Assembly: GCA_024655945.1 (NCBI GenBank)
Contig: JANLFK010000002.1
Coordinates: 306,610-370,609, forward strand
From: a candidate division KSB1 bacterium
Lineage (GTDB): Bacteria; Zhuqueibacterota; Zhuqueibacteria; JANLFK01; Oleimicrobiaceae
Direction of reading: 5' to 3'
Length of the DNA: 64,000 bases
Made by a program: the position numbers and the translations under genes. Positions 1 through 64,000 of the stretch are shown here, piece after piece. Every line of letters begins with the position of its first letter. The first letter of the stretch is position 1. Below the pieces are notes generated by a model. That model made no database searches and had not been told where the DNA came from. It saw nothing but the letters and a program-made list of their open reading frames with translations.

Positions 1-417
1 GGTAGAGGCCTTCAGCACCTTGTTCCGCGTCCACACCTGGTTGATGGGCAGGCGTACCAGCCGTCCGTAGTTGGCAATCGCCTGCAAAATGGACTGCCTG
101 ATCCACCACACTGCATACGAAATGAACTTGATGCCTCGCGTGGAATCGAAGCGCCGCGCCGCTTCCATCAGCCCGAGGTTACCCTCGTTAATAAGGTCGG
201 TGATGGGAAGCCCTTGGTCCTGGTACTCTTTTGCCACCATGACCACAAAACGAAGGTTGGCCTCCACAAGCCGCTGCAGGGCACGGTCGTCGCCACGCTT
301 GGCTTTCTCGGAAAGCTCTACCTCCTGTTCCACCGAAAGTAGGGGTATTTTGCTAATCTCCGCAAGATAAGCTCTGAGCTGAGGATCTTCTTTTTGTAGT
401 TGGCTTATCCTTCCCAC
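1..417 (-). CDS. rpoD: Primary-type RNA polymerase sigma factor (sigma-70), N-terminal part
   Basis: Directs RNA polymerase core to promoters. The 139 visible residues run off the left edge. They begin with region 1.2 ([18 protein letters not shown]) and continue into region 2, with [36 protein letters not shown] and the -10 recognition helix [17 protein letters not shown]. The start is GTG at 417, preceded by GGAGGGGG with 5 bases of spacing. There is almost no N-terminal extension, so this is a short primary-type factor without region 1.1, as in many FCB bacteria. The -10 and -35 elements elsewhere in the window (TTGACA, TATATT) fit a factor of this kind. Regions 3 and 4 lie outside the window. 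Family assignment is secure; whether it is the main housekeeping factor is an inference. Confidence 0.9.
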
Positions 418-481
418 GACAACCCCCTCCGCGCTTCACTCGCCTTTTGATTGTCGCTCAACAACACTCTCTTCCACTCCG

Positions 482-979
482 CTACACAACCTCAGTTACC
501 GGCGTACGCGACTTCTCGCCCACCTTATTTGAGGACTCAGGTTCCTCCGGCGCCGGGAACGTCGCGTTCAGCAGCGCAAGTTGACGCTCCTTTGCTTCCG
601 CCAATGAGCGGAATATGCCTTTATAGTCTGGCTCCAGCAGGCGCAGGATGACATCATTGTAGAAGCCGATGCAGAGGTTCAGGTTGCCACGAGCTTCTTC
701 CAGCGCCGGCTGGCGCTCACGATGGGCGGTAACTACCACCTCCAATTTCCGCTTCTTGTCCAAGTTGAGGTAAAGGAGCCTCTTGCCGGAAATACGCCTG
801 TATTTATCGCGCAGGTCACGGGCTGTGCTGCGCGACTCTGCGCCAAAACGGCGAAACACTTCGCGCATCGTCTCGTCAGGAGCCACCTTGGCCGACTCTG
901 CAAAGAACTCCGCCATATCAGTCTCTGCCTGAATAGCAAGCTTCAGCGAATCTAACACACCGATCGGACCAAACTTCAT
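482..979 (-). CDS. Ferritin-like helical protein of unknown function
   Basis: A 165-residue, mostly helical soluble protein with no signal peptide or membrane segment. The start is ATG at 979, behind GGAGGTG with 6 bases of spacing. A TTG five codons upstream lies inside that ribosome site and is unlikely. Two helical pairs resemble a four-helix ferritin or rubrerythrin bundle (AETDMAEFFAESAK, RRFGAESRSTARDL, LNLCIGFYNDVILRLLE, LAEAKERQLALL). At the places where rubrerythrins carry ExxH this protein has ExxS and ExxR, so a di-iron site is doubtful. It lies 64 bases upstream of the sigma factor on the same strand and may be co-transcribed with it. The fold call is tentative and no function is assigned. 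Confidence 0.7.
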   Translation of the reverse strand: MKFGPIGVLDSLKLAIQAETDMAEFFAESAKVAPDETMREVFRRFGAESRSTARDLRDKYRRISGKRLLYLNLDKKRKLEVVVTAHRERQPALEEARGNLNLCIGFYNDVILRLLEPDYKGIFRSLAEAKERQLALLNATFPAPEEPESSNKVGEKSRTPVTEVV

Positions 980-1186
980 TTCATCCACCTCCAACGGCTA
1001 AAATCCGTCTATTAGACGCAATCGCGCAGCATGAGATTCACCAGACCAGCAAATTCAACGCCTGTTTCTGGTCGTGAGTTCCCCCACCCCCTTGACCAGG
1101 TCTGCTCATTGAACAACATACGGTCGAATTGGTTCCAATTGCGTCCACATTTAGTCAGCCCGGGCTGGCTCTATCGGTTCCAGACT

Positions 1187-2470
1187 TCATTGGACGCCAC
1201 CGCCCACCTTGGGCAGGACATACGGCCCCTGCGCGATTACCGCAATCTTCGCATCTGGGCCATGGCTGGCCAGAGCCGCCTGCAGCGCCTGGTCAAAGGA
1301 GGCATGCGACCTGATCAGCGGGCATCGATGCTCCGGCCGAGCTAACGTGGGGGAGACCACCAGGACGTCGGCCTTCCGCAGCGTCTGGAGATACTTCTGC
1401 CATTGCCACTGGTCAGGGACGTAGTAGTCCGTCTCCAAGATGCGCTTCAGGAAATCCTGCCCGTCAACCGTCTCCCTGCACAGAGCAGCGAATTTCGGGC
1501 TACCCAGGCCCTCACAGCATTCCGCCACCAGGATGATGGTTCCGCCATCTTTCACCACTGGCGCCGCTGCGGTCACGCCCTTTACGGCCTGGTAGAAGGT
1601 CGCATCCAGCGGCGCGCCGCCCGAGGTGGTGACGACGATCTCGGCCGGTGCCGGAAGCTCATCGGTGACGACCTGCCGGACGAAGGCCACGGCCGCGGCA
1701 TGTCCCTCCTCCAGGTCACCACAGAAGATGCCGGTGAGGCGCTTCTCCTCGTCCAGGGCTAGGTTCACGGAGAAATCGACCCCCACTCTTTTCGCCACTT
1801 CCAAGGCCTCGCTGTGGAAAGGGTTCCCCTCGATGACCCCTTCGCGACAAAGGGGGTGGGCCATCATCTGTGCGCCGTGCACGACGCGCATCGTCCGGTC
1901 CCCGGCGATTCCGGGAACAATCAGCTTCCGTCCACCAGAGAAGCCGGCCATGAGGTGTGGCTCCACGAAGCCGATGATCACCTTGAGGGCACTGCGCACG
2001 TAGCGGCGGTCGAGCCAGATTTCGGTTCCTGTGCTGGTGGTGCCCAGATAGTCGTGCTCGGCTTCTTCGGCGGAGTGATGATTGGCTACCCGGTAGCAGG
2101 AGGCGATCTCCGCCCCCACCAGTGCCTCGAGCTCCTCCCCCACATTCGGCCTATGCGTGCCTGTGGCAACCAGGATCGTCAGCCGCTCGCGTGGCACCCC
2201 CGCCGCCTCGATGGTTTGCAACACGGGAGGCAGGAGTAGCCAGTTCGGCACCGGGCGCGTAATGTCGCAAATGACGACGCAGGCGGACTCTTTGCCCTTA
2301 GCCAGTTCTGCCAGCGGCGGACACCCAATGGGATCTTTCAGACCGCGCCGCAGGTGTCCGACGGGATCTGCGAGCGGCGGCGCCTGGCGCATGCGCACTA
2401 CCTTGAGCAGGTTCCGTTCGGGAACCCGAATGGGCCACCCCTGTCTTCCGTAATGCAGGGTGAGTTCCAT
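1187..2470 (-). CDS. larA: LarA-family nickel-pincer racemase/epimerase (lactate racemase homologue)
   Basis: LarA enzymes racemise or epimerise 2-hydroxyacids using a covalently bound nickel-pincer nucleotide. The 427-residue length matches the family. Asp69 (CDITRP), His106 (ATGTHRP), His172 (FVEPHL), Lys182 (SGGRK) and His198 (VHGAQM) keep exactly the spacing of Asp72, His108, His174, Lys184 and His200 of Lactiplantibacillus plantarum LarA. The cofactor-attaching lysine is therefore present. I chose ATG at 2470, which begins the usual MELTLHYG start. A TTG at 2482 overlaps the stop of the upstream rhamnose isomerase gene. The two genes are adjacent and probably co-translated. L-lactate from rhamnose breakdown is a plausible substrate, but many LarA homologues act on other hydroxyacids. 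The cofactor genes larB, larC and larE are not in the window. Confidence 0.85.
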   Translation of the reverse strand: MELTLHYGRQGWPIRVPERNLLKVVRMRQAPPLADPVGHLRRGLKDPIGCPPLAELAKGKESACVVICDITRPVPNWLLLPPVLQTIEAAGVPRERLTILVATGTHRPNVGEELEALVGAEIASCYRVANHHSAEEAEHDYLGTTSTGTEIWLDRRYVRSALKVIIGFVEPHLMAGFSGGRKLIVPGIAGDRTMRVVHGAQMMAHPLCREGVIEGNPFHSEALEVAKRVGVDFSVNLALDEEKRLTGIFCGDLEEGHAAAVAFVRQVVTDELPAPAEIVVTTSGGAPLDATFYQAVKGVTAAAPVVKDGGTIILVAECCEGLGSPKFAALCRETVDGQDFLKRILETDYYVPDQWQWQKYLQTLRKADVLVVSPTLARPEHRCPLIRSHASFDQALQAALASHGPDAKIAVIAQGPYVLPKVGGGVQ

Positions 2471-2478
2471 CTGCCCCG

Positions 2479-3687
2479 TCAATGTCGAGTGCGCTCGCGC
2501 ACGACGCGTTCCAAGTAACCGCTCTCCCTGTACGCCTGCAGTGGGTCCGGCGGCAGGCCTCGTTCTATCCGCGCATGCGCTAATAGTGGGCGAACGTCGG
2601 TCGCAAAGGCCTCTCTGAGTATCATTTCGGCAGCGACCACCTCATACTTGAGTTGCGCGGCCGCCAACGCCTCCCTGTCCACCAGCAGCGCCTTGCAATA
2701 GGTTTCCTGCACTTGCAGTACCGACTGCACCATCGCCTCGACTTTGGGCTTGATGGCGTGACTCTGGTCGATCATGTAGGCCACCGTCTGCGGGCGGTCG
2801 GGGTCCAATTGCGCCTTGACCAGTTCATTGAAGATCAAGAACAGCTCATAGGGGGCGTGCGAACCCACCGTCATGTCGTCGTCGGCGTACTTCTTGCTAT
2901 TGAAGTGGAAGCCTCCCAACCTGCCCTCGTCAAGCAAGACCGCCACGATGTGCTCGATGTTCGTGCCCAAGGGATGATGCCCCAGGTCGACCAGCACCTT
3001 GGCGCGCGGCCCCAACTTGGTCGCCAGGGCGTAGACCATGCCCCAGTCCGCAAGGTCGGTGTGGTAGAACGCCGGCTCAAAGAACTTGTACTCGATGGCC
3101 ATGGTCATCGACTCTGGCATGGCCTCGTAGACCTCTCGCAGGCACTCCTCTATCCAATGCTTACGCTGTCGAAAATCGCCCTGTCCTGGGTAGTTTGTGC
3201 CGTCGGCGAGCCAGGGGGTGAAGAGATCGGAGCCCACCTCCTGAGCAATCTCGATACACTCTTTCATGTGCGCCACGGCCTTTCGCCGGATGGCAGGCGA
3301 TACGTTGGTGACGCTGCCGAACTTGTAGTCATCGTCCTCAAACAGGTTCGGGTTGACGGCGCCGATGGCCACACCCAAAGAGCGGGCATAAGCACTGAGC
3401 CCGGCATAGTCGTCCACTTTGTCCCACGGGATGTGGATGGCTACGCGTGGCGCGATGCCGGTGAGGCGGTGCACCTGGGCAGCGTCCTGAAGCTTCTCAA
3501 AAATGGTGCGCGGCACCCCCGGCTGACGAAAGACCTTGAAGCGCGTACCGCTGTCCCCATACCCCCACGAAGGCGTCTCGATGCAGATGGACATCGCCTG
3601 AGCCTCTACCGCAGGCACATCCACTCCGCGGTCGTACAACAGTTGGCTGAGGAGGCGGTAGAACTGCTCATCGAACTGGCTTGACAT
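2479..3687 (-). CDS. rhaI: L-rhamnose isomerase (RhaI, xylose-isomerase-like TIM barrel)
   Basis: Interconverts L-rhamnose and L-rhamnulose, or a similar aldose/ketose pair, in the cytoplasm. The 402-residue protein resembles the Pseudomonas stutzeri type of isomerase, not the E. coli RhaA type. The four metal ligands appear as Glu199 (IEYKFFEP), Asp234 (LVDLGHHP), His261 (GFHFNSKKY) and Asp307 (IDQSHAIKP). Their spacings of 35, 27 and 46 residues equal those of Glu219, Asp254, His281 and Asp327 in the P. stutzeri enzyme. The start is ATG at 3687 with GGAGG 5 bases upstream; a GTG at 3699 overlaps that site. Expression is probably controlled by the promoter at 3921-3949 and the structured leader. 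This type often has broad sugar specificity, so the physiological sugar is not certain. Confidence 0.9.
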   Translation of the reverse strand: MSSQFDEQFYRLLSQLLYDRGVDVPAVEAQAMSICIETPSWGYGDSGTRFKVFRQPGVPRTIFEKLQDAAQVHRLTGIAPRVAIHIPWDKVDDYAGLSAYARSLGVAIGAVNPNLFEDDDYKFGSVTNVSPAIRRKAVAHMKECIEIAQEVGSDLFTPWLADGTNYPGQGDFRQRKHWIEECLREVYEAMPESMTMAIEYKFFEPAFYHTDLADWGMVYALATKLGPRAKVLVDLGHHPLGTNIEHIVAVLLDEGRLGGFHFNSKKYADDDMTVGSHAPYELFLIFNELVKAQLDPDRPQTVAYMIDQSHAIKPKVEAMVQSVLQVQETYCKALLVDREALAAAQLKYEVVAAEMILREAFATDVRPLLAHARIERGLPPDPLQAYRESGYLERVVRERTRH

Positions 3688-3914
3688 ATTTACCTCCACT
3701 TTGTCGTGTTGCGGAGGATGGCAAATAGCAAAAAGCCGCGACGGCTCTCTTCAATTCCGACGCGGCCAACCAGCCTTGCACGCTGGCAAGACCACGGGAA
3801 GCGTGTAGTGCTGCTTCCTGCCCGTTACTCAATAGGCCATCAGACGATGGCCTATTGAGGATTGCCCAGTCAATGGCTGAGAGTGGGACGACTCGTCGCG
3901 GCCCTGAAATTTGG
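3688..3914 (-). promoter_or_regulatory. Long structured 5' leader of rhaI-larA (candidate attenuator or riboswitch)
   Basis: About 227 bases separate the predicted transcription start (near 3914) from the rhaI start codon. Read along the minus strand, the leader contains four hairpins. One has a perfect 14-bp stem (3828-3841 with 3846-3859, four-base loop). One has a 6-bp stem (3797-3802 with 3813-3818). One is a CCAGC/GCTGG hairpin (3770-3786). The last is terminator-like and ends in five Ts (3730-3766). I do not recognise the arms of TPP, SAM, cobalamin, FMN, lysine, glycine or c-di-GMP riboswitches, nor a T-box sequence. The leader may sense a sugar, metal or hydroxyacid, or be a protein-controlled attenuator. 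Confidence 0.55.
3730..3766 (-). terminator. Intrinsic-terminator-like hairpin inside the rhaI leader
   Basis: On the minus strand a six-pair GCCGCG/CGCGGC stem (3761-3766 with 3735-3740) is followed, after one A-A mismatch, by three more pairs. TTTTT (3734-3730) comes immediately after. A competing smaller hairpin, AGCCG/CGGCT (3734-3738 with 3742-3746), uses part of the same sequence. The structure lies about 45 bases before the rhaI start, where an attenuator would act. Confidence 0.55.
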
Positions 3915-3920
3915 CCTGTA

Positions 3921-3949
3921 ATTATACGACATTTTTCCCCAAATAGCAA
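3921..3949 (-). promoter_or_regulatory. Promoter of rhaI-larA
   Basis: On the minus strand TTGCTA (3949-3944) and a perfect TATAAT (3926-3921) are separated by 17 bases in an A/T-rich stretch. Transcription should start near 3914. Confidence 0.75.
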
Positions 3950-3957
3950 GAAAAAAA

Positions 3958-4270
3958 TCAACCTTTTTTGGTGCACAGATGGTCACCCCTGCCTGCCCGC
4001 CAGAAGTGCGTCAGCAGTTGGCCTGCGAACAGCCTACCCCAGACACATGGTGCGCCCACGCGCGGCAACCAGCGATTCCGCCTCCGCATAGCCACCTCCA
4101 ACTCCTGCGCAAAGCCGAGGTGTTCGCCGGCGCATTCGACCAGGTCGTCGGCATCCTTTCGCCTGATACCCGTAACGACACCGGTGGATCTCGACGAAAC
4201 GGCCAGGGGATTCTGCCGGGGTCTTTCTCACAGGACGTCCCCAAAGCTCCCACCTCAGCTCGCGCTGCAC
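3958..4270 (-). pseudogene. Possible frameshifted small gene between creatininase and rhaI
   Basis: Immediately after the creatininase stop codon a GTG at 4270 opens a frame reading VQRELRWELWGRPVRK and then RFVEIHRCRYGYQA. At an AAA run it loses coherence. Removing one A continues into KDADDLVECAGEHLGFAQEL, MRRRNRWLPRVGAPCVW and GRLFAGQLLTHFW, ending at a TGA at 3958-3960, just before the rhaI -35 box. The joined reading is about 100 residues. I do not recognise the protein. It could be a genuine one-base frameshift, an assembly error in a homopolymer, or chance. There is no recognisable ribosome site of its own, but translational coupling to the creatininase gene is possible. Confidence 0.3.
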
Positions 4271-4273
4271 AGG

Positions 4274-5155
4274 CTATTTGCCCGCCTCGGGACGCCTGGC
4301 TTTCGCGAAAAACTCCTTTTGCAGCTTCAGCGTCAGCCGATCGGCCTTGACGGCCCTGAGCATGCCCACAAACTGCCGCACGTACTCTGCTAAGACGAGC
4401 TCACCGAGCTCTGCACACGCTGGCCGCGCGTCGCCTGCATAGTGATCCGGGAAGCGGGCGTACCACCAGATGCCTGTGAAGGTGTCCAGAAGAGTTTTGA
4501 GCCGTTGCAGGTCCTTGCCCTGGCTGGCGCTCGCCTGCTGCAGGTGCACCAACTCGGGACGATGCGCCATGAGCATCGAGGTCTCCACCTCGCCTGCATG
4601 GAAGTCGAATTCGGTCCGGCGCTTCTCGGAAACAGACTCTTGCCGCTCTGGAGGACCCGCGGGCAGAAAGAGATAGACCGCATAGTCTCGTTCCCGAGTC
4701 AGCTGCGCCTGGCAGAAGAACTTTAGGAAGGCGTTGTTGCCCCCGTGTCCATTGAGGAGAACGATTTTCAGGAAGCCGTTGCGCGCCAACTCATCACAGG
4801 TCTCTTGTAGCACAGCCCAGATGAGGCGCTCGCTATAGGCAATGGTGCCAGGCTGATGTTTCGCCTCGAATATCTGGCCGAAGTAGAAAGGCGGGAAGAC
4901 GACCACGTACTCCTCTGCCGCGGCCCGCAGCGCGATCTCCCGGGCGTTGAGGACGTCCGTGCCGAGGGGGAGGTGCAAGCCGTGCTTTTCCAGCACGCCG
5001 CAGGCCACTACGCAGGTGCGCGCGGAGAGCTTCAGGGCGGTGCCGAAGTCGGCCGCGCTGAGTTCCTCAAGGCAAACTGGAGGGCAACTGGCTGCTGAGT
5101 TGTTTTCAGGGGCCTTCCGGGGTGTGCGGCCCACCCGTTGCGCATCGTTTCGCAT
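4274..5155 (-). CDS. Creatininase-family amidohydrolase
   Basis: Members are metal-dependent hydrolases acting on cyclic amides such as creatinine, or on formamides in cofactor pathways. The 293-residue protein shows the family metal site in order: Glu56 and His58 in VLEKHGLHLP, Asp67 in GTDVL, His137 in LLNGHGGNN, and Glu189 in FHAGEVETS. The ATG at 5155 is preceded by GGGAGGG with good spacing. An upstream in-frame start at 5188 would add 11 residues but lacks a better ribosome site. The gene is separate from rhaI and may have its own promoter, which I could not define. Its substrate cannot be read from the sequence. Confidence 0.85.
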   Translation of the reverse strand: MRNDAQRVGRTPRKAPENNSAASCPPVCLEELSAADFGTALKLSARTCVVACGVLEKHGLHLPLGTDVLNAREIALRAAAEEYVVVFPPFYFGQIFEAKHQPGTIAYSERLIWAVLQETCDELARNGFLKIVLLNGHGGNNAFLKFFCQAQLTRERDYAVYLFLPAGPPERQESVSEKRRTEFDFHAGEVETSMLMAHRPELVHLQQASASQGKDLQRLKTLLDTFTGIWWYARFPDHYAGDARPACAELGELVLAEYVRQFVGMLRAVKADRLTLKLQKEFFAKARRPEAGK

Positions 5156-5311
5156 GAGGATTCCCTCCCTTGCACTGGCCAAATACACGCCACTCCCTTG
5201 CTTTGTGTCCCGGCGCCTGTGCCAAGCGCAGGGTGCCAGCCTTACGTTCTACCGAGCTGGAACTCGTCGAAAATACGAGCCGCCGGAGTCCCCTTACCCG
5301 GCTCTCCGAAC

Positions 5312-5337
5312 AAAAAAGGCCCACTCGCATGGGCCTT
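5312..5337 (-). terminator. Intrinsic terminator of tRNA-Lys(CTT)
   Basis: A perfect 8-bp stem, AAGGCCCA/TGGGCCTT (5337-5330 with 5323-5316), with a six-base loop is followed by a T run on the minus strand. It lies about 50 bases beyond the tRNA 3' end. Confidence 0.85.
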
Positions 5338-5388
5338 GAGCCTTGAGGCGGCCGAACACGCCACCCGTGAGCCTGCCACTTCTCCTCA

Positions 5389-5464
<76 letters not shown>

Positions 5465-5503
5465 AAGCACCCCGCTGGCAGCGGGGTCAATTTGACGGCT
5501 GCA

Positions 5504-5532
5504 AATATACGAACTTCGGAGGTCACTGTCAA
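5504..5532 (-). promoter_or_regulatory. Promoter of tRNA-Lys(CTT)
   Basis: TTGACA (5532-5527), a 17-base spacer and TATATT (5509-5504) on the minus strand. A short GC hairpin (5470-5487) lies between the predicted start and the mature tRNA 5' end. Confidence 0.9.
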
Positions 5533-5608
5533 GCTCTTTTCCGGGCTTGAGCAAAACTGCGCACGCCGGTTCTCGAGTGCCTCCTGGGGCCGGCCGCGGG
5601 ACGATGGC

Positions 5609-6706
5609 CTATCGGTCCACCCGGGCGCTGCCGCCCGCCATGAGCTTCTCCACCTCTTTGAGTGTCGCCATTGAAGTGTCGCCAGGCGTGGTCATGGCCA
5701 GAGCCCCGTGCGCTGCGCCGTACTCCACCGCCTTCTGCGGGTCCCCGGTGGTCATGAGGCCATAGATCAGGCCAGAGGCAAAGCTATCTCCGCCACCCAC
5801 CCGGTCCAATATCTCCAGGCTCGGGCGCGGTGTTGCCTCGTAGAAGCTCCCGTCAGCCCAGCAGATGGCGCCCCAGTCATTGATGGTGGCCGTCTTCACT
5901 GCCCGCAAGGTAGTTGCCACCACCTTGAAGCTGGGGTACTCCTTGACCACGCGCTCGATCATGCGCTTGAAGCTGCTCACCTCCAGGGCCGAGTACTCTT
6001 TGTCCACCCCCTCCACTTCGAAACCTAAGGCTGCGGTAAAGTCCTCCTCGTTGCCGATCATCACGTCCACATAAGGGGCCAGGCTTCTGTTCACCTGCTG
6101 CGCCCTCTCCTTCCCGCCAATTGCCTTCCAGAGCGAAGGACGGTAGTTCAGGTCGTAGGAGATAATGGTGCTGTGCTTGCGCGCGGCGGCCATCGCCTCC
6201 TGGATCACCTCCGGCGTAGTCTCCGACAGCGCGGCAAATATGCCCCCGGTATGAAACCAGCGCACCCCTCGCCTGCCGAAGATCTCCTCCCAGTCGAAAT
6301 CGCCCTTCTTGAGCTGGGAAGCTGCGGTGTTGCCGCGGTCAGAGACGCCTACCGCCCCGCGCACGCCAAAGCCCCTCTCGGTGAAATTCAGACCGTTGCG
6401 CACGGTGCGCCCGACGCCGTCGTAGGGCACCCATTTGATAAGGGAGGTGTCCACTCCGCCTTGCAGGATCAAGTCCTCGATGAGGCGTCCAACCGCGTTG
6501 TCGGCAAAAGCCGTAGCGACCGCGGTACGCATGCCGAAGCAGCGGCGCAGCCCCCGCGCCACGTTGTACTCACCGCCGCCTTCCCAGACGCGGAACCAGC
6601 GCGTCGTGTGGATGCGCCCCTCGCCAGGATCAAGGCGCAGCATCACCTCCCCCAAAGAAAGCAAGTCGAATTCGCACTCTTCCCTCGGTCGCAGTTTCAG
6701 GTTCAA
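5609..6706 (-). CDS. PfkB-family sugar kinase, 2-keto-3-deoxygluconate-kinase-like
   Basis: Transfers phosphate from ATP to a sugar or sugar acid. In KDG kinases this yields KDPG for the Entner-Doudoroff pathway. The 365 residues include the N-terminal GEVMLRL strand and substrate-binding GGGEYNVA (43-50). SYDLNYRPSLW (183-193) is typical of KDG kinases. The PfkB signature DRVGGGDSFASG (301-312) carries the catalytic Asp307. The start is TTG at 6706 behind GGAGGG with 7 bases of spacing. The gene stands alone, followed by tRNA-Lys. Ribokinase- or fructokinase-like activity cannot be excluded, but the DLNYRPSLW signature favours an acid sugar. Confidence 0.85.
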   Translation of the reverse strand: MNLKLRPREECEFDLLSLGEVMLRLDPGEGRIHTTRWFRVWEGGGEYNVARGLRRCFGMRTAVATAFADNAVGRLIEDLILQGGVDTSLIKWVPYDGVGRTVRNGLNFTERGFGVRGAVGVSDRGNTAASQLKKGDFDWEEIFGRRGVRWFHTGGIFAALSETTPEVIQEAMAAARKHSTIISYDLNYRPSLWKAIGGKERAQQVNRSLAPYVDVMIGNEEDFTAALGFEVEGVDKEYSALEVSSFKRMIERVVKEYPSFKVVATTLRAVKTATINDWGAICWADGSFYEATPRPSLEILDRVGGGDSFASGLIYGLMTTGDPQKAVEYGAAHGALAMTTPGDTSMATLKEVEKLMAGGSARVDR

Positions 6707-7398
6707 GCTTCTTCCCTCCTTGATTGTCCGTCAGACATCAATTGACTCTCCTGTCGCACATCCATCTTTGCCAAGACATTTTTGGGTCCGGCCGGCGTCC
6801 GCCTCCGCAGCAAGAAGCCCAGGCCTCCGCGCGGCAAAGGCGCGAGGCGCCTCGCGCCATTTTCACTCAACAATACGCGCATCCCTGCCCAGGAGCAGAG
6901 AAATTATCCTATGTGCCGGAAGAAGCTCCTTGTCAAAGACGTTAATGAGGAGCGAGGGCCAATTGTTCCCCACGCCCTGCGAAGCGGAGACACAGCCGGC
7001 CGCAGGGACAATGCTTCGCACGCAGGTCGCACCGCCACGCGAAAAGCATTCGCCACCTCACGGGTCGGGCCTCCAGGTGCAGACCACCCTGGCAAGCCAA
7101 GTCACTTCGGCTGCAGCGCTCCTCCACCAGAAGGCAACCGTGAGGGATTGACCATGCCGGGTGCGGGAGCCGCGTATCCTTGTGCCGCAAAAACGCTCGG
7201 CCGGGGCTTCTGGCCACTTCGTGCACGAGTTCTATGGCCGAAAAGGAGCAAAAGGAAAAGCGGCAAGGTTGCCTGCCCTGTGCGTGCTCCTTCTTGGTAG
7301 CATTACGCTGGGCACTTCCGCGATTATCTTGCCGGGAAGGGTCGCCCGCACCATCGACTTCGGAGCAGCAGCCTTGGACCTCGCCTCCTCCCACGTGG
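6707..7398. other. Gene-free interval between GH1 and the PfkB kinase
   Basis: About 690 bases with no convincing gene; the open frames here lack recognisable sequence and ribosome sites. It contains the palindrome at 6839-6858. On the minus strand there is a TTGACA (6936-6931) followed by TAGGAT at a too-long 19-base spacing (6911-6906), a weak candidate promoter for the kinase. Confidence 0.5.
6839..6858. repeat. Perfect 20-bp GC-rich palindrome upstream of the PfkB kinase
   Basis: GGCGCGAGGC followed directly by its own reverse complement. It lies about 130 bases before the kinase start and about 50 bases downstream of a candidate -10 element. It could be a repressor operator or fold as a hairpin. 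On the plus strand it is followed by ATTTTC, so it might also end transcription, but no plus-strand gene needs that. Confidence 0.5.
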
Positions 7399-8757
7399 CT
7401 AACCGATATTCCCTCCACCGGATGCAATCACCTCGCGATACCAGAGCCCGGAGTCTTTGACGATGCGGGCCTGAGTCTGGTAGTCCACATACACCAGCCC
7501 GAAACGCTGCTTATAACCGTGGGCCCATTCAAAGTTGTCCAGGATGGACCAGACAAAATAAGCGATGCCTGGCACCCCGTCGGCAATTGCTCGTCCATAG
7601 GCCTTGAGGTAGCGGCGCAGGAAATCGATCCGCTGGGGGTCGTGCACCCGGCCGTCGCTGGCTACCCAATCGCAGTTGGCCATCCCATTCTCCGTGACGG
7701 CGATGGGCAGCCCGTACCTTTCGTAGAAGAACTTCGGTCCCCAGTAGAGCGCCTCGGGAGTGACTGGCCACTCCATGGTCGTCAAAGCTGGTCCGGTGGG
7801 CAGGGGCACAGGCTGCCATCGGCCTTCCTTGCCTGCCCGCACCACTTCCCCGAAATAGATGTTCACCCCGAAAAAGTCCAGCGGCTGACCGATGGTGCCC
7901 ATGTCTGCGGGGCCAATCTGAGGCAGCGAATCGGCGAAGAGCTCCAACCCATCCTCCGGGTACCTCCCCCACAGCATAGGGTCCGCAAACCAGGTGTTGT
8001 TGCCACAGCTCCGCTCAGTGATCGCGAAAGTGGCGCTGCGCGCGGCAGCGACGTCCTCCGCACGCTCCGTGGCGGGAATCTTGACCACGCCGACCAGAGC
8101 GGCGCCAACGGAGGGTTTGCGCCTGGCACGACTGCGGATGACCTGCACGGCCTTGCCATGAGCAAGAAGCGAGTTGTGCGCAGCCTGGAGGACATCGGCA
8201 AAGCCCAACTGCAGGCCCGGCGCGTGCTCCCCGGTGAGATGGCCGAGGCCGATGTAGCATTGCGGTTCGTTCTGCGTGATCCACCACCCGACCCGGTCAG
8301 ACAGCTGGTCGACGACCAGTTGCACGTAGGCGGCGAACCACTCGCTGCTGTCGCTGTGCAACCATCCGCCGCGGCGAAAAAGCGCGTGCGGGTAGTCCCA
8401 GTGGAACAAGGTCACCCACGGCTGAATGTTGTGCGCTAACAAGGTGTCCACCAGACGATCGTAGAAGCTCATGCCGCGCTCGTTGACCGCCCCCACTCCC
8501 TCTGGAAGCACGCGCGGCCAGGAAATGGAAAAACGGTAGGCCTGAAGGCCCAACTCCTTCATCAACTGCACATCTTCCTGGTAGCGGTGGTAGTGGTCGC
8601 AGGCGACGTCGCCCGTGTTGCCTTGCCAGACCTTGCCCGGTTGGCGGCAGAACAGATCCCACACGGAAGGGCCCTTGCCGTCATCCCAGGCGGCTCCTTC
8701 TATCTGGTAGCTGGCCGCTGCTGCTCCCCACACAAAGCTCGTCGGAAAGGCTGCCAT
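7399..8757 (-). CDS. GH1 beta-glucosidase / beta-glycosidase
   Basis: A retaining glycoside hydrolase that removes terminal beta-linked glucose, galactose or fucose. The length of 452 residues is standard for family GH1. The start FVWGAAAASYQIEG is the family N-terminal signature. The acid/base is Glu164 in TQNEP and the nucleophile is Glu356 in TENG. The late motif YFVWSILDNFEWAHGY fits the sugar-binding +1 region. There is no signal peptide, so it acts on imported disaccharides in the cytoplasm. ATG at 8757 follows AGGAGAG. The gene appears monocistronic. The kinase and rhamnose isomerase nearby suggest a broader plant- or algal-sugar diet, but no shared transcript is seen. Confidence 0.95.
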   Translation of the reverse strand: MAAFPTSFVWGAAAASYQIEGAAWDDGKGPSVWDLFCRQPGKVWQGNTGDVACDHYHRYQEDVQLMKELGLQAYRFSISWPRVLPEGVGAVNERGMSFYDRLVDTLLAHNIQPWVTLFHWDYPHALFRRGGWLHSDSSEWFAAYVQLVVDQLSDRVGWWITQNEPQCYIGLGHLTGEHAPGLQLGFADVLQAAHNSLLAHGKAVQVIRSRARRKPSVGAALVGVVKIPATERAEDVAAARSATFAITERSCGNNTWFADPMLWGRYPEDGLELFADSLPQIGPADMGTIGQPLDFFGVNIYFGEVVRAGKEGRWQPVPLPTGPALTTMEWPVTPEALYWGPKFFYERYGLPIAVTENGMANCDWVASDGRVHDPQRIDFLRRYLKAYGRAIADGVPGIAYFVWSILDNFEWAHGYKQRFGLVYVDYQTQARIVKDSGLWYREVIASGGGNIG

Positions 8758-9058
8758 AGCGCTTCTCTCCTGAAGGAAGATCTCGGCGCGTCCACCCCTG
8801 CCTCGACAAGGCTTGGTCTGTCCAAAGTCCCTGGCCCTGCGAGCCGATGCGCAGCGTCACTGCTCTGAAGGGAACCCCTCTGTGGCCTATGCCAGTGGCG
8901 GCCCCACGACGGAGAGGAGATGCTCCTGGGCGGAGCACAGGAAACGCACCGGCCGGGTCCCTCGCCTGCAAGCCTTATCACAGCCCCCCTGCGGTGTCAT
9001 ACATGTCGAGGGCCTCCTGGCGCATTCTTGTCCCGTGCTACTCCAGTTCCGGAGACCG
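8758..9058. other. Gene-free interval upstream of GH1
   Basis: About 300 bases between the end of the secreted 690-residue protein gene and GH1. I see no gene, no consensus promoter and no strong terminator. Confidence 0.5.
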
Positions 9059-11131
9059 TCAGCGCAGCAGGAGGCTCTTGCGCACCGCCCTCTCCTGGTC
9101 GCTCGTCAGTTCGTAAAAATACACGCCGGAGGACAGGCGAGACCCGTCGAAGACCACCATGTGGGTGCCAGCGGGTTGCGTCCCGTCCACGAGCGTTGCC
9201 ACCTCCCTGCCCAGCGTGTCGTACACCTTCAATCGCACCCTCTGGCTGCGCGGCAGAGAAAACGGTATGCGCGTCCGCGGATTGAACGGGTTGGGGAAGT
9301 TCTGTCCGAGGAAGAATTGCCCAGGGAGAGCGCTTCCTTTGCCATCTGGGGCGACGCCGGAGCTCTGCCGCGCGGCCTCTTCGACCGCGCCTTCAAAGTC
9401 CACAATGTAGTGCCACCAGTTGTTCAGGATTCCATCGGTCACTCCCACGAACCTGGGCAAGTGACTGAACCACCAGCGCATGTAGCCCACGTGCGAGCAC
9501 CCCCATTCGGAACAGTTGAGGACGCGGCTCTGGTCCAGGAGAATGGGGTAGCGCTTCCAATTGTCGGCGTAGCAGGTCACGTATCGGTGGTTACCAAAGT
9601 CATAGTCGCTCATGCCGTTGGGTGGATAGTGGATGCTCCCGACGTGAGCTTGCCCCGGCCTGTCCTTGTCGATAGTGGTAAAGATCTCCCAGTTGTTGCG
9701 AGGCTCGGCCCTTGGGTTCCAGCGGCCGTAGGCGTGCGCCAGGGCACTCTCGGAGCGATGGCCATAGCTTTCCATGGCCTCAGCGATGCCGCGCTCATAG
9801 TTCCAGCCCATCACCGGGAGCAGCCGGCGCAGCGCTGGATGGTCCATGGGCGGGGAGTTGTACCAAAACGCGCCCGGACCGACCAGCTGCGACTCCCACA
9901 TGCCCGCAAAGGGAAAACTGTAGACCCAGACCTCCATGATGCGGCCTTCGTTCCGCTTTTGGTCGAACTGATGATAGTCGATCATCGCCCGGTAGTCGAA
10001 CTTGACCCGGTCTTCGATCTCCGCCATGTACTGCAGCGTGCCTGGTGTGCTGCGGCCGTACAATCTGCCGCCGGGCCCGAAATAGTAGGCCAGCGTGTCC
10101 AAGGACATGAACGTGCCATCCAGACGGGAAAAGCATTGCACATCGTCATGGATTTCCACTATCTGATACTGGACGACCCCGTCGCTGCATTGGTAGAACT
10201 CTTCCGCCAGCTGAAACACGAGCACGAGCGGGTCGGCCCAGCCGCGGAGCTGGTGGATGCGCCTCTTGTTCACCTTGTCGATAATCTGGTCTTGCAGCAC
10301 CACTGCCACCGGCACGACCATCGGCTCCACCTTCTGCGAGACAAAGTCTTCGACCACGGTCACCCGTGCGCTCCCGGTGAGAGAGCCGGCTACGGCCGTG
10401 AGCTCGGCGCTTCCCAGGGCCACGGCATGCACATCGCCCATTTCGCCGACATGTGCCACGCCAGGGTCACTCGAGCTCCACGCCGGCGGGGCTGCAAACG
10501 GGTAGGGCATCAACCCACCGCCACTGTCCACGGCCTTGACGGTAAGCTGCAGGGTGGTGCCCGGCACCATTCTGAACTCTTCCGGGATAATCTTGAGGGC
10601 AACCAAGGTCTGGCCTGAGTAGAGCATCCATTCGCCCACGAACACGTAGCTGCTGTCGATCTGCGTGTTGCGGCCGGTCAAACGCACCGCCCGCACCCCT
10701 TCGACGGAGCATCCCACCGAGTCCCAGGCAAAGTAATGGCACAGCCGGCGTTCCACGGGGATCCGGTAGGTGCCGCTGCGACTGGTCAGGTCCTGTTGCT
10801 GCGCCGCAGTCTCCAGGGACCACTCGCCTTCCATCCAGAAGAAGACCTTGCTGGCCTTCAGGGTCACCGCGCTGTCAAGGAGGAGGGTGATGCTCAGCGT
10901 GCTGGAATTTTGCACCCCGGCACTGGTGAGGCCGTTGCCGTCAAAGATTCTGTCCATGGAGCCGAACCTCAGCGCAGGCTCAGCCGAGGCAACTATGGTT
11001 CCGGAAGTGATCCCTTTCAGCACATTGAGCGCTTGGATTTGGGTGACCTGAGCCAGCCCTGTTCCGAAGCCGAACAAGGCGAGAGCCGCGGCCAGAAAAG
11101 CCGCCTTTGGCCTGTCGGAGAGAGTAACCAT
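9059..11131 (-). CDS. Secreted protein with Ig-like domain, HYPPN-family domain and type-IX-style sorting tail
   Basis: A 690-residue exported protein of unknown activity. A signal peptide (MVTLSDRPKAAFLAAALALF, cleaved after about residue 28) leads into a beta-rich segment. A bacterial Ig-like domain follows (about 175-270). A ~280-residue domain (about 290-580) is shared with the next upstream protein and contains EVWVYSFPFAGMWES, WNYERGIAEAMESYGH, HYPPNGMSDYD, NCSEWGC and NNWWHYIVDFEGA. The C-terminal ~80 residues are a FlgD-like fold starting at NFPNPFNPRTRIPFSLP and ending SLLLR, of the kind used as a type IX secretion signal. ATG at 11131 follows GGAGGA. The gene lies 34 bases downstream of its paralogue, so one operon is likely. 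Confidence 0.8.
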   Translation of the reverse strand: MVTLSDRPKAAFLAAALALFGFGTGLAQVTQIQALNVLKGITSGTIVASAEPALRFGSMDRIFDGNGLTSAGVQNSSTLSITLLLDSAVTLKASKVFFWMEGEWSLETAAQQQDLTSRSGTYRIPVERRLCHYFAWDSVGCSVEGVRAVRLTGRNTQIDSSYVFVGEWMLYSGQTLVALKIIPEEFRMVPGTTLQLTVKAVDSGGGLMPYPFAAPPAWSSSDPGVAHVGEMGDVHAVALGSAELTAVAGSLTGSARVTVVEDFVSQKVEPMVVPVAVVLQDQIIDKVNKRRIHQLRGWADPLVLVFQLAEEFYQCSDGVVQYQIVEIHDDVQCFSRLDGTFMSLDTLAYYFGPGGRLYGRSTPGTLQYMAEIEDRVKFDYRAMIDYHQFDQKRNEGRIMEVWVYSFPFAGMWESQLVGPGAFWYNSPPMDHPALRRLLPVMGWNYERGIAEAMESYGHRSESALAHAYGRWNPRAEPRNNWEIFTTIDKDRPGQAHVGSIHYPPNGMSDYDFGNHRYVTCYADNWKRYPILLDQSRVLNCSEWGCSHVGYMRWWFSHLPRFVGVTDGILNNWWHYIVDFEGAVEEAARQSSGVAPDGKGSALPGQFFLGQNFPNPFNPRTRIPFSLPRSQRVRLKVYDTLGREVATLVDGTQPAGTHMVVFDGSRLSSGVYFYELTSDQERAVRKSLLLR

Positions 11132-11165
11132 TTCAAGAATTCCTCCAAGATGACCACGTCCGTTT

Positions 11166-12212
11166 TCATAGCACCAGCTTAAACCCCCTTTTCATGGCCG
11201 CATCGAAATCACCGATGAAAATCCACCAGTTCGTCAGCGGGCGGCCATCGTATTCGAGACCGTTGTCCGCGCCGGGAAGGCTTTGCATCCACAGGATGAA
11301 CCAGTCGAGGCTGTTGCAGTTCCAGCGTTGGCAGTTCACCTGCTTGCGCTGCCCTGTGCCGTCGGGTCGCCAATCCTCTATGTCAGTCCACACCAGGCGA
11401 GGGTTCTTCCAGTCATAGTCTCGTTCGGCATTGGGCGGGTAGTGCGCCCAGCCGCACCCTGGCCTGACAATCTTGTGGGTCTTGTCGCTCCCCACGAACT
11501 TGCCCCAGAAGAGCAAGTTCGGCCACTCGTCCTCTGGCGTCGTATCGCGGCCATCCACAAAGTTCAACACCGCCTCGATCTGGTGCATGTGGTCCTCGAT
11601 GGCCTCGGACAGTCCGCGCTGATAGTTGTAGTGGTACAAGGTGTACGTCTTGCGAAAGGTCGGCAAGTCGTTGGGGTCGCGGTCGCTGTTGCTCACATCG
11701 CCAAACGGCCCCGCCATGTTCGATTCCCACAGGTCCAAGACGCCGCCATGGTAGGCCCACAACCAAATCTCCTTCACGCCTCTCTTTTCGACCCAATACT
11801 CAGCGTCGATGCGCTTCACGACCGCGTAATAGTCGGGCACCGGGCGAGCGTGGCCGGGCTTGAAGCACAATGGCAAGGGTTCGAAGAACTCGTGCTTGTG
11901 CAGGATCTTGTACTTCAGACTCGGTTTCGCCGCTGGATTCTTGTATCCCCGAAAGCGGGAGCCTTCTTCCAGGCATTCGGCGATCCTCTTGGTGAGGCTG
12001 TCGGTCTTGGCTCGCGTGAAGGCAAGGCTCCGCCCCCAATCTCCGGTCACGGCTATGTTAATGGAATCGCCTGCTAAGGGATAGTAGCACACGACCACCA
12101 CCGGCACAACGAAGGGAGGCTTTGGCACCGAGCCTGCGCATGCTTGCGCCGCCACGCCGAACACCCACCACATGACTGCGCACAACAGGCCCAATGTCAA
12201 TCTTGAAAGCAT
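11166..12212 (-). CDS. Secreted HYPPN-family protein without sorting tail
   Basis: 348 residues with a signal peptide (MLSRLTLGLLCAVMWWVFGV, cleavage near AQA). Nearly the whole mature protein matches the central domain of the following 690-residue protein. Shared landmarks are VKEIWLWAYHGGVLDLWES, HYNYQRGLSEAIEDH, HYPPNAERDYD, NCQRWNC and NWWIFIGDFDAA. The clustered His, Asp, Glu and Cys positions could form a metal site with a disulfide, but I recognise no catalytic family. It lacks the FlgD-like C-terminus, so it is probably periplasmic, whereas its paralogue is exported. ATG at 12212 has GGAGG 7 bases upstream. Function unknown. Confidence 0.75.
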   Translation of the reverse strand: MLSRLTLGLLCAVMWWVFGVAAQACAGSVPKPPFVVPVVVVCYYPLAGDSINIAVTGDWGRSLAFTRAKTDSLTKRIAECLEEGSRFRGYKNPAAKPSLKYKILHKHEFFEPLPLCFKPGHARPVPDYYAVVKRIDAEYWVEKRGVKEIWLWAYHGGVLDLWESNMAGPFGDVSNSDRDPNDLPTFRKTYTLYHYNYQRGLSEAIEDHMHQIEAVLNFVDGRDTTPEDEWPNLLFWGKFVGSDKTHKIVRPGCGWAHYPPNAERDYDWKNPRLVWTDIEDWRPDGTGQRKQVNCQRWNCNSLDWFILWMQSLPGADNGLEYDGRPLTNWWIFIGDFDAAMKRGFKLVL

Positions 12213-12309
12213 CTCAGGCCCTCCTTACCAGTTATCCGCCACCAAAGAGAACTCAACGCGGGACCGCCTCGGCAGGGTGCCCTCGCAGAAAGAAGTTCCG
12301 CCTTCGGGT

Positions 12310-15300
12310 CTATCGGACAAGAACTATCTTCCCCTGCCAAGTGCGCTTATCTGCCTTGAGCACATACAAGTAAAGGCCGGAAGCGACAGGCCTCCCCAGC
12401 GCAGTGCCGTCCCACTCTGCGCGATGGAGGCCGGCAGGCAGGTGTTGGTCAACCAGGCGTGCCACCTCCCGCCCTGCCAGGTCGTAGACGCTCAACCGCG
12501 CCTCGCCGTCTTGTTTCGTCGGGAAGACAAATGTTGCCTGGGAATTGAAAGGATTCGGGAAAACGGCCACGGCCACAGGGGGCGCCGAATGCGGAGCTAC
12601 TTCTTCTTCCACCCGCATGCCCACCTCGTCCAGGTCCAGAAGCATGCGCGCCACCACCCCAGTCCAAATGTACGTGTGCAGCCAGGAGTCCGAGGGACGG
12701 GGTGCATCGCAGGAGTAGGACTCGTAAAAGTCGTGATAGTCGCGGAGCGTCGCGATCACCCCAGCAAAGAGGCGCTCGGCCAGCTCGCGCGCCTCATCGT
12801 AGAAGCCGTAAGCCAGCAGGCCTCGAAACACGAGGAAGTTCCACTCCGGGTACACCGAATGAGCATCGTAGCCGTCGTAAGGGTCACTGTGCGCGAGAAG
12901 CGGCACGCCGTAGGGCCGCCCGAAGGTATCAGGGTTGCGCAGCTGCGCCAAGAGGTAGCGCGCCTGGGCCTGGTTAGCCACTCCCGCCCATAGGGGCAGG
13001 AAGCCGATGAGCTCCTTGCGGCGCAGATCGTTGGCCGAGCGATAGGTGAAAGTGTGGGTATGCTTGTCGACGTGGTAGTAGAACCGCGTCTCCGGGTCCC
13101 ACATGAGCGCGTTGATGGCGTCGGCCCGTGCCTGGGCAAGGCGTTCCCAATGCGCGCTTTCTTCCTGCTTTCCTAGGAGAGCCGCCATGGAAGCCAGCGC
13201 CTTCTCCTCCATGACCAGCTCGCAATTGAGGTCGAGGGCTTCCACCTTGTTGGCGTTGTGGGGATCCGAGTAGCCGCCCAACAGGTCCCAGATCACGTTG
13301 TAGTCCCTCACCGACTCCAAGAAAGCATCGCCGCCCCATTCGCAGAGGCCATCTCGATCGTCGTCGCGCTCCCGCAGCCAGAAGTTGTGGAACCTCACCC
13401 CATAATCGTACATGTCCCTGACAAAACTGGTGTCGTGCGTCACCTGGAAGATCTGCCACGTCTCCCAGTTGAACCATGGCGCTGAGGAAGAGTACTCGTT
13501 GGCCCAGTAGAGCAGCTCGTTGAGATAGGGGCCCACACGGTAAGGGATGTAACCATCGGGCCACTCGCTCCGGCTGTTCATGCGCTCGGCGTAGAGGCGC
13601 TGCGAATTCTGGGCGCCCACCGGGTCCATATAGGCGTATGCCAGCATCGCCAGGCTTTCGTGAAAAACCTGGCCTCCGTGCCCCCATCCCCATGTTGGTT
13701 CTCGCGAGAAAAGATAGTAGTTGAAGGAACATTCGCCTTCCGGCGGCATCATGCATTGGCGCATCATCGAGAAGGCGCTCCAGTACATCAGGCGGTGGTC
13801 GCGGCTCGGCCATGCCAGGCGCGGGATGCGCGCATAGGCCGCCTCGTCCTCGCGCAGCGCCTCTTCCATGTCGTAGGCCATGAGAGCCTGGCAGACCATG
13901 GCCAGGCTGTCCACGTTGCCTCCCTCCTCGATGACGCCGCGAATCAGGCGGATGCTCTTGGTCTCGCCTGGCTGCAGTGACATAGAGCGCTGCACCGCCA
14001 CGACGCGGCACTCCTCGCCGATGAGCCCGGACAGGCGGGGGTTGTTGACATCTGCGAAGAAGGACGTCACCGCTGGCCGCCCCACCTCGGCGGAGCGCCA
14101 TCCCCAGGTGCCGTGCTGGTCGCGGCCGACAAGCACGTACCGGTAGCTGCTGTCCGGGTCGAGCGCCAAGTCGAGGTAGCCAGGGTCGGTGAGCTCCTGG
14201 GCAATCAAGTCGTAGCGCCCTGGCGTGCCGGAGGTCCTCCGGTAGAGGGTGTAGCGGCAACCAGGCTCTGGCACCCAGCTCACCACTGCCGCCTCGTGGT
14301 TAGCGGCAAAGTGGACATGCACGTCGCGGGGTGCAGGTGGCAGCGAGGTGGGCGCGAGCCTGAGGTCAATCCGCACGCCCGATGGCGCAGGCAGTTCCCC
14401 CACGGCTGCCCCTGCTGCGCCCTGTTCCCCCGTGGCGTTGCACGTAAAGACCACGATGACCGAATCGCCGACCCTGAGCGGCGGGCGAAGAAAGTTGCCC
14501 AGCTCGCAGCCCTGGAAACCATTCCCCGGAATGTTCGGGTCTGGATCGCCCCACTTTGGTGCATCTTCGGTGAGAATCTCGCCCTGGCTGTCCGCGCGCG
14601 TGATCAGCTGTTGCACCAAGGGTGGCTGGTGCGTGCACAGGGAGCCGTCCGCGTGGTGCACCGTGCCCCACTCCACGCAGTAATTGCCACCGCGCGCACT
14701 ACGCGCCAGGGGCGGCCCAGGCGGCTCGCCCAGGCTCGCATAGCCGCCATACGCCTGGGCCGGTGCATCCAGAACAAGAATATCGGTTACGTTGCGGCAA
14801 TAAGGAACCCCATGCGCAAGGGTCCACCAGTCTGGAGGCTCCTCATGGGAGCAGACGAAGCTGCGCGCATCCTCCCTCATCGCCGGCGCCCGAAGCCCTT
14901 GGGGGTGATGGAGAAACGCGTAGGCGTCCACGACCTGTGCGGCTGCGCCCGAGTTGGTGATTGCCAGTTCTTCGATGGCAATCCGTGAGCTGTAGACCTG
15001 AAAGAAGACCTCCACCTCGATTTCCGGAAACGGTCGCATGCGCAGCTTCACCAAGTCGCTATACGAGGCTATAATCACGGGCTCCTCCGCCAGGTCGCGC
15101 ACCTGGTAGTGCACTACGCCCCCCACTCTGAAGGCAAGACCAAGGGTGCCCCCATTGTCGGTGGTGAACTCCACCCCGCGCTCCGGCTCCGAAAACTTGA
15201 GCTGATACCCTTCGTCCAAGACGAACTGAGAGCGCGCCACAGGCGCCGCATAGGTGGTGAACAGAGGGTCGCGGCCCGTCACAGCCAATTGCGAGAGTTC

Positions 15301-15378
15301 GTGTTGCGGCCACCCCAAGGTCGCCCAGGCAAGAACGACCGCCTCTATCATAGCAACCGCAATAAGCCGCCGGGTCAT
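12310..15378 (-). CDS. Secreted GH63-like glycosidase with inserted module and sorting tail
   Basis: A 1022-residue exported enzyme. After a signal peptide (1-24) comes a beta-sandwich (about 30-230). An unrecognised module follows (236-330, with HADGSLCTHQPP, DPNI, CELGNF and ATGEQG), then a fibronectin-III-like domain (348-436). The (alpha/alpha)6 domain (480-915) resembles GH63, with DDRDGLCEWGGD (672-683), WNFLVFRGLLAYGF (846-859) and FYESYSC...YIWTG (884-906). In GH63 the Glu of the last motif is the catalytic base and the Asp of the earlier motif the acid. The FlgD-like sorting domain starts at FPNPFNSQATF (940) and ends IVLVR. The substrate is unknown; alpha-glucosides or alpha-mannosides are possible. 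The module is shared with the adjacent metalloprotease, 15 bases upstream. Confidence 0.8.
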   Translation of the reverse strand: MTRRLIAVAMIEAVVLAWATLGWPQHELSQLAVTGRDPLFTTYAAPVARSQFVLDEGYQLKFSEPERGVEFTTDNGGTLGLAFRVGGVVHYQVRDLAEEPVIIASYSDLVKLRMRPFPEIEVEVFFQVYSSRIAIEELAITNSGAAAQVVDAYAFLHHPQGLRAPAMREDARSFVCSHEEPPDWWTLAHGVPYCRNVTDILVLDAPAQAYGGYASLGEPPGPPLARSARGGNYCVEWGTVHHADGSLCTHQPPLVQQLITRADSQGEILTEDAPKWGDPDPNIPGNGFQGCELGNFLRPPLRVGDSVIVVFTCNATGEQGAAGAAVGELPAPSGVRIDLRLAPTSLPPAPRDVHVHFAANHEAAVVSWVPEPGCRYTLYRRTSGTPGRYDLIAQELTDPGYLDLALDPDSSYRYVLVGRDQHGTWGWRSAEVGRPAVTSFFADVNNPRLSGLIGEECRVVAVQRSMSLQPGETKSIRLIRGVIEEGGNVDSLAMVCQALMAYDMEEALREDEAAYARIPRLAWPSRDHRLMYWSAFSMMRQCMMPPEGECSFNYYLFSREPTWGWGHGGQVFHESLAMLAYAYMDPVGAQNSQRLYAERMNSRSEWPDGYIPYRVGPYLNELLYWANEYSSSAPWFNWETWQIFQVTHDTSFVRDMYDYGVRFHNFWLRERDDDRDGLCEWGGDAFLESVRDYNVIWDLLGGYSDPHNANKVEALDLNCELVMEEKALASMAALLGKQEESAHWERLAQARADAINALMWDPETRFYYHVDKHTHTFTYRSANDLRRKELIGFLPLWAGVANQAQARYLLAQLRNPDTFGRPYGVPLLAHSDPYDGYDAHSVYPEWNFLVFRGLLAYGFYDEARELAERLFAGVIATLRDYHDFYESYSCDAPRPSDSWLHTYIWTGVVARMLLDLDEVGMRVEEEVAPHSAPPVAVAVFPNPFNSQATFVFPTKQDGEARLSVYDLAGREVARLVDQHLPAGLHRAEWDGTALGRPVASGLYLYVLKADKRTWQGKIVLVR

Positions 15379-15393
15379 CTTTGCGTCCCCGCG

Positions 15394-17808
15394 CTAACGG
15401 ACCAGTGTAACCTGCTGTCTGCGCACCAGCATCCCGTTTGTGAGGCGACACCAGTAAACACCAGTGGGCGCGGCCAAACCGTACTGGTCCTTTCCGTCCC
15501 ACTGTACCCGGTATGTGCCAGCCGGAAGCTCCTGAGCAATCAGTGTCCTGATCAACCTGCCGCTCACATCAAAGATGGCCACTTGCGTCTGGCCTTGTCC
15601 CGTGGTGCTATAGGCGAATTCCGTACTTTGGTTGAAGGGATTGGGAAAGGCTATGCTGAGCGTGCAGGTGGTTTGTGGCTCCTCTCCTGAAGCAGTCAGG
15701 ACGGTGGTCTTGGGCACGAGATTCACGCGCAACTCGTGCCGCCCCACTTCGATATGGCCCCGCCAATACTCCATGTTAAAGTCCGTGGACTCCAGAAAGC
15801 CATACCCAACTCCCCCTCCGTGCTCCACCCTGACAATGAGCACGGCGTTGGACAACCCATAGTCGTGGACAATCACGCCGGTTGCAGAGAATGGACAGCG
15901 CCCAAGGTAGACATTCCCTGCGTCATCGGCGAAAAGGAGCATGTCCGCCTTGTCGTCGAAGTACTTGCCGTACCACACCCCTGGCTGTCCAGTCGCACGA
16001 TAGACAGAGACCTGGGCACCGGGCAAGGGGTTGCCGCCGTTGTCTTTCACGGTCAGACAGTTCTCAAGGGGCAAGTCCTGCATGAATGCTCCGATGTTTT
16101 CCGGAGCGTTGTAGTTGCCCTTGGTTGCACGATGGCCCGCGATGAGATTCAAAGCCACAGCACTGTACCGGTCAATCCAGGTGTACTCCCCATTCATCAG
16201 CCCTTTGTACGGGGTGTAGTGCACCGCGTCGCCACCCACGAGCGGCATGTAAGGAGTGCCCACGATGAGCCGACCTCCTTCCATGATGGCAACGGTGCTA
16301 CCACTGCCGTTGTCGTGGACGTTGAAGCCATAGAGGTCAATCAGGTAGCGTGCGTGCCCCAGTTCGTGGAGCAGTGAGCCTTCGAAAAAGAAGGGGTTGC
16401 TATCGCTGATACTCTTATGGTTGGCGTAGAAGCCGCTCGTCAGCAAGCTGGCAGGAAAACCCCACTGGAGGTCGACGGTGCGATCCTGCAAGTTGGGGGT
16501 GTTTGTCGCCAAACCTCCGGCAAGAGGGAGCCTGCCATCGGGCACCACGGTGATATGGTCAATGCGCAGGCGGTCCAGCACACCCTCCGGAGTCTCGGGA
16601 TAGACCGCGTTGGCGAACATTTGGTTCCAGCGGCGCACGTGACGCTGCGCCCAATCCTCCCAGGAATTGGCATGTACCCCCAACTCCTTCTGGTACCGGT
16701 GAAAGTAGTCGTACACGCTCTGCTCGACATAGAAACCAACGCTGAGGGCGTTGGTGTAAATGAGAACGGCGTTGTTGCCCTCCTCCTCTTCAGGTACTTC
16801 ATTGTCCGGGTCGATGACGAACTCCAGTTCATGGCGCGCGAAGGTCCATGGCGAGCTATAGTCGACGGTCGCCATGCCCGAGTCGGGCAGGTCCACCAGG
16901 CCACGCGCCACCTCCTCGCCGTCGAGGAGCCAGGCGTACGGGACAGCCGACATGTCCTCGGCGGCCCAGTTGCGGATATGAGCGCGCCAGGTCACCAGCT
17001 CCCCCGGCCTGGGCCATCCTTCCACTGCCGGGTCGCTGCTCCCCCACACGTAGCTGAGGCGCGGCAGGCGGGCAATCCACCCGACGTCCAAGTCGGCACC
17101 CGCCACGATCTCATTGACCTCCTCCGAGTGGGGGCCCCAAGTGCCCGATGATGACCGGGCAAAGACCACGTAGCCATAACTCGCACCCGGCGCCACAGCA
17201 GAGTCGGTGAAACTGCTTGTGAAGAGCCCTTCGGCCATCAGCTGGTACTGCCTGCGCGCCAGACCACCAGCCACCGTGTCCTGCAGCGCCCGCCGATAGA
17301 CGGCGTAAGTGGCGTTGGGGATTGCCTCCCACGTCAGCTCCCGATGGCCGCGAATGTTCCGGTGCAGGCGCAGTCCTCGCGGGCGCGCAGGCATCTGCAC
17401 CTTGGCCAAGTACAGCGTAGAGGGCCAACGGTACCAGGGGATGGCATCGATCCGTTCGGCGAGAACGCCCTGCTCCCCGGCCGCCTCACAGCAAAAACGC
17501 ACTACCACGCAATCCCCCATTGCCACGGCTGGCGAAAAGTTGCCCAGCTCCACGCCAAAGGTACCCTTGCCGTCGATGTTCGGATCCCCGCCCGTGTCCC
17601 AGCGAGGCGCGTTCTCCAGCAGAATGCGCGACTCGTCCCCGTTCAAGAACACCGTGAAGCTCGCCTCCGGCGGCTGATGGCGGCAGAACTGCCCGTCGGC
17701 GTGGCGCACAAAATTGCGGAAATAGATCCACTGACTGCCAGCCGGCACCACCCACGATGCCAAGCCGACGAGGACGAGAGGCCTAAGCCATGACCTTGCT
17801 GATGTCAC
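15394..17808 (-). CDS. Secreted HExxH zinc metalloprotease-like protein with CARDB and sorting domains
   Basis: An 804-residue exported protein. A signal peptide (1-25) is followed directly by the unrecognised module seen in the neighbouring glycosidase (28-125: HADGQFCRHQPP, GDPNI, VELGNF, AAGEQG). Next are a fibronectin-III-like domain (about 140-235) and a CARDB-like adhesion domain (about 243-350, with PDNEVPEEEEGNNA). A peptidase-like region holds the zinc motif HELGH (481-485) in a membrane-anchor-free context. The end is a FlgD-like sorting domain from FPNPFNQSTEF (721) to VTLVR. The third zinc ligand is not obvious to me; a Glu or His in the following 60 residues could serve. Start GTG at 17808 follows GGAGG. 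Likely first gene of an operon with the three genes below it. Confidence 0.8.
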   Translation of the reverse strand: MTSARSWLRPLVLVGLASWVVPAGSQWIYFRNFVRHADGQFCRHQPPEASFTVFLNGDESRILLENAPRWDTGGDPNIDGKGTFGVELGNFSPAVAMGDCVVVRFCCEAAGEQGVLAERIDAIPWYRWPSTLYLAKVQMPARPRGLRLHRNIRGHRELTWEAIPNATYAVYRRALQDTVAGGLARRQYQLMAEGLFTSSFTDSAVAPGASYGYVVFARSSSGTWGPHSEEVNEIVAGADLDVGWIARLPRLSYVWGSSDPAVEGWPRPGELVTWRAHIRNWAAEDMSAVPYAWLLDGEEVARGLVDLPDSGMATVDYSSPWTFARHELEFVIDPDNEVPEEEEGNNAVLIYTNALSVGFYVEQSVYDYFHRYQKELGVHANSWEDWAQRHVRRWNQMFANAVYPETPEGVLDRLRIDHITVVPDGRLPLAGGLATNTPNLQDRTVDLQWGFPASLLTSGFYANHKSISDSNPFFFEGSLLHELGHARYLIDLYGFNVHDNGSGSTVAIMEGGRLIVGTPYMPLVGGDAVHYTPYKGLMNGEYTWIDRYSAVALNLIAGHRATKGNYNAPENIGAFMQDLPLENCLTVKDNGGNPLPGAQVSVYRATGQPGVWYGKYFDDKADMLLFADDAGNVYLGRCPFSATGVIVHDYGLSNAVLIVRVEHGGGVGYGFLESTDFNMEYWRGHIEVGRHELRVNLVPKTTVLTASGEEPQTTCTLSIAFPNPFNQSTEFAYSTTGQGQTQVAIFDVSGRLIRTLIAQELPAGTYRVQWDGKDQYGLAAPTGVYWCRLTNGMLVRRQQVTLVR

Positions 17809-17907
17809 CCATCCTCCAGAGAAAAAGCGCAGCGCCTGGCCATCAGAGGCGGGAGCAACCGGCTGGGACAGCGTTGCTTCTTGCCCAGAATTCCTGCCGT
17901 CGCCATG

Positions 17908-18732
17908 TCAGCTCGCGACCAGTGAGCGCATGGCCACCAGCACACCAAGGGCAACAATCACCACGGCACCCGCCACCGCCACGGCAGTGGTGCCCCAGGC
18001 GGGCAGGCGGCCTTGGGCCAGGCGCGCCCCCCTCACCACGACAACGCCTAACACCACCATCACCACTGCCATCCCCAGGCTAAAGCTGGCCACAAGGGCC
18101 AACCCAAGGGGGACCTTGTGCATCGATATGGCCAGGAGCAAGATCACCAGAGCCTTTGGGCACGGCACGAGCCCACCGGAGAAACCTAAGGAGATCGCGC
18201 CCCACCACGTTCGCGGCCCCACAGACACGCCTTGTGCGTGGTGGTATTCGTGTTCGTGGTGATGAAAATGTCTCTCATGAACATCACCACCGTGCCAGGA
18301 CGCTTGCTCCTGGCCCGTTCCCCGCGATGAAAGCGAGGTCTGCCGCCTCTTGAACACAGCCCTGATCCTCGCGAAGAGCAACCAAAGCCCGATACCAGAG
18401 ACGGCCACACCGGAGCCCAAAGAAAACCATCTTGCAGCTCTTTCTGGCCAAAAAAAGTCAGTGACCCAGAGAGCCAGCAGCGCAACGACCACTACCACCA
18501 AGACGTGGGAAGCTGTCAGAACAAGAGCAAGCAGCACCGCATCGGGAATCCGTCCCTGAGAGCTGACCAGATAGGCAGCCATCAGCGACTTGCCATGCCC
18601 TGGGCCGAGGGCGTGCAGAGCTCCCAGCAGGAAAGCAACGCCAAGAACCGCCAGCGCAAACAGGGGGCTCACGTGCTCATAGTAAAGCACCTCTTTGACC
18701 AGGTCTTGGCTCACGGCTGTCACCGAGTGCAC
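17908..18732 (-). CDS. NicO-family nickel/cobalt transporter
   Basis: A 274-residue membrane protein that moves Ni2+ or Co2+ across the inner membrane. The family signature GALHALGPGHGKS lies in the first membrane region (about 36-48). A second conserved patch, GFSGGLVPCPKALV, is in the second half. Between them is a cytoplasmic loop with a histidine-rich stretch (RHFHHHEHEYHHAQ), as in metal-handling members such as RcnA. About six hydrophobic segments are visible. The GTG at 18732 overlaps the end of the upstream gene by 13 bases; GTG at 18723 is an alternative. Import or export cannot be decided. A nickel-dependent LarA homologue elsewhere in the window makes uptake worth considering. Confidence 0.85.
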   Translation of the reverse strand: MHSVTAVSQDLVKEVLYYEHVSPLFALAVLGVAFLLGALHALGPGHGKSLMAAYLVSSQGRIPDAVLLALVLTASHVLVVVVVALLALWVTDFFWPERAARWFSLGSGVAVSGIGLWLLFARIRAVFKRRQTSLSSRGTGQEQASWHGGDVHERHFHHHEHEYHHAQGVSVGPRTWWGAISLGFSGGLVPCPKALVILLLAISMHKVPLGLALVASFSLGMAVVMVVLGVVVVRGARLAQGRLPAWGTTAVAVAGAVVIVALGVLVAMRSLVAS

Positions 18733-19442
18733 CGGAAGCGGATTTTCAACTTCGGGTACTTTCCTTTGCGAATACGCAGCACAGTCTCGTCGTAAAACAC
18801 GCCGCTGATGACCACCATGTCCAAGTCCCGCTTGATATATCCCGGGTACGTGGACAGGAATGAAATGGAGGGCGAGCCGATAACACGAAGCTGGAGCAAT
18901 CTGCCGATCGCCCGCTCCTGCTCATCAGTGAAGGCCACCCTCTCTTTGGCCAGATCGATGAAGTGGTTCCCGCAGATGAAGAAGAGACGGGGGTCTGCCT
19001 CCAGATCATGATCCCCCGGCGAGAGCTGGCCACTTTCGACCAGGAACACCATGCGCAGCCTGAGCGGCGCAAGCAGGCTGTCGGCGAGCAGACCAGGCGC
19101 CTCACACTCCACAAGGCGCATGCGGGAGCGCCGGCCACCAATGCGCAACGGCTCCTGTTGCAGCAGGTCATTCAGCGAGCGGGCGAACTCTGTGAAAAAA
19201 TCTTCTACCTCGGCGGCGCTGAGCACGGTGTCGGCATTGGTGTCGATCATGTTGCGAATGTGCGGCGCAAGCTGGCCGAGATAGAGGGATTCGTATTGCA
19301 CAGTGATGAGCGTCGGGTCGACGTGCACCCAGACTTGGTCGCGCATCTCTTCAGGGGTTTGCGAAAAGCGGTAACCGTGCGCCGCCAGCGGCTGGGTGAG
19401 CGTCACCAACAGGAGGAGCGCTGCGCACCGACTCGTCACCAT
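18720..19442 (-). CDS. Exported EF-hand protein paired with the NicO transporter
   Basis: 240 residues with a signal peptide ending LAAHG. A textbook EF-hand loop, DTNADTVLSAAE (about 68-79), has D, N, D, S and E at ligand positions 1, 3, 5, 9 and 12, so calcium binding is likely. The rest is beta-rich and resembles the periplasmic proteins often found beside, or fused to, NicO and DUF1007-type metal transporter genes. Its stop codon overlaps the start of the transporter gene, so the two are translationally coupled and probably work together, for example as a metal-binding partner. ATG at 19442 has only a weak ribosome site. Confidence 0.7.
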   Translation of the reverse strand: MVTSRCAALLLLVTLTQPLAAHGYRFSQTPEEMRDQVWVHVDPTLITVQYESLYLGQLAPHIRNMIDTNADTVLSAAEVEDFFTEFARSLNDLLQQEPLRIGGRRSRMRLVECEAPGLLADSLLAPLRLRMVFLVESGQLSPGDHDLEADPRLFFICGNHFIDLAKERVAFTDEQERAIGRLLQLRVIGSPSISFLSTYPGYIKRDLDMVVISGVFYDETVLRIRKGKYPKLKIRFRCTR

Positions 19443-19550
19443 GGGGCAGCACGGAAAAAGGGGGCGGCGCTGAGGCGGGACCGGGCTCTGCTTGTGCTCC
19501 AGGGGCCACGCGTCGGCAACGGCCAGCTACTTTCGCGCCGCCATAGGCGC

Positions 19551-20492
19551 TCAGAATTGCGCATTGACGCCTATCCGTTGCGCAGCACCCAACAGGCCAA
19601 AGTCGCTGTAAGCGTAATCCAATCGGAAGCACAGCCCACCCACATCCACTTGCAGTCCGCCGCCGAAGGAGTAGCGCGCCACATCATGATTGAGACGATA
19701 GCCACTGCGGAGGAAGAGGAGATTCTGGTAGCACCACTCTGCGCCAACCTCCCCCAAAGGGCGGCCGTCGTTGGGCTTCATGGCGGAGAAGCTTACCGCC
19801 AGCCTCTGTGCCTGGCCGTCGATGGCGTTGATGGCCAGACCAAAAGTAAAGTTCGTGGGCAACGGGTACGATTCGTGCACGAACTTGACTTCCGAGCCGA
19901 AATTGGCGATCTTCATGCCGAAGCGAAAACCGCGAAAGTGGGTCACGTAGAGGACGGCGATGTCCGCCGCCACAGCCGCGCCGACGAAATCAGAGTACAG
20001 CGCCATGCGGATGTAGTTGAGTGTGCCGCCAAAAGTGACACGGTCGGTCAAATAGCGAGCGTAGCTGAGTCCTATGCGATAGTTCCCGGCGTAGAAGGTC
20101 TCGCCGGTGCCGTCTGGCTGCAGGGGAGTGCGCACCTTCATCTCGTCGGTGTAAAGCGCGGTGGCCGAGAGCGCAAACGTGCCGGCGCGGCCAAAGGTGC
20201 GGGCTGCCGCCACATAATCGTGGTTGATGCCCGCAAACCAGCCCGTATGGGTGAAAGCCACAGCATTGCCCGGAATCCAGGCTAAGGCAGCTGGGTTGTA
20301 GTGAGCCGCCTCGGCGCCGTCGACCATGGCAATGAACGCGTCGCCCATGCCTGCGCCTCGGGCGCTGACGCCTATCTTGAGAAACTGCGCATCAGTACTG
20401 CCAGGGCGCTCGTACTGGGCGACGACCACGGCCGGCAGGAGCAGCACCACCCCCAACCATTTTCGATACGCAAGCTTCGTCTTCTTTCTCAT
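19551..20492 (-). CDS. PorV/PorQ-family outer-membrane barrel protein
   Basis: A 313-residue predicted beta-barrel with a signal peptide (MRKKTKLAYRKWLGVVLLLP, cleavage after VVAQ). The family N-terminus is evident: SARGAGMGDAFIA followed by GAEAAHYNPAALAWIPG. The rest is alternating strands ending in aromatic Phe (IGVNAQF), typical of outer-membrane barrels. PorV is the shuttle that carries type IX secretion cargo to the cell-surface attachment complex; the related PorQ acts elsewhere in the pathway. I cannot decide between the two subfamilies. It follows two secreted paralogues by 15 bases and is probably co-transcribed with them and with the TonB receptor. No other type IX component is visible here. 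Confidence 0.8.
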   Translation of the reverse strand: MRKKTKLAYRKWLGVVLLLPAVVVAQYERPGSTDAQFLKIGVSARGAGMGDAFIAMVDGAEAAHYNPAALAWIPGNAVAFTHTGWFAGINHDYVAAARTFGRAGTFALSATALYTDEMKVRTPLQPDGTGETFYAGNYRIGLSYARYLTDRVTFGGTLNYIRMALYSDFVGAAVAADIAVLYVTHFRGFRFGMKIANFGSEVKFVHESYPLPTNFTFGLAINAIDGQAQRLAVSFSAMKPNDGRPLGEVGAEWCYQNLLFLRSGYRLNHDVARYSFGGGLQVDVGGLCFRLDYAYSDFGLLGAAQRIGVNAQF

Positions 20493-20507
20493 ACGAACGA
20501 CGGTCCT

Positions 20508-22370
20508 CTACTTGATCACCACAAACTTGCCCACTTGCACCTCGCCAGTGCGCTTGTCCTCCACCGTGAAAAGGTAGATGCCGCTGGCGATGGCCTGCCC
20601 CACCGAGGAGGTCAGGTTCCAGTCCTCATAGCCACGACTGGCGTCATCGTGTTCCAGCGTGGTGATAAGGTCTCCGGCCAAAGTGTACACCTTGATAATG
20701 CACTGCGCCGGCAGGTTAATAAACTGCACACGCCTGTCCTGCTCCATCCATCGTTTGCGTGTGCCCGCCGGCTTTTCCCACTGCGGATTGTATTGATGAT
20801 AGGCCACGTCGCCCCGATAGGGATTAGGCACGACGGCCACCTGCCCCACCTTCTCCGGCGGCGGGGTACCAGGCACCACCTTCTTGGCGTTGGCCGTCAC
20901 GCTCGACTCCTGAGAAGGAAAATTGGTCACCGAGTCGGGCTTGGAAAAGGCGGTGACACTGTAGTAGTACTCGACGTTGTTCACCAAGCCCACATCGGTG
21001 TATTCGTAGGCAAGCCCGGTGTTTTGGCCGTAGCGATTTCCCGGTAGGTCGTACTCTGCCAGCAAGGTCCACGGTCCCTGGGCGCTCACGGTGCTCTTGT
21101 AGAGTCGATACCCTTCGAACGGCTGCGAGCTGTGGTCCCCGCGATAAGGGTCGTAGTACTTCTCCGGGTCCACCTCACCAGCCAGTGGTTTCCAGGAGAG
21201 CGTCACGCGGTGCGATGCAGGAAAGACCCGCAGCGGTGGCCGAGGAGGTGGAAACGGCACGCGATAGCGCCGGTCGCGCAGAAACTCCAGGTACTTGGCA
21301 TTCTTCATCAGACCCGCCATGCCCATCCCGAAGACTTCGCCTATCTCGAAGTGAAGCGTGTCACCCACGTTCAGGTAGGGGAAAGGCCCAAAGGCAATCG
21401 AAATATGCGCCCGTTCGATCTCGGGGCGGTTTTGCATGATCTCGCCGCTGGCCATGCCCAGCCGGTAGCGCACCGGGTCTCGGCCCCACCCGGCCAAGTC
21501 CTCGTGATTGTACCACTTGAAGGTCCACTTGAGCGTGCTATCGGCCGGATAGAGCACCTTGATGCCGATGGGGCTTATCGCCGTACCATCATCGCCGCCG
21601 GGGTTATCCTCACCCACGGCCATGAATTGCGCTGGGAAGAAGTAGGTATGTTCATCTAAGAAGTTGAGAGCCGCGTCGTTGTTGCCAATCTCGCCATGCA
21701 GCCAAAAGCCGACGTACACCTCCCGCAAGGGGAACTTGGTGGGCATCACGTTGTAATTGAACACGAGAAATTCGTCCAGCGGCGGCGAACTCCAGGCATA
21801 ACTCCACTGTACCACGTCCAGATAGAGTGGGGTGTGGTCAGTGACGTTGAGGATGTTATAGTCGCTATACCGGCAGACAAAGTCCTGGTCGGAGATAGCC
21901 GCGTAGCGTGGCCAATACGGAATGTCAACTGTATCACCCTTCTGTACCACCCACACCGTATCCCATGGTTCGGCAGTGGGGAAGAACTCGTGGGGCGTGA
22001 AGTGGGTCCGCGACACGGAGACAAGCGTGTCCCCGGACGGGGTGATGGCCCCGATCCAGATCCCACCTTGGTAGACATGTTCCTCGTTGCTGCCCGGCGG
22101 CATTTCGCAATACAAGAGCCCCGGATAGCCCACGCGTACGTAGTCGTGGGTGTCGTCCAAGGTGCCCATGTTAGTCACCAGCTGCCGCACCTTGCCCACG
22201 TTGTGCAGCTTCCAATCCAGGTTGGTCCACTGCGCCTTCGCCGGGAAGGCCCACAGGAACAGAAGGCAACAAGCAACGACCGCTGCCGCCCACCTGCAAG
22301 TTGCAAGGCTCATGGGTACACCCAAGACTCTCACTCTTCTTCCTGTTTTGCGCAAGGTGGTTCGCATCAT
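20508..22370 (-). CDS. Secreted protein A of a tandem paralogous pair, with C-terminal sorting-like domain
   Basis: 620 residues with a signal peptide ending AFPAKAQ. The N-terminal half begins WKLHNVGKVRQLVTNMG and contains GGIWIGAI and VEKGDTVDIPYWP-like motifs. A fibronectin-III-like stretch (PFEGYRLYKSTVSAQGPWTL) follows. The C-terminus runs VAVVPNPYRGDVAYHQYNP...YTLAGDL...ASGIYLFTV...GKFVVIK, a variant of the FlgD-like sorting fold. It is clearly homologous throughout to the next protein upstream. ATG at 22370 overlaps that gene's stop (ATGA). Start at 22313 (MSLATCRWAAAV) is an alternative that gives a more typical signal length. No enzymatic motif is seen; a surface structural or binding role is possible. 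Confidence 0.75.
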   Translation of the reverse strand: MMRTTLRKTGRRVRVLGVPMSLATCRWAAAVVACCLLFLWAFPAKAQWTNLDWKLHNVGKVRQLVTNMGTLDDTHDYVRVGYPGLLYCEMPPGSNEEHVYQGGIWIGAITPSGDTLVSVSRTHFTPHEFFPTAEPWDTVWVVQKGDTVDIPYWPRYAAISDQDFVCRYSDYNILNVTDHTPLYLDVVQWSYAWSSPPLDEFLVFNYNVMPTKFPLREVYVGFWLHGEIGNNDAALNFLDEHTYFFPAQFMAVGEDNPGGDDGTAISPIGIKVLYPADSTLKWTFKWYNHEDLAGWGRDPVRYRLGMASGEIMQNRPEIERAHISIAFGPFPYLNVGDTLHFEIGEVFGMGMAGLMKNAKYLEFLRDRRYRVPFPPPRPPLRVFPASHRVTLSWKPLAGEVDPEKYYDPYRGDHSSQPFEGYRLYKSTVSAQGPWTLLAEYDLPGNRYGQNTGLAYEYTDVGLVNNVEYYYSVTAFSKPDSVTNFPSQESSVTANAKKVVPGTPPPEKVGQVAVVPNPYRGDVAYHQYNPQWEKPAGTRKRWMEQDRRVQFINLPAQCIIKVYTLAGDLITTLEHDDASRGYEDWNLTSSVGQAIASGIYLFTVEDKRTGEVQVGKFVVIK

Positions 22371-24205
22371 TTGATTATCACGAACTTGCCCACTTGTACG
22401 GCGCCGGTTCTGGTGTCCTTGACGGTGAAAAGGTAGATGCCACTTGCAACCGCCTGTCCCACGCCGGAGGTCAGGTTCCAGTCTTCATACCCCTTGTACG
22501 GGTCGTGGTGGCTGATGGAGATGACATGGTCACCTGCTAAGGTGTAGACATCGATTTCGCACGCCTCAGGTAGGTTGATGAACTGGATACGACGGTCCTG
22601 CTCCATCCAGCGCTCGCGCGTGCCCTTCGGGCGCTCCCATGGCGGGTTGTAGGAGTGATAAGCGACGTCGCCGCGGTAGGGATTGGGAACCACTGCGACC
22701 TGTCCCACCGTGGCAGGAGGCTCAGTCCCCGGCACCACCACCTTGGCATTGGCGGGGACACTGGATTCCTGCGAGGGAAAACCCGACACGGTGTCAGGCT
22801 TCGAGTACGCGGTCACCGAGTAGTAGTACTCGAGGTTGTTGAGCAGCCCTACGTCAGTGTACTCGTAGGCCAGGCCGGTGTTTGCCCCAAGATCGTTGCC
22901 AGGCAGGTCATATTCGGCCAACAGGGTCCATGGGCCGGTGGGGCCGACCGTGCTCTTGTACACACGGTATCCTTCGAACGGCTGCGGACAGTGGTCGGCG
23001 CGATTGGGGTCCTGGTAGGTCTCCGGATCTGGCTCGCCTGGCTGCGCCTTCCAGCGCAGCACCACCTGGTGAGAGCGGGTCTCCACCCGCAGCGGCGGCC
23101 GCGGCGGCGGCGACGGCACCTTGAAGTCGTTCGCCACCAACCAGTCCAAACGATCGGCGTTCTTCAGCAGCCCCTTGAGACCCTTGCCGAGGATCTCACC
23201 CACATAGAACTGCACCGTGTCGCCAACCTGGAGGTTGAACGGTCCGAAGGCTATGAAAAACTGCGAGCCGATGGGGTCAAGCTGGTTTTGCATGATCACC
23301 CCTGCCGCCATCTCTCGGTAGCGGTCAGGGTCGCGCGCGGGCGGGCCAAAGTCCGGGTTTTGGATCCAGTTAAAGGTCCAGCGCAGCTTGCCCATCCCCT
23401 GGGGCGGATAAATCTTGACCGCGATGGGGCTGTACGCATCGCCATCAGGCCCGCCTGCGGCGTCTATTGAGACACCCATCTGCCGTTCCGGATAGTAGAC
23501 CGAATAGTCGTCCAGCGCAAAGGACCACCCCGGACCGCGGTAGCCGACATTCCCGTCCAGCCAGTAAGCAACCCACACATTCTGCAAGGGCTTGGCTGTG
23601 GCGGTCACCCAGTAGCGGAACACCACCATTTCGTCCAACGGCGGTGAGGCCCAGACATGACTGGTCTGGATCACGTCCACATACAACGGGGTGTGCAAGG
23701 CGATGTTGGTAATGTGAAAGTCCGCATACCGGCAGACAAAGTCCTGATCGCCAACGGCTGTATAGCCCGGCCAATAGGGTATGTCCACCGTGTCTCCCTT
23801 TTCCACCACCCAAATGGTGTCCCATTTGGCAGAGCTGGGGAAGAACTCGACGTCGGAATGCCAGCTGGTCGTCACCGAGACCGCAGTGTCAACGCCGGTG
23901 ATCGCACCAATCCAGATACCGCCCTCCCCCACGTGTTCCTCATGGCTGCCGGGCGGGAACTCGCAATAGATGAGCCCTGTCCAACTTCCCCATAAGACCC
24001 AGGTGGGCCACAGGCTGCCGATGTTGGAGACAAACTGCCGCACCTTGCCTACGTCGTGCAGCTTCCAGTCCAGGGCCACCCGGGCCTGGCCAAGGAGCGA
24101 AGTGCTCAACACCAGCGTCGCCACGAGGGTGAGAAGAGCCGCACACCTTCGGCGAGGGGTCGCGTGACAGCATACCCCTTGGCGCCGTTGCCGGCCGGGG
24201 AACAA
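22367..24205 (-). CDS. Secreted protein B of a tandem paralogous pair, with C-terminal sorting-like domain
   Basis: About 612 residues, homologous over its full length to the protein encoded just downstream. Shared landmarks are WKLHDVGKVRQFVSNIG, GGIWIGAITG, VEKGDTVDIPYWPGY, PFEGYRVYKSTVGPTGPWTL, VAVVPNPYRGDVAYHSYNP and GKFVIIK at the end. I chose TTG at 24205, which has GGGAG 6 bases upstream and lies 16 bases after the TonB receptor stop. A TTG at 24241 would overlap that gene and adds 12 residues without a ribosome site. The DNA identity between the pair is high, for instance in the last 120 coding bases, so the duplication looks fairly recent or kept similar. Function unknown. Confidence 0.75.
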   Translation of the reverse strand: MFPGRQRRQGVCCHATPRRRCAALLTLVATLVLSTSLLGQARVALDWKLHDVGKVRQFVSNIGSLWPTWVLWGSWTGLIYCEFPPGSHEEHVGEGGIWIGAITGVDTAVSVTTSWHSDVEFFPSSAKWDTIWVVEKGDTVDIPYWPGYTAVGDQDFVCRYADFHITNIALHTPLYVDVIQTSHVWASPPLDEMVVFRYWVTATAKPLQNVWVAYWLDGNVGYRGPGWSFALDDYSVYYPERQMGVSIDAAGGPDGDAYSPIAVKIYPPQGMGKLRWTFNWIQNPDFGPPARDPDRYREMAAGVIMQNQLDPIGSQFFIAFGPFNLQVGDTVQFYVGEILGKGLKGLLKNADRLDWLVANDFKVPSPPPRPPLRVETRSHQVVLRWKAQPGEPDPETYQDPNRADHCPQPFEGYRVYKSTVGPTGPWTLLAEYDLPGNDLGANTGLAYEYTDVGLLNNLEYYYSVTAYSKPDTVSGFPSQESSVPANAKVVVPGTEPPATVGQVAVVPNPYRGDVAYHSYNPPWERPKGTRERWMEQDRRIQFINLPEACEIDVYTLAGDHVISISHHDPYKGYEDWNLTSGVGQAVASGIYLFTVKDTRTGAVQVGKFVIIK

Positions 24206-24221
24206 GTGGTACTCCCGATCT

Positions 24222-27068
24222 TCAGTCCAATGACCAGTCAATGCTCGTTCCTATCTTTACGTGCCGGCCCGTGGAAAACTGCCGTGGGTCCATGAGGCTG
24301 TAAATCTTGTGCCAGCTCAGGTACTGGTAGACATTGATCGCCGTCAACTGCGGGTCCACGTCACCGTACTTGTAAGGTTTGCCGGTGAGGGTGTTGAACG
24401 CATAGCTGATCTGCGTGTTCTTCTCGCCAAAGAGGTTGAAGATGTCGACGAACAGCGAAAGGCGCGCCGGCCCAAAGTTGAACGACTTGCGAATTTTGGC
24501 ATCAGTGGACATGGTCCATGGGCCGCTGGCAGAGTTCTCGGTCTTCTGAGCCACCACAGGATCGAGGGTGAAAGGTGTGTACGGTTGCCCAGAGGAGACC
24601 CGCGAAAGGATGGTCACGTTCCAGTTATCAGGAAGCTTGAGGCCAAACATCTTCGGGTTCTTCTTGGGCGGAGCCTCCAACATCGCCTGCAAGATGAACT
24701 GGTGGCGAACATCCCACCCCAAGCGGCGCTCTCGGATGGGTAGAGGGAAATCGGTGAGCGAGCGGATATAGTTCTCAAAGGCGGATGACGAATAGCCTGT
24801 CGCCCACTGCACTGTGTAGTTCAACTTGCCTGAGGTAAAATGGGAGTACCTCTTCACCAATTCGAACTCCAGACCACGCGCTCTGGCGTACCCTTTGTTG
24901 TCGTAGAGATAGACCGGCAGGCCAAGAGCCGCCAGCAGTTGCGTCGTCTCCACCTGCTTGGAGATGTCCTTGGTATAGCTCTTTACATCAATGGCCCAGT
25001 CACTGAGGAACTGGTGCGTGAAGCCGAACTCGTACAAGATTGTCTGCTCAAAGTCTAAGAAGGGATTGCCCGTAAAGCCACCCGTGTAAGGGTCGCGGTA
25101 CAGGTACTGCAGCTCGGGGAACTGGTTAAAGTGCCCGTAGGAGAAGAAAATCACCGTGCGGTCGGAAATGGGGAACGAGATCCCGAAGCGCGGGCTTATC
25201 TTGTACTTCAGCTGCTTCCAATTGGCGCGCAAGCCAGTGGCCTCCTCCCAGGCTTTCTTCCACGCCTTGTTCTCCACCGTCGAGCCCAAGCGGAGCCAGT
25301 CGGCGCGGACTCCCGCGTTGATGATCAGCGACCCCTTTTCGAACTTGTCCTGTATGTACCACCCGCCGCTGGTTGGGTAAGCGGTGAACACCCAACGATT
25401 CTGACCAAACTCCTTGTACGGCCCGTTCGGGGCCGGGAACGGGGGCTCGTTCTTGAACACGTACTGCCCGTAGTTGGAGAGCTTTACCCCGCCATCCTGG
25501 ATGTCGACATAGTGAATATCGTTGGACTGGACCAAGAAACCCGTCTTCACCAGATGCTCAGGGTGGATCTGCGAAGTGATGTCGGCCTTCACCGTCAGCG
25601 TCTTGGTGTGGTCGTCTCGCCAAATGTTCTCGTAGCTCTGGGCATCAAAGAAGCCATAGCCGTCCGTGGTCGGTGCCTTAATGGTGGACTTGAGCGAGTC
25701 TGGCGCTCCTGAGAAGTTACGAACATAGGTGTAGTAGTCGTACTCCACTCCGTCCTTGTAGAAGCGCCAGAAATCGGCAGGCGACTTGCCGTCCAGCGAG
25801 CCGGTATAGTCCACAGTCAGATAGCCAAGATTGACGGTGTAGAAAGTCGCCGGCGAAAGCGTATGGTTCACACGCAGCATAAGGTTCTGATTGTTGCGCG
25901 CATACTCGGCCGTGTGGTCAGGATAGTTCTTCCACAGCCAGTCAAAACTGCTCCAGCTCTTCCAGGAGCCGTGGTAGGAGAAGCCCAGGTCCAGCTGCTG
26001 CGTCAATTGCCAGCCAATCTTGGCGTTGAAGTTGCCGTCGTTGTCTTGCTTTTCCCTAATCCTCAAGCCGAGGACATTGATATCGTCGCGCTTGCGGTGG
26101 TTGTTGTAGGGTGTGTCCGAAAGGGTGCCGTTGCCCGACAAGAAGAAGCTCAAGGTACCCGGCAAGCGGAGCCCCCGCGCCGCGAGCAACCGCGACACCG
26201 GCTCAGGCCCCCCGAAGTAGAAGGAACCGTAGTCGGTCGCATAGGTGTTGAACATCTCAGAGGACTTGTACTCGACGCCGCCTTCCAGTCGTTGCCCTCC
26301 GGAGCGCGTAGTGATGTTAACCACCCCCGACTGTGCCTGGCCGTACTCGGCATTGAACGCTCCAGTCAGCAGCTCCATCTGCTTGATGTCCACCACGTTG
26401 AGGTTGAGCACGTCCCGCCCACCGTAGATGGGGTGCGTCACTGGTACGCCGTCCACCATGAAGAGAATCTCGCCACCGCGGCCGCCGCGCACGTGGATGT
26501 CCTTGACGCTCTCGTCGCGCACCTGGAGCCGCGTGCCATCCCCGAAACGAATGGCCTGCGGTGCCGCATCGATGACAGCGCCCCCTTGCAAAAGGAAGAG
26601 GTCGGTTGTCCTCTCGAAACCCGGGGTCTGCTCGATCTGCTCGCGGCTTGTCGTTTTGCGCGTAGAGGTGATGTCCAGCTGCACCAGCGGCTCTTCGGCC
26701 ACCACCACCAACTCGGGAAACTCGATGGCCGTCGGCTCCAGCTCAAAGTTGACGCGCGTGGTGAGGTCTACCTTCACCTCCACATTGGCCACCGTCTTGG
26801 TGTGATAGCCGATGTATGACGCTGCCACCTCGTATCTGCCAGGTGGCACTTGCAGGATGTAGTACATCCCCTTTGCATCGGTGGCAGCTCCTAAGGTGGT
26901 GCCCCGTACCATCACGTTACAGGCCATCAGCGGCTCTTTGGTCTGCTTGTCGACCACCATGCCGGCGATCTTGCCGGTATTTCCCGCCCAAAGCTGATGG
27001 CCCCACAGGACTGCTGCCAACGCTACCAAGGCAAGACTACGCTGCCTGAGCACCATCGTTTTCCTCAT
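24222..27068 (-). CDS. TonB-dependent outer-membrane receptor with N-terminal carboxypeptidase-regulatory-like domain
   Basis: 948 residues. Signal peptide (to about residue 30), then a carboxypeptidase-regulatory-like beta domain (about 31-112: GKIAGMVVDKQTKEPLMACN, PPGRYEVAASYIGY). A plug domain (about 125-235, with VRGGRGGEILFMVDGVPV and GAFNAEYGQAQSGVVNI) and a 22-strand-type barrel follow. This architecture is that of SusC-like and other receptors that import large or scarce substrates across the outer membrane using TonB energy. ATG at 27068 is preferred over GTG at 27074. It sits between two lipoprotein genes and two secreted proteins, all close together. No SusD homologue is recognisable. 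The substrate is unknown. Confidence 0.9.
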   Translation of the reverse strand: MRKTMVLRQRSLALVALAAVLWGHQLWAGNTGKIAGMVVDKQTKEPLMACNVMVRGTTLGAATDAKGMYYILQVPPGRYEVAASYIGYHTKTVANVEVKVDLTTRVNFELEPTAIEFPELVVVAEEPLVQLDITSTRKTTSREQIEQTPGFERTTDLFLLQGGAVIDAAPQAIRFGDGTRLQVRDESVKDIHVRGGRGGEILFMVDGVPVTHPIYGGRDVLNLNVVDIKQMELLTGAFNAEYGQAQSGVVNITTRSGGQRLEGGVEYKSSEMFNTYATDYGSFYFGGPEPVSRLLAARGLRLPGTLSFFLSGNGTLSDTPYNNHRKRDDINVLGLRIREKQDNDGNFNAKIGWQLTQQLDLGFSYHGSWKSWSSFDWLWKNYPDHTAEYARNNQNLMLRVNHTLSPATFYTVNLGYLTVDYTGSLDGKSPADFWRFYKDGVEYDYYTYVRNFSGAPDSLKSTIKAPTTDGYGFFDAQSYENIWRDDHTKTLTVKADITSQIHPEHLVKTGFLVQSNDIHYVDIQDGGVKLSNYGQYVFKNEPPFPAPNGPYKEFGQNRWVFTAYPTSGGWYIQDKFEKGSLIINAGVRADWLRLGSTVENKAWKKAWEEATGLRANWKQLKYKISPRFGISFPISDRTVIFFSYGHFNQFPELQYLYRDPYTGGFTGNPFLDFEQTILYEFGFTHQFLSDWAIDVKSYTKDISKQVETTQLLAALGLPVYLYDNKGYARARGLEFELVKRYSHFTSGKLNYTVQWATGYSSSAFENYIRSLTDFPLPIRERRLGWDVRHQFILQAMLEAPPKKNPKMFGLKLPDNWNVTILSRVSSGQPYTPFTLDPVVAQKTENSASGPWTMSTDAKIRKSFNFGPARLSLFVDIFNLFGEKNTQISYAFNTLTGKPYKYGDVDPQLTAINVYQYLSWHKIYSLMDPRQFSTGRHVKIGTSIDWSLD

Positions 27069-27095
27069 CGTCACGTTCTCTTGAGCAAAGGGACA

Positions 27096-28559
27096 TCAAT
27101 AGCCGAGACTCCTGAGCATCTCCTGGGCCATGCGCGCGGCATCCACCTCCTTGATGAAGAACATCGGGAAGCCCAGCACAATGGCGTCGAAGCTGGTGCC
27201 GTAGTAGCGGATGCCGACGGGGTAGCCCCGATAGGTCGGGATGCCCACATAGTCGTCATTCTTGTAGCGCCAGATGACGCTGGTAAAGCCGGCGCGCCGC
27301 GGCATGACATTCACGTACTGTAACCCGATCACAGGAATCGAGGTCAGGTACGACTCGGAGAGTTTCAGCGAGTCCACGCGGATGCTGCTGAAGCGCAGCG
27401 TGTCGCTGGAATAGGCGCCATTGAAGTCAGGAATAGGCGGCGACTCATCGGCCACCATGATGTGCAGGTAATCGTAGATAAAGTCCCCCTCGCGGAAGCT
27501 CTTGGGAAATGGCTCGGCATGGGCAAACGACTTGAGGATACGCCACCCTCCCATAATAAAGTCGCCACCCACGTTCAAATAGTCGATGATGTCGTTAATG
27601 TGCTGCGGCAACCTGTGCACATCGCCCTCATAGGTGAAATAGTTATCCGCATGCCAGACCAACAGCTTGTACTCGCCCAGCACCTTCTTGGGAGGCATGC
27701 CGTTCTTCTCAAAATCCCAAGAGTCGCGCGTGCCAAAGATGCGCGCATAGAAGCTGTCCACGTCGGCGTCCTTGAAGCTGATGCCGAAGGGGAATTTCGA
27801 CTCCACCGTCTCGTCGATGATGAGAATGGGCTTGCTGAAGGTGGGTTTGATGAGTTCCACCGTGACCGCATCCCCCACCGGATCGACCAGGTTGGTGTTG
27901 TCGCGGCAAGTGGCGCGAAGCGTGTGCTTGCCGTCCAACGGCACAAAGTGCTCCGGGCCGATGTAGACAGATGTATCCGCCATCCAGTGCCACTCACCGT
28001 CATCAACGGCCCAGGCAAACTCCACCACTTCGCCGTCCTGGTCCCGCGCCCGAAAGATGAGGTGAATGCCCAGCCACCAGTCGGTGGTCTGCTCGATGAC
28101 AAAGAACTGCTGGTTCTGCGTCGGGGTCAAGATCTCCGTAGTGGGGAAGACCGTTTGATAGGTGTAGAACCATTTCTCTGCCGGGGTAGGGTCGACGTCG
28201 CCGTCATTGTCCACTGCGCGCACCTGGAAGCGCTGGCGGTTGAGCACATCGCTCGATTCGAAGGCGATGGTCGCACGGGTCTGCTCGCTGCGCGTCCATG
28301 CCTGCACCACCGAGTCGCCGGCGTGCACGTGATAGGTTATGTAGCGGTACTCGTAGCCGGCGATGTAACCGTCGTCGTCTTCGCCGTCCCAGTGCAAGGT
28401 GACAAGAGCAAACAGCGTGTCCCCATCCACCGGGATGTTCGCCACGGTCGTGTTGGGGGGAAGATTAGGACGCGCAGGCGAAGTCTTGCGTGCACAGCCG
28501 AACCATGCCACACCTATGGCCAGAGCGAGCAGAAAAGCGGACGTCACCACACGCTTCAT
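27096..28559 (-). CDS. Lipoprotein with fibronectin-like and C-terminal alpha/beta region
   Basis: 487 residues. The signal peptide ends in the lipobox AWFGC, so the mature protein is lipid-anchored. A beta domain with LHWDGEDDDGYIAGYEYRY and a repeat-like RARDQDGEVVEFAWAVDDG follow; both are Ig/FN3-like units with the GxDDDG motif common in FCB surface proteins. The C-terminal half (about 255-487) begins KPILIIDETVESKFPFG and contains LLVWHADNYFTYEGD and YLNVGGDFIMGGWRIL. It looks like an alpha/beta fold related to glutamine-amidotransferase-like or ThuA-like domains, but no catalytic triad is identifiable. ATG at 28559 follows GAGGTG with 9 bases spacing. It is 27 bases from the TonB receptor and probably a surface partner of it. 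Confidence 0.75.
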   Translation of the reverse strand: MKRVVTSAFLLALAIGVAWFGCARKTSPARPNLPPNTTVANIPVDGDTLFALVTLHWDGEDDDGYIAGYEYRYITYHVHAGDSVVQAWTRSEQTRATIAFESSDVLNRQRFQVRAVDNDGDVDPTPAEKWFYTYQTVFPTTEILTPTQNQQFFVIEQTTDWWLGIHLIFRARDQDGEVVEFAWAVDDGEWHWMADTSVYIGPEHFVPLDGKHTLRATCRDNTNLVDPVGDAVTVELIKPTFSKPILIIDETVESKFPFGISFKDADVDSFYARIFGTRDSWDFEKNGMPPKKVLGEYKLLVWHADNYFTYEGDVHRLPQHINDIIDYLNVGGDFIMGGWRILKSFAHAEPFPKSFREGDFIYDYLHIMVADESPPIPDFNGAYSSDTLRFSSIRVDSLKLSESYLTSIPVIGLQYVNVMPRRAGFTSVIWRYKNDDYVGIPTYRGYPVGIRYYGTSFDAIVLGFPMFFIKEVDAARMAQEMLRSLGY

Positions 28560-28614
28560 GGGCTTGGTCACCTCAGCATCGGTTCTTGCGAATTGCCCCC
28601 GCCTCCACTGTCGT

Positions 28615-29220
28615 TCATAGATTCTTCACGCTGACGATTTCCACGTCGGGAACAAAAAGATAACTGTCGCGGTAGCGCCGTACCGAGCGAAACGGACGAA
28701 TGCGCACCTCTACCTCGGTGACCCCCTTTTCCTCCACGTGAAACTGTGTGTGCAGCTCCACAAAGGGGCTCACGTCAGTAGGGGATTTGACCGGAATCTC
28801 GAAGGTCCCAAGGCGCAGGATGCGCGGCGTCATGCCGAAGGTGATTTTGTCATAAGAGAAGGGCGGAACGTGGCACTCATAGATGGTGAACTTGTGGTAC
28901 TGGCCCGCACTTCGTTTAATGATGTTGTAGGTCACATCCTGCTGCTGGTAGGTGCGTGGTGTAGTGTACAGCAAGGCGAAGGCACTGTCGTTGTACACCT
29001 TCCCCTGGTAGACGGTCACGCCAAAGCTGTCCCCCTCGGCCACGTTCACGGTGTCTTTGACGATGAGAATGGAAGTGTCCGCGGGGTCCGACTGCAGCGT
29101 AACGCGCAGGATTCCTGGCTGAGGCGAGACTTCCACCCCCGTGTCACACCCGGCGGCCAGGAGCAGCGCCACCACCCCTGCGCACCACACTATGGCACAC
29201 GCAAGTTGCCTTCTCCTCAT
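28615..29220 (-). CDS. Small lipoprotein, first gene of the TonB-receptor operon
   Basis: 201 residues with a lipoprotein signal ending LLLAAGC. The mature part is beta-rich. It begins with a PEGA- or carboxypeptidase-regulatory-like strand pattern (GILRVTLQSDPADTSILIVKDT) and ends with EVEVRIRPFRSVRRYRDSYL. It is not similar to SusD. It precedes the second lipoprotein by 55 bases and is probably co-transcribed with it, the TonB receptor, the two secreted paralogues and PorV. No consensus promoter could be found upstream. Function unknown. Confidence 0.7.
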   Translation of the reverse strand: MRRRQLACAIVWCAGVVALLLAAGCDTGVEVSPQPGILRVTLQSDPADTSILIVKDTVNVAEGDSFGVTVYQGKVYNDSAFALLYTTPRTYQQQDVTYNIIKRSAGQYHKFTIYECHVPPFSYDKITFGMTPRILRLGTFEIPVKSPTDVSPFVELHTQFHVEEKGVTEVEVRIRPFRSVRRYRDSYLFVPDVEIVSVKNL

Positions 29221-29334
29221 GACCTTGAGACCTCACTCAGATAGTACCTTGTCGTCGGCCTTACACCCACAAGGGAATCGCCTCTTCTGCAAGCCAGGGG
29301 CGCCACTTTGCCGTGCTCGGACAACTACCTATAA

Positions 29335-29368
29335 GCAGGGGGTGAGCCACGGTAGGCCCACCCCCTGC
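29335..29368 (-). terminator. Terminator hairpin after the LamG gene
   Basis: A 10-bp stem, GCAGGGGGTG/CACCCCCTGC (29335-29344 with 29359-29368), has three further inner GCC/GGC pairs. It lies 11 bases beyond the LamG stop codon. The following T-run is poor, so termination may be only partial. Confidence 0.6.
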
Positions 29369-29378
29369 TGCTCTTCTC

Positions 29379-31454
29379 CTACCGCACTAACAGCATCTTG
29401 TGGGCAGCGGTGAACCCGTCAGCTTCCAGGCGGTAGATGTACACGCCGCTGGCCACCTCGCGGCCCGCCTCATCCCTGCCGTCCCAAGTGACCACATGGC
29501 GGCCGGGGACCACTTCCTTGTTCACTAGCGTCTTCACCCTGGCGCCGAGCAGGTTGTACACCGCCAGCGTAAGCTTGGATGCACGAGGAACTGCAAAGCG
29601 GATCTCCGTCGTGGGGTTGAACGGGTTCGGGTAGTTCTGCGCCAACTCAAAGCGCGCAGGCACCTCCGCCGTCTGCGGCTCGACGCCCGTGAAGCGATTG
29701 TAGAGTCTGGCCGCCGGATAGTTGTAGATCTTGATGTTGTCCAGCCGGCCCTGGAAATAGGGCGGATAGGTGCCGCCAGCAGCCTTGCCTATGCGGAGCG
29801 GCGCATTTCGCAGTGCCACCGGGGTGTTGGACGGCAAGAAACGACCATAAAGGCTGGTGCCTGCCGAATCCTCCAGGAGGAGGGAGCCAATGCACACGGC
29901 CGGGAACCCGGCTGGCGCGTCCTGCACTTCGAACACCACATGGTACCACTTACCCGGTTCCACTTGGGCAGTGGTTGTGAGCGTAACCGTGCCGTCCACA
30001 ATGCCCTGCACGTGCCGGCTGTCGTCGAAGCGGATCTGGTAGTTGTTGTTCGCCCACGTTTGCGAGGTGGCCGGCCGGTTGATGATGCGGCAGTAGTTCT
30101 CGATGGTGTCCGCTTTGAACCAGAGGTCGACGCAGAACTCCGTGCTGGAAAGGAATGGCGAGTCCACCTCCAAGTAGCTCGAATCGCCCTCAAAGTAGAG
30201 CGAGTAGTTGCCCACAGCTGCGTCGGTGGAGTAGACCGGTGCACCAACCACCGTCACCGGATTGTTGTACGGGGAGGCGTCGACCGGCGTGCCGGAGCCT
30301 TCCTCAAACCCGAGGTCTAAGATGTTCGTGTTCGGGCTGTAGATGCCAAAGGTGTAGTACGGCATTGCGCCCCACCCTGCGTCGCGTGGGTAGGCGAAGG
30401 ACAGGCCCTGGTTGTCTATTGCCTCCACGTAGTACTTGACGATAGAGCCCAACGGCTGCTGCGGGATGACCGCCGTGAAAGAGTCGCCGGCAACGTGGGT
30501 CATCGCCACCGACTGCCACGGGCCGCTGCCCACCGCATAGTAGAGGGTAACCGACTGGATCGCCGCCCCCATGAGCGTGTAGGCATTCGCGCCCACCGGA
30601 TAACTGGTCACGTCCGCAGTCTGGTTAGGCATGACCGTAACACTGGAGACGATGGGGGGAACCGCAAACGGCCGCACCACATTACTGATGCGGATCTCGT
30701 CGACAAAGCCGTCCAAGAAGGAGTCACCGCCACCGCCGGCGTAACCGATGTGCAGTGGCTGGTTGGTGGTAATGGGCGTCGGGTCGGCGGCGCCGAAGGT
30801 CAGGTAGTCAGCCACGGCAAAGGTGCGCAGCTTGCGCTCTGCGTCATGAATGATGGTCAAAAGCACATGCTTGGTGGTGTCGCGGACAAAGGCCATGTGG
30901 TACCACTGACCAGGCACCATGGTGTTGTCCGGAGAATTCGCCTGGGGCCAGGCATCCTGTGAGGCGGTATGATAGCCGCAGCTGAAGAAACGCGTGGAGC
31001 CCCACATTTCCACGAAGTAGTTCGGCCGCCAAAACACCTCATCGCCGGTCTTGATGACCAAGCGCGGCACCCATCGCCAATCGTCCGAGCCTTCGCCGAA
31101 CGTGAAGATGTTAATCCAGCCTTCAATGGTCCAATTGCCGGTGAGGTCCAGGTACTGCGTGTCCGCCACGGTCACGTAGGCCGAGTCCGTGCGCGAATCG
31201 TTGTCGATGCGCAGGCACTTGTTGAGGCCTGCGACGGGATTCGGCAGGAAGAAGAAGTTGGTCAGAGCGCCGTGGAATTGCCCGTCGGCAGAAAACTGTG
31301 ACTCGTTCTTGAGGTCCCCGTCAAAGTGCATCAGCAGCACAGTGTGCTCGTCGGGCTGATACGGTCCGCCCACCTGCTGTGCATTCGCCCCTGCGAAGAG
31401 CCCCATCAGCGCTCCCGCAAGCACCGTCATCTTGACTGTTAATAGTCTGCTCAT
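29379..31454 (-). CDS. Secreted protein with two LamG-like domains and type-IX-style sorting tail
   Basis: 691 residues with a signal peptide ending AGANAQQ. Two concanavalin-A-like (LamG) carbohydrate- or ligand-binding jelly rolls are seen. The first is at about 35-260 (VLLMHFDGDLKNESQ, YLDLTGNWTIEGWINIF, DGFVDEIRISN). The second is at about 390-600 (DLGFEEGSGTPVDASPYNN, SSTEFCVDLWFKADTIENY, GRLDNIKIYNYPAARLYN). Between them is a FN3/Ig-like segment (about 265-380). A canonical FlgD-like sorting domain starts at LAQNYPNPFNPTTEIRFAVP and ends MLLVR. The gene has its own strong promoter (31632-31660) and a downstream hairpin, so it is transcribed alone and probably abundantly. A surface or matrix binding role is likely. 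Confidence 0.85.
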   Translation of the reverse strand: MSRLLTVKMTVLAGALMGLFAGANAQQVGGPYQPDEHTVLLMHFDGDLKNESQFSADGQFHGALTNFFFLPNPVAGLNKCLRIDNDSRTDSAYVTVADTQYLDLTGNWTIEGWINIFTFGEGSDDWRWVPRLVIKTGDEVFWRPNYFVEMWGSTRFFSCGYHTASQDAWPQANSPDNTMVPGQWYHMAFVRDTTKHVLLTIIHDAERKLRTFAVADYLTFGAADPTPITTNQPLHIGYAGGGGDSFLDGFVDEIRISNVVRPFAVPPIVSSVTVMPNQTADVTSYPVGANAYTLMGAAIQSVTLYYAVGSGPWQSVAMTHVAGDSFTAVIPQQPLGSIVKYYVEAIDNQGLSFAYPRDAGWGAMPYYTFGIYSPNTNILDLGFEEGSGTPVDASPYNNPVTVVGAPVYSTDAAVGNYSLYFEGDSSYLEVDSPFLSSTEFCVDLWFKADTIENYCRIINRPATSQTWANNNYQIRFDDSRHVQGIVDGTVTLTTTAQVEPGKWYHVVFEVQDAPAGFPAVCIGSLLLEDSAGTSLYGRFLPSNTPVALRNAPLRIGKAAGGTYPPYFQGRLDNIKIYNYPAARLYNRFTGVEPQTAEVPARFELAQNYPNPFNPTTEIRFAVPRASKLTLAVYNLLGARVKTLVNKEVVPGRHVVTWDGRDEAGREVASGVYIYRLEADGFTAAHKMLLVR

Positions 31455-31631
31455 CGAGGCACCTCCTTCGTTCGGTCCGTTAACCGCGTGCCGTCAATAC
31501 CCCGGAGCCCTCTGGCTCAAAGGGTACCTGCCATCGTCCAACCTCTTTGCGGCAGCCCTGCATCACCTCCTTGTCGATTTGCTCCATTCACCATCCCCCA
31601 CCATCTCATGGACCTGCTGCCAACCCCATAT

Positions 31632-31660
31632 AATATACAGAAATAGGGAGGATTTGTCAA
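31632..31660 (-). promoter_or_regulatory. Strong promoter of the LamG gene
   Basis: TTGACA (31660-31655), 17 bases, TATATT (31637-31632) on the minus strand, in an A/T-rich stretch unlike its surroundings. Transcription should start near 31625, giving a ~170-base leader. In that leader a 27-codon frame opens at ATG behind GGAGG, but the spacing is only two bases, so I do not call it a gene. Confidence 0.9.
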
Positions 31661-31724
31661 GTAGATTCTCTCGGGACATCGGCAAAATCGCGCGAGTCTC
31701 GACGCCTCACCATTTGGGGAACCC

Positions 31725-32492
31725 TTATTTCCTGAGCGAGGCCTTGGTGAAGAGATGCTCAGGGATGGCCTGGTCGAACTCTATGGACTCGACGACAAAC
31801 TCGGTCCCCTCGCCAGTCTTGAGCATGTCCTTGAACCAAATGCGCATGGGGAACCATCTGCCCTGAATCCGTCGTACGTCCTTAAGCTCCACCCTCTTGA
31901 GCAACTTACCGCTGCGGGCAAACAACTCCTCCCGCAAGGGGACCAAGCGCTCCTTGTCCACCCACAGCTTCCGCGAATGGTAGACAACCGTCTCCGAGGT
32001 GGCGGTGACGGCAACCACCCAGCAGTCGCGTTCGTCCACCGTCTCGCTGCCGGTGACCTCGGCACGATAGAGATTGCTGAGCTTCGGGTCCTCCAGCATA
32101 TCCTCGTAGGAGAGGTCCGAGCCCATCACCGACTGGCGCAGCATGTGGCCGGCAATCTGAATGGTGCGATCTGTGGCCGGAGAGTACATCCACAGCTTGT
32201 CTCCTATCTTGAGCATCTTGGTGCCTTTCTCACGCGCCGGCGCAAGGTACTCGGTGAAGGACCTCTCCGTCCCCTGCACCCACGACTTGGCCTCGATGGT
32301 GCGCACCTCCCGTCGTCCATGGATGACCATCTTGGAGACAATGACCCGGTTTGTGGAACTCAGGTTCTCGTCGATCTTCTGCAGGATCCACTCGCCTGAG
32401 GGAACCTGGGCAGAGGCCCATGCGAGCCATGAGCTCAACGCGAGAAATGCCCTTGCAGAGCGATGTGCTATTTTGTGCATACCTCTTTTCAT
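31725..32492 (-). CDS. LolA-like outer-membrane lipoprotein-sorting protein
   Basis: 255 residues with a signal peptide ending WLAWASAQ. The fold is the LolA/LolB-like half-barrel of the pfam17131 type. Landmarks are KIDENLSSTNRVIVSKMVIH at the start of the mature protein, EKGTKMLKIGDKLWMYSPAT in the middle and a late GRWFPMRIWFKDML. Such proteins bind lipoproteins or other lipids in the periplasm and often accompany an ABC exporter of the LolCDE or MacB type. ATG at 32492 overlaps the stop of the permease gene (ATGA). Last gene of the six-gene envelope operon. The cargo cannot be read from sequence. Confidence 0.85.
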   Translation of the reverse strand: MKRGMHKIAHRSARAFLALSSWLAWASAQVPSGEWILQKIDENLSSTNRVIVSKMVIHGRREVRTIEAKSWVQGTERSFTEYLAPAREKGTKMLKIGDKLWMYSPATDRTIQIAGHMLRQSVMGSDLSYEDMLEDPKLSNLYRAEVTGSETVDERDCWVVAVTATSETVVYHSRKLWVDKERLVPLREELFARSGKLLKRVELKDVRRIQGRWFPMRIWFKDMLKTGEGTEFVVESIEFDQAIPEHLFTKASLRK

Positions 32493-33760
32493 CCTTCGAA
32501 TTCCTTGAAAAGCTGCGCCGTGTTCCTCTTGTAGATGCGAATGCCAGATAGGGCAGTGCCCAGAAGCGTGGAGAAAAGCCCAGGGATGAAGCCAAGGTAA
32601 CAGGTGGCCGGGGTGATGCGCGCGCGCACTATTCCCGGAATCATCAGCGAGGAGCCCTTGAAGAATCTCCCCATGTCAATCCCCTTCACCTGCAGGACAG
32701 AGACTATCGCCAGGCCGAGGAGCGTGCCTGTCACCGACCCGGCGATACCAATGCACGCCGACTCGGCCAGCATGGAGCGATAGACGTGGCCCTTGTCTTC
32801 CCCTATGGCCAGGCGGACGCCCACTTCGCCGTGACGCCGCAGGCCGCCCAGAAGCCCGGCGTTCCACAAAACCAGCGACATGGCCATCACGAACACGAAG
32901 ACCATGATCCCGGAGAAGGTCTCGACATAGTCCAAGTACTCGCCCAGTCCCTGCTGCTCCCCAAGGGTCAACATCATCGGCGCAAACTCGTCATTGTCGC
33001 TCTGTCGCGAGCGATTGAAGCGCTGGGCGACGGCCACTGCCTCGGAGTCCCGATAGACCTTGCTGCGGAACAAGCCGAATATCTCGCTGGCGGCGTCTTC
33101 CATGTCCAAGAGCTGGCGGGCGTCGGCAAGGTCCATGAGCAGCGCGCCGCGGTCCACAGGCCCCACGCCGAAGCGTACCGTGCCCGCCAGGAGGAAATTG
33201 CCAGTGGCCATGCCGCCGTACATGGTCGAGCTGATGAGAGTGAGCCTGTCCCCCGGGGCAAGACCGAGTCGTTGTGCCAGTTCCTCGCTCAGGAGCACGT
33301 AGCCGGCCCTGCTAGGCAGTTCACCACGCACCAGCGCCTTGGCCACGTTGAGGGTGTGCAGCTCGTTGTCAGACGAGAGAAGGTCGGCAGCCAAACCGAT
33401 AGCCTGGCCCTGGGCTCTGGTCTCCCCCTGCTCATTGGGCACATCTACCAGCGCGGCGAAGCGAATGCGCGCTACCCAGTCCAAGTCTGGCTCCCTCTGG
33501 CGCAGCTCGCCCAAGAGCTCATCGACACCCACCAGGGCAAGGTCGTTAGGGAACTGGTCCTCGAGTTCGGCGTAGGCGCGGGTCACCACGCGCACATGTC
33601 CGGTGGAGAAGCGCGCCGAGGTGTCGAGAAAGTCGTGCATCACTCCGCCCAGCCAGCCGTGCAGAAACACCGTAAGCATGACCCCCAGTGCGACGATCAG
33701 AAAAGGGAAAAGACTGCGCGATGGATCGCGCACCAATCCTTTGACCAGGAACCCGATCAT
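32489..33760 (-). CDS. FtsX/LolCE-type ABC transporter permease (second of two)
   Basis: 423 residues. One N-terminal membrane helix (about 16-40), a large periplasmic MacB-like domain (about 45-275), then three C-terminal helices with the FtsX signature. The first of these runs FVFVMAMSLVLWNAGLLGG and is followed by LRRHGEVGVRLAIGEDK. This is the topology of LolC/LolE and MacB, mechanotransmission exporters that move lipids, lipoproteins or toxins without a substrate channel. Both its start and its stop overlap neighbouring genes by four bases. With the next permease it should form a heterodimer. Confidence 0.9.
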   Translation of the reverse strand: MIGFLVKGLVRDPSRSLFPFLIVALGVMLTVFLHGWLGGVMHDFLDTSARFSTGHVRVVTRAYAELEDQFPNDLALVGVDELLGELRQREPDLDWVARIRFAALVDVPNEQGETRAQGQAIGLAADLLSSDNELHTLNVAKALVRGELPSRAGYVLLSEELAQRLGLAPGDRLTLISSTMYGGMATGNFLLAGTVRFGVGPVDRGALLMDLADARQLLDMEDAASEIFGLFRSKVYRDSEAVAVAQRFNRSRQSDNDEFAPMMLTLGEQQGLGEYLDYVETFSGIMVFVFVMAMSLVLWNAGLLGGLRRHGEVGVRLAIGEDKGHVYRSMLAESACIGIAGSVTGTLLGLAIVSVLQVKGIDMGRFFKGSSLMIPGIVRARITPATCYLGFIPGLFSTLLGTALSGIRIYKRNTAQLFKEFEG

Positions 33761-34932
33761 GACGTGCGCCCTCGCAGAGCTTCTGTTGGCCGCATCTTGG
33801 CGATCTGTCGCGTCGGCAGGAAGCTCACCACGGTGACCGCGATGAGCACCAGCAATGTGGTGCCCACAACCAGCCCGGCGCTGTAGGCAGGGTAGATGCG
33901 GTCGGCGATGGCCATGCCCATGCTGTCTGCCACTTCTTTCGGCATACCCAGACCTTTGCTGGCAAAGTACAGCAATAGCGGGATGCCATACACGGCCCCG
34001 ACCACTGCCGCCAGCACGCCGTGCATCGCGCCCTCCACCGTGAAAAGGCCGACCACCTGCCTTCTGGTCATGCCCAAGGCCATCAACGTACCAATCTCCT
34101 TTCGCCGGCGGAAGATCGACAGCACCTGCGTGTCGAAAATGGCCAGCAGAGCCAGGGCCAACAGCACCAGGTACAGCACCGAGCTACCTGCGCTCTTGGT
34201 GCGGATTAAGGCCTCTATGTCTTGCAGCAGAAGATCCTGATTCTTAAACTCCCAGCCAAGTGCCCCGGCCGGCGGCGGGGTAGTCGGGTCGGCGACCAAG
34301 AGGGTGGCTTCCTCAGGCATGTCGAGCATCTCCCTGAGCCTTTCGAGGGGCACCCAGAGCTGTCCGTTGTCGATGGAGGCGACATCGGTCTTCATGATGT
34401 GGACAATCTTTGCCTCCTGGGCGTCGAAGGTGCCATTTCTGTCCCGCCAGCGCACCGTGAAGACGTCGCCAACTGTGAGTCGGCAACTGGTGGCCATGCG
34501 TCTGCCGATGATGGCGGGGATTTCCGGCCCTTCGCTCTGCAGCAAGGCGCTGGGGATTTTGAGAATCCGCTGCTCAGGGTCGATCCCCTTGAGGAGGGCG
34601 CTTTGCATTCGGCCGGCCGGGTAGATGCTGGCCTGCGCCACGAGGATGGGCGTCAGTTCCCCCCGCAAAACGCCCTCGCGCAACGGCGGAGGGAGAATGC
34701 CATGGGCCTGGTCAAGCGTGAAAGGGTCATAGGGGTCGTATGCAGGGTGCCAGAACTGGCCGCCGCCGATCTCCCAGGCGATGGTATCGCGGCGCGCCTG
34801 CCTGTTCCATCCTTCCAGTATCCCCTGAAACCAGATGATCACGACAAAGGAGAGGGAAAGCACAAACACGTTGAGCCAGCTGCGCAATCCTGCTCCCAGA
34901 AGGTTACGTAAGGCCAGCTTGACGGCCATCAT
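33757..34932 (-). CDS. FtsX/LolCE-type ABC transporter permease (first of two)
   Basis: 391 residues with the same topology as its downstream partner. There is a first helix at about 18-40, a periplasmic domain, and three C-terminal helices with IFRRRKEIGTLMALGMTRRQ, the typical coupling region of FtsX permeases. It ends in REALR-like MRPTEALRGRTS. ATG at 34932 overlaps the ATPase stop and is preceded by GGAGGTG inside that gene. The two permeases differ enough to suggest a heterodimer with LolD-type ATPase. Confidence 0.9.
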   Translation of the reverse strand: MMAVKLALRNLLGAGLRSWLNVFVLSLSFVVIIWFQGILEGWNRQARRDTIAWEIGGGQFWHPAYDPYDPFTLDQAHGILPPPLREGVLRGELTPILVAQASIYPAGRMQSALLKGIDPEQRILKIPSALLQSEGPEIPAIIGRRMATSCRLTVGDVFTVRWRDRNGTFDAQEAKIVHIMKTDVASIDNGQLWVPLERLREMLDMPEEATLLVADPTTPPPAGALGWEFKNQDLLLQDIEALIRTKSAGSSVLYLVLLALALLAIFDTQVLSIFRRRKEIGTLMALGMTRRQVVGLFTVEGAMHGVLAAVVGAVYGIPLLLYFASKGLGMPKEVADSMGMAIADRIYPAYSAGLVVGTTLLVLIAVTVVSFLPTRQIAKMRPTEALRGRTS

Positions 34933-35648
34933 GACCTGACACCTCCTTCGCCCTGCACAAACCGCTCGTCCTTGGTCACCTTGCCATCCACAAGCTGGAT
35001 CTTGCGCCTCAGGTACTGGATGACCTTCTCGTCGTGAGTGGCGAAGATGAAGGTAGTGCGGAATTGGCGGTTGAGCTCCGCCATGGTGCGCAGGATGTGG
35101 TGTGAGTTCTCCGCGTCCAGGTTGGCAGTGGGCTCATCGGCGAGCACGATCTCCGGCCTCTTGACCATCGCCCGGGCGATCGCTACCCGTTGACACTCGC
35201 CGCCGGACAATTGCGCCGGCCGCGAGTCTGCCTTGTCCGCCAGGCCAACCCACTCCAGCGCCTCGAGGACTGCCTTGCGCCGCTCGTGCGCGGGCACTTC
35301 CAGCAAGAGGAGGGGAAACTCCACGTTCTCGTAGGCAGTGTACACCGGAAAGAGGTTGGAGGTCTGAAAGATGAAGCCGAGATGGCGGTTGCGGAGACGT
35401 GCTGCCTCCTTATGGGAGAGCTCTCCTATCGAGTGACCCAGCACCACCACTCTCCCCTCGCTGGGCGTGTCCAACGAGCCGATGATGTTCAGCAGCGTGG
35501 TCTTGCCGGAGCCACTCGGCCCGACCACTCCGGCAAATTCTCCCCGCTCGAAAGCGAGGTCTATGCCGCGCAACGCGGAAAAGTGGCCGCTCCCCATGGG
35601 AAACCGCTTTACCAGATGCTCGATGGTGATCAGCTTGCTATCGTCCAT
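34929..35648 (-). CDS. LolD/MacB-type ABC transporter ATP-binding protein
   Basis: 239 residues that power the two FtsX permeases encoded downstream. Walker A is GPSGSGKTT (about 43-51), the Q loop is FQTSNLFPV, the signature is LSGGE (about 145) and Walker B is EIVLADEPTANLD. The H-loop reads FIFATHDEKV. The family-typical spacing and TANLD match MacB/LolD/FtsE. The ATG at 35648 follows GGAGACGG; the open frame reaches upstream to 35972 but that part is not protein-like. Part of the envelope operon. Confidence 0.95.
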   Translation of the reverse strand: MDDSKLITIEHLVKRFPMGSGHFSALRGIDLAFERGEFAGVVGPSGSGKTTLLNIIGSLDTPSEGRVVVLGHSIGELSHKEAARLRNRHLGFIFQTSNLFPVYTAYENVEFPLLLLEVPAHERRKAVLEALEWVGLADKADSRPAQLSGGECQRVAIARAMVKRPEIVLADEPTANLDAENSHHILRTMAELNRQFRTTFIFATHDEKVIQYLRRKIQLVDGKVTKDERFVQGEGGVRS

Positions 35649-35680
35649 TGTCCGTCTCCAATGTGAAACAGCTGGCCTCC

Positions 35681-36853
35681 TCAGTAATTGAAGACCGCCA
35701 GCACCTGCACGCCCTTGCCCGCGAATTGCGGCGCGCCGGACGTGGCTCGGTAGATTTGCAGGGCCTCGGGATTCCAAAAGGGCATGAGGTAGAACTGCCA
35801 ATTGTCGAGACTTCTGCGCCAGGAGGCGAAACGGTACCACGCTCGGTTGTGCCAGTCGTAGAAAACCACCCCGCTGAGCATGTCCACGATGCTCACCGGG
35901 TAGCTGGCCATGCCCGCGCTGAACGTGAACCGCTCCCCGGACTTCCACAGAGACTCGGCATTGCTCATCCACATCGTTTCGCCGAGCACATGTAGGCCGT
36001 TGCCAAGGCCAAAGGTGTAGTCTGCACCGAGTGTGGCCATTTTCTGGTAGCGCATCGCCGGCAGTTGGGCCTCAAACCGGCTGATGGCCGCTTCGACCCA
36101 CAGGCCAATGACGAGGTCCCACTTGCCATCGAAAGCGAGCCGACGCTCTGCGCTAGGGGTGCCCCCGCGGGAAGGACCCTCGCCAAGCAAGGCTGGAGAG
36201 ACGTCAGCGAAACGATGATGGAAGCTCAGCGCCACTTCTCCGGCTGGGACCGGAACTTGCACCCTACCCCCATCTTCCGGGTGCCCGGAGCTCGTGGGAA
36301 AGGCCTCCCACCCTTTCGGGCCCTCGTTGGCGAAAAGTACCCAGGCCCAGATCGTCGCATTGGCCAGGAAGTAATAGCGGCCCAAGATGCCGGTGACACC
36401 GTCGGCCAGCTGCAGCGGATCCCTGGGGTCAAGCCGGTCGAACCACATCAACGGGCGCAACAGCGTAGCCGAGCCGAAGTTCAGCTTCTGCAGGCCAGCG
36501 CGCACCTCCCACTGCGGACGCGATAGGCGTACCCAGGAGCGGTACAACTTCACCTTCGCCTGGACAGTGCGCCAGCCCTCGCACCAGCCAGAGACGTAGC
36601 CGTTGACCGACACCTCACCGTCGACGCTCCATCCTGGGCCCAGCTCGAGGGCGAAAGACAACTCCGGGAGGTAGCGCGCTCCCCCGTAAGAGCTTTCTGG
36701 CCTACTGGGCAGGTACCCTGCCCAGCCGGAGACCACGCCCGCGCAGTGCACGGACTCTCCACAAGGCGAAGCCCCAGGGAGCAACGCCACGAGAACCAGG
36801 ACGCAAAGGTACGGACACTGGGCCGTGCGTGTTCTTGGCCTATCTACCACCAT
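35681..36853 (-). CDS. Predicted outer-membrane beta-barrel in the ABC-exporter operon
   Basis: About 390 residues. A signal sequence (CPYLCVLVLVALLPGASPCG) is followed by alternating amphipathic strands such as LSFALELGPGWSVDGEVSVN, SWVRLSRPQWEVRAGLQKLN, KMATLGADYTFGLGNGLHVL and RFTFSAGMASYPV. The C-terminus ends in aromatic NY. The pattern is that of a porin-like or Alginate_exp-like barrel; no named family is certain. ATG at 36853 is chosen, and ATG at 36862 is also possible. The start overlaps the end of the SMP-30-like gene by 14 bases, so the two are coupled. As the outer-membrane partner of the ABC system it may help to place or receive the cargo. Confidence 0.65.
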   Translation of the reverse strand: MVVDRPRTRTAQCPYLCVLVLVALLPGASPCGESVHCAGVVSGWAGYLPSRPESSYGGARYLPELSFALELGPGWSVDGEVSVNGYVSGWCEGWRTVQAKVKLYRSWVRLSRPQWEVRAGLQKLNFGSATLLRPLMWFDRLDPRDPLQLADGVTGILGRYYFLANATIWAWVLFANEGPKGWEAFPTSSGHPEDGGRVQVPVPAGEVALSFHHRFADVSPALLGEGPSRGGTPSAERRLAFDGKWDLVIGLWVEAAISRFEAQLPAMRYQKMATLGADYTFGLGNGLHVLGETMWMSNAESLWKSGERFTFSAGMASYPVSIVDMLSGVVFYDWHNRAWYRFASWRRSLDNWQFYLMPFWNPEALQIYRATSGAPQFAGKGVQVLAVFNY

Positions 36854-37811
36854 GCTCGCCATCCCTCTGCTGCTCCACCCAGGGCAAGCGGGCACCAGGT
36901 ACCGAGACAGCGCAGCGGTAGACGCTGTTGGTCTCGGTTTCGGTGAGGAAAAGGTAGCGCATGCCCTCGCCGCCGAATGCCAAGCTGCTGGGTTTCCTCC
37001 CCGGCGCTGCCACGCGTACGATCACCCCTGGGTCGGGTGAGATGACGATAACGGCGCCGCCACCAAAGTGCGCCACGTAGAGGTTCCCCTTGACGTCAAA
37101 AGCCAGGCCGTCCGGGTCGCCGCCGGGCAGCTCCGCGAAAACCTCCTGGTCCGTAAGCATGCCGTCCTCGCGCACGGCAAACCGCAGCACCCGTTGTCGA
37201 GCCGATTCGCTCACGTAGAGTTTGCCATCCAAGGGCGAGAAAGCGATGCCATTGGGAAAGGCCAGGCCGCTTGCCGCCACCCATGAGGTGTCCCGGGCGA
37301 GATCCACACAGATGATCCTCCCATCCACTGCTTCGGCGCCATAAGTCTTCGGGTCGGTCACGTAGACCCGTCCCGACGAGTCCACGACCAGGTCGTTGGG
37401 GCGGTTAAACGGCGCCCCTTGCGGCCCCGCGCTCACGGCTGCCACCTCGCCGGAGGAGTTAATGCCGAGCAACAGCCGCCGCCCGAAATCGCACGCGTAG
37501 AGTCGCTGCCCAGGGCCCATCGCCAGGCCGTTAGGGCGCCCAGGCGGAGAAAGGATGACCAACGTGTCCACCCGCCCTTCCACCACGCGAGCAATCCAGC
37601 CGCCGTAGCAGTTCGCCACGTAGAGTGAACCCTCTCCATCCCACACCGGCCCCTCAGGGAAGTCCAAGCCCGAGGCGACCTGTCCCCAGCTTGACAGGTG
37701 CGGCATCTGGGGCCCGCGGCAGCCGAGCAAGAAAAGGCAGACGGCAAGCGCGACGCTCAAGACGAGGAATCCAGCTCCTCGTAGCGGCACAGCGCACTCC
37801 AGGCGTCTCAC
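36840..37811 (-). CDS. SMP-30/gluconolactonase-like lipoprotein
   Basis: 323 residues, six-bladed beta-propeller of the SMP-30/NHL type, anchored by a lipoprotein signal (GFLVLSVALAVCLFLLGC). Blades carry repeated motifs such as DFPEGPVWDGEGSLYVANC, NRPNDLVVDSSGRVYVTDP, LAFPNGIAFSPLDGKLYVSE and GDPDGLAFDVKGNLYVAHF. In SMP-30 enzymes the corresponding Glu (FPEGP), Asn (RPNDL), Asn (PNGIA) and Asp (DPDGLAFD) bind a divalent metal, and all four appear here. The open frame extends upstream to 38012, but I set the start at GTG 37811, which gives a proper signal peptide and has GAGGTGG nearby. First gene of the envelope operon. A lactonase activity or just a binding role is possible. Confidence 0.75.
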   Translation of the reverse strand: MRRLECAVPLRGAGFLVLSVALAVCLFLLGCRGPQMPHLSSWGQVASGLDFPEGPVWDGEGSLYVANCYGGWIARVVEGRVDTLVILSPPGRPNGLAMGPGQRLYACDFGRRLLLGINSSGEVAAVSAGPQGAPFNRPNDLVVDSSGRVYVTDPKTYGAEAVDGRIICVDLARDTSWVAASGLAFPNGIAFSPLDGKLYVSESARQRVLRFAVREDGMLTDQEVFAELPGGDPDGLAFDVKGNLYVAHFGGGAVIVISPDPGVIVRVAAPGRKPSSLAFGGEGMRYLFLTETETNSVYRCAVSVPGARLPWVEQQRDGEHGGR

Positions 37812-38155
37812 AGGCCACCTCTTGGCGTGAAAACCAGTGGCACGGCCCCGTGAACGGCCATGGTGCCAAAACCGCAGGTGGCAAACCACCCGCTCGGGGC
37901 CAAGGAAACTTGGAAAGCGGGAAAGAGGCCAGAACCTTCCCTTCGGACAGAATCGCCCACGAAGTGAGGACACCCCTTCACCGATTGGGCGGAGACCGAA
38001 GAGGAGGAGCAAGAGGGATTAGAAAGCAAGGAGAGGGGAAGACAGGCGCTGTAGCGAGCAGAGAGTATATGCCTCATCGCCATCTTCTCACCGCGACAGG
38101 AGCGATGCGCAACCGGACGGAAGAGGCCATCTAATTGCCTCCCGCAGTTATGCCA
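37812..38155. other. Gene-free interval upstream of the envelope operon
   Basis: About 340 bases between the SMP-30-like gene and the hairpin after tRNA-Lys(TTT). Part of it is an open-frame extension of the lipoprotein gene that does not look like protein. No consensus promoter was found, though the operon must begin here. Confidence 0.45.
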
Positions 38156-38177
38156 CCGGCCTCAGTAGCGAGGCCGG
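38156..38177 (-). terminator. Hairpin after tRNA-Lys(TTT)
   Basis: An 8-bp perfect stem, CCGGCCTC/GAGGCCGG, with a six-base loop, 18 bases beyond the tRNA 3' end. On the minus strand no T-run follows, so it may be a weak or factor-aided terminator. Confidence 0.4.
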
Positions 38178-38195
38178 CTTTAGGGGACACGCTGA

Positions 38196-38272
38196 TGGTG
38201 AGGGTGGCGGGAATCGAACCCACGACCAACGGCTTAAAAGGCCGCTGCTCTACCGAGCTGAGCTACACCCTC
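38196..38272 (-). tRNA. tRNA-Lys (anticodon TTT)
   Basis: Complete cloverleaf: acceptor GAGGGTG/CACCCTC, D arm AGCTC...GAGC, and anticodon stem GCGGC/GCCGT with loop CTTTTAA (anticodon TTT). The T arm contains GGTTCGATTCC. CCA is encoded. It has its own promoter 16 bases upstream. Confidence 0.97.
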
Positions 38273-38287
38273 ATTGTTTGCCGATGA

Positions 38288-38316
38288 AATATAGCAGTTT
38301 CCCCCCGAAAAGACAA
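38288..38316 (-). promoter_or_regulatory. Promoter of tRNA-Lys(TTT)
   Basis: TTGTCT (38316-38311), 17 bases, TATATT (38293-38288) on the minus strand. The same -10 sequence is used by tRNA-Lys(CTT) and the LamG gene. Confidence 0.85.
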
Positions 38317-38345
38317 CCGCAAATTGCGCCACCGCCTCGCCTCCG

Positions 38346-39563
38346 TCATGGCGTCGCTCTGCTGTCGCGTGAGGCCCGCTTTGCCAGCCTTTCCAGCTCC
38401 TCATAGGCTGCCAGGAGACGCTGCGAGGAGACACTCCAGTTGTAAGTCTCTATCACGGCCTTACGCCCGTTGGCACCGGCAGCGCGCTCCTGTCCGCGCA
38501 GTCTGAGCACGGCAGCAGCAAAGCTGTGGGGGTCATGGGAGGTAAAGACCTTACCACACTGGTGGGCTCGGACTACTCGTGCCAGCGGACGGGCGTCAGA
38601 CACCACCACCGGCTTGCCGAGCGCCATGTACTCGAACAACTTGTTCGGGGAAGTGGTGTTGATGCTCGGGTCCGCCGGGTGCGGCACGATGCACACCTGC
38701 GCAGCAGTGATGTACGAGGGGAAGAGACGGTGGTCAAGCCACCCGGTAACCTCCACATAGTCAGTGGCGCCGCGGAAATGCACAAAGCGACGCACATCCT
38801 CCTCACTTGGCCCTCCCCCGGCGATCACCAGTCGTGCATTTGGCACGCGCTGGCGGATGAGCGGCATAGCTTCGATGGCCGTCTCTAACCCCCGCTCCGG
38901 ACTCAACCAGCCTGTGTACAGGATGACATAGTCGTTCTTGTACTTGCCCACGATTTCCTGAGCCACTGGGTGTTGCCCCATGGCCTCCAAGTCAGGCGTG
39001 TTATGGATGACGGCAACGCGCTCATGCTGCACCCCAAGCTCCCGCAGGCGCTCCTCGGCCTCCTCGGTGACCACCAGCAGGTAGTCAGCAGCGCGCACGC
39101 ACACGCGGTCAAGAAGGTCTGCGCCGCGCGCATTGCGGAACACGCGGTTGAAGGTCCCTTTGAGCTTCCAGCTCCGCAGCGCCTCCGGGTAGTTCTCGTA
39201 CATGTCGTAGACCACCGGGATGCGCAACAGGCGACCCATGGCCAGCGCCAACGGCGCCATGGTCAAGTTGATGGCGTGGAACACATCAAAGCCTTCCGCC
39301 AGCACCAGCGGCACAAACTGCGCTACCCACACAGGGTTCCAGAAGATGGGCAGACGAACGAGCTGGCCGATTCCCCCGGCACCTGGCGCGATGTTGCGGA
39401 TGCGACGGATGCGGATCTGGCCATAGCTTTCCTGGTGCGGCCGCCCCTTGCGATTGTCGCACACCACCCAGACCTCGTGGCCAGCGCGCAGGAGAGCCTT
39501 TGCCGTGCGCCCCAGACGCACCTCGGGCGGAAAATCACTCTGAAAGAGCATGCATACCTTCAT
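38346..39563 (-). CDS. Glycosyltransferase family 4
   Basis: 405 residues, GT-B fold. The N-terminal domain has MLFQSDFPPEVRLGRTAKAL and VFHAINLTMAPLA. The nucleotide-sugar-binding C-terminal domain has VILYTGWLSPERGLETAIEA, LVIAGGGPSEED and the GT4 signature NTTSPNKLFEYMALGKPVV. It transfers a sugar from an activated donor to a lipid-linked oligosaccharide in polysaccharide synthesis. It is the last gene of the cluster, 6 bases from the epimerase gene. Sugar specificity unknown. Confidence 0.9.
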   Translation of the reverse strand: MKVCMLFQSDFPPEVRLGRTAKALLRAGHEVWVVCDNRKGRPHQESYGQIRIRRIRNIAPGAGGIGQLVRLPIFWNPVWVAQFVPLVLAEGFDVFHAINLTMAPLALAMGRLLRIPVVYDMYENYPEALRSWKLKGTFNRVFRNARGADLLDRVCVRAADYLLVVTEEAEERLRELGVQHERVAVIHNTPDLEAMGQHPVAQEIVGKYKNDYVILYTGWLSPERGLETAIEAMPLIRQRVPNARLVIAGGGPSEEDVRRFVHFRGATDYVEVTGWLDHRLFPSYITAAQVCIVPHPADPSINTTSPNKLFEYMALGKPVVVSDARPLARVVRAHQCGKVFTSHDPHSFAAAVLRLRGQERAAGANGRKAVIETYNWSVSSQRLLAAYEELERLAKRASRDSRATP

Positions 39564-39569
39564 GGGCGC

Positions 39570-40742
39570 TCATGCTCCCGGGTAAAATTCGTCAGGGCGA
39601 CGATCGCGCAGGCCAAAATGGAACAGCAGCGCCTCGACAACGCGGCGCGCCGCCTGTCCATCGCCGTACGGATTGGGCGCCGCGATGGCCTGCTTGTAGT
39701 GGGCAGCGTCGTCCAGGAGCTTCCGCGCCTCGGCCACAATGCGCGACACGTCGCAGCCGACAAGCCGCAACCAGCCCCCTGCGATCCCCTCCGGCCTTTC
39801 GGTCACCTCGCGCATCACCAAGACCGGTTTGCGCAAGGAAGGTGCCTCCTCCTGAATGCCCCCAGAATCGGTGAGGAGGAACAGCGAACGGCCTAAGAGG
39901 TTGATGAACGAGTAATAGTCCAACGGCTCAAGGAGATGAATCCTCGCATGGCCTCGCAGTCGCTCCTTGAACACCGCACGCACGTTCGGATTGAGGTGGA
40001 CAGGGAAAACCACCTGCAGGTCGGGGTACAGATTCACCAGCTGGAGGATCGCCTGCGCGATGCTCTCCATGGCGGGCCCCCAGTTCTCGCGGCGATGGGC
40101 GGTCACGGCCACGGTCTTCATGTTACCTTGCATGATGGCAGCCACTTGTGGGTCGCGAAAGCGCGGTCGTTCCTCCAAGATCGACTCCACGGCATCCACC
40201 ACCGTGTTGCCGGTGACGAAGACGGATTCGGCGCTCACGCCCTCGCGCAGGAGGTTTTCCTTGGCAAGCCGCGTCGGCGCAAAGTGGAGGTCGGCGAGCG
40301 CAGAGGTGAGCCTGCGGTTCAGCTCCTCAGGAAATGGGCTGTGCTTTTGCCCGGTCCGCAAACCCGCCTCCACGTGCGCCACGGTCACTTTGTGGTAGTA
40401 GCCACACAGGGAAGCCACAAACGTCGTCGTCGTGTCCCCCTGGACGATGATGACCTGGGGCATCACACGCCGCACCACCCCGTCGAGGCCCTGCAGGGCA
40501 TTGCAGGTCACCCTCGCCAAACTCTGGTTCTCTTCCATAATGTCCAGGTCGACATCTGGCACTATGCCAAAGACCTCGAGCATCTGGTCGAGCATGGTGC
40601 GGTGCTGCGCGGTCACCACCACGGTGGTGGCAAAGAGCTCAGGCTGCTGCCGCAGACGGGCTACTACCGGTGCCAGCTTGATCGTTTCGGGCCTCGTTCC
40701 AAACACCACCATGACCTTGATGGGTTTACGCACTCCTGTCAT
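39570..40742 (-). CDS. wecB: UDP-N-acetylglucosamine 2-epimerase (non-hydrolysing)
   Basis: 390 residues that interconvert UDP-GlcNAc and UDP-ManNAc. The family start is VMVVFGTRPETIKLAPV. Other conserved points are QHRTMLDQMLEVFGI, VQGDTTTTF, HVEAGLRTGQKHSPFPEE, VTAHRRENWGP and LLTDSGGIQEEAP. They include the His and Glu residues of the active site. With a WbpA-type dehydrogenase in the same cluster, N-acetylated uronic or mannosamine residues are probably part of the polymer. ATG at 40742. Confidence 0.95.
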   Translation of the reverse strand: MTGVRKPIKVMVVFGTRPETIKLAPVVARLRQQPELFATTVVVTAQHRTMLDQMLEVFGIVPDVDLDIMEENQSLARVTCNALQGLDGVVRRVMPQVIIVQGDTTTTFVASLCGYYHKVTVAHVEAGLRTGQKHSPFPEELNRRLTSALADLHFAPTRLAKENLLREGVSAESVFVTGNTVVDAVESILEERPRFRDPQVAAIMQGNMKTVAVTAHRRENWGPAMESIAQAILQLVNLYPDLQVVFPVHLNPNVRAVFKERLRGHARIHLLEPLDYYSFINLLGRSLFLLTDSGGIQEEAPSLRKPVLVMREVTERPEGIAGGWLRLVGCDVSRIVAEARKLLDDAAHYKQAIAAPNPYGDGQAARRVVEALLFHFGLRDRRPDEFYPGA

Positions 40743-40751
40743 GCAGATGTA

Positions 40752-41702
40752 CTACCTTTCTCTGCCGATGTACCACATGAAAGCCGCCCAAAAGGCCTCG
40801 GCCTTCCTGCGGCACAGGTTCCGGATCTCCGGGCGCAAGATCCCAAACAGCCACCATCCTGCCACGCGAAGGAGGGAGCCGGCTGCCAGCACGATCCGCG
40901 CCAGTGCGCTGCTCAGCGGGTGATGGTGCTTCTGGTAGAAGAGGTAACGGCTCTTGTGCAGTTGCACAAAAATGCGCGGTGCTACTGGGTCGCCACTTCC
41001 GCCGCCATGGTGGACCACCGTCGCCTCGGGCGTAAACCAGACCTCCCACCCTCTTTGCTTGGCGCGGTAGCACCAGTCCTGCTCCTCGCCGTAGAAAAAG
41101 AACCGCTCGTCCAAAAGCGCAACATCCTCGAGCGTGGCGCGCCGCGTCATCAAGAATGCCCCCTTCACATAGTCCACCTGCTCCAGGCGGTCGTAGGTGA
41201 AGTAGGTGAGGTGCATGCGACCGAAGAGCCTGCTCTGTGGGAAAAGCTTGTCCAGCAGCAGCGCCTCCCAGAGGATGCCGGCAAAGGTCATAAAGCTCTC
41301 GCACGAAGGTTGCCGACTGCCGTCAGGATTGACGAGCCTGCACCCGACCGCGCCAGCTTTTGGGCGCTTCTTGAGGAACTCCAGGCAATGCGAAAGCGCC
41401 CCCGGCCTGAGTTCTGTGTCGGAGTTGAGCAAGAGGAGATAATTGCCTTGCGCCAGGCGCAGGCCCTGATTGACCGCGCGCGCAAATCCGACATTGGCAC
41501 TGTTGTGCACCATGCGCACCTGCGGGAACTGGGCTCTGACCAGCTCGACGCTCCCATCGGTAGAAGCGTTGTCGACCACAATCACTTCCATCTTGATGCC
41601 ACCGGCCGTCGAGAAAATGGAACGGAGACAGCCGGCCAAGAGGTCGCGCGTGTTGTAGTTGGGGATGACTATGGAGAGCTCGGCGGACATTTTGCGCTTC
41701 AT
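40752..41702 (-). CDS. Glycosyltransferase family 2 (rhamnosyltransferase-like)
   Basis: 316 residues. The GT-A start SIVIPNYNTRDLLAGCLRSI is followed by the acceptor-side LLLLNSDTEL (DxD-like) and GAFLMTRRATLEDVALLDER, with FFYGEEQDWCYRAKQRGW. This is the typical arrangement of inverting rhamnosyltransferases that build O-antigen or EPS repeats. A short C-terminal hydrophobic part suggests membrane association. Starts ATG 41702 or 41690 are both possible. The donor may be dTDP-rhamnose, since dTDP-sugar genes lie in the cluster. Confidence 0.9.
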   Translation of the reverse strand: MKRKMSAELSIVIPNYNTRDLLAGCLRSIFSTAGGIKMEVIVVDNASTDGSVELVRAQFPQVRMVHNSANVGFARAVNQGLRLAQGNYLLLLNSDTELRPGALSHCLEFLKKRPKAGAVGCRLVNPDGSRQPSCESFMTFAGILWEALLLDKLFPQSRLFGRMHLTYFTYDRLEQVDYVKGAFLMTRRATLEDVALLDERFFFYGEEQDWCYRAKQRGWEVWFTPEATVVHHGGGSGDPVAPRIFVQLHKSRYLFYQKHHHPLSSALARIVLAAGSLLRVAGWWLFGILRPEIRNLCRRKAEAFWAAFMWYIGRER

Positions 41703-41824
41703 CTACCATGAGGTGATGCGAAGGTACCTTCTCGGGAAGTGGCAAGGCGGACTGGCCAAAGTTTCGGCAGGAGATACTCGCCGAGTGCTGTCCGCAAAAG
41801 CGGGAAACGTGCTTAGGGCAGGCA

Positions 41825-43159
41825 TCACGCGTGTGCCTCCATCAACCGTCGACTTGCGTGGTGACACCACTGGTGAATGACCATGCCGGCGAGAAGAGAA
41901 AGGCCAAGGCTGATAACCCAGTACCCCGCCCTGGTCGCCTGGTAGAGGTAGCTGAAAGCCACCACGACATACAGATGCCCCAGCCACGCGAGTGTGGTCA
42001 ACTTCGGCTGCCGCTTCGCCTTGAACCAGAACACCGTGCACAAGAGCCCCAGCAGATAGGGACCAACCAGCACTCCGGCCAACCCGAAATCGGCGTGCAG
42101 TTCTCGCAGGTAGGTGGCAGTGTTCGAGGGAAAGGGGATCGGGTAGAACTTCTGGTAGTCCGGCACATCGTCGGCCAGCCCGAAGCGCGCCAACATGCGA
42201 AACACCGGCGCAAAGGTGTTGGACCCCGGATAAGGATGCTCGCCACCCGCCTTCCAGTAGGCATTGAGCACGGCCGGGTGGGAGCTGATGTACATATAAA
42301 GCGAAGGTGTGATGATGAAATTGCGCTCCAGCTTGGTTAGTCGCCTGGAGGCGCCATAGAAACGCTCGAAGGTGCCGCGGAAGCCACGCACAAACTCGGC
42401 AGCGGCCAGGAAAAGCGCCAGGACCAGCACCAGGCCCACCACCCTTTTCCAGCGTGCCACTGGTACGGGCACTCTGGCGGAGCCGGGAGCCAGCCGGCCC
42501 AAGAAATACGCACTGAGAAAGAGCACAATGCCGTTGAGCATCTTCGCCCTGCCCACCAGCGCAATGTCGCCCACGATGATGACCAGAAGTGGCAAGAGCG
42601 CAATGGGCCTTATTCTGCCGGAACGCGCGCTGTACACCCCCGCCAAGAACACGGCAGCCAACGCAAAGGAATCGACGTAGGGGATCATCCCGGGAAGCTC
42701 ATCGCTGACCCGCATGCGATAGATGAGGTTGCCGCGCACGATCACCATGGCCACGCTGCCGAACCGGGAAATGAGCACTGACCAGTGCTGCAACGCCCCC
42801 ACCAAGCCGATGGCCGAGAGCAGCAAAATGGCCCCCACCAGCAGCTTGCGCTCCAGGGGGGCAACGCCCGGCTGCACCGCCGCCTCGCTGGCAACCTCTG
42901 GAACACCGAGTGCCACTCTGCCCAGCGGAATCACGCACGCGCCAGCCGCAAATGCCGCCCACCCGTAGGCAATGATCAGCCATACCTCGGTGCTCATCGG
43001 CTTGTAGCTAATGAGCCGGAGAGAATAGGCCGCCATGCCTACGCCCCAAATCAGTGAGTAAAGGGCCAAATGGTTGAACCATCGCCCCAACAGGGCACGG
43101 CTCAACAAAATGCCTGCCAAGCCGCAGAAGAGTAAAAGAAGAGGCACCGGGTCCGTCAT
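41825..43159 (-). CDS. Oligosaccharide repeat-unit polymerase (Wzy-like)
   Basis: 444 residues with about 11-12 membrane helices and a long outside loop (about 275-350). It resembles O-antigen polymerases of the TIGR04370 type: an early DPVPLLLLFCGLAGILLSRA, a mid GNLIYRMRVSDELPGM and a late LRELHADFGLAGVLVGPYLLG. Wzy polymerises flipped repeat units in the periplasm. I set the start at ATG 43159, five bases after the methyltransferase stop; the open frame extends to 43201. Between two flippase genes and Wzz/Wza genes, it completes a Wzx/Wzy pathway. Confidence 0.85.
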   Translation of the reverse strand: MTDPVPLLLLFCGLAGILLSRALLGRWFNHLALYSLIWGVGMAAYSLRLISYKPMSTEVWLIIAYGWAAFAAGACVIPLGRVALGVPEVASEAAVQPGVAPLERKLLVGAILLLSAIGLVGALQHWSVLISRFGSVAMVIVRGNLIYRMRVSDELPGMIPYVDSFALAAVFLAGVYSARSGRIRPIALLPLLVIIVGDIALVGRAKMLNGIVLFLSAYFLGRLAPGSARVPVPVARWKRVVGLVLVLALFLAAAEFVRGFRGTFERFYGASRRLTKLERNFIITPSLYMYISSHPAVLNAYWKAGGEHPYPGSNTFAPVFRMLARFGLADDVPDYQKFYPIPFPSNTATYLRELHADFGLAGVLVGPYLLGLLCTVFWFKAKRQPKLTTLAWLGHLYVVVAFSYLYQATRAGYWVISLGLSLLAGMVIHQWCHHASRRLMEAHA

Positions 43160-43163
43160 CGCC

Positions 43164-44171
43164 CTAACTCGCCTGGGCTTTGTTTGAGCCAATCGCGGCA
43201 AGCCGCCGAAGGTAGAGAGCCGCCGAGTCGCCCTGCTCTTGCGCGTTCAACTCCCTGGCCATGGAGCGAAACGAGGCCATTTGGCGCTTGCCAAAAAGGG
43301 ACGCGTGGGGATTGACCTCGTACGAATTGGATGCCAGAAGCGCAATGCCGTGCACGTACTGTTCGCTCCCCCAAAACTGAAACTCCGTGGAGTCGAACAC
43401 CACCTTGTCCAGTTTCCACCCTGTTCTCGCGGCAAGAAGCTCCATGCCTTTGCGGGAGAAGATGAACAGGTGGCGCGGTGCGTCCAACTGCACCCAATGC
43501 ACGCCATAATGCTGCCATGCATAGCAGGGAATGACCGGTGTACGTATGAGGCAGGTGCCGCCCTGCGGCACAAGGTGCGCCACCAGGCGCAACGCTTCCT
43601 CAGGGTCCGCGAGGTGCTCAAAGGAGTGGTGGAACATCACCAGGTCCCACCTTCCTTCCACCTCCTCCAACCTTTGCCGGCGCACCACCAGGCCATTCGT
43701 GTACTGAATGTCGTCCTGCAACCAGGGATCGATTCCCAAAAGGTAGCGAAACCCGCGCTGCCTGAGGCGGTAGAGAAGGGCTCCAGTCCCGCAGCCAACG
43801 TCCAATATCCTGGTCTGCGTGCAAAGGCCAGGAACCCCGGACAGGCTGCGCAGCGCCTCATCAGGGAAGTGGCCGTAGAGGAAGCGGCCCAGGATTCCAC
43901 AGTTGTACAGCGCATAACGATCGCGCAGCAGGAGCGCCACGCGACGAACAGGGTTGCCGTCGGTGGACAGCGGCTGCTGGTTGATACTGTAGTAGGCTGG
44001 AGGGTAGTAGCAACTGAGGTCTGCCGGTCGCTCGCGGAGCTGCAGACAGCCGCACTCCCGGCATTGGAAATAGGGGAACTCCTCTCCCAAACCCAACATC
44101 ATTTCCCGCACGGAGAAGGTAGCATGCGGGCCGGCACTGCCACAGACCTTGCAACTGCTCACTGCAGCCAC
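43164..44171 (-). CDS. Class I SAM methyltransferase with N-terminal zinc-ribbon
   Basis: 335 residues. An N-terminal zinc site (Cys7 and Cys10 in SCKVCG; Cys37, Cys40 and Cys42 in FQCRECGCL) precedes a class I methyltransferase domain with motif I RILDVGCGTGALLYRL. Later come FHHSFEHLADPEEALR and VPQGGTCLIRTPV. Proteins of this build are common in polysaccharide loci and may methylate a sugar, cap a chain or modify a lipid intermediate. GTG at 44171 or 44162. Cluster context: between the polymerase and chain-length regulator. Confidence 0.85.
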   Translation of the reverse strand: MAAVSSCKVCGSAGPHATFSVREMMLGLGEEFPYFQCRECGCLQLRERPADLSCYYPPAYYSINQQPLSTDGNPVRRVALLLRDRYALYNCGILGRFLYGHFPDEALRSLSGVPGLCTQTRILDVGCGTGALLYRLRQRGFRYLLGIDPWLQDDIQYTNGLVVRRQRLEEVEGRWDLVMFHHSFEHLADPEEALRLVAHLVPQGGTCLIRTPVIPCYAWQHYGVHWVQLDAPRHLFIFSRKGMELLAARTGWKLDKVVFDSTEFQFWGSEQYVHGIALLASNSYEVNPHASLFGKRQMASFRSMARELNAQEQGDSAALYLRRLAAIGSNKAQAS

Positions 44172-44173
44172 CC

Positions 44174-45466
44174 TTATCCCCTGTGTTTCCCCTGGAGTAC
44201 ACCAATTCTTCTCATGGAGCGGACGAGTCTGCGGTACGCCTCCCTGCCCGGCAACGCCTCCGCCAGAGCGGCAGCACGGGGGTTGTGTTCCCTTTCCCGC
44301 TCGTAGAGTTCCGCAACAAAGACCCAGGAAGTTGCGAACAGTGCTGCCAAGGCGGTGAAGATGAGCACCAAGAGGCTGCGGCGCGGCTTGGCCTTGCGCT
44401 CGGGAGGCACAGCCCGATCCAACACTAACACGACTGGCATGTCCTTCTGCTCTTCAAGCTTGGCCTGCTCGTACAAGGGGACCAGAAACTCCAAGAGCTT
44501 GTTCTGTATCTCGAACTCGCGGTAGCGGCGGATGTACTCTATCCCCAGCTCCGGCACATCCTTGAACGGCACGAACAAGTTGAGAGATTGGTCAGCGAAC
44601 CAGTCGCTGCTGCCGAACTTCATCTCGCGCAGTTTCCTGTTCATTTCCGCCAGTTGCAGGCGGAGCGACTGCGTCTCGGGGTTGTCGGCACCAAGGCTGC
44701 GCTCGGCGATGCGCAGCTGGATCTCCTTTGCCACCGCCTCCCCCTTCAGCTCGGCGGCCCCTTTGATTGCCGCCTCTGTCTGCTCCGGCAGCGCGTAGAT
44801 ACCGTAGCGCTGCTGGAAGGCCTTGAGGCTGTCCTCGGCAATCCTTAGGTCACGCAAGTTCTCCTGGTAGCGCCGCTCCACAAACTCCCGGTTGTTCCGC
44901 GCCTCCTGGGTGCCGAGACGCACGCTGATCTCGTTAAGCACCTCGATGAAGTAGTTGGCCATATCCGCGGCGCGCTGTCGGTCCCGGTCGTAGACGGTAA
45001 TGTTGATATTCCCTTCGCTCCCGATATCGAATTCCGCCTTCTTGCTCAGCTTCCGCACCGCCTTCTCCATGGAACCGTCCTTGATCTTGTAGACGCGCAC
45101 CAAATCGAACTTGCGCACCACGGCTTCCATGGCCGTTCGGCTCTGCAGAATCGCAAGGTAGCTATAGGCCTCCTCTGAGGTACCCAAGCCTCTGCCAAGC
45201 CCGGAAAGGCCCTTCATGAGCGAGGAGAGCCCCCCTTCGAGCATGCTGGTGATGCCCCCCGGCTTCTTGGGAGGGAGCAAGGAAGCCCTGGCCGCATACC
45301 AGTTGGGGAGCGTCAGGCTCACAAGAACCGTGACCACCGCCACCGTGCCCACGGTTATGAGAATAAACCGCCGACGCTTGAAGAGGATATAGAGATAGTC
45401 AAAAAGGTACGAGGGGCGGAGTTGACCATCCCCTGGTTCCCTGGTTCTCGGTTTCTGTGGAGTCAT
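44174..45466 (-). CDS. Wzz-type polysaccharide chain-length determinant
   Basis: 430 residues of the PCP family. One N-terminal helix (about 35-58, ILITVGTVAVVTVLVSLTLP) and a PKKPGG- and SSLMKGLSGL-containing periplasmic segment are followed by a long coiled coil (about 180-330) and a C-terminal helix. The final helix has LVLIFTALAALFATSWV. There is no tyrosine-kinase domain. It sets the length of the polymer made by Wzy and contacts the export protein. ATG at 45466 follows GGAG. Three bases separate its stop from the methyltransferase start. Confidence 0.9.
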   Translation of the reverse strand: MTPQKPRTREPGDGQLRPSYLFDYLYILFKRRRFILITVGTVAVVTVLVSLTLPNWYAARASLLPPKKPGGITSMLEGGLSSLMKGLSGLGRGLGTSEEAYSYLAILQSRTAMEAVVRKFDLVRVYKIKDGSMEKAVRKLSKKAEFDIGSEGNINITVYDRDRQRAADMANYFIEVLNEISVRLGTQEARNNREFVERRYQENLRDLRIAEDSLKAFQQRYGIYALPEQTEAAIKGAAELKGEAVAKEIQLRIAERSLGADNPETQSLRLQLAEMNRKLREMKFGSSDWFADQSLNLFVPFKDVPELGIEYIRRYREFEIQNKLLEFLVPLYEQAKLEEQKDMPVVLVLDRAVPPERKAKPRRSLLVLIFTALAALFATSWVFVAELYEREREHNPRAAALAEALPGREAYRRLVRSMRRIGVLQGKHRG

Positions 45467-45505
45467 GTGCTTTCTCCTCACAACCAGCCCTGGCACGCAG
45501 GCGGC

Positions 45506-47179
45506 CTACCGGCTTCTCACCTGCATGATGAGCACCCCAATGCCCACTATGACGCTCAGTGCACTGGCCACTTGTCCATAGAGGTTCATGTAGTAGGCAA
45601 AGTCGCGGTGGAGTTTCATCGGCACCCAGATGTTGTCGCCCTCTTCGACCTCGGTCTTGCCCACATCCAGCCACTGCTTGGTCTTGCCCTTGATAATCTT
45701 GACATCGCCTTTGCGCGCACGCTCAGCGTAACCGCCCGCCTTGCGGATGTAGTACTCGTAGGAGCGCCCTTTTTCGTACGGCACGTGGCCGGGGCTCACC
45801 ACCTGGCCGAAGACGTACACGGTCTTCTTGCGCGCAGGCACTTTGATCAAGTCCCAGGCGTGGAGTGTAACATCCTGCGTAGAATCCCCATGGAGGAACA
45901 GTCTTTCGAAATCCACCGCAACAACCTCGCGACGGAGGCGGATGCTTGTCTCGGTGTTGTAGTAGGCGCTATCTGTGGGCGTGATGTAGCCACGCGCACT
46001 CAACAACCTCTCCAGGTCCATTTCCTTTTCCGTCAACGAGGTGCGGATGATCTCTGCGCCTGGCAGGAAGGCATGCTCGGTGAACCCACCGGCGCTGGCA
46101 ACGATCTGAGAAAGCTTGGTGCTCTCCTTTGTGATCGGATAGACACCCGGGTAGGGCACCTCCCCCTGGATTTCCACCACAAAGTTGCGCCGTTCCTGGG
46201 GCTTCTCCTTGACAAAAACACGATCGCCCCGCTGCAGCGGAAGATCCTCCGCCTCCCCGGCCAGGATTGCTTTGGCGTCCACCACCCAGTTGACCATGCG
46301 GTTGCCTCGCTCGTCGAGGCGGGAGATCTCCACATGGCTGGAGTCAGCGAGCGGTGTGAAACCGTGGCTGATGAGCAGCAGGTCGGTGAGGCGATCCCCC
46401 TCCACGTACTCGTACTGCCCGGGGCGATTAATGCCGCCGTAAATGCTGACAAAGTCCTTTTTCAAGTCGCGGCGAGGCACAAGGATGACGTCCCCATTGC
46501 GGAGATAGGGGTTAGCCTTGGCATCGCGCGTGGCATAGAAGCGCGGCAGGTCCACTCGGCTCACCGTCCCATCGCGGCGCCGCAGCACGATGTTGCGCGC
46601 TGAGGCGGTCTGCAGCAGGGCCTTCTGCCGTTCGCGCTCCTCGCGCGCCGTGTCCATCGCCATATTGGCCATGGCGATGGCCTTATCCACGCGCTCGGTG
46701 GCCAGCAGAGTGTAGGAGCCCTCCTTTATGACCACACCGGTGACCGTGACCACCACCGAACGAGGGTGCGTGAGCGTGACCGTGATCTGTCCTGCCACAT
46801 ACTTCTTGCGCACTTCGGCCACGGTTCTCTCCTTGACTTCAGAGAGGGGGAGCTCGGCCACTTGTATCTCGCCCACCGTTGGGATGAGCAGCGTGCCCTC
46901 TGGGGTCACCGTGAGTTCGTAGATCGCCGAGGGGCTCCCCCAAATGGACACCGTGATGCGGTCGGAAGGCCCCACGATGTACGTTTTCGGGTCGATGGGT
47001 TCCTCAAGCGCAACAGTCGTCTCACCGGGGATCTGCGTCCTGCCGGAGCGCGGCAACAACTGCTCCAGCAGCCGCTCCCGTTCCTGAGCAACAGCCCGCG
47101 GCGCAAAAGCGCCCCAAACAAACAGAAGAAACGCCACTCCCGCCAGTGTTCCTCTCACGGTGGGGGAATCTTTGCCCAT
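45506..47179 (-). CDS. Polysaccharide export protein (Wza-like, SLBB domains)
   Basis: 557 residues. Signal peptide ending APRAVAQ, then the Poly_export domain (about 62-150, YIVGPSDRITVSIWG, VTPEGTLLIPTVGEIQV). Several SLBB ligand-binding beta-grasp repeats follow (about 155-480, including FVSIYGGINRPGQYEYVEGD and FVVEIQGEVPYPGVYPI). A final hydrophobic stretch ALSVIVGIGVLIMQ may be a C-terminal membrane anchor. It should form the outer-membrane channel for the polymer. The start is ATG at 47179 after GGAG. There is no lipobox, unlike E. coli Wza. Confidence 0.9.
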   Translation of the reverse strand: MGKDSPTVRGTLAGVAFLLFVWGAFAPRAVAQERERLLEQLLPRSGRTQIPGETTVALEEPIDPKTYIVGPSDRITVSIWGSPSAIYELTVTPEGTLLIPTVGEIQVAELPLSEVKERTVAEVRKKYVAGQITVTLTHPRSVVVTVTGVVIKEGSYTLLATERVDKAIAMANMAMDTAREERERQKALLQTASARNIVLRRRDGTVSRVDLPRFYATRDAKANPYLRNGDVILVPRRDLKKDFVSIYGGINRPGQYEYVEGDRLTDLLLISHGFTPLADSSHVEISRLDERGNRMVNWVVDAKAILAGEAEDLPLQRGDRVFVKEKPQERRNFVVEIQGEVPYPGVYPITKESTKLSQIVASAGGFTEHAFLPGAEIIRTSLTEKEMDLERLLSARGYITPTDSAYYNTETSIRLRREVVAVDFERLFLHGDSTQDVTLHAWDLIKVPARKKTVYVFGQVVSPGHVPYEKGRSYEYYIRKAGGYAERARKGDVKIIKGKTKQWLDVGKTEVEEGDNIWVPMKLHRDFAYYMNLYGQVASALSVIVGIGVLIMQVRSR

Positions 47180-47185
47180 GAGCAC

Positions 47186-47626
47186 AACTCCTCACCTTCG
47201 CCAGATTCCGAAAAGCATCCGCCGTCAACCAGGAGCCACATCGCCTATTTGAGGCTCCGCCGGCCCGGCGCGGCCCGAGAGCTCAGGAACCTGGGCACCC
47301 ACTCGGCTCAACCAAGTTCCTCGCACGCCTCAGGCAGTAAACTCGGTCGCCTCCTGCCATTCAAACGAGGACGCCTGCCAGCCCTCGGAGCAAGAGTCGC
47401 CGTAAAGGTAGCCATTTCGGCCAAACATATCAAGCGGTTCTTGTCCAGCCTGAGAGCGCCGCGTCGCACAACCGGCCAGCAGGCACCCCCCGAGGCGCGA
47501 CTAACGTTGCGGGCCGCAGCCGGCAAGGCAAAGCATGGATAGCGCGCTTGCGGCCCTCCTTGCGCGCCTCAGGACCGGCATCACGTCCGCGCATCTACCG
47601 GGCCTCCCGCCATAGTTTGGCTGGCC
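47186..47626. other. Gene-free interval upstream of wza
   Basis: About 440 bases between the phosphoesterase and export genes with no convincing gene. It contains one weak promoter candidate (47405-47433). Confidence 0.5.
47405..47433 (-). promoter_or_regulatory. Weak candidate promoter of the wza-wzz segment
   Basis: TTGATA (47433-47428), 17 bases, TACCTT (47410-47405) on the minus strand. The -10 match is poor, so this is tentative. The long interval without a gene suggests that a second transcription unit starts here. Confidence 0.35.
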
Positions 47627-48100
47627 CTAAGGCTCAAGCTCGTAGAACTCCACCCGGGGCGCCTCGCCCTGCTTTATGGTGAGCACCGCTACCGAGCTCG
47701 CACTCCCCTGCCCACCGGCCGCACCCGGGTTGACAAACAGGATGCCGTGGCGCTTCTCGCAGCGCCGGCAATGGGTATGGCCGTGCACCACCACGCCTAT
47801 CTCGTCCAAACCTTCCTGTTTGGCGAGCTCCCACAGCCACGGCAAAGACGGCGGTCGATGCACGAGAACGATCGTCGTCTCCTCTGCTTTGACTACACGC
47901 CAGGGCGGCTGCATCGCGCTGAGGGGCGGCCGGTCCATGTTGCTCGCCACCGCCTGCACCGGCGCCACTTTCGCCAGCTCCTCGAGCACGGCAGAAGAGC
48001 CAATGTCCCCTGCATGAAGGATCAGGTCAACCCCCGCCAAGAGTCCTGGCACCGACGGGTGCAGGCAGCCGTGGGTGTCGGCAATGAGCCCGAGCCTCAT
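47627..48100 (-). CDS. YfcE/MJ0936-type metallophosphoesterase
   Basis: 157 residues, calcineurin-like phosphoesterase fold. All metal motifs are present: IADTHG (7-12), HAGDIG, SNMD, LVHRP and HGHTH. Members of this short family act as phosphodiesterases or phosphatases on nucleotides. ATG at 48100 gives the typical MRLGLIADTHG start; ATG at 48109 overlaps the NhaC stop codon and would add three residues. The long open frame upstream is not part of it. The gene is probably co-transcribed with nhaC. Confidence 0.85.
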   Translation of the reverse strand: MRLGLIADTHGCLHPSVPGLLAGVDLILHAGDIGSSAVLEELAKVAPVQAVASNMDRPPLSAMQPPWRVVKAEETTIVLVHRPPSLPWLWELAKQEGLDEIGVVVHGHTHCRRCEKRHGILFVNPGAAGGQGSASSVAVLTIKQGEAPRVEFYELEP

Positions 48101-48108
48101 GGCGCCCA

Positions 48109-49530
48109 TCACCCGGCCGTAGCGAAACCAGCGACCAGATAGAGAACAGTGGCCAGTGCCGCTGCCAACAGCGCATAAGGCAATTGGGTGTTGACGTGGT
48201 CGATGTGGTCGGTGGCCGCCCCCATCGACGAAATAATCGTCGTGTCGGAGATCGGCGAACAGTGGTCGCCGAACACACCGCCTCCCAGGACTGCGGCGAG
48301 GGCCACCCCTGGATGCAAACCCATGCGCGCCACCATGGGCACCGCGATGGGGATCATGATGGCAAAAGTCCCAAAGGAGGTGCCGGTGGAGAAGGCAATT
48401 ACGCTGGCGGCAAGAAAGAGGAGCGCTGGCACCAGACCGGGATGCACCCACATCTTGGCCACAGAAGCCACGAAAGGTCCCGTCCCCAGCTCACGGCACA
48501 CTGCGCCAATCGCAAAGGCAAAGATCATGAGCGTCGCAAGGGGGACCAGTCCGCCCACACCCCTCATGAACTGGTCAACAATCTCTCTGGTGGACATGAT
48601 CCCCTGCAAGCGATAAGCCACAGCCGCCACGCCGATACCGGCAGTCACCGCCCAGAAGACGGCGGTCGAGCCGGAGCCCCGCATGATGTTGCCTCCGCCG
48701 GTGAGGAGCAGCCCCACCGGCATCATCGTCACCATTACGCCGATGGGCAAGAGCATATTGATGGCGCGCGGCCTGACGCCCTGCTTGGTAGCCACCCCGG
48801 TTACCTCAGCGGAGACCAGCGGCTCTGCCCCGTCGCGCAAGAGCTTCCCTTCCTCGCGCACGCGTCGCTCAGCCCCGCGCATCGGCCCAAGATCGTGCTC
48901 GAGGAGCACCACCATCAACACCAGAAAGAGAGCGAGGATGGCGTAAAAGTTCAACGGCATGGAGAGCACCAGCCAGTGCACCGGGTCTGCCACCCGCTGC
49001 TCTGCCAACAAGGCGATGACAAACGCCCCCCAAGCGTTGAGGGGAATCAGGATGCACTTCGGGGCCGAGGTGGAATCGCAGATGTAAGCCAGCTTCTCGC
49101 GGGATATGCGCAGGCGATCGAACAATGGCCGGCAGACCGCTCCGGAGATGAGCACGCAGATACTCGACTCGACAAAGACCACTACCCCGAGCGCCCATGC
49201 CAAGAGCCCAGCGCTCCGCCGTCCCCTCACCAAACCCCTTCTTGTCACCCACTCGACAAACCCTTCCATACCCCCGGAGTACTGCGTGAAGCTGATCAAG
49301 GCACCTACCATGGCGCTGAAGAGGATCACCTTGGCATTGCCCGGATCCTGGAAAACCCGCACGCACCCTTCCAAAGCCTGCGCCAAGCCGCTCACCGGGT
49401 TCCCACGGGCAAGTATTGTCCATCCGAGCCAGATGCCAACGAAGAGCGAGATGAACACCTGCCGGGTGCCAATGGCCAGGACAATGGCAACCAGAGGTGG
49501 CAAAATGGAAATCCAACCCGCAGTGTCCAC
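48109..49530 (-). CDS. nhaC: NhaC-family Na+/H+ antiporter
   Basis: 473 residues with about 11-12 membrane helices. It exchanges Na+ for H+, or transports a small organic substrate in some relatives. The family motif GDHCSPISDTTIISSMGA, with HIDHVNTQLPYAL, lies near the C-terminus. A second conserved patch, FSTGTSFGTFAIMIPIAVP, is about 40 residues earlier. The start is GTG at 49530 behind GGAGG. It follows serS by 71 bases. Relatives with this arrangement sometimes carry amino or dicarboxylic acids, so the substrate is not certain. Confidence 0.85.
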   Translation of the reverse strand: MDTAGWISILPPLVAIVLAIGTRQVFISLFVGIWLGWTILARGNPVSGLAQALEGCVRVFQDPGNAKVILFSAMVGALISFTQYSGGMEGFVEWVTRRGLVRGRRSAGLLAWALGVVVFVESSICVLISGAVCRPLFDRLRISREKLAYICDSTSAPKCILIPLNAWGAFVIALLAEQRVADPVHWLVLSMPLNFYAILALFLVLMVVLLEHDLGPMRGAERRVREEGKLLRDGAEPLVSAEVTGVATKQGVRPRAINMLLPIGVMVTMMPVGLLLTGGGNIMRGSGSTAVFWAVTAGIGVAAVAYRLQGIMSTREIVDQFMRGVGGLVPLATLMIFAFAIGAVCRELGTGPFVASVAKMWVHPGLVPALLFLAASVIAFSTGTSFGTFAIMIPIAVPMVARMGLHPGVALAAVLGGGVFGDHCSPISDTTIISSMGAATDHIDHVNTQLPYALLAAALATVLYLVAGFATAG

Positions 49531-49601
49531 AACACCTCCAGGTGGCGAGGTTCACCCAGGAGCGGGTGCGTTTCCTCCCATGCAAAGCAGACAGGAGCAG
49601 C

Positions 49602-50867
49602 TCAGCGCAGAAGGTCCACGCCCATGTAAGGACGGAGCACCTCTGGCACCACCACGGTGCCCTCGTCGGTCTGATAGTTCTCCAGAATGGCGATGACCGT
49701 GCGCGGCAAGGCCACGCCCGAGCCGTTCAGAGTGTGCACGTACTCCGGTTTGGCCCCTTTTGCCCTGCGAAAGCGGATGTTCGCGCGCCGTGCCTGAAAC
49801 GCCTCGAAATTGCTACAAGAGGAGACCTCCAGCCACTTGCCGATGCCGGCTGCCCAGACCTCGATATCGTAGCATTTGGCGGCAGCAAAGCTGAGGTCGC
49901 CAGTGGCCAAGACTTTTACCCGGTACGGCAGATTGAGGAGTTGCAGCACCTCCTCGGCATTGGCCAGCAGACTTTCCAACTCAGCGTAGGAGGTTTCCGG
50001 TTTGACGAATTTCACCATCTCCACCTTGTCGAACTGGTGGATGCGCACCAGGCCACGCGTGTCCCTTCCGTAGGAACCGGCCTCGCGCCGAAAACAGGGC
50101 GTATACGCCGTGTAGTAGATGGGCAGTCTGTCGCCGTCCAGAATCTCGTCGCGGTGCAGGTTGGTGACCGGCACTTCCGCTGTTGGGATCAGGAAAAGGT
50201 CGTCCTCCTCAATGCGGTACATGTCCTTTTCGAGCTTGGGGATCTGCCCGGTGCCGAACATGCTCTCCCGCTTGGTGACAAAGGGGGGGAAGACCTCGAT
50301 GTAGCCGTGTTTCTGCACATGCAGGTCAAGCATGAAGTTGATCAGGGCACGCTCCAACTTGGCTCCCAGTCCGCGGAAGTTGACGAAGAAGGCACCGGCC
50401 ACCTTCGCACCTCCCGCCAGGTCCAGTATGCCCAGGCTTTCGCCGATCTCCCAATGGGTCTTGGGCTGAAAATCAAAAGTCTCCACAGTCCCCCAGTGCT
50501 TGATGACCACGTTGGCCGATTCATCCCCTACCGGCACGCTGGGGTGCGCAACGTTGGGAATCCTGATCTGAACCTCGTAGATGGCCTTCTCCAGCTCCTC
50601 CAGCTGCGTGTCCAGCTCTTTGATGCGGTCGGCAACCTTGCCCATCTCCTGGATCAAGGCGGAGGCGTTCTCGCCCCGTTTCTTCATTGAGGCGATGGTT
50701 TCGGAAACCTTGTTGCGTTGCGCCCTGAGCGCTTCGCCTTCGGCCAAAATGGCCCGCCGCCGCTCGTCCAACTCCAGCAGCCTGTCCAGATTGACGTCTT
50801 CCCGCTTGTTGGCAATGGCCTGTCGCACCAGGTCCACATTCTCGCGGATGAATTTCAGATCAAGCAT
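49602..50867 (-). CDS. serS: Seryl-tRNA synthetase
   Basis: 421 residues, charging tRNA-Ser with serine. The N-terminal coiled-coil arm (about 25-105) grips the tRNA. The class II core has motif 2 in [20 protein letters not shown] (about 260-280) and motif 3 with the serine-binding [15 protein letters not shown] (about 340-354). The length is standard. ATG at 50867 is preceded by GAGGA. It lies inside a polysaccharide cluster, 13 bases after the sugar transferase gene, an unusual but not unknown position. Confidence 0.97.
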
Positions 50868-50880
50868 CGCGATTCGTCCT

Positions 50881-52281
50881 CTATTGCCCTTTGCCCGTGA
50901 GCATCACCCAAATCGTCCGCAAGACAATCTTCATGTCCATGCGCAGCGACATGTTCTCGACATAATAGAAATCGTACTCCAGCTTTCTCTTCACGTCCTG
51001 CAAAGATTCGTCATAGGTCCCTTTGATCTGCGCCCACCCGGTAATGCCCGGCTTGACCATCAGCCTCCTTGTGTACAGGCGCACGTGGCGCTTCAGCTTC
51101 TCCACAAAGTAGGGCCGCTCCGGACGCGGTCCCACCAGGCTCATGTCGTTCTTGAGCACGTTGATGAACTGGGGGATCTCATCGATGCGCAGGCGGCGGA
51201 TGATGCGCCCGACTCTGGTGACGCGCGGGTCGTTCTTGCCTGCCCACACCGGGCCGGTCAACTTCTCCGCACCGACGATCATGGAACGGAACTTGTAGAT
51301 TTCAAAGTGCCTCCCTCCTCTTCCAACCCGACTCTGCTTGTAAAACACCGGCCCTGGGGAGTCCAACTTGATGAGCAGCGCCACCAGCAACCAGAGAGGC
51401 AGAAATCCCACCAGGACGATGATCGAGACGACCACATCCAGGGCGCGCTTTGCCTTCCGCTCCCAGGGCGGCATGAGCTGTGGAAAGACCTCGATGAGCG
51501 GAAATCCGTAGATCTGGTTCGTGCGCATCTGGCCGGTGACGATGTCGTACAGGTCAGGCTGAATCTTGATGTTCACCGGCAGCCCCTCGCAGCGGGCGAT
51601 GACGTCCACCGTCTTGCGCCGTGAGTTCCCCTCCAGCGCGATGATGACTTCCTCGATTTGCTCCCTGAGCACCACTTCGCCCAAATCGCGCAGGCCGCCC
51701 AGTACCGGGCACCCACGATGCTGGCCTTTCCCCTCCTTTACCGAAGCGTCGATGAATCCCACCACGCGGTGGCCCAGGGCCGGATAGCGGAGGAGATCGT
51801 CGAATAACCTGCGCGCCTTGTCGTTCCACCCAATGATGAGCGTCCGACGCACGCCGATCCCCGCCTCCAGCAGCTTGCGCTGGATGGTGCGTAACAGCAC
51901 GCGCCCACCACCCACTGCCGCCGCCATGAGGCCCCAGTAGCTGACACTCATCATCCTGCTGAGCGACGGGGGCCGCGACAGGTCACGCTCCCAGTCAGTG
52001 GTGGCCAAAAGCAGGAGAACCATGCCGAAGGTCACTGCCTTGAGCACGGTGATGAGTTCGTCCATGCGCGACTGCGCGTACCAGGGCCGGTACAGGCCCG
52101 AGAGGAAGAACACCACCACCCAGAATGTAGTCAGAATTGCGGCAAAGACCAGCTGGTTCCCGACCTGCGTCTCGGCAAAGAAGCCCATTCCTTTGCGCAG
52201 CCAGCACCACGCCAGGAACACACCCATGGACGCTATGCAGTCCGAAAGGAGAAGCAGTATTCTTTGCACCGTCTTGGGCAC
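50881..52281 (-). CDS. Polyprenyl-phosphate sugar-1-phosphate transferase (WbaP/WcaJ-like)
   Basis: 466 residues. It starts synthesis of the repeat unit by moving a sugar phosphate to undecaprenyl phosphate. Four N-terminal helices (about 10-115) and a central Rossmann-like CoA-binding domain (about 135-245, [16 protein letters not shown]) precede the C-terminal catalytic domain. That domain shows [35 protein letters not shown] and [11 protein letters not shown], with [10 protein letters not shown] near the end. This full-length form is common for EPS loci. The sugar is probably glucose or galactose, but that is not readable. Confidence 0.92.
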
Positions 52282-52324
52282 GGCTTCTTCTCAAGCTCCC
52301 CCGTTTACGACCGACGCCGGCAGC

Positions 52325-53473
52325 CTATCGCTCTACGCGCGTCCACGCCGAGGGCTGCCTGCCAAACAAGAACTTGCAAAACCCCACCAACAGTCCCATG
52401 TGAATCGCCACGAAGTAGTAGGCGTACGTCACCACCCCCAGGCGGACACCCACCAGACTCAAGAGCCAGCCTAAGATGACCAACAAGTAGAACAGGCTCT
52501 GCAGGAGAAAAAAGTAGTTGAAAAAGGGTGTACCCAGCGCCCAGAGATTGGCCGCGAGCAAGAAGACCAGCATGAACGGAACCAGCCACCGGAGGAGCTT
52601 GTGCGACCACAGGCCAAAGGCCACGTACCCACGCCGGGGATGCAACAGGCCCCGAATTTCGGGCAAGACATTGAAATTGGCTGCACCGATCCTCACCTTG
52701 CGCAGAAACTCACCTTTGACCCGCGGCGAGGTATACTCTGTGGCCACCGCCTGACCTTCGTAGACGACATCGTAGCCCTGTTCGACAATCCGCAAGGGGA
52801 TCAGGAAGTCATCGTTGACCATCTTGTGCGTGGGCAAAGGGACGAAGAGCTCGCGCCGAATGGCATAGATGCCGCCCGTGGCACCAAACACGGTCTTGAT
52901 GCGCCCTTCCATCTGCTTGAGGCGATTCTCATAGTCCCAATAGACGGCCTCCCCCTGGCTGCTCGCCCGCCGGTCGGGGCTGATGAGCCGCAAGTAGCCA
53001 CACACGCCCCCGACGCTTGGGTCCGCGAAATGCGCCACCATCTTGCGCAGTGCATCAGGCCGATAGATCGTGTTGGCATCGGAAAAGACGAGGACCTCGC
53101 CTCGCGCCTCCGGAACGAGCTTGGTGAGCACCCGCGCTTTACCTTCCCGCTGCGGAAAGGCGAGCAGGCGGACGTTTGCAATTCCGCAGGAGCTGATCAA
53201 ATCCACCGTGGCATCGGTGCTGCCATCCGATCCGAAGAGGAACTCTACGAGTTCCCCAGGATAGTCGAGGGCACGACAGTTCTCTATCTTATCGCGGATA
53301 ACCTTCTCCTCATTGTGGGCCGCGATGACCATGGAAACCGTGGGCATGAAGCCTTCTTCCTTGCGCCTGGCAGGCGGGCGCAAGCGCGACCACACGAGGA
53401 GGATCAGGTAGTATCCTACGTAGGTGTAGAGAATCGTCCCCAAGCTCAACCAAAAGGCGATGCGGGCCAGCAT
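52325..53473 (-). CDS. Membrane glycosyltransferase family 2
   Basis: 382 residues. An N-terminal membrane helix (about 5-28) is followed by a GT-A domain with TVSMVIAAHNEEKVI, GSDGSTDATVDLI and FSDANTIYRPDALR. C-terminal helices (about 290-375) follow. It resembles processive or non-processive GT2 enzymes of the cellulose-synthase and poly-GlcNAc-synthase type, with the DxD-like DAN and a later NDDFLIPLRI in the acceptor region. Q..RW, the processivity motif, is not seen, so transfer of a single sugar is likelier. It begins one base inside the preceding reading frame (TAATG). Confidence 0.9.
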   Translation of the reverse strand: MLARIAFWLSLGTILYTYVGYYLILLVWSRLRPPARRKEEGFMPTVSMVIAAHNEEKVIRDKIENCRALDYPGELVEFLFGSDGSTDATVDLISSCGIANVRLLAFPQREGKARVLTKLVPEARGEVLVFSDANTIYRPDALRKMVAHFADPSVGGVCGYLRLISPDRRASSQGEAVYWDYENRLKQMEGRIKTVFGATGGIYAIRRELFVPLPTHKMVNDDFLIPLRIVEQGYDVVYEGQAVATEYTSPRVKGEFLRKVRIGAANFNVLPEIRGLLHPRRGYVAFGLWSHKLLRWLVPFMLVFLLAANLWALGTPFFNYFFLLQSLFYLLVILGWLLSLVGVRLGVVTYAYYFVAIHMGLLVGFCKFLFGRQPSAWTRVER

Positions 53474-53676
53474 TACGCGGCCTCCCGCTGTGCAAAGGGA
53501 CGCATGAGGCGAACACCAAGGCGGACAACGCCCATGGGGCCACGGGCATGCCTCGCCAACGCGTTGCTCAGCACACGTCCGTGCCCTTGTCCAGAAGACA
53601 AAAACCTCACCGCGGCCATTCGCGTCGTCTCAGTTCCCACAGCTCGCAAGGTTCTTTCTCCGCTGCTCTTCGCCAT
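53473..53676 (-). CDS. Possible small protein ahead of the GT2 gene
   Basis: A 67-codon frame beginning MAKSSGERTLRAVG and containing QGHGRVLSNALARHARGPMG. Its TAA stop overlaps the GT2 start (TAATG), which suggests coupling, but no ribosome site is clear and no homologue is recognised. It fills a 220-base gap between the flippase stop and GT2. I consider it possible, not likely. Confidence 0.25.
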   Translation of the reverse strand: MAKSSGERTLRAVGTETTRMAAVRFLSSGQGHGRVLSNALARHARGPMGVVRLGVRLMRPFAQREAA

Positions 53677-53693
53677 ATGGCGGAAGGTCCCAT

Positions 53694-55124
53694 CTACCCA
53701 ATCCCGGCTGGCGGCGGCACGGCAACAGAGGTGCGTATCGCCTGCCGGAGAAGGGACTTTTCTTGTGGAGTGAAGAGCCGGTATAGCCCGGCCAGTAGCA
53801 GAGCCGCAAGAACTACTGCAAAGGCTATCACAGAACCACCCCACAGAAAGTACGTCACCGCAAGGGCCACAAAGAGCACGAGCGCTGCACCGGCGCGCCA
53901 CGCCAGCCTGGCCTGCTCGGCCGTCAGCGCCGCCCACGAGAGCCGATAGAGCACGAAAAGCCCGGCGCCATTGAGCCCCAGCTTCGCCCACGCGGCGCCC
54001 GTCACCCCATAGCGCCTGATGAACCACCATTGCACCGGCAGTGCCAGCAACAGCATGCACAGCATAAAGAGTGTGTTCCGCGCCTGCCGATTACGCGAGT
54101 TGTTAAAGTCCACGACAAAGAACGTCAAGAAGGTGAAACACTGGCTCCACAGCAACAGCTGGAACGGCAGGGCCGCGTCGGCAAACCTCTCGCCGAAGAG
54201 GAGAAGAAACAGAGGCCTCCCGACAACGGTTCCTGCCACGCCAAGCACAAGGCCAATGAGCAGCAGGCCCTTCACGCCCATGCGGAAGGCCAACCCAAGC
54301 TTCTCGTCGTCGGCGCTCGCCGCCCTGGCCATCACCGGATAGAGCGCGGTAGCCACGGCAAAAGGCACAAACCCGAGAGGCGCCGTGAAGCGGAAGGCCG
54401 TCGAATAGACCCCAACGGCAGCTTCGCCCCAAAGCGATTTCAGAAAGAGCACGTCGAGGCGCTCGTACAGCATCGTCAGGCCAAGGTAGAGGAACAGCGG
54501 GAACGACTCTTCGAACAGCCACCGCAGCTGGGCGCGCTCCACGCAAAAGAGCGGACGAACCCGCTTCAGCACAAAAGCCAGCGTCAGCACCAAGCCAGGC
54601 AGGTTAGAAAAGACGTAGCCGGCAATTACCTGGCCGGGCGTCGCCTTGATCAGAACCAGTCCCCCCACTAAGACGACCTGAAGCACCCCATCGAGCAGCT
54701 GAAAGACGACCGGCAATCCCATGTCCATATCGGCATGGAAGACGCCCTCCAGTACCACGCGCAGGGTGTTCAGCTTTGCCGAGATGAGGATGGTCAGGCT
54801 GAGCCAGGCGAGGGCCATGCGCAGGCGTGGTTCGGGGTAGAAGGCGGCTGCGGCAACCGCCAAAAGCAGAAAAGCAATCAGCGCAAGCACCGCTTTGCTG
54901 AAGAGGGCAAGCCCGACAATCCGGCCCGCCTGTGAGCGTCGCCGCGCCATTTCGCGAATCAGCACCGGCTGCATGCCAAAATCAGGCAGCAGGGCAAACA
55001 GGCCTACCACCACTAGGGCATAGGAAAAGATGCCGAACATCTCCTCGCCCCACGCCCGTGCCAGGATGACGATGGTCACCATGTTCAGCCCCAACACCGC
55101 GATTCTGCCCAAGAGCACGCACAC
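53694..55124 (-). CDS. Oligosaccharide flippase (Wzx-like), first of two in the cluster
   Basis: 476 residues, 12-14 membrane helices, MOP superfamily. The N-terminus AVLGLNMVTIVILARAWGEE and the following FGIFSYALVVVGLFALLPD are typical of Wzx flippases, which turn lipid-linked repeat units across the membrane. The C-terminal half also matches (LFLYLGLTMLYERLDVLFLK, YGVTGAAWAKLGLNG). GTG at 55124 has no ribosome site. In the same frame a CTG at 55160 has GAGG nine bases upstream and would add 12 residues matching the family N-terminal helix, so the true start may be non-canonical. Confidence 0.88.
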   Translation of the reverse strand: MCVLLGRIAVLGLNMVTIVILARAWGEEMFGIFSYALVVVGLFALLPDFGMQPVLIREMARRRSQAGRIVGLALFSKAVLALIAFLLLAVAAAAFYPEPRLRMALAWLSLTILISAKLNTLRVVLEGVFHADMDMGLPVVFQLLDGVLQVVLVGGLVLIKATPGQVIAGYVFSNLPGLVLTLAFVLKRVRPLFCVERAQLRWLFEESFPLFLYLGLTMLYERLDVLFLKSLWGEAAVGVYSTAFRFTAPLGFVPFAVATALYPVMARAASADDEKLGLAFRMGVKGLLLIGLVLGVAGTVVGRPLFLLLFGERFADAALPFQLLLWSQCFTFLTFFVVDFNNSRNRQARNTLFMLCMLLLALPVQWWFIRRYGVTGAAWAKLGLNGAGLFVLYRLSWAALTAEQARLAWRAGAALVLFVALAVTYFLWGGSVIAFAVVLAALLLAGLYRLFTPQEKSLLRQAIRTSVAVPPPAGIG

Positions 55125-55253
55125 GGCATTGCGGGCTACTTTTCCAGAAACGGTATACAGATGCGGCTACCTCAGTAACAGCGCCCCACACCCGGCCTGC
55201 GAGTCTTTGCCCTCTCCCCGCTCACGACCAGAAAGGAGGGATAGCATCATCCA

Positions 55254-56810
55254 TCAGCCTATCTCGCTCCAATCGCGCGGCGCACGGTCTGTCCTCGCCC
55301 TGCCCCTTGCCATGCTTGAAGAGATGGCGCTGGCAACACGGCGCACAGTGCCGCGCTCCACGTATCCGCAGAGGAGCATCACACCAGGAAACGCGCCCAC
55401 AATCGCCAGGCGCTCCAGTACCGGCATCACTGCTAGGCGCGGCGGCGTCAGCGTGCTGAGAAAGAACAGACCCACTCCTGTTGCGAGGAGGAAAACGAAC
55501 TTGCCCATGTCGTACGGCACGCGGTAGAGCCGCTGCGAGATCGTCCACATCACCGCCGCCAGCACTGCGTAGGCGAGCACTTTCGCCAGCGCGGCACCCA
55601 TCATGCCGGTACGGGCCACCAGATGCAACCCCAAGAACAAATTCAACGCCGCTGCCATACCGATGCCAAGCGGGAGAAAAAAGGTCTTTTTCCTCACTTG
55701 CACCCCAATGGCGGTGAAGTAGTACACGCCATACAGCACATAGGAAGCCACAAGAAGAGGCACCACCCGCGCGCCCGGCAGGTAGCTCTTGGTGGCCAGC
55801 AGCTCCATCAAGTCTCTGGCAAAGACCGCCAGGCAAAGGGCGAAGGTGCACACTCCCAGCATGAAGAACTCGAACAGGCGCGCGAACGTGCGCGGCCCAT
55901 CCTGCCGCCTGGCAATGGGGAAAAAGATCGCCGGCCACGCTAACTGAAAGGCGCTCACCAGGAGCATCATCATCACCCCAAGGCGGGTGGCGGCAGCGTA
56001 CATCGCCACCTGCTCAAAGTCCGCTAAGAAACGCAGCAGGTAGCGGTCCGACATCATCAGCACCATGTTGCATGCGGCAGCAGGGACCAGCGGAAGCCCA
56101 TAGGCCAGCATCTCCTTCAGCTCCCTCAGGGAGATCGCCGGGCCCAGCTCAGGCCAAATCACCGCCAGGTAGATGCACGCGAAGAAAAACGCCGCCAGGG
56201 TGTTGGCCATCACCGCCCCCTCCACCCGCCGCTTGAGGACCCCAACGAACAGGACGTTCAACGAAATGCTCAGCACAAAATTGGCGCTGGCAATCAGGGC
56301 AAATTTGAGCGACTTTTCGTCGATGCGCAGCCGCGCCATGGGAATGGTGTTGCACACCAGGAAAAAGTCACCCACAAAGATCAAGCGCAGGAGCCAGCCG
56401 TAGCCCATGTCGCCGAACAGCAGGCGAGATATCGGTCCGGCCAGGGTCACGAGCACCGCCACCGCCACCAGTGCAGTCAGCACGAGGAAGTAGTGAGCGG
56501 TGCTTGTGAGGACCCTCCTGTCCACCCCAAGCCGGTACAGGGCGCTGCGAAAGAGCGCCGAGTCCATCCCCAGTTGCAACACCAGCATCACCACAGTGGA
56601 GGTGACGGTGAGAATCTCCAGCACGCCGAATTCGGCCTTGACTAGCATGCGCGCATAGAGGGGGAGCAGCACGACACTGACCGCGCGGTTGAGCACTGTG
56701 GCCAAAGCATAGGCCCCGGAATGCTTCAGCAACCGCACGATCAGGTCCTGCAGGGTACCCTCCCTCGGCAGTTTCGCTGCGCTACCTTCCTCCACTTTGC
56801 CGGTTCTCAC
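55254..56810 (-). CDS. Oligosaccharide flippase (Wzx-like), second of two in the cluster
   Basis: About 518 residues with 12-14 membrane helices. It begins with GAYALATVLNRAVSVVLLPL and YARMLVKAEFGVLEILTVTS, common to the Wzx/MurJ-like polysaccharide transporters. Later comes LPLVPAAACNMVLMMSDRY, a conserved flippase stretch. Starts between 56870 and 56720 are all possible; I use GTG 56810. Two different flippases in one locus may act on different repeat units or lipids. It follows the dehydrogenase gene on the same strand. Confidence 0.88.
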   Translation of the reverse strand: MRTGKVEEGSAAKLPREGTLQDLIVRLLKHSGAYALATVLNRAVSVVLLPLYARMLVKAEFGVLEILTVTSTVVMLVLQLGMDSALFRSALYRLGVDRRVLTSTAHYFLVLTALVAVAVLVTLAGPISRLLFGDMGYGWLLRLIFVGDFFLVCNTIPMARLRIDEKSLKFALIASANFVLSISLNVLFVGVLKRRVEGAVMANTLAAFFFACIYLAVIWPELGPAISLRELKEMLAYGLPLVPAAACNMVLMMSDRYLLRFLADFEQVAMYAAATRLGVMMMLLVSAFQLAWPAIFFPIARRQDGPRTFARLFEFFMLGVCTFALCLAVFARDLMELLATKSYLPGARVVPLLVASYVLYGVYYFTAIGVQVRKKTFFLPLGIGMAAALNLFLGLHLVARTGMMGAALAKVLAYAVLAAVMWTISQRLYRVPYDMGKFVFLLATGVGLFFLSTLTPPRLAVMPVLERLAIVGAFPGVMLLCGYVERGTVRRVASAISSSMARGRARTDRAPRDWSEIG

Positions 56811-56898
56811 AATCCGTCTGCCACATGTCCCCCTATTGCCGATGCAGAGATGACCGGAATACGCAACCACAGGGCCCCTAACCCTGCCGGTAGTGCGC

Positions 56899-58218
56899 CT
56901 ACAACCGCCTTCCGCCGCCCAGAAGCGTGACTTTCTTCTCGCGGCCCTTCACGTTGCGCGTCGCGTTCCTCGTGTCGACGATGTTCTTGGCGTGGCGGAC
57001 AATCATTTCATAGTCGTAGCAGGAATGGTCGGTGGTAATCAGCACCAAGTCCGCCCCGGCGATGGCCTGCGTGGTCAGCTTCACGGAGCGAAACTCTTTG
57101 CCGTCAACCTCCACCTTGGGCACGTAGGGGTCGTTGTACGAGACGTGCTTGGCACCGCGGTTGACCAGCAGCTCCATCACCTTGAGTGCCGGGGAATTGC
57201 GCACGTCGTCAATGTCGCGCTTGAAGGCCACGCCCAGAATGAGGATCTTTGCCTTGCCAAAAGCAATGCCGCGGTCGCACAGCACGCGCCGCACCATGCC
57301 CATGACGTAGAAGGGCATATCTTCGTTCGTCTCGGCCGCCAGCTCGATAAAATTGGTGTGAAAATCGTACTCCCTGGCCTTCCATGCCAAATAGTACGGG
57401 TCCACGAGGATGCAATGGCCGCCGATACCGGGGCCTGGGTAGAACGGCATGAAACCGAACGGCTTGGTTGCCGCCGCCTCGATGACTTCCCACACGTCGA
57501 TGCCGCCCATGCGGTCACACAGACGGGCAAGCTCATTGACCAAGGCGATGTTCACACTCCGGAAGATGTTCTCCAGCAGCTTCTCCATCTCCGCCACGCG
57601 CGGACTGGAAACCGGAACCACTTGCGAGACCACCTGTCCCGTGATGGCGCAGGCCAGCTCCGTGCAGCGCTTGGTCACGCCGCCGACCACCGTGGGTGTA
57701 TTGGCGGTGGTGAACTTCTTGTTGCCGGGGTCGATCCGTTCCGGCGAAAAGGCCAGATAGAAATCCTTTCCCACTTTCAGCCCGGTCTTTTCGAGAATCG
57801 GCTGCACGATCTTCTCGGTCGTCTCCGGGAAAGTCGTGCTCTTGAGGATGACCAATTGTCCCCGGCGCAGCCCCTTGGCAATCTCCGTGGCCGAATCGAC
57901 GATGTAGGATACATCAGGCCCCTTGTTGTCGGTGAAAGGTGTCGGCACGCAGATGTACATTACGTCCAAGTCGGGCACGCACCCGTAGCTAGTGGTTGCC
58001 GTGAGTTTGCCCTCTTTCACGCAGGCGGCCAGCTCCGCCTCGTCCACATCGTCAATGTAGTTCTCGCCGCGGTTGAGTTTTTCCACTTTGGCCGCCGACT
58101 TGTCAATACCCACCACCGGGAATCCCTTCTTGGCGAATTCCACTGCCAGAGGGAGTCCCACATACCCCAGACCAACGATGCCGATCTTTGCCGTCCTGTC
58201 CGCGATTTTGTCCTGCAT
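56899..58218 (-). CDS. UDP-N-acetylglucosamine 6-dehydrogenase (WbpA type)
   Basis: 439 residues, oxidising a UDP-hexosamine to its uronic acid. N-terminal NAD-binding GLGYVGLPLA (16-25), central ERIDPGNKKF, and the catalytic Cys269 in GIGGHCILVDPYYLAWKA. The last motif favours WbpA-type enzymes on UDP-GlcNAc over WecC, though WecC-like activity on UDP-ManNAc remains possible, especially with the epimerase in the cluster. The start is ATG at 58218 behind GGAGG; the open frame to 58323 is not coding. Confidence 0.93.
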   Translation of the reverse strand: MQDKIADRTAKIGIVGLGYVGLPLAVEFAKKGFPVVGIDKSAAKVEKLNRGENYIDDVDEAELAACVKEGKLTATTSYGCVPDLDVMYICVPTPFTDNKGPDVSYIVDSATEIAKGLRRGQLVILKSTTFPETTEKIVQPILEKTGLKVGKDFYLAFSPERIDPGNKKFTTANTPTVVGGVTKRCTELACAITGQVVSQVVPVSSPRVAEMEKLLENIFRSVNIALVNELARLCDRMGGIDVWEVIEAAATKPFGFMPFYPGPGIGGHCILVDPYYLAWKAREYDFHTNFIELAAETNEDMPFYVMGMVRRVLCDRGIAFGKAKILILGVAFKRDIDDVRNSPALKVMELLVNRGAKHVSYNDPYVPKVEVDGKEFRSVKLTTQAIAGADLVLITTDHSCYDYEMIVRHAKNIVDTRNATRNVKGREKKVTLLGGGRRL

Positions 58219-58350
58219 CTGTTCCTCCCCAGTCAGTGGTAGTTGGGTCCGTGCAACGTTCTTCTCATCGCTCAAAAAGAATGGAATGGTCGAGCGGTCT
58301 ACCGAACTGGATGACCATTCCACTCCACAAACTGGGCGCGAGCAGCGAGT

Positions 58351-59355
58351 CTACAGATCCCGCTGGTAGTGCGCCCGGTAGTATGCAAGATACTCGCCGC
58401 TCTTGAGGGGTTCCCACCACCAACGGTTGTCGCGATACCACTTGATAGTGGAGGCCATCGCCTCCCGAAACTGGTGGCGCGGCCGCCAACCCAAGGCCCG
58501 GATCTTCTCTGTGCCCACCGAATAGCGCCGATCATGGCCAGGCCGGTCTTTGACAAAGGTCATCAGCTCCTTCGGCTTGGCCAGCTCCTCTAAGATGATG
58601 GCCGTGATTTCCAGATTGTTCTTCTCGTTCCCCGCGCCGATGTTGTAGGTCTCCCCGTCACCGCCACGGTGCACCAGGAGGTCGATCGCCTCGCAATGGT
58701 CCTCAACGTAGATCCAGTCCCGCACGTTCTTGCCGTCACCATAAATGGGCAGCGCCTTGTCGTCCAGGGCATTGGTGACAAACAGCGGAATGAGTTTCTC
58801 CGGATACTGATACGGCCCAAAGTTATTGGAGCAGCGCGTGATGATCACCGGCAGCCCGTAGGTGACGAAGTAGGAGTGCGCCAGGCGATCCGCACCAGCC
58901 TTGGAGGCGGAGTACGGGCTGGACGGCTTGAGGGGCGACTCCTCGGTGAACGAGCCCTGCTCGATGCTCCCATACACTTCGTCCGTACTGATCTGGATGA
59001 ACTTTTGCACGCCATGCTCGCGGGCACACTCCAGCAGCACAAAGGCGCCAAAAACGTCTGTCTTGATAAAGTCATCCGGCGCACCGATTGACCTGTCCAC
59101 GTGGCTCTCGGCGGCAAAGTTGACCACCACATCCACCCCCTTCATTAGCTGGCTGACCAGAGCGCGGTCGCAAATGTCTCCCCTCACGAACCGGTAGCGC
59201 GGGTCACTTTGCACGTCGCGGAGGTTGTTCAGATTGCCCGCATAGGTGAGTTTGTCCAGGTTGATGACGCGCACGTCGTCATAGGTGCGGAGCAGAAAGT
59301 GCACATAGTTGCTGCCAATGAAGCCGGCTCCACCAGTCACCAAGTACGTGGTCAT
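58351..59355 (-). CDS. rfbB: dTDP-glucose 4,6-dehydratase
   Basis: 334 residues, extended short-chain dehydrogenase. NAD site TGGAGFIGSN (7-16), active-site STDEVYG and the catalytic YSASK. The end PLKSGEYLAYYRAHYQRDL is typical for RfbB. It makes dTDP-4-keto-6-deoxyglucose, the precursor of dTDP-rhamnose and other 6-deoxy sugars. ATG at 59355. It follows the RfbC-like gene by 21 bases. The partner genes rfbA and rfbD are not in the window. Confidence 0.97.
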   Translation of the reverse strand: MTTYLVTGGAGFIGSNYVHFLLRTYDDVRVINLDKLTYAGNLNNLRDVQSDPRYRFVRGDICDRALVSQLMKGVDVVVNFAAESHVDRSIGAPDDFIKTDVFGAFVLLECAREHGVQKFIQISTDEVYGSIEQGSFTEESPLKPSSPYSASKAGADRLAHSYFVTYGLPVIITRCSNNFGPYQYPEKLIPLFVTNALDDKALPIYGDGKNVRDWIYVEDHCEAIDLLVHRGGDGETYNIGAGNEKNNLEITAIILEELAKPKELMTFVKDRPGHDRRYSVGTEKIRALGWRPRHQFREAMASTIKWYRDNRWWWEPLKSGEYLAYYRAHYQRDL

Positions 59356-59376
59356 GGGCGAGATTTCCCTCGTCAG

Positions 59377-59832
59377 TTAGCCCATCTTGACGTCCCAATT
59401 GTACGGCACCTGAGGCGAATCGAACGGCAGGCGGTACTCGTCCGGTTGAGCATAGTTGTAGGGCTCGGTCACCGTGTTCACCACGATCGCCTCATCCTCG
59501 CCAATGCACTTCCAGCCGTGCAACACCCCGACAGGGACATGTACCAGGACCGGGTTGTGCTCTCCGATGAAGAACTCATTCACCTCGCCCCGGGTGGGCG
59601 AATCTGGGCGGTCGTCGTAAAGCACCACTTTCAGCATCCCCTTCACGACGACGATGTTGTCCTCTTGCAGCTTGTGGTAATGCCACCCCTTAATGATGCC
59701 GGGGTAGGTGGTGGTCATGTAGACTTGGCCGAACTTGGAGAACATCTCGTCGTCAGCCCTCAGCATCTCCATGAGGCGGCCGCGTTCATCTGGGATGACA
59801 CGCAACCGCTTGAGCTTCACGCCATCGATCAC
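59377..59832 (-). CDS. dTDP-4-dehydrorhamnose 3,5-epimerase-like cupin
   Basis: 151 residues with a cupin fold: KGWHYHKLQEDNIVVVKGML carries the conserved His and Lys, and VHVPVGVLHGWKCIGEDEAI is the late cupin strand. It is shorter than usual RfbC (about 180) and may be a 3-epimerase or an isomerase acting on the RfbB product. GTG at 59832 follows GAGGAGG and lies 23 bases from the predicted transcription start of the promoter at 59862-59890. First gene of the polysaccharide operon. Confidence 0.85.
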   Translation of the reverse strand: MIDGVKLKRLRVIPDERGRLMEMLRADDEMFSKFGQVYMTTTYPGIIKGWHYHKLQEDNIVVVKGMLKVVLYDDRPDSPTRGEVNEFFIGEHNPVLVHVPVGVLHGWKCIGEDEAIVVNTVTEPYNYAQPDEYRLPFDSPQVPYNWDVKMG

Positions 59833-59861
59833 CTGTGAGCCTCCTCGGAGAAACGGATGTC

Positions 59862-59890
59862 AATTTACAAAACGCCATTCTAAAAGTCAA
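59862..59890 (-). promoter_or_regulatory. Promoter at the 5' end of the polysaccharide cluster
   Basis: TTGACT (59890-59885), 17 bases, TAAATT (59867-59862) on the minus strand, within a locally A/T-rich stretch. Transcription would begin near 59855 and read into the RfbC-like and RfbB genes. Confidence 0.7.
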
Positions 59891-59969
59891 TTGGTTTGTT
59901 GCCTTGCCGGCGGTTCCGCTCACATTAGGGACATCCCCCTATACCGCATCGGGGCGGCGCTGCGGAAGC

Positions 59970-61802
59970 TCAGTGCTGGCCAGCGCCAACTCTGGCCAGA
60001 AGTCGCCCTCCGTCAGCGCGCAGGAGTCGACCGTTCTCCCACACCAGTCTGCCACCGACCAGCACCTGCGTCACCTGCGCGGTGGCGAGCCCTTGCGGGA
60101 GGGCTCCTGCGGGAAGCTTCAGCAAGGTCAGGTCGGCGACCTTCCCCACGGCAATGGAAACCCGGTCGGGAAGGTGAAAGGCCTCGGCCACGGTCGAGGT
60201 CCGTGCTCTCAGGCCCTCCCAGGTAGCTGGCGGCGCTGCCGCGGGGAAAGGAAGCTTCTCCGCGCCTACAACCGCTCGACCAAACCAGCGCACGACCTCT
60301 TGCCCAAGACCGCCTGGCTTGGCCGCTGTGTCGTCGTTCGCCACGACACCCAGCGCCCCGTTGGCCAGACAGGCGGCAAGTCGCAAAGCCGCGCAGGTAT
60401 CGTTCACATCCAAAGCATTGGCGTAGACCGCCACGCCCACATTCGTCGGCATGTACTTTTCGGAGGCAAGTCGCGTCAGGAACTGGCCGGCACTCTGCAC
60501 CGGGGCGGCGCAGATCGCCGAAGTGCAGCCTGCAGCAAGAAGCGCACGCAGCGAATCCGCAAGCGAGACCTGCTCGGCGCCTTGCACCACGGCGAAGAAC
60601 CCAGGCACGACCACCTTGCCGCTGGCATCTACGGTATCCTTAGCGGCAATACCGTCGAGGTCACCGATGTCGGCGATCACGCCCAGTGTGTCGCTTCCTG
60701 CTTTCCCCGCGGCGTCAAAGTTGATGGCAAGGTCGCCGCGGAAAGTCTGGTCATGGACGCCATCCCACACCAGTGCGTCCATCACCAAGAGGTCGTAGAG
60801 AGGGTCACCGTTCTCGGGGAGGGCATCGTACAGGGCGGGGTTGGCCAATTCGACGGCCCCGGTTGCAATGGCGTGCAGCGCCGTGAGAATCGCCACGAAG
60901 TTGAGCCGCACCATGAACTGGGGGTCATCTCTGTACCATCCGCCCGTTTCCAAGAGGACCGTGCTCGTGCCCCATGCCTGCATTGCGTCGCCGAATGCCC
61001 GGGGCATGAAGCCGGCGTCGTAGCGGGAGATGTGGCCGTAGACGAAAGGTGCAAGGCCCTGGGCAATGACTGCGGCCAGCTTTTTGGCGCGCACCCGCAC
61101 CGGATTATCGCTCTCTTCCCAGTCAAACGGCGGGGCAAGAAGTGCCACTGCTGCCAATTTGCCGCTGCCTCCCACCGTCCTCCTGCCGCTTTGGTCGTGC
61201 AGGTTGAAGGCGAACTGGGGCTGATAGCGCTCCCGCACGGCTTTCAGCGCTTGTCCCTCAGGCGTCTGCAGCGCGCGGGCATCCCGGTTGATGTCGATGC
61301 CCAGCGCGTTGCGCCGCTGTGCCCGCATGGCCCCGTCGGGATTGAGCATGGGCATCGCTAAGATGGTGACCCCCTCCAGCGTGCGCGCCACGAAAGGCTC
61401 CCTGCGATGCTGGGACAGGTAGGAGAGCACGTCCAGCAGGGCGCCAGTAGCCGTTGGTTCATCGCCGTGCATCTGCGACCAGAGCAGCACGCGCTGCGGG
61501 CCACGTCCTGCGCGGACCAGATGCAGGGCCCGCCCTTCCACTGAGCGGCCTACCTCCTCGAGCTGGAGGTCCGGCGACGACCGCACCAACTGGCGCAGGA
61601 TGAGGCAAAGCTCCGCGTGGCGGAGCTCCTGTGGCCGCTCCGGCGCCACCCTCACCCGGGGGTGCACCTCCCACAGGTGACGCTGGTCGAACACGGCCTC
61701 CTGGCCTCGGCTTGGCGAGGCAGCGCAAAAGAGAAAAGCGCCCACGAGCAACAGCACACCCCTCGTGCGTACAGAGCCCATCAGCAAAAGCCTGCCTTGC
61801 AC
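59970..61802 (-). CDS. Secreted M14 zinc carboxypeptidase with amidohydrolase-like C-terminal region
   Basis: 610 residues. GTG at 61802 follows GGAGGG; the signal peptide ends ASPSRGQ. The M14 domain (about 35-330) has the zinc ligands in SQMHGDEPT, the substrate Arg in GIDINRDA, the third zinc ligand in NLHDQS, and the catalytic Glu in VLLETGGWY. After a linker, residues about 370-600 resemble a degenerate amidohydrolase: DASGKVVVPGFF, a loop region without its usual His-x-His, and the tail motif VGKVADLTLLKLPAG plus VLVGGRLVWENGRLL. The second part lacks metal ligands, so it is probably structural or substrate-binding. Acts outside the cytoplasm on peptides or peptidoglycan fragments. Confidence 0.85.
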   Translation of the reverse strand: MQGRLLLMGSVRTRGVLLLVGAFLFCAASPSRGQEAVFDQRHLWEVHPRVRVAPERPQELRHAELCLILRQLVRSSPDLQLEEVGRSVEGRALHLVRAGRGPQRVLLWSQMHGDEPTATGALLDVLSYLSQHRREPFVARTLEGVTILAMPMLNPDGAMRAQRRNALGIDINRDARALQTPEGQALKAVRERYQPQFAFNLHDQSGRRTVGGSGKLAAVALLAPPFDWEESDNPVRVRAKKLAAVIAQGLAPFVYGHISRYDAGFMPRAFGDAMQAWGTSTVLLETGGWYRDDPQFMVRLNFVAILTALHAIATGAVELANPALYDALPENGDPLYDLLVMDALVWDGVHDQTFRGDLAINFDAAGKAGSDTLGVIADIGDLDGIAAKDTVDASGKVVVPGFFAVVQGAEQVSLADSLRALLAAGCTSAICAAPVQSAGQFLTRLASEKYMPTNVGVAVYANALDVNDTCAALRLAACLANGALGVVANDDTAAKPGGLGQEVVRWFGRAVVGAEKLPFPAAAPPATWEGLRARTSTVAEAFHLPDRVSIAVGKVADLTLLKLPAGALPQGLATAQVTQVLVGGRLVWENGRLLRADGGRLLARVGAGQH

Positions 61803-61870
61803 CGTTTCCCTCCTTCTTGCCTACGACGCGTCCTCTGTGGAGAGGTCATTCTCGGGGCCGCACCAACAGT

Positions 61871-62605
61871 CTACTCAGCCTTCCCCACGGCGGGCTTACG
61901 GGCTAACACCAGCATCTCAAAGTCATCCAGGCGCACCGGCCGACGCTCGAAACTCCCGGCAAGCGCGCCCCAGATCTCCACCACCTCGAAGCCAGCCATC
62001 TCCAAAAGCAACTTGATCTCCGGGCAGGTGTAATAGCGGTTTGAACAGGCGAGGCTGAACTCTCTGCCCTGCTCGTCAACGCCCCGCTCAGTCCAGTAGC
62101 CGACGCATCTCTCCACGTCCAGGTGCTCGTCACCTTCGGGACGCCGGAAAGCGAAGGCCGCATGCAGCGCGTTGAGGAGGAACCTGCCGCCCGGGCGCAA
62201 AGCGCGATGGACTTCGGAGAGCACCCGGCGGTTGTCCGCATCGCTTTCCAAGATGCCGAATGCCCCTTCGCACAGGGAAAAGGCCACGTCGAAGTTTCCG
62301 GCGAAAGGCAACGCCCGGGCGTCGGCACGGACCAGGTGCACCTTGGCATCGTGTTGGCGGGCGCAGGCTCGCGCCACCTGCAGCATGCGCGCCGACAGAT
62401 CTACCCCCACCGGCCGGAAGCCACGTCGCGCCAACTCTATCGAGTGCCGGCCCGCCCCGCAGGCAAGGTCCAGGATGCGCTCATCCGGGTGCAGGCGCAG
62501 CTGTTCGGTGAGAAAAGTGACCTCTTGCTCGGTTCCTTGCGTGAACCGATAGTCCAGGTAACGAACTCCGAGCCGCTCGAACAGCTCGCGATACCAGCTC
62601 GTCAT
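61871..62605 (-). CDS. Class I SAM-dependent methyltransferase
   Basis: 244 residues. Motif I ILDLACGAGRHSIELARRG (about 44-62), post-I VGVDLSARML, and a middle AFSLCEGAFGIL. The fold is a standard Rossmann methyltransferase, acting on an unknown small molecule. ATG at 62605 overlaps the stop of the DUF429 gene (ATGA), so translation is coupled. The long upstream frame belongs to a different reading frame of that gene. Confidence 0.88.
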   Translation of the reverse strand: MTSWYRELFERLGVRYLDYRFTQGTEQEVTFLTEQLRLHPDERILDLACGAGRHSIELARRGFRPVGVDLSARMLQVARACARQHDAKVHLVRADARALPFAGNFDVAFSLCEGAFGILESDADNRRVLSEVHRALRPGGRFLLNALHAAFAFRRPEGDEHLDVERCVGYWTERGVDEQGREFSLACSNRYYTCPEIKLLLEMAGFEVVEIWGALAGSFERRPVRLDDFEMLVLARKPAVGKAE

Positions 62606-63291
62606 GGTTTCGCCACTCCCCCTGGAATCACGATGTAGCCCTCCTGGGCATCGCCCACCAGCTCCGCACGTCCATGGGCAAGGAGATAGACCGTGTGGGC
62701 GGCCACGATCGCGTCCAGCTCGTGATGGCTGAGCTGCTGTCGGGGGAGCACAATCCCCAACTGGGTGAGCGCGGACGCGAGTAGTACGCGGCCGGCACTG
62801 GTTTGCTTGGCCGCCATTTGCGGACCGAAGAGCAGGCGCTTGCTGGCGTACGGGTAGACCTCGTGCACCACGAAACCTGCCCCGCGCAGCTGGCGATACA
62901 GCCCAATGCTGCGCAGCACCCAACTCTTGGCAAAGCTCCTTTTCACCGTGAAGAAGCAGCCGATCCCCCGTCGGGCGAGCTCCCTTTCGCAGAGGCGGCC
63001 CCTTCGCCCCTCGGGCTGCTCGTGGCTGCAGGTCGGCTCCCCGCTTTGGAAACAGCATTCTTGCAGCCCGACCGGCAAAGCGCACGGGCCATCAAGACCA
63101 ACGGCAAACAGGCCGTAGCGATGTCTCGCGAAGAAGGCGATGAGCTCGGCGTCGTCGAAGCGAGTCTCCGCGGCTATCACGCCAAGCCGGTCATCGAGGA
63201 TTGCCACCCCGCTTGGTCGCAGCGGACTGCCGCTGGGGTCAACACCGCCGTAGAGCAGGGCACGCCGGCTATTTGGGGGCTCTTTCTGCAC
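62602..63291 (-). CDS. DUF429 family protein (predicted RNase-H-fold nuclease)
   Basis: 229 residues. DUF429 signatures: GGVDPSGSP near the start, an internal VGLDGPCALP, HEVYPYAS and the C-terminal HELDAIVAAHTVYLL. The conserved Asp residues of the RNase-H-like fold are present at the first two places and in HELDA. Predicted metal-dependent nuclease, function unproven. GTG at 63291 has no ribosome site but sits where a transcript from the promoter at 63298-63325 would begin, so the mRNA may be leaderless. Coupled to the downstream methyltransferase. Confidence 0.85.
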   Translation of the reverse strand: MQKEPPNSRRALLYGGVDPSGSPLRPSGVAILDDRLGVIAAETRFDDAELIAFFARHRYGLFAVGLDGPCALPVGLQECCFQSGEPTCSHEQPEGRRGRLCERELARRGIGCFFTVKRSFAKSWVLRSIGLYRQLRGAGFVVHEVYPYASKRLLFGPQMAAKQTSAGRVLLASALTQLGIVLPRQQLSHHELDAIVAAHTVYLLAHGRAELVGDAQEGYIVIPGGVAKP

Positions 63292-63297
63292 ACCCTA

Positions 63298-63325
63298 AAG
63301 GTAGCATTCCCCAGGGAAAAATCAA
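63298..63325 (-). promoter_or_regulatory. Candidate promoter of the DUF429-methyltransferase pair
   Basis: TTGATT (63325-63320), 16 bases, TACCTT (63303-63298) on the minus strand. The predicted start would coincide with the GTG of the DUF429 gene. Confidence 0.4.
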
Positions 63326-63468
63326 CGGATTTCTGCAATGGTGATGGGGGAAGATACCTGACGTCTCCAAACATCCTGAGTTTGCAGCGCGCCGAACAGA
63401 TTTGGCTCTCTTTCACCAGGCACGGCCCTAGCCCGGGCACCGACCAGTGGCCGCTCCGAAAAAGGTCT

Positions 63469-63496
63469 TTGATTCTTGACGAGAAATGCGTAGATT
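63469..63496 (+). promoter_or_regulatory. Candidate promoter of the divergent kinase-fold gene
   Basis: TTGATT (63469-63474), 16 bases, TAGATT (63491-63496). Transcription would begin near 63503, about 35 bases before the ATG. Confidence 0.45.
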
Positions 63497-63537
63497 TGCC
63501 GGCGTCAATTCTCAGACAGGAATCAGACCCAACGAGC

Positions 63538-64000
63538 ATGGAACAGCTTGCCCGACTATATGAGAGAACCTACGGCCGGCAGCCGCTGACGATCGTGCAA
63601 CTCAAGGGCGACGGCTCAGACCGCCACATCTTCCGCCTGGCCGACGACAGGCAGTCGGTGATTGGCATCTGGAGCGAAGACCACGCCCTCAACGAGTCCT
63701 TCTTGGAATTCAGCCGCCACTTTGCCGACCATGGCCTCCGCGTTCCTGCCATCTACGCAGAGGACCTCTCCCAGGGAGTCTACTTGGAGCAGGACCTGGG
63801 GGATTGGACGCTCTTCGACTGGATGGTCGGCATTCGGGAGAAGGAAGGCTTCTCTCCGCGCATTGTGGCGATGTACCGCAAAGTGCTGGAGGACCTCCCG
63901 CTATTTCAGATCGTGGCAGGCAAGAGCATTGACTACAACCTCTGCCATCAACATCGGGAGTTCGGCGAAGACTCCATGGCGTGGGACCTGCACTATTTCC
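63538..64000 (+). CDS. Aminoglycoside-phosphotransferase-like protein, N-terminal part
   Basis: The only plus-strand gene. 154 codons are visible before the window ends. The start MEQLARLYERTYGRQPL is followed by a glycine-rich loop region (IVQLKGDGSDRHIFRLADD), then FSRHFADHGLRVPAIYAED and GVYLEQDLGDWTLFDWM. That is the N-lobe and hinge of the APH/choline-kinase fold, as in Bacteroidota proteins often fused to a nucleotidyltransferase. Expected to phosphorylate a small hydroxyl compound or sugar; substrate unknown. The ATG at 63538 has a distant AGG only. Catalytic HxD is beyond the edge. Confidence 0.75.
   Translation, partial: MEQLARLYERTYGRQPLTIVQLKGDGSDRHIFRLADDRQSVIGIWSEDHALNESFLEFSRHFADHGLRVPAIYAEDLSQGVYLEQDLGDWTLFDWMVGIREKEGFSPRIVAMYRKVLEDLPLFQIVAGKSIDYNLCHQHREFGEDSMAWDLHYF

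Follow-up and report, generated by a model that had tools for sequence, protein, structure and literature searches.

A predicted β-sandwich module shared by a GH63-like glycosidase and an adjacent metallopeptidase in a KSB1 gene cluster

Little is known about protein and glycoprotein uptake in KSB1, Calditrichota and related uncultured bacteria of sediments. The question arises at one locus within a 64,000-nucleotide stretch of a KSB1 contig (referred to here as the window), where a preliminary description had reported a ∼95-residue module, followed by an FN3-like domain, on two unrelated enzymes, a GH63-like glycosidase (GH) and an HExxH metallopeptidase (MP), and had suggested that both act on the same material. 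What is this module, and what might it do on two such enzymes? The GH and MP genes lie next to each other on the same strand, with 15 bases between them. Inspection of the window located both open reading frames at the positions described and all of the named motifs (HADG..C.HQPP, L.E.AP.W, DPNI.G.G, ELGNF, GD.V.V.F.C and GEQG).

Alignment of GH residues 240-432 with MP residues 34-231 by BLASTP revealed 38% identity (E 3e-30). When the two parts were aligned separately, the module scored 198, against 27 ± 4.7 (maximum, 58) for 1000 shuffled sequences, and the FN3 part scored 127, against 26 ± 4.7 (maximum, 50). These values, far above those of shuffled sequences, bear out a shared two-domain unit on unrelated enzymes, consisting of a ∼115-residue all-β module and then an FN3 domain. 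The module is real, but the length first given to it was slightly short, the folded module comprising about 110-115 residues. Identity between GH and MP is 44.6% over the module, compared with 38% over the whole unit. The FN3 assignment is supported by the match of the MP domain to 3mpc in Foldseek (Table 1). A second similarity between GH and MP, at the C terminus and outside the module, corresponds to the T9SS sorting tail. The genome contains only these two copies of the module.

Table 1. Features of the gene cluster in the window; residue numbers refer to the encoded proteins.
Feature	Position	Strand	Remarks
p491, core protein upstream of TonB receptor	27096..28571	-	
TonB-dependent receptor with CarboxypepD_reg N-domain	24222..27074	-	
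Two LDW proteins, 620 and 624 aa	20508..24241	-	paired core proteins, conserved C-terminal tails
PorV-like outer-membrane protein, cluster core	19551..20492	-	PF19572, 27.8 bits (cut-off 27)
Secreted 240-aa partner of NicO	18720..19442	-	no Pfam match; co-occurs in related clusters
NicO-type metal transporter	17908..18732	-	PF03824, 4e-21
MP, secreted HExxH metallopeptidase, 804 aa	15394..17808	-	signal peptide, module, FN3, CARDB 267-347, catalytic domain, T9SS tail 721-804
Module in MP	17389..17733	-	residues ∼26-140, directly after signal peptide; AF2 pLDDT 94
FN3 of MP	17104..17385	-	residues ∼142-235; Foldseek 3mpc TMt 0.75, 34% identity; phmmer 3mpc E 4e-4
MP catalytic motif			HELGHARYLID, residues 481-491
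GH, GH63/MGH1-like α/α-barrel glycosidase, 1022 aa	12310..15378	-	N-domain, module, FN3, barrel 456-916, T9SS tail
GH N-terminal domain, upstream of insertion	14734..15303	-	residues 26-215; aligns in module-less paralogues
Module in GH	14350..14685	-	residues ∼232-343
FN3 of GH	14077..14346	-	residues ∼345-434; profile vs 3mpc at 345-430, E 4e-9
p11166, 348 aa, no family	11166..12212	-	∼220 aa common with p9059
p9059, 690 aa	9059..11131	-	Big_2, T9SS tail, invariant H458xxE461 and H501

Searches of Pfam with 13 module sequences (E ≤ 10) returned nothing beyond one chance match, and the BACON and DUF1735 profiles gave none on the module; NCBIfam, searched with the whole proteins, also gave no match there. 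The PDB sequence search revealed no relative of the module and PHROGs none beyond chance. AlphaFold2 models were confident and all-β, with a pLDDT of 94.3 for the module with FN3 and 93.6 for the module alone. Foldseek with the two-domain model returned FN3 matches only, and with the module alone no significant PDB fold match (best E 0.2). Some Cna-B or carboxypeptidase-regulatory-like sandwiches appeared among these insignificant matches, and no superfamily was assigned. One IMG/VR scan for a viral origin of the module contained no relative. Within the module, Cys19 is invariant and Cys84 nearly so, consistent with a probable disulfide. Conservation peaks in the loop at 42-59 (APRW..DPNI.G.G) and in ELGNF, beyond the strands alone, and the key residues are kept in every protein context. 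Judged by the predicted structures, the module is an undescribed β-sandwich accessory domain.

The GH barrel matched PF22422 (MGH1-like) above its cut-off (E 4.3e-28); PF03200 scored 16.9, under the cut-off of 22.4. The nearest solved structure is that of E. coli YgjK (GH63; E 2e-35), which aligns over barrel positions only. The invariant E886 aligns with YgjK E727, the established catalytic base of that enzyme; the GH63 base thus appears to be retained. The invariant D692 sits in a motif resembling that of the trehalase acid and is, by motif alone, a candidate general acid. Module-less paralogues of GH occur in two genomes (L038:2275-4416 and L059:9642-11804) and align over the N-domain and barrel, lacking exactly the module and FN3. 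The unit is therefore best regarded as a clean insertion between the N-terminal β-sandwich and the barrel, as had been proposed; loss of the unit from those paralogues would explain the pattern less simply. The preliminary description had left room for the segment being a known domain or a regular piece of GH63, and neither the family nor the PDB sequence searches, nor the extent of the GH63 match, outside which the module lies, point that way; on these alignments, the module is not a regular part of GH63.

In MP, the FN3 domain is followed by the CARDB domain, HELGHARYLIDLY and the T9SS tail. The putative metal ligands of its motif (H481, H485 and D491) are invariant and placed as in HExxHxxGxxH/D, with Tyr at the usual Gly, and M538, considered as the Met-turn of a metzincin site, is also invariant. 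No Pfam or PDB peptidase match was obtained for MP, and the spacing of the putative zinc site fits a metzincin-like site; class 3 relatives carry the standard HELGHQIGLID. Elsewhere, gluzincin-like peptidases (class 2) and metzincin-like ones (classes 1 and 3) carry the module, as does a C25-like protein. On sequence grounds, the carriers include no fewer than two catalytic types of peptidase, and probably three. Class 2 peptidases (L051:7909-10704 and relatives) contain HEVQHAxDALY..GEH.DFQAKMFR, TSP3-like Asp repeats and an IDGVIE..W region resembling CBM9; the class has no Pfam match.

A scan of the genome collection yielded 28 module loci in at least 20 genomes, where the carriers are almost solely secreted peptidases and one glycosidase type. 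The host genomes, all MAGs and hence fragmentary and possibly misbinned, are labelled KSB1, Calditrichota/Caldithrix, Ignavibacteria/Melioribacteraceae, Neomarinimicrobiota and WOR-3, with single MAGs labelled Bacteroidetes and Deltaproteobacteria. The latter two may be misbinned; for the Deltaproteobacteria-labelled L051 this is suspected because its modules adjoin those of the Calditrichaceae MAG L052 in the tree. There are 53 distinct modules, 20 on GHs, 28 on peptidases or peptidase-like proteins (11 class 1, 11 class 2, 4 class 3 and 2 C25-like) and 5 on truncated or unassigned frames, and an FN3-typical pattern follows the module in 50 of the 53.

Both enzymes of the window matched the T9SS sorting profile TIGR04183 (31.1 and 29.6 bits; cut-off, 23), and the genome encodes a T9SS (PorU-like match, 890 bits). 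The features expected of T9SS cargo, a C-terminal sorting domain and a T9SS in the same genome, are thus both present, and we infer that the enzymes are exported by this route and attached to the surface via the C-terminal tail. All 27 full-length module peptidases combine a T9SS tail with a module near the N terminus. By the tail test used, such a tail is present in 7 of 16 full-length module GHs; the GHs of L046, L049, L054, L055, L059 and L062 form a separate branch in which the module is kept and a T9SS tail was not recognised, and these six may be periplasmic. The window's own genome has 22 PorV-family genes (e.g. 19551-20492), and at several sites a gene with an LDW-like C-terminal tail directly precedes a PorV-like gene, as if each PorV-like shuttle had its own cargo.

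The cluster runs on the minus strand from 28571 down to 7399 in the order p491, TonB receptor, two LDW proteins, PorV-like protein, 240-aa protein, NicO, MP, GH, p11166, p9059 and GH1. Around most module genes elsewhere, the same core is found: a TonB receptor, LDW proteins of ∼600 aa in twos or threes and a PorV-like protein. Every module copy found in 82 genomes lies inside the cluster loci examined. The cluster does not conform to a SusC/SusD-type PUL: among the proteins adjacent to the TonB receptor, which carries a CarboxypepD_reg domain, none matched a SusD family, and the LDW proteins stand in that place. No description of the cluster was found in the open literature searched for KSB1 and Calditrichota. 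Several neighbors are of separate interest. The ∼220-aa domain common to p9059 and p11166 has an invariant GHRxES (H458 and E461) and H501, belongs to no family and looks like an undescribed metal-site enzyme. NicO and the secreted 240-aa protein (DTNADTVLSAAE stretch; 17908-19442) are kept beside the metallopeptidase in several genomes, and T9SS proteins with CotH kinase and lamin-tail domains are recurrent neighbors of module enzymes (L037:13469-17131 and L035:940-4545). Further along the window, 38346-59355 resembles an exopolysaccharide/lipopolysaccharide-type biosynthesis region, judged from translations alone.

The module may be an accessory recognition domain of a PUL-like system directed against a shared substrate, probably a glycoprotein, a reading to which we give an even chance. 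The system would comprise the TonB receptor, the paired LDW surface proteins, the PorV-like shuttle and the T9SS-exported enzymes. The C-terminal tail would hold the cargo at the outer membrane and, because attachment is expected there, the N-terminal module of the peptidases would be at the free end, facing outward, where it could capture substrate. The peptidases would then cleave the protein chain, the GH63-like enzyme would take off α-linked sugars and the TonB receptor would import the fragments. The substrate is read as a glycoprotein because several peptidase types and an α-glycosidase are grouped together. Surface location, orientation, substrate binding and substrate type are all inferred for these enzymes. 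Substrate recognition is supported by the occurrence of the module on GH and on several peptidase types, by its N-terminal position on peptidases with a T9SS tail and by the conserved loop. The linkage to LDW genes and the tie to one enzyme set, both described below, also count in its favor, as do the apparent retention of the GH63 base, the T9SS encoded in the genome and the precedent of a mucin PUL. A purely surface role fits poorly, since the six GHs without a T9SS tail retain the module, and no solved or described relative speaks in favor of binding.

Alternatively, the module could be a docking tag that binds a surface protein of the cluster (LDW, TonB receptor or PorV-like), bringing the enzymes together in a single complex on the cell surface. 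This is possible, if somewhat unlikely, and is favored by a strict co-occurrence. In the phylum (82 genomes), all 8 module genomes have close LDW homologues, scoring ≥750 bits, and none of the other 74 does; the probability of this by chance is about 3e-11 with the genomes taken as independent, which they are not, and about 1e-8 when four genomes whose full-length LDW homologues score lower are included. Outside that set, each of the 12 further module genomes has LDW homologues, nearly always full-length. The four genomes whose LDW homologues are more distant (L082, L083, L084 and L085) possess the TonB/LDW/PorV core without the module, and LDW identity there is 49-53%, against 58% and more for the close subfamily. 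This difference also counts in favor of docking, but the subfamily split may merely reflect cluster history, and in these four genomes the core operates with module-free enzymes: sulfatases and a DHDPS-family lyase in two genomes, GH43 and GH2 in one, and an esterase-like T9SS protein with ADP-ribosylglycohydrolases in one. LamG and p491 are also present in three of the four. Because the module-free cores carry other enzymes, the module tracks the peptidase and GH63 enzyme set and not the core. Docking is further weakened by retention of the module on GHs without a T9SS tail and by the distance of the nearest LDW gene, which is ∼38 kb off in one genome and on another contig in others. Co-occurrence alone is insufficient to link module and substrate, given that adjacent genes are co-inherited and the genomes are not independent. 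The earlier idea that both enzymes act on the same material is strengthened by the recurrence of the enzyme set and by the module-free relatives of the core with their other enzymes.

A structural spacer, in which module and FN3 merely distance or stabilize the catalytic domain, is unlikely. The β-sandwich does stand beside FN3 in every architecture, and there is a precedent in BACON and DUF1735, shared N-terminal domains initially described as carbohydrate-binding but nowadays regarded as spacers (PMC11216935); by analogy, this re-reading would count against substrate recognition by the module. However, BACON and DUF1735 join an N-terminal lipid anchor to the enzyme, whereas here the T9SS tail at the C terminus is the presumed anchor and the module occupies either the free end of the peptidases or a site inside GH. 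The better conservation of the module than of the whole unit between GH and MP, and the long non-strand loop among its conserved residues, also argue against a spacer.

In the module tree, the GH modules from several phyla form one group (support 100/98) that includes two unassigned WOR-3 proteins, and among the peptidase modules the branching does not follow enzyme class. Modules on different peptidase classes within one genome are 59% alike, compared with 53% for the same class between genomes (p 0.0005); the FN3 and T9SS-tail controls followed the same trend, and module-specific co-evolution was rejected for this reason. Such within-genome likeness of modules, FN3 domains and tails is what chance swapping of accessory domains between neighbors, with no common function, would produce, but this explanation is highly improbable given the separate GH branch across phyla, the confinement of module copies in 82 genomes to the cluster loci examined and the retention of key residues in all contexts.

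Returning to substrate recognition, a wider and tentative interpretation, which we consider less likely than not, is that the module is a new domain family and the mark of a new PUL-like surface system for degrading glycoproteins, widespread in KSB1, Calditrichota, Ignavibacteriota, Neomarinimicrobiota and WOR-3. In this system, LDW proteins would replace SusD, and the module would steer peptidases from several clans, along with one glycosidase, to one target. Tied to one enzyme set and cluster, the module offers a sequence handle for spotting the system and a way to test directly what it targets. A TonB/T9SS nutrient core without a recognised SusD is, moreover, reused with differing enzymes: peptidases and GH63, sulfatases, or GH43/GH2.

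Among accessory domains of known systems, CBM32 is a known sugar-binding family. The closest worked-out parallel is the mucin PUL BT4240-50 of B. theta, which combines shared CBM32 domains with an M60 peptidase and GHs (PMC11992087). Like the module, CBM32 is there an accessory domain, one that a surface peptidase has in common with a glycan-binding protein, and the TonB/SusD locus concerned is directed against a glycoprotein (PMC11992087); the module differs in having no sequence or significant fold match. BACON (PF13004) and DUF1735 (PF08522) of Bacteroidota PULs resemble the module as non-catalytic β-sandwiches shared by several unrelated enzymes from glycan-use loci; the mucin peptidase BT4244 also carries BACON (PMC11992087). 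Those domains are mostly at Bacteroidota lipoprotein N termini (PMC11216935), whereas the module, which matches neither in Pfam, occurs on proteins with a T9SS tail in KSB1, Calditrichota, Ignavibacteriota and other groups and is inserted within GH. GH itself shares with GH63 (E. coli YgjK and MGH1-like hydrolases) the barrel, the probable base at E886 and an N-domain before the barrel, but departs from it in the module-FN3 insert and the T9SS tail. Finally, the cluster resembles T9SS cargo with cognate PorP/SprF or PorV shuttles in having sorting-tailed enzymes and a PorV-like gene beside likely cargo (PMC12618676, PMC9143113). No SusD homologue was recognised in the proteins scanned, and the cluster is set apart from known T9SS cargo/shuttle pairs by its TonB receptor and paired LDW proteins.
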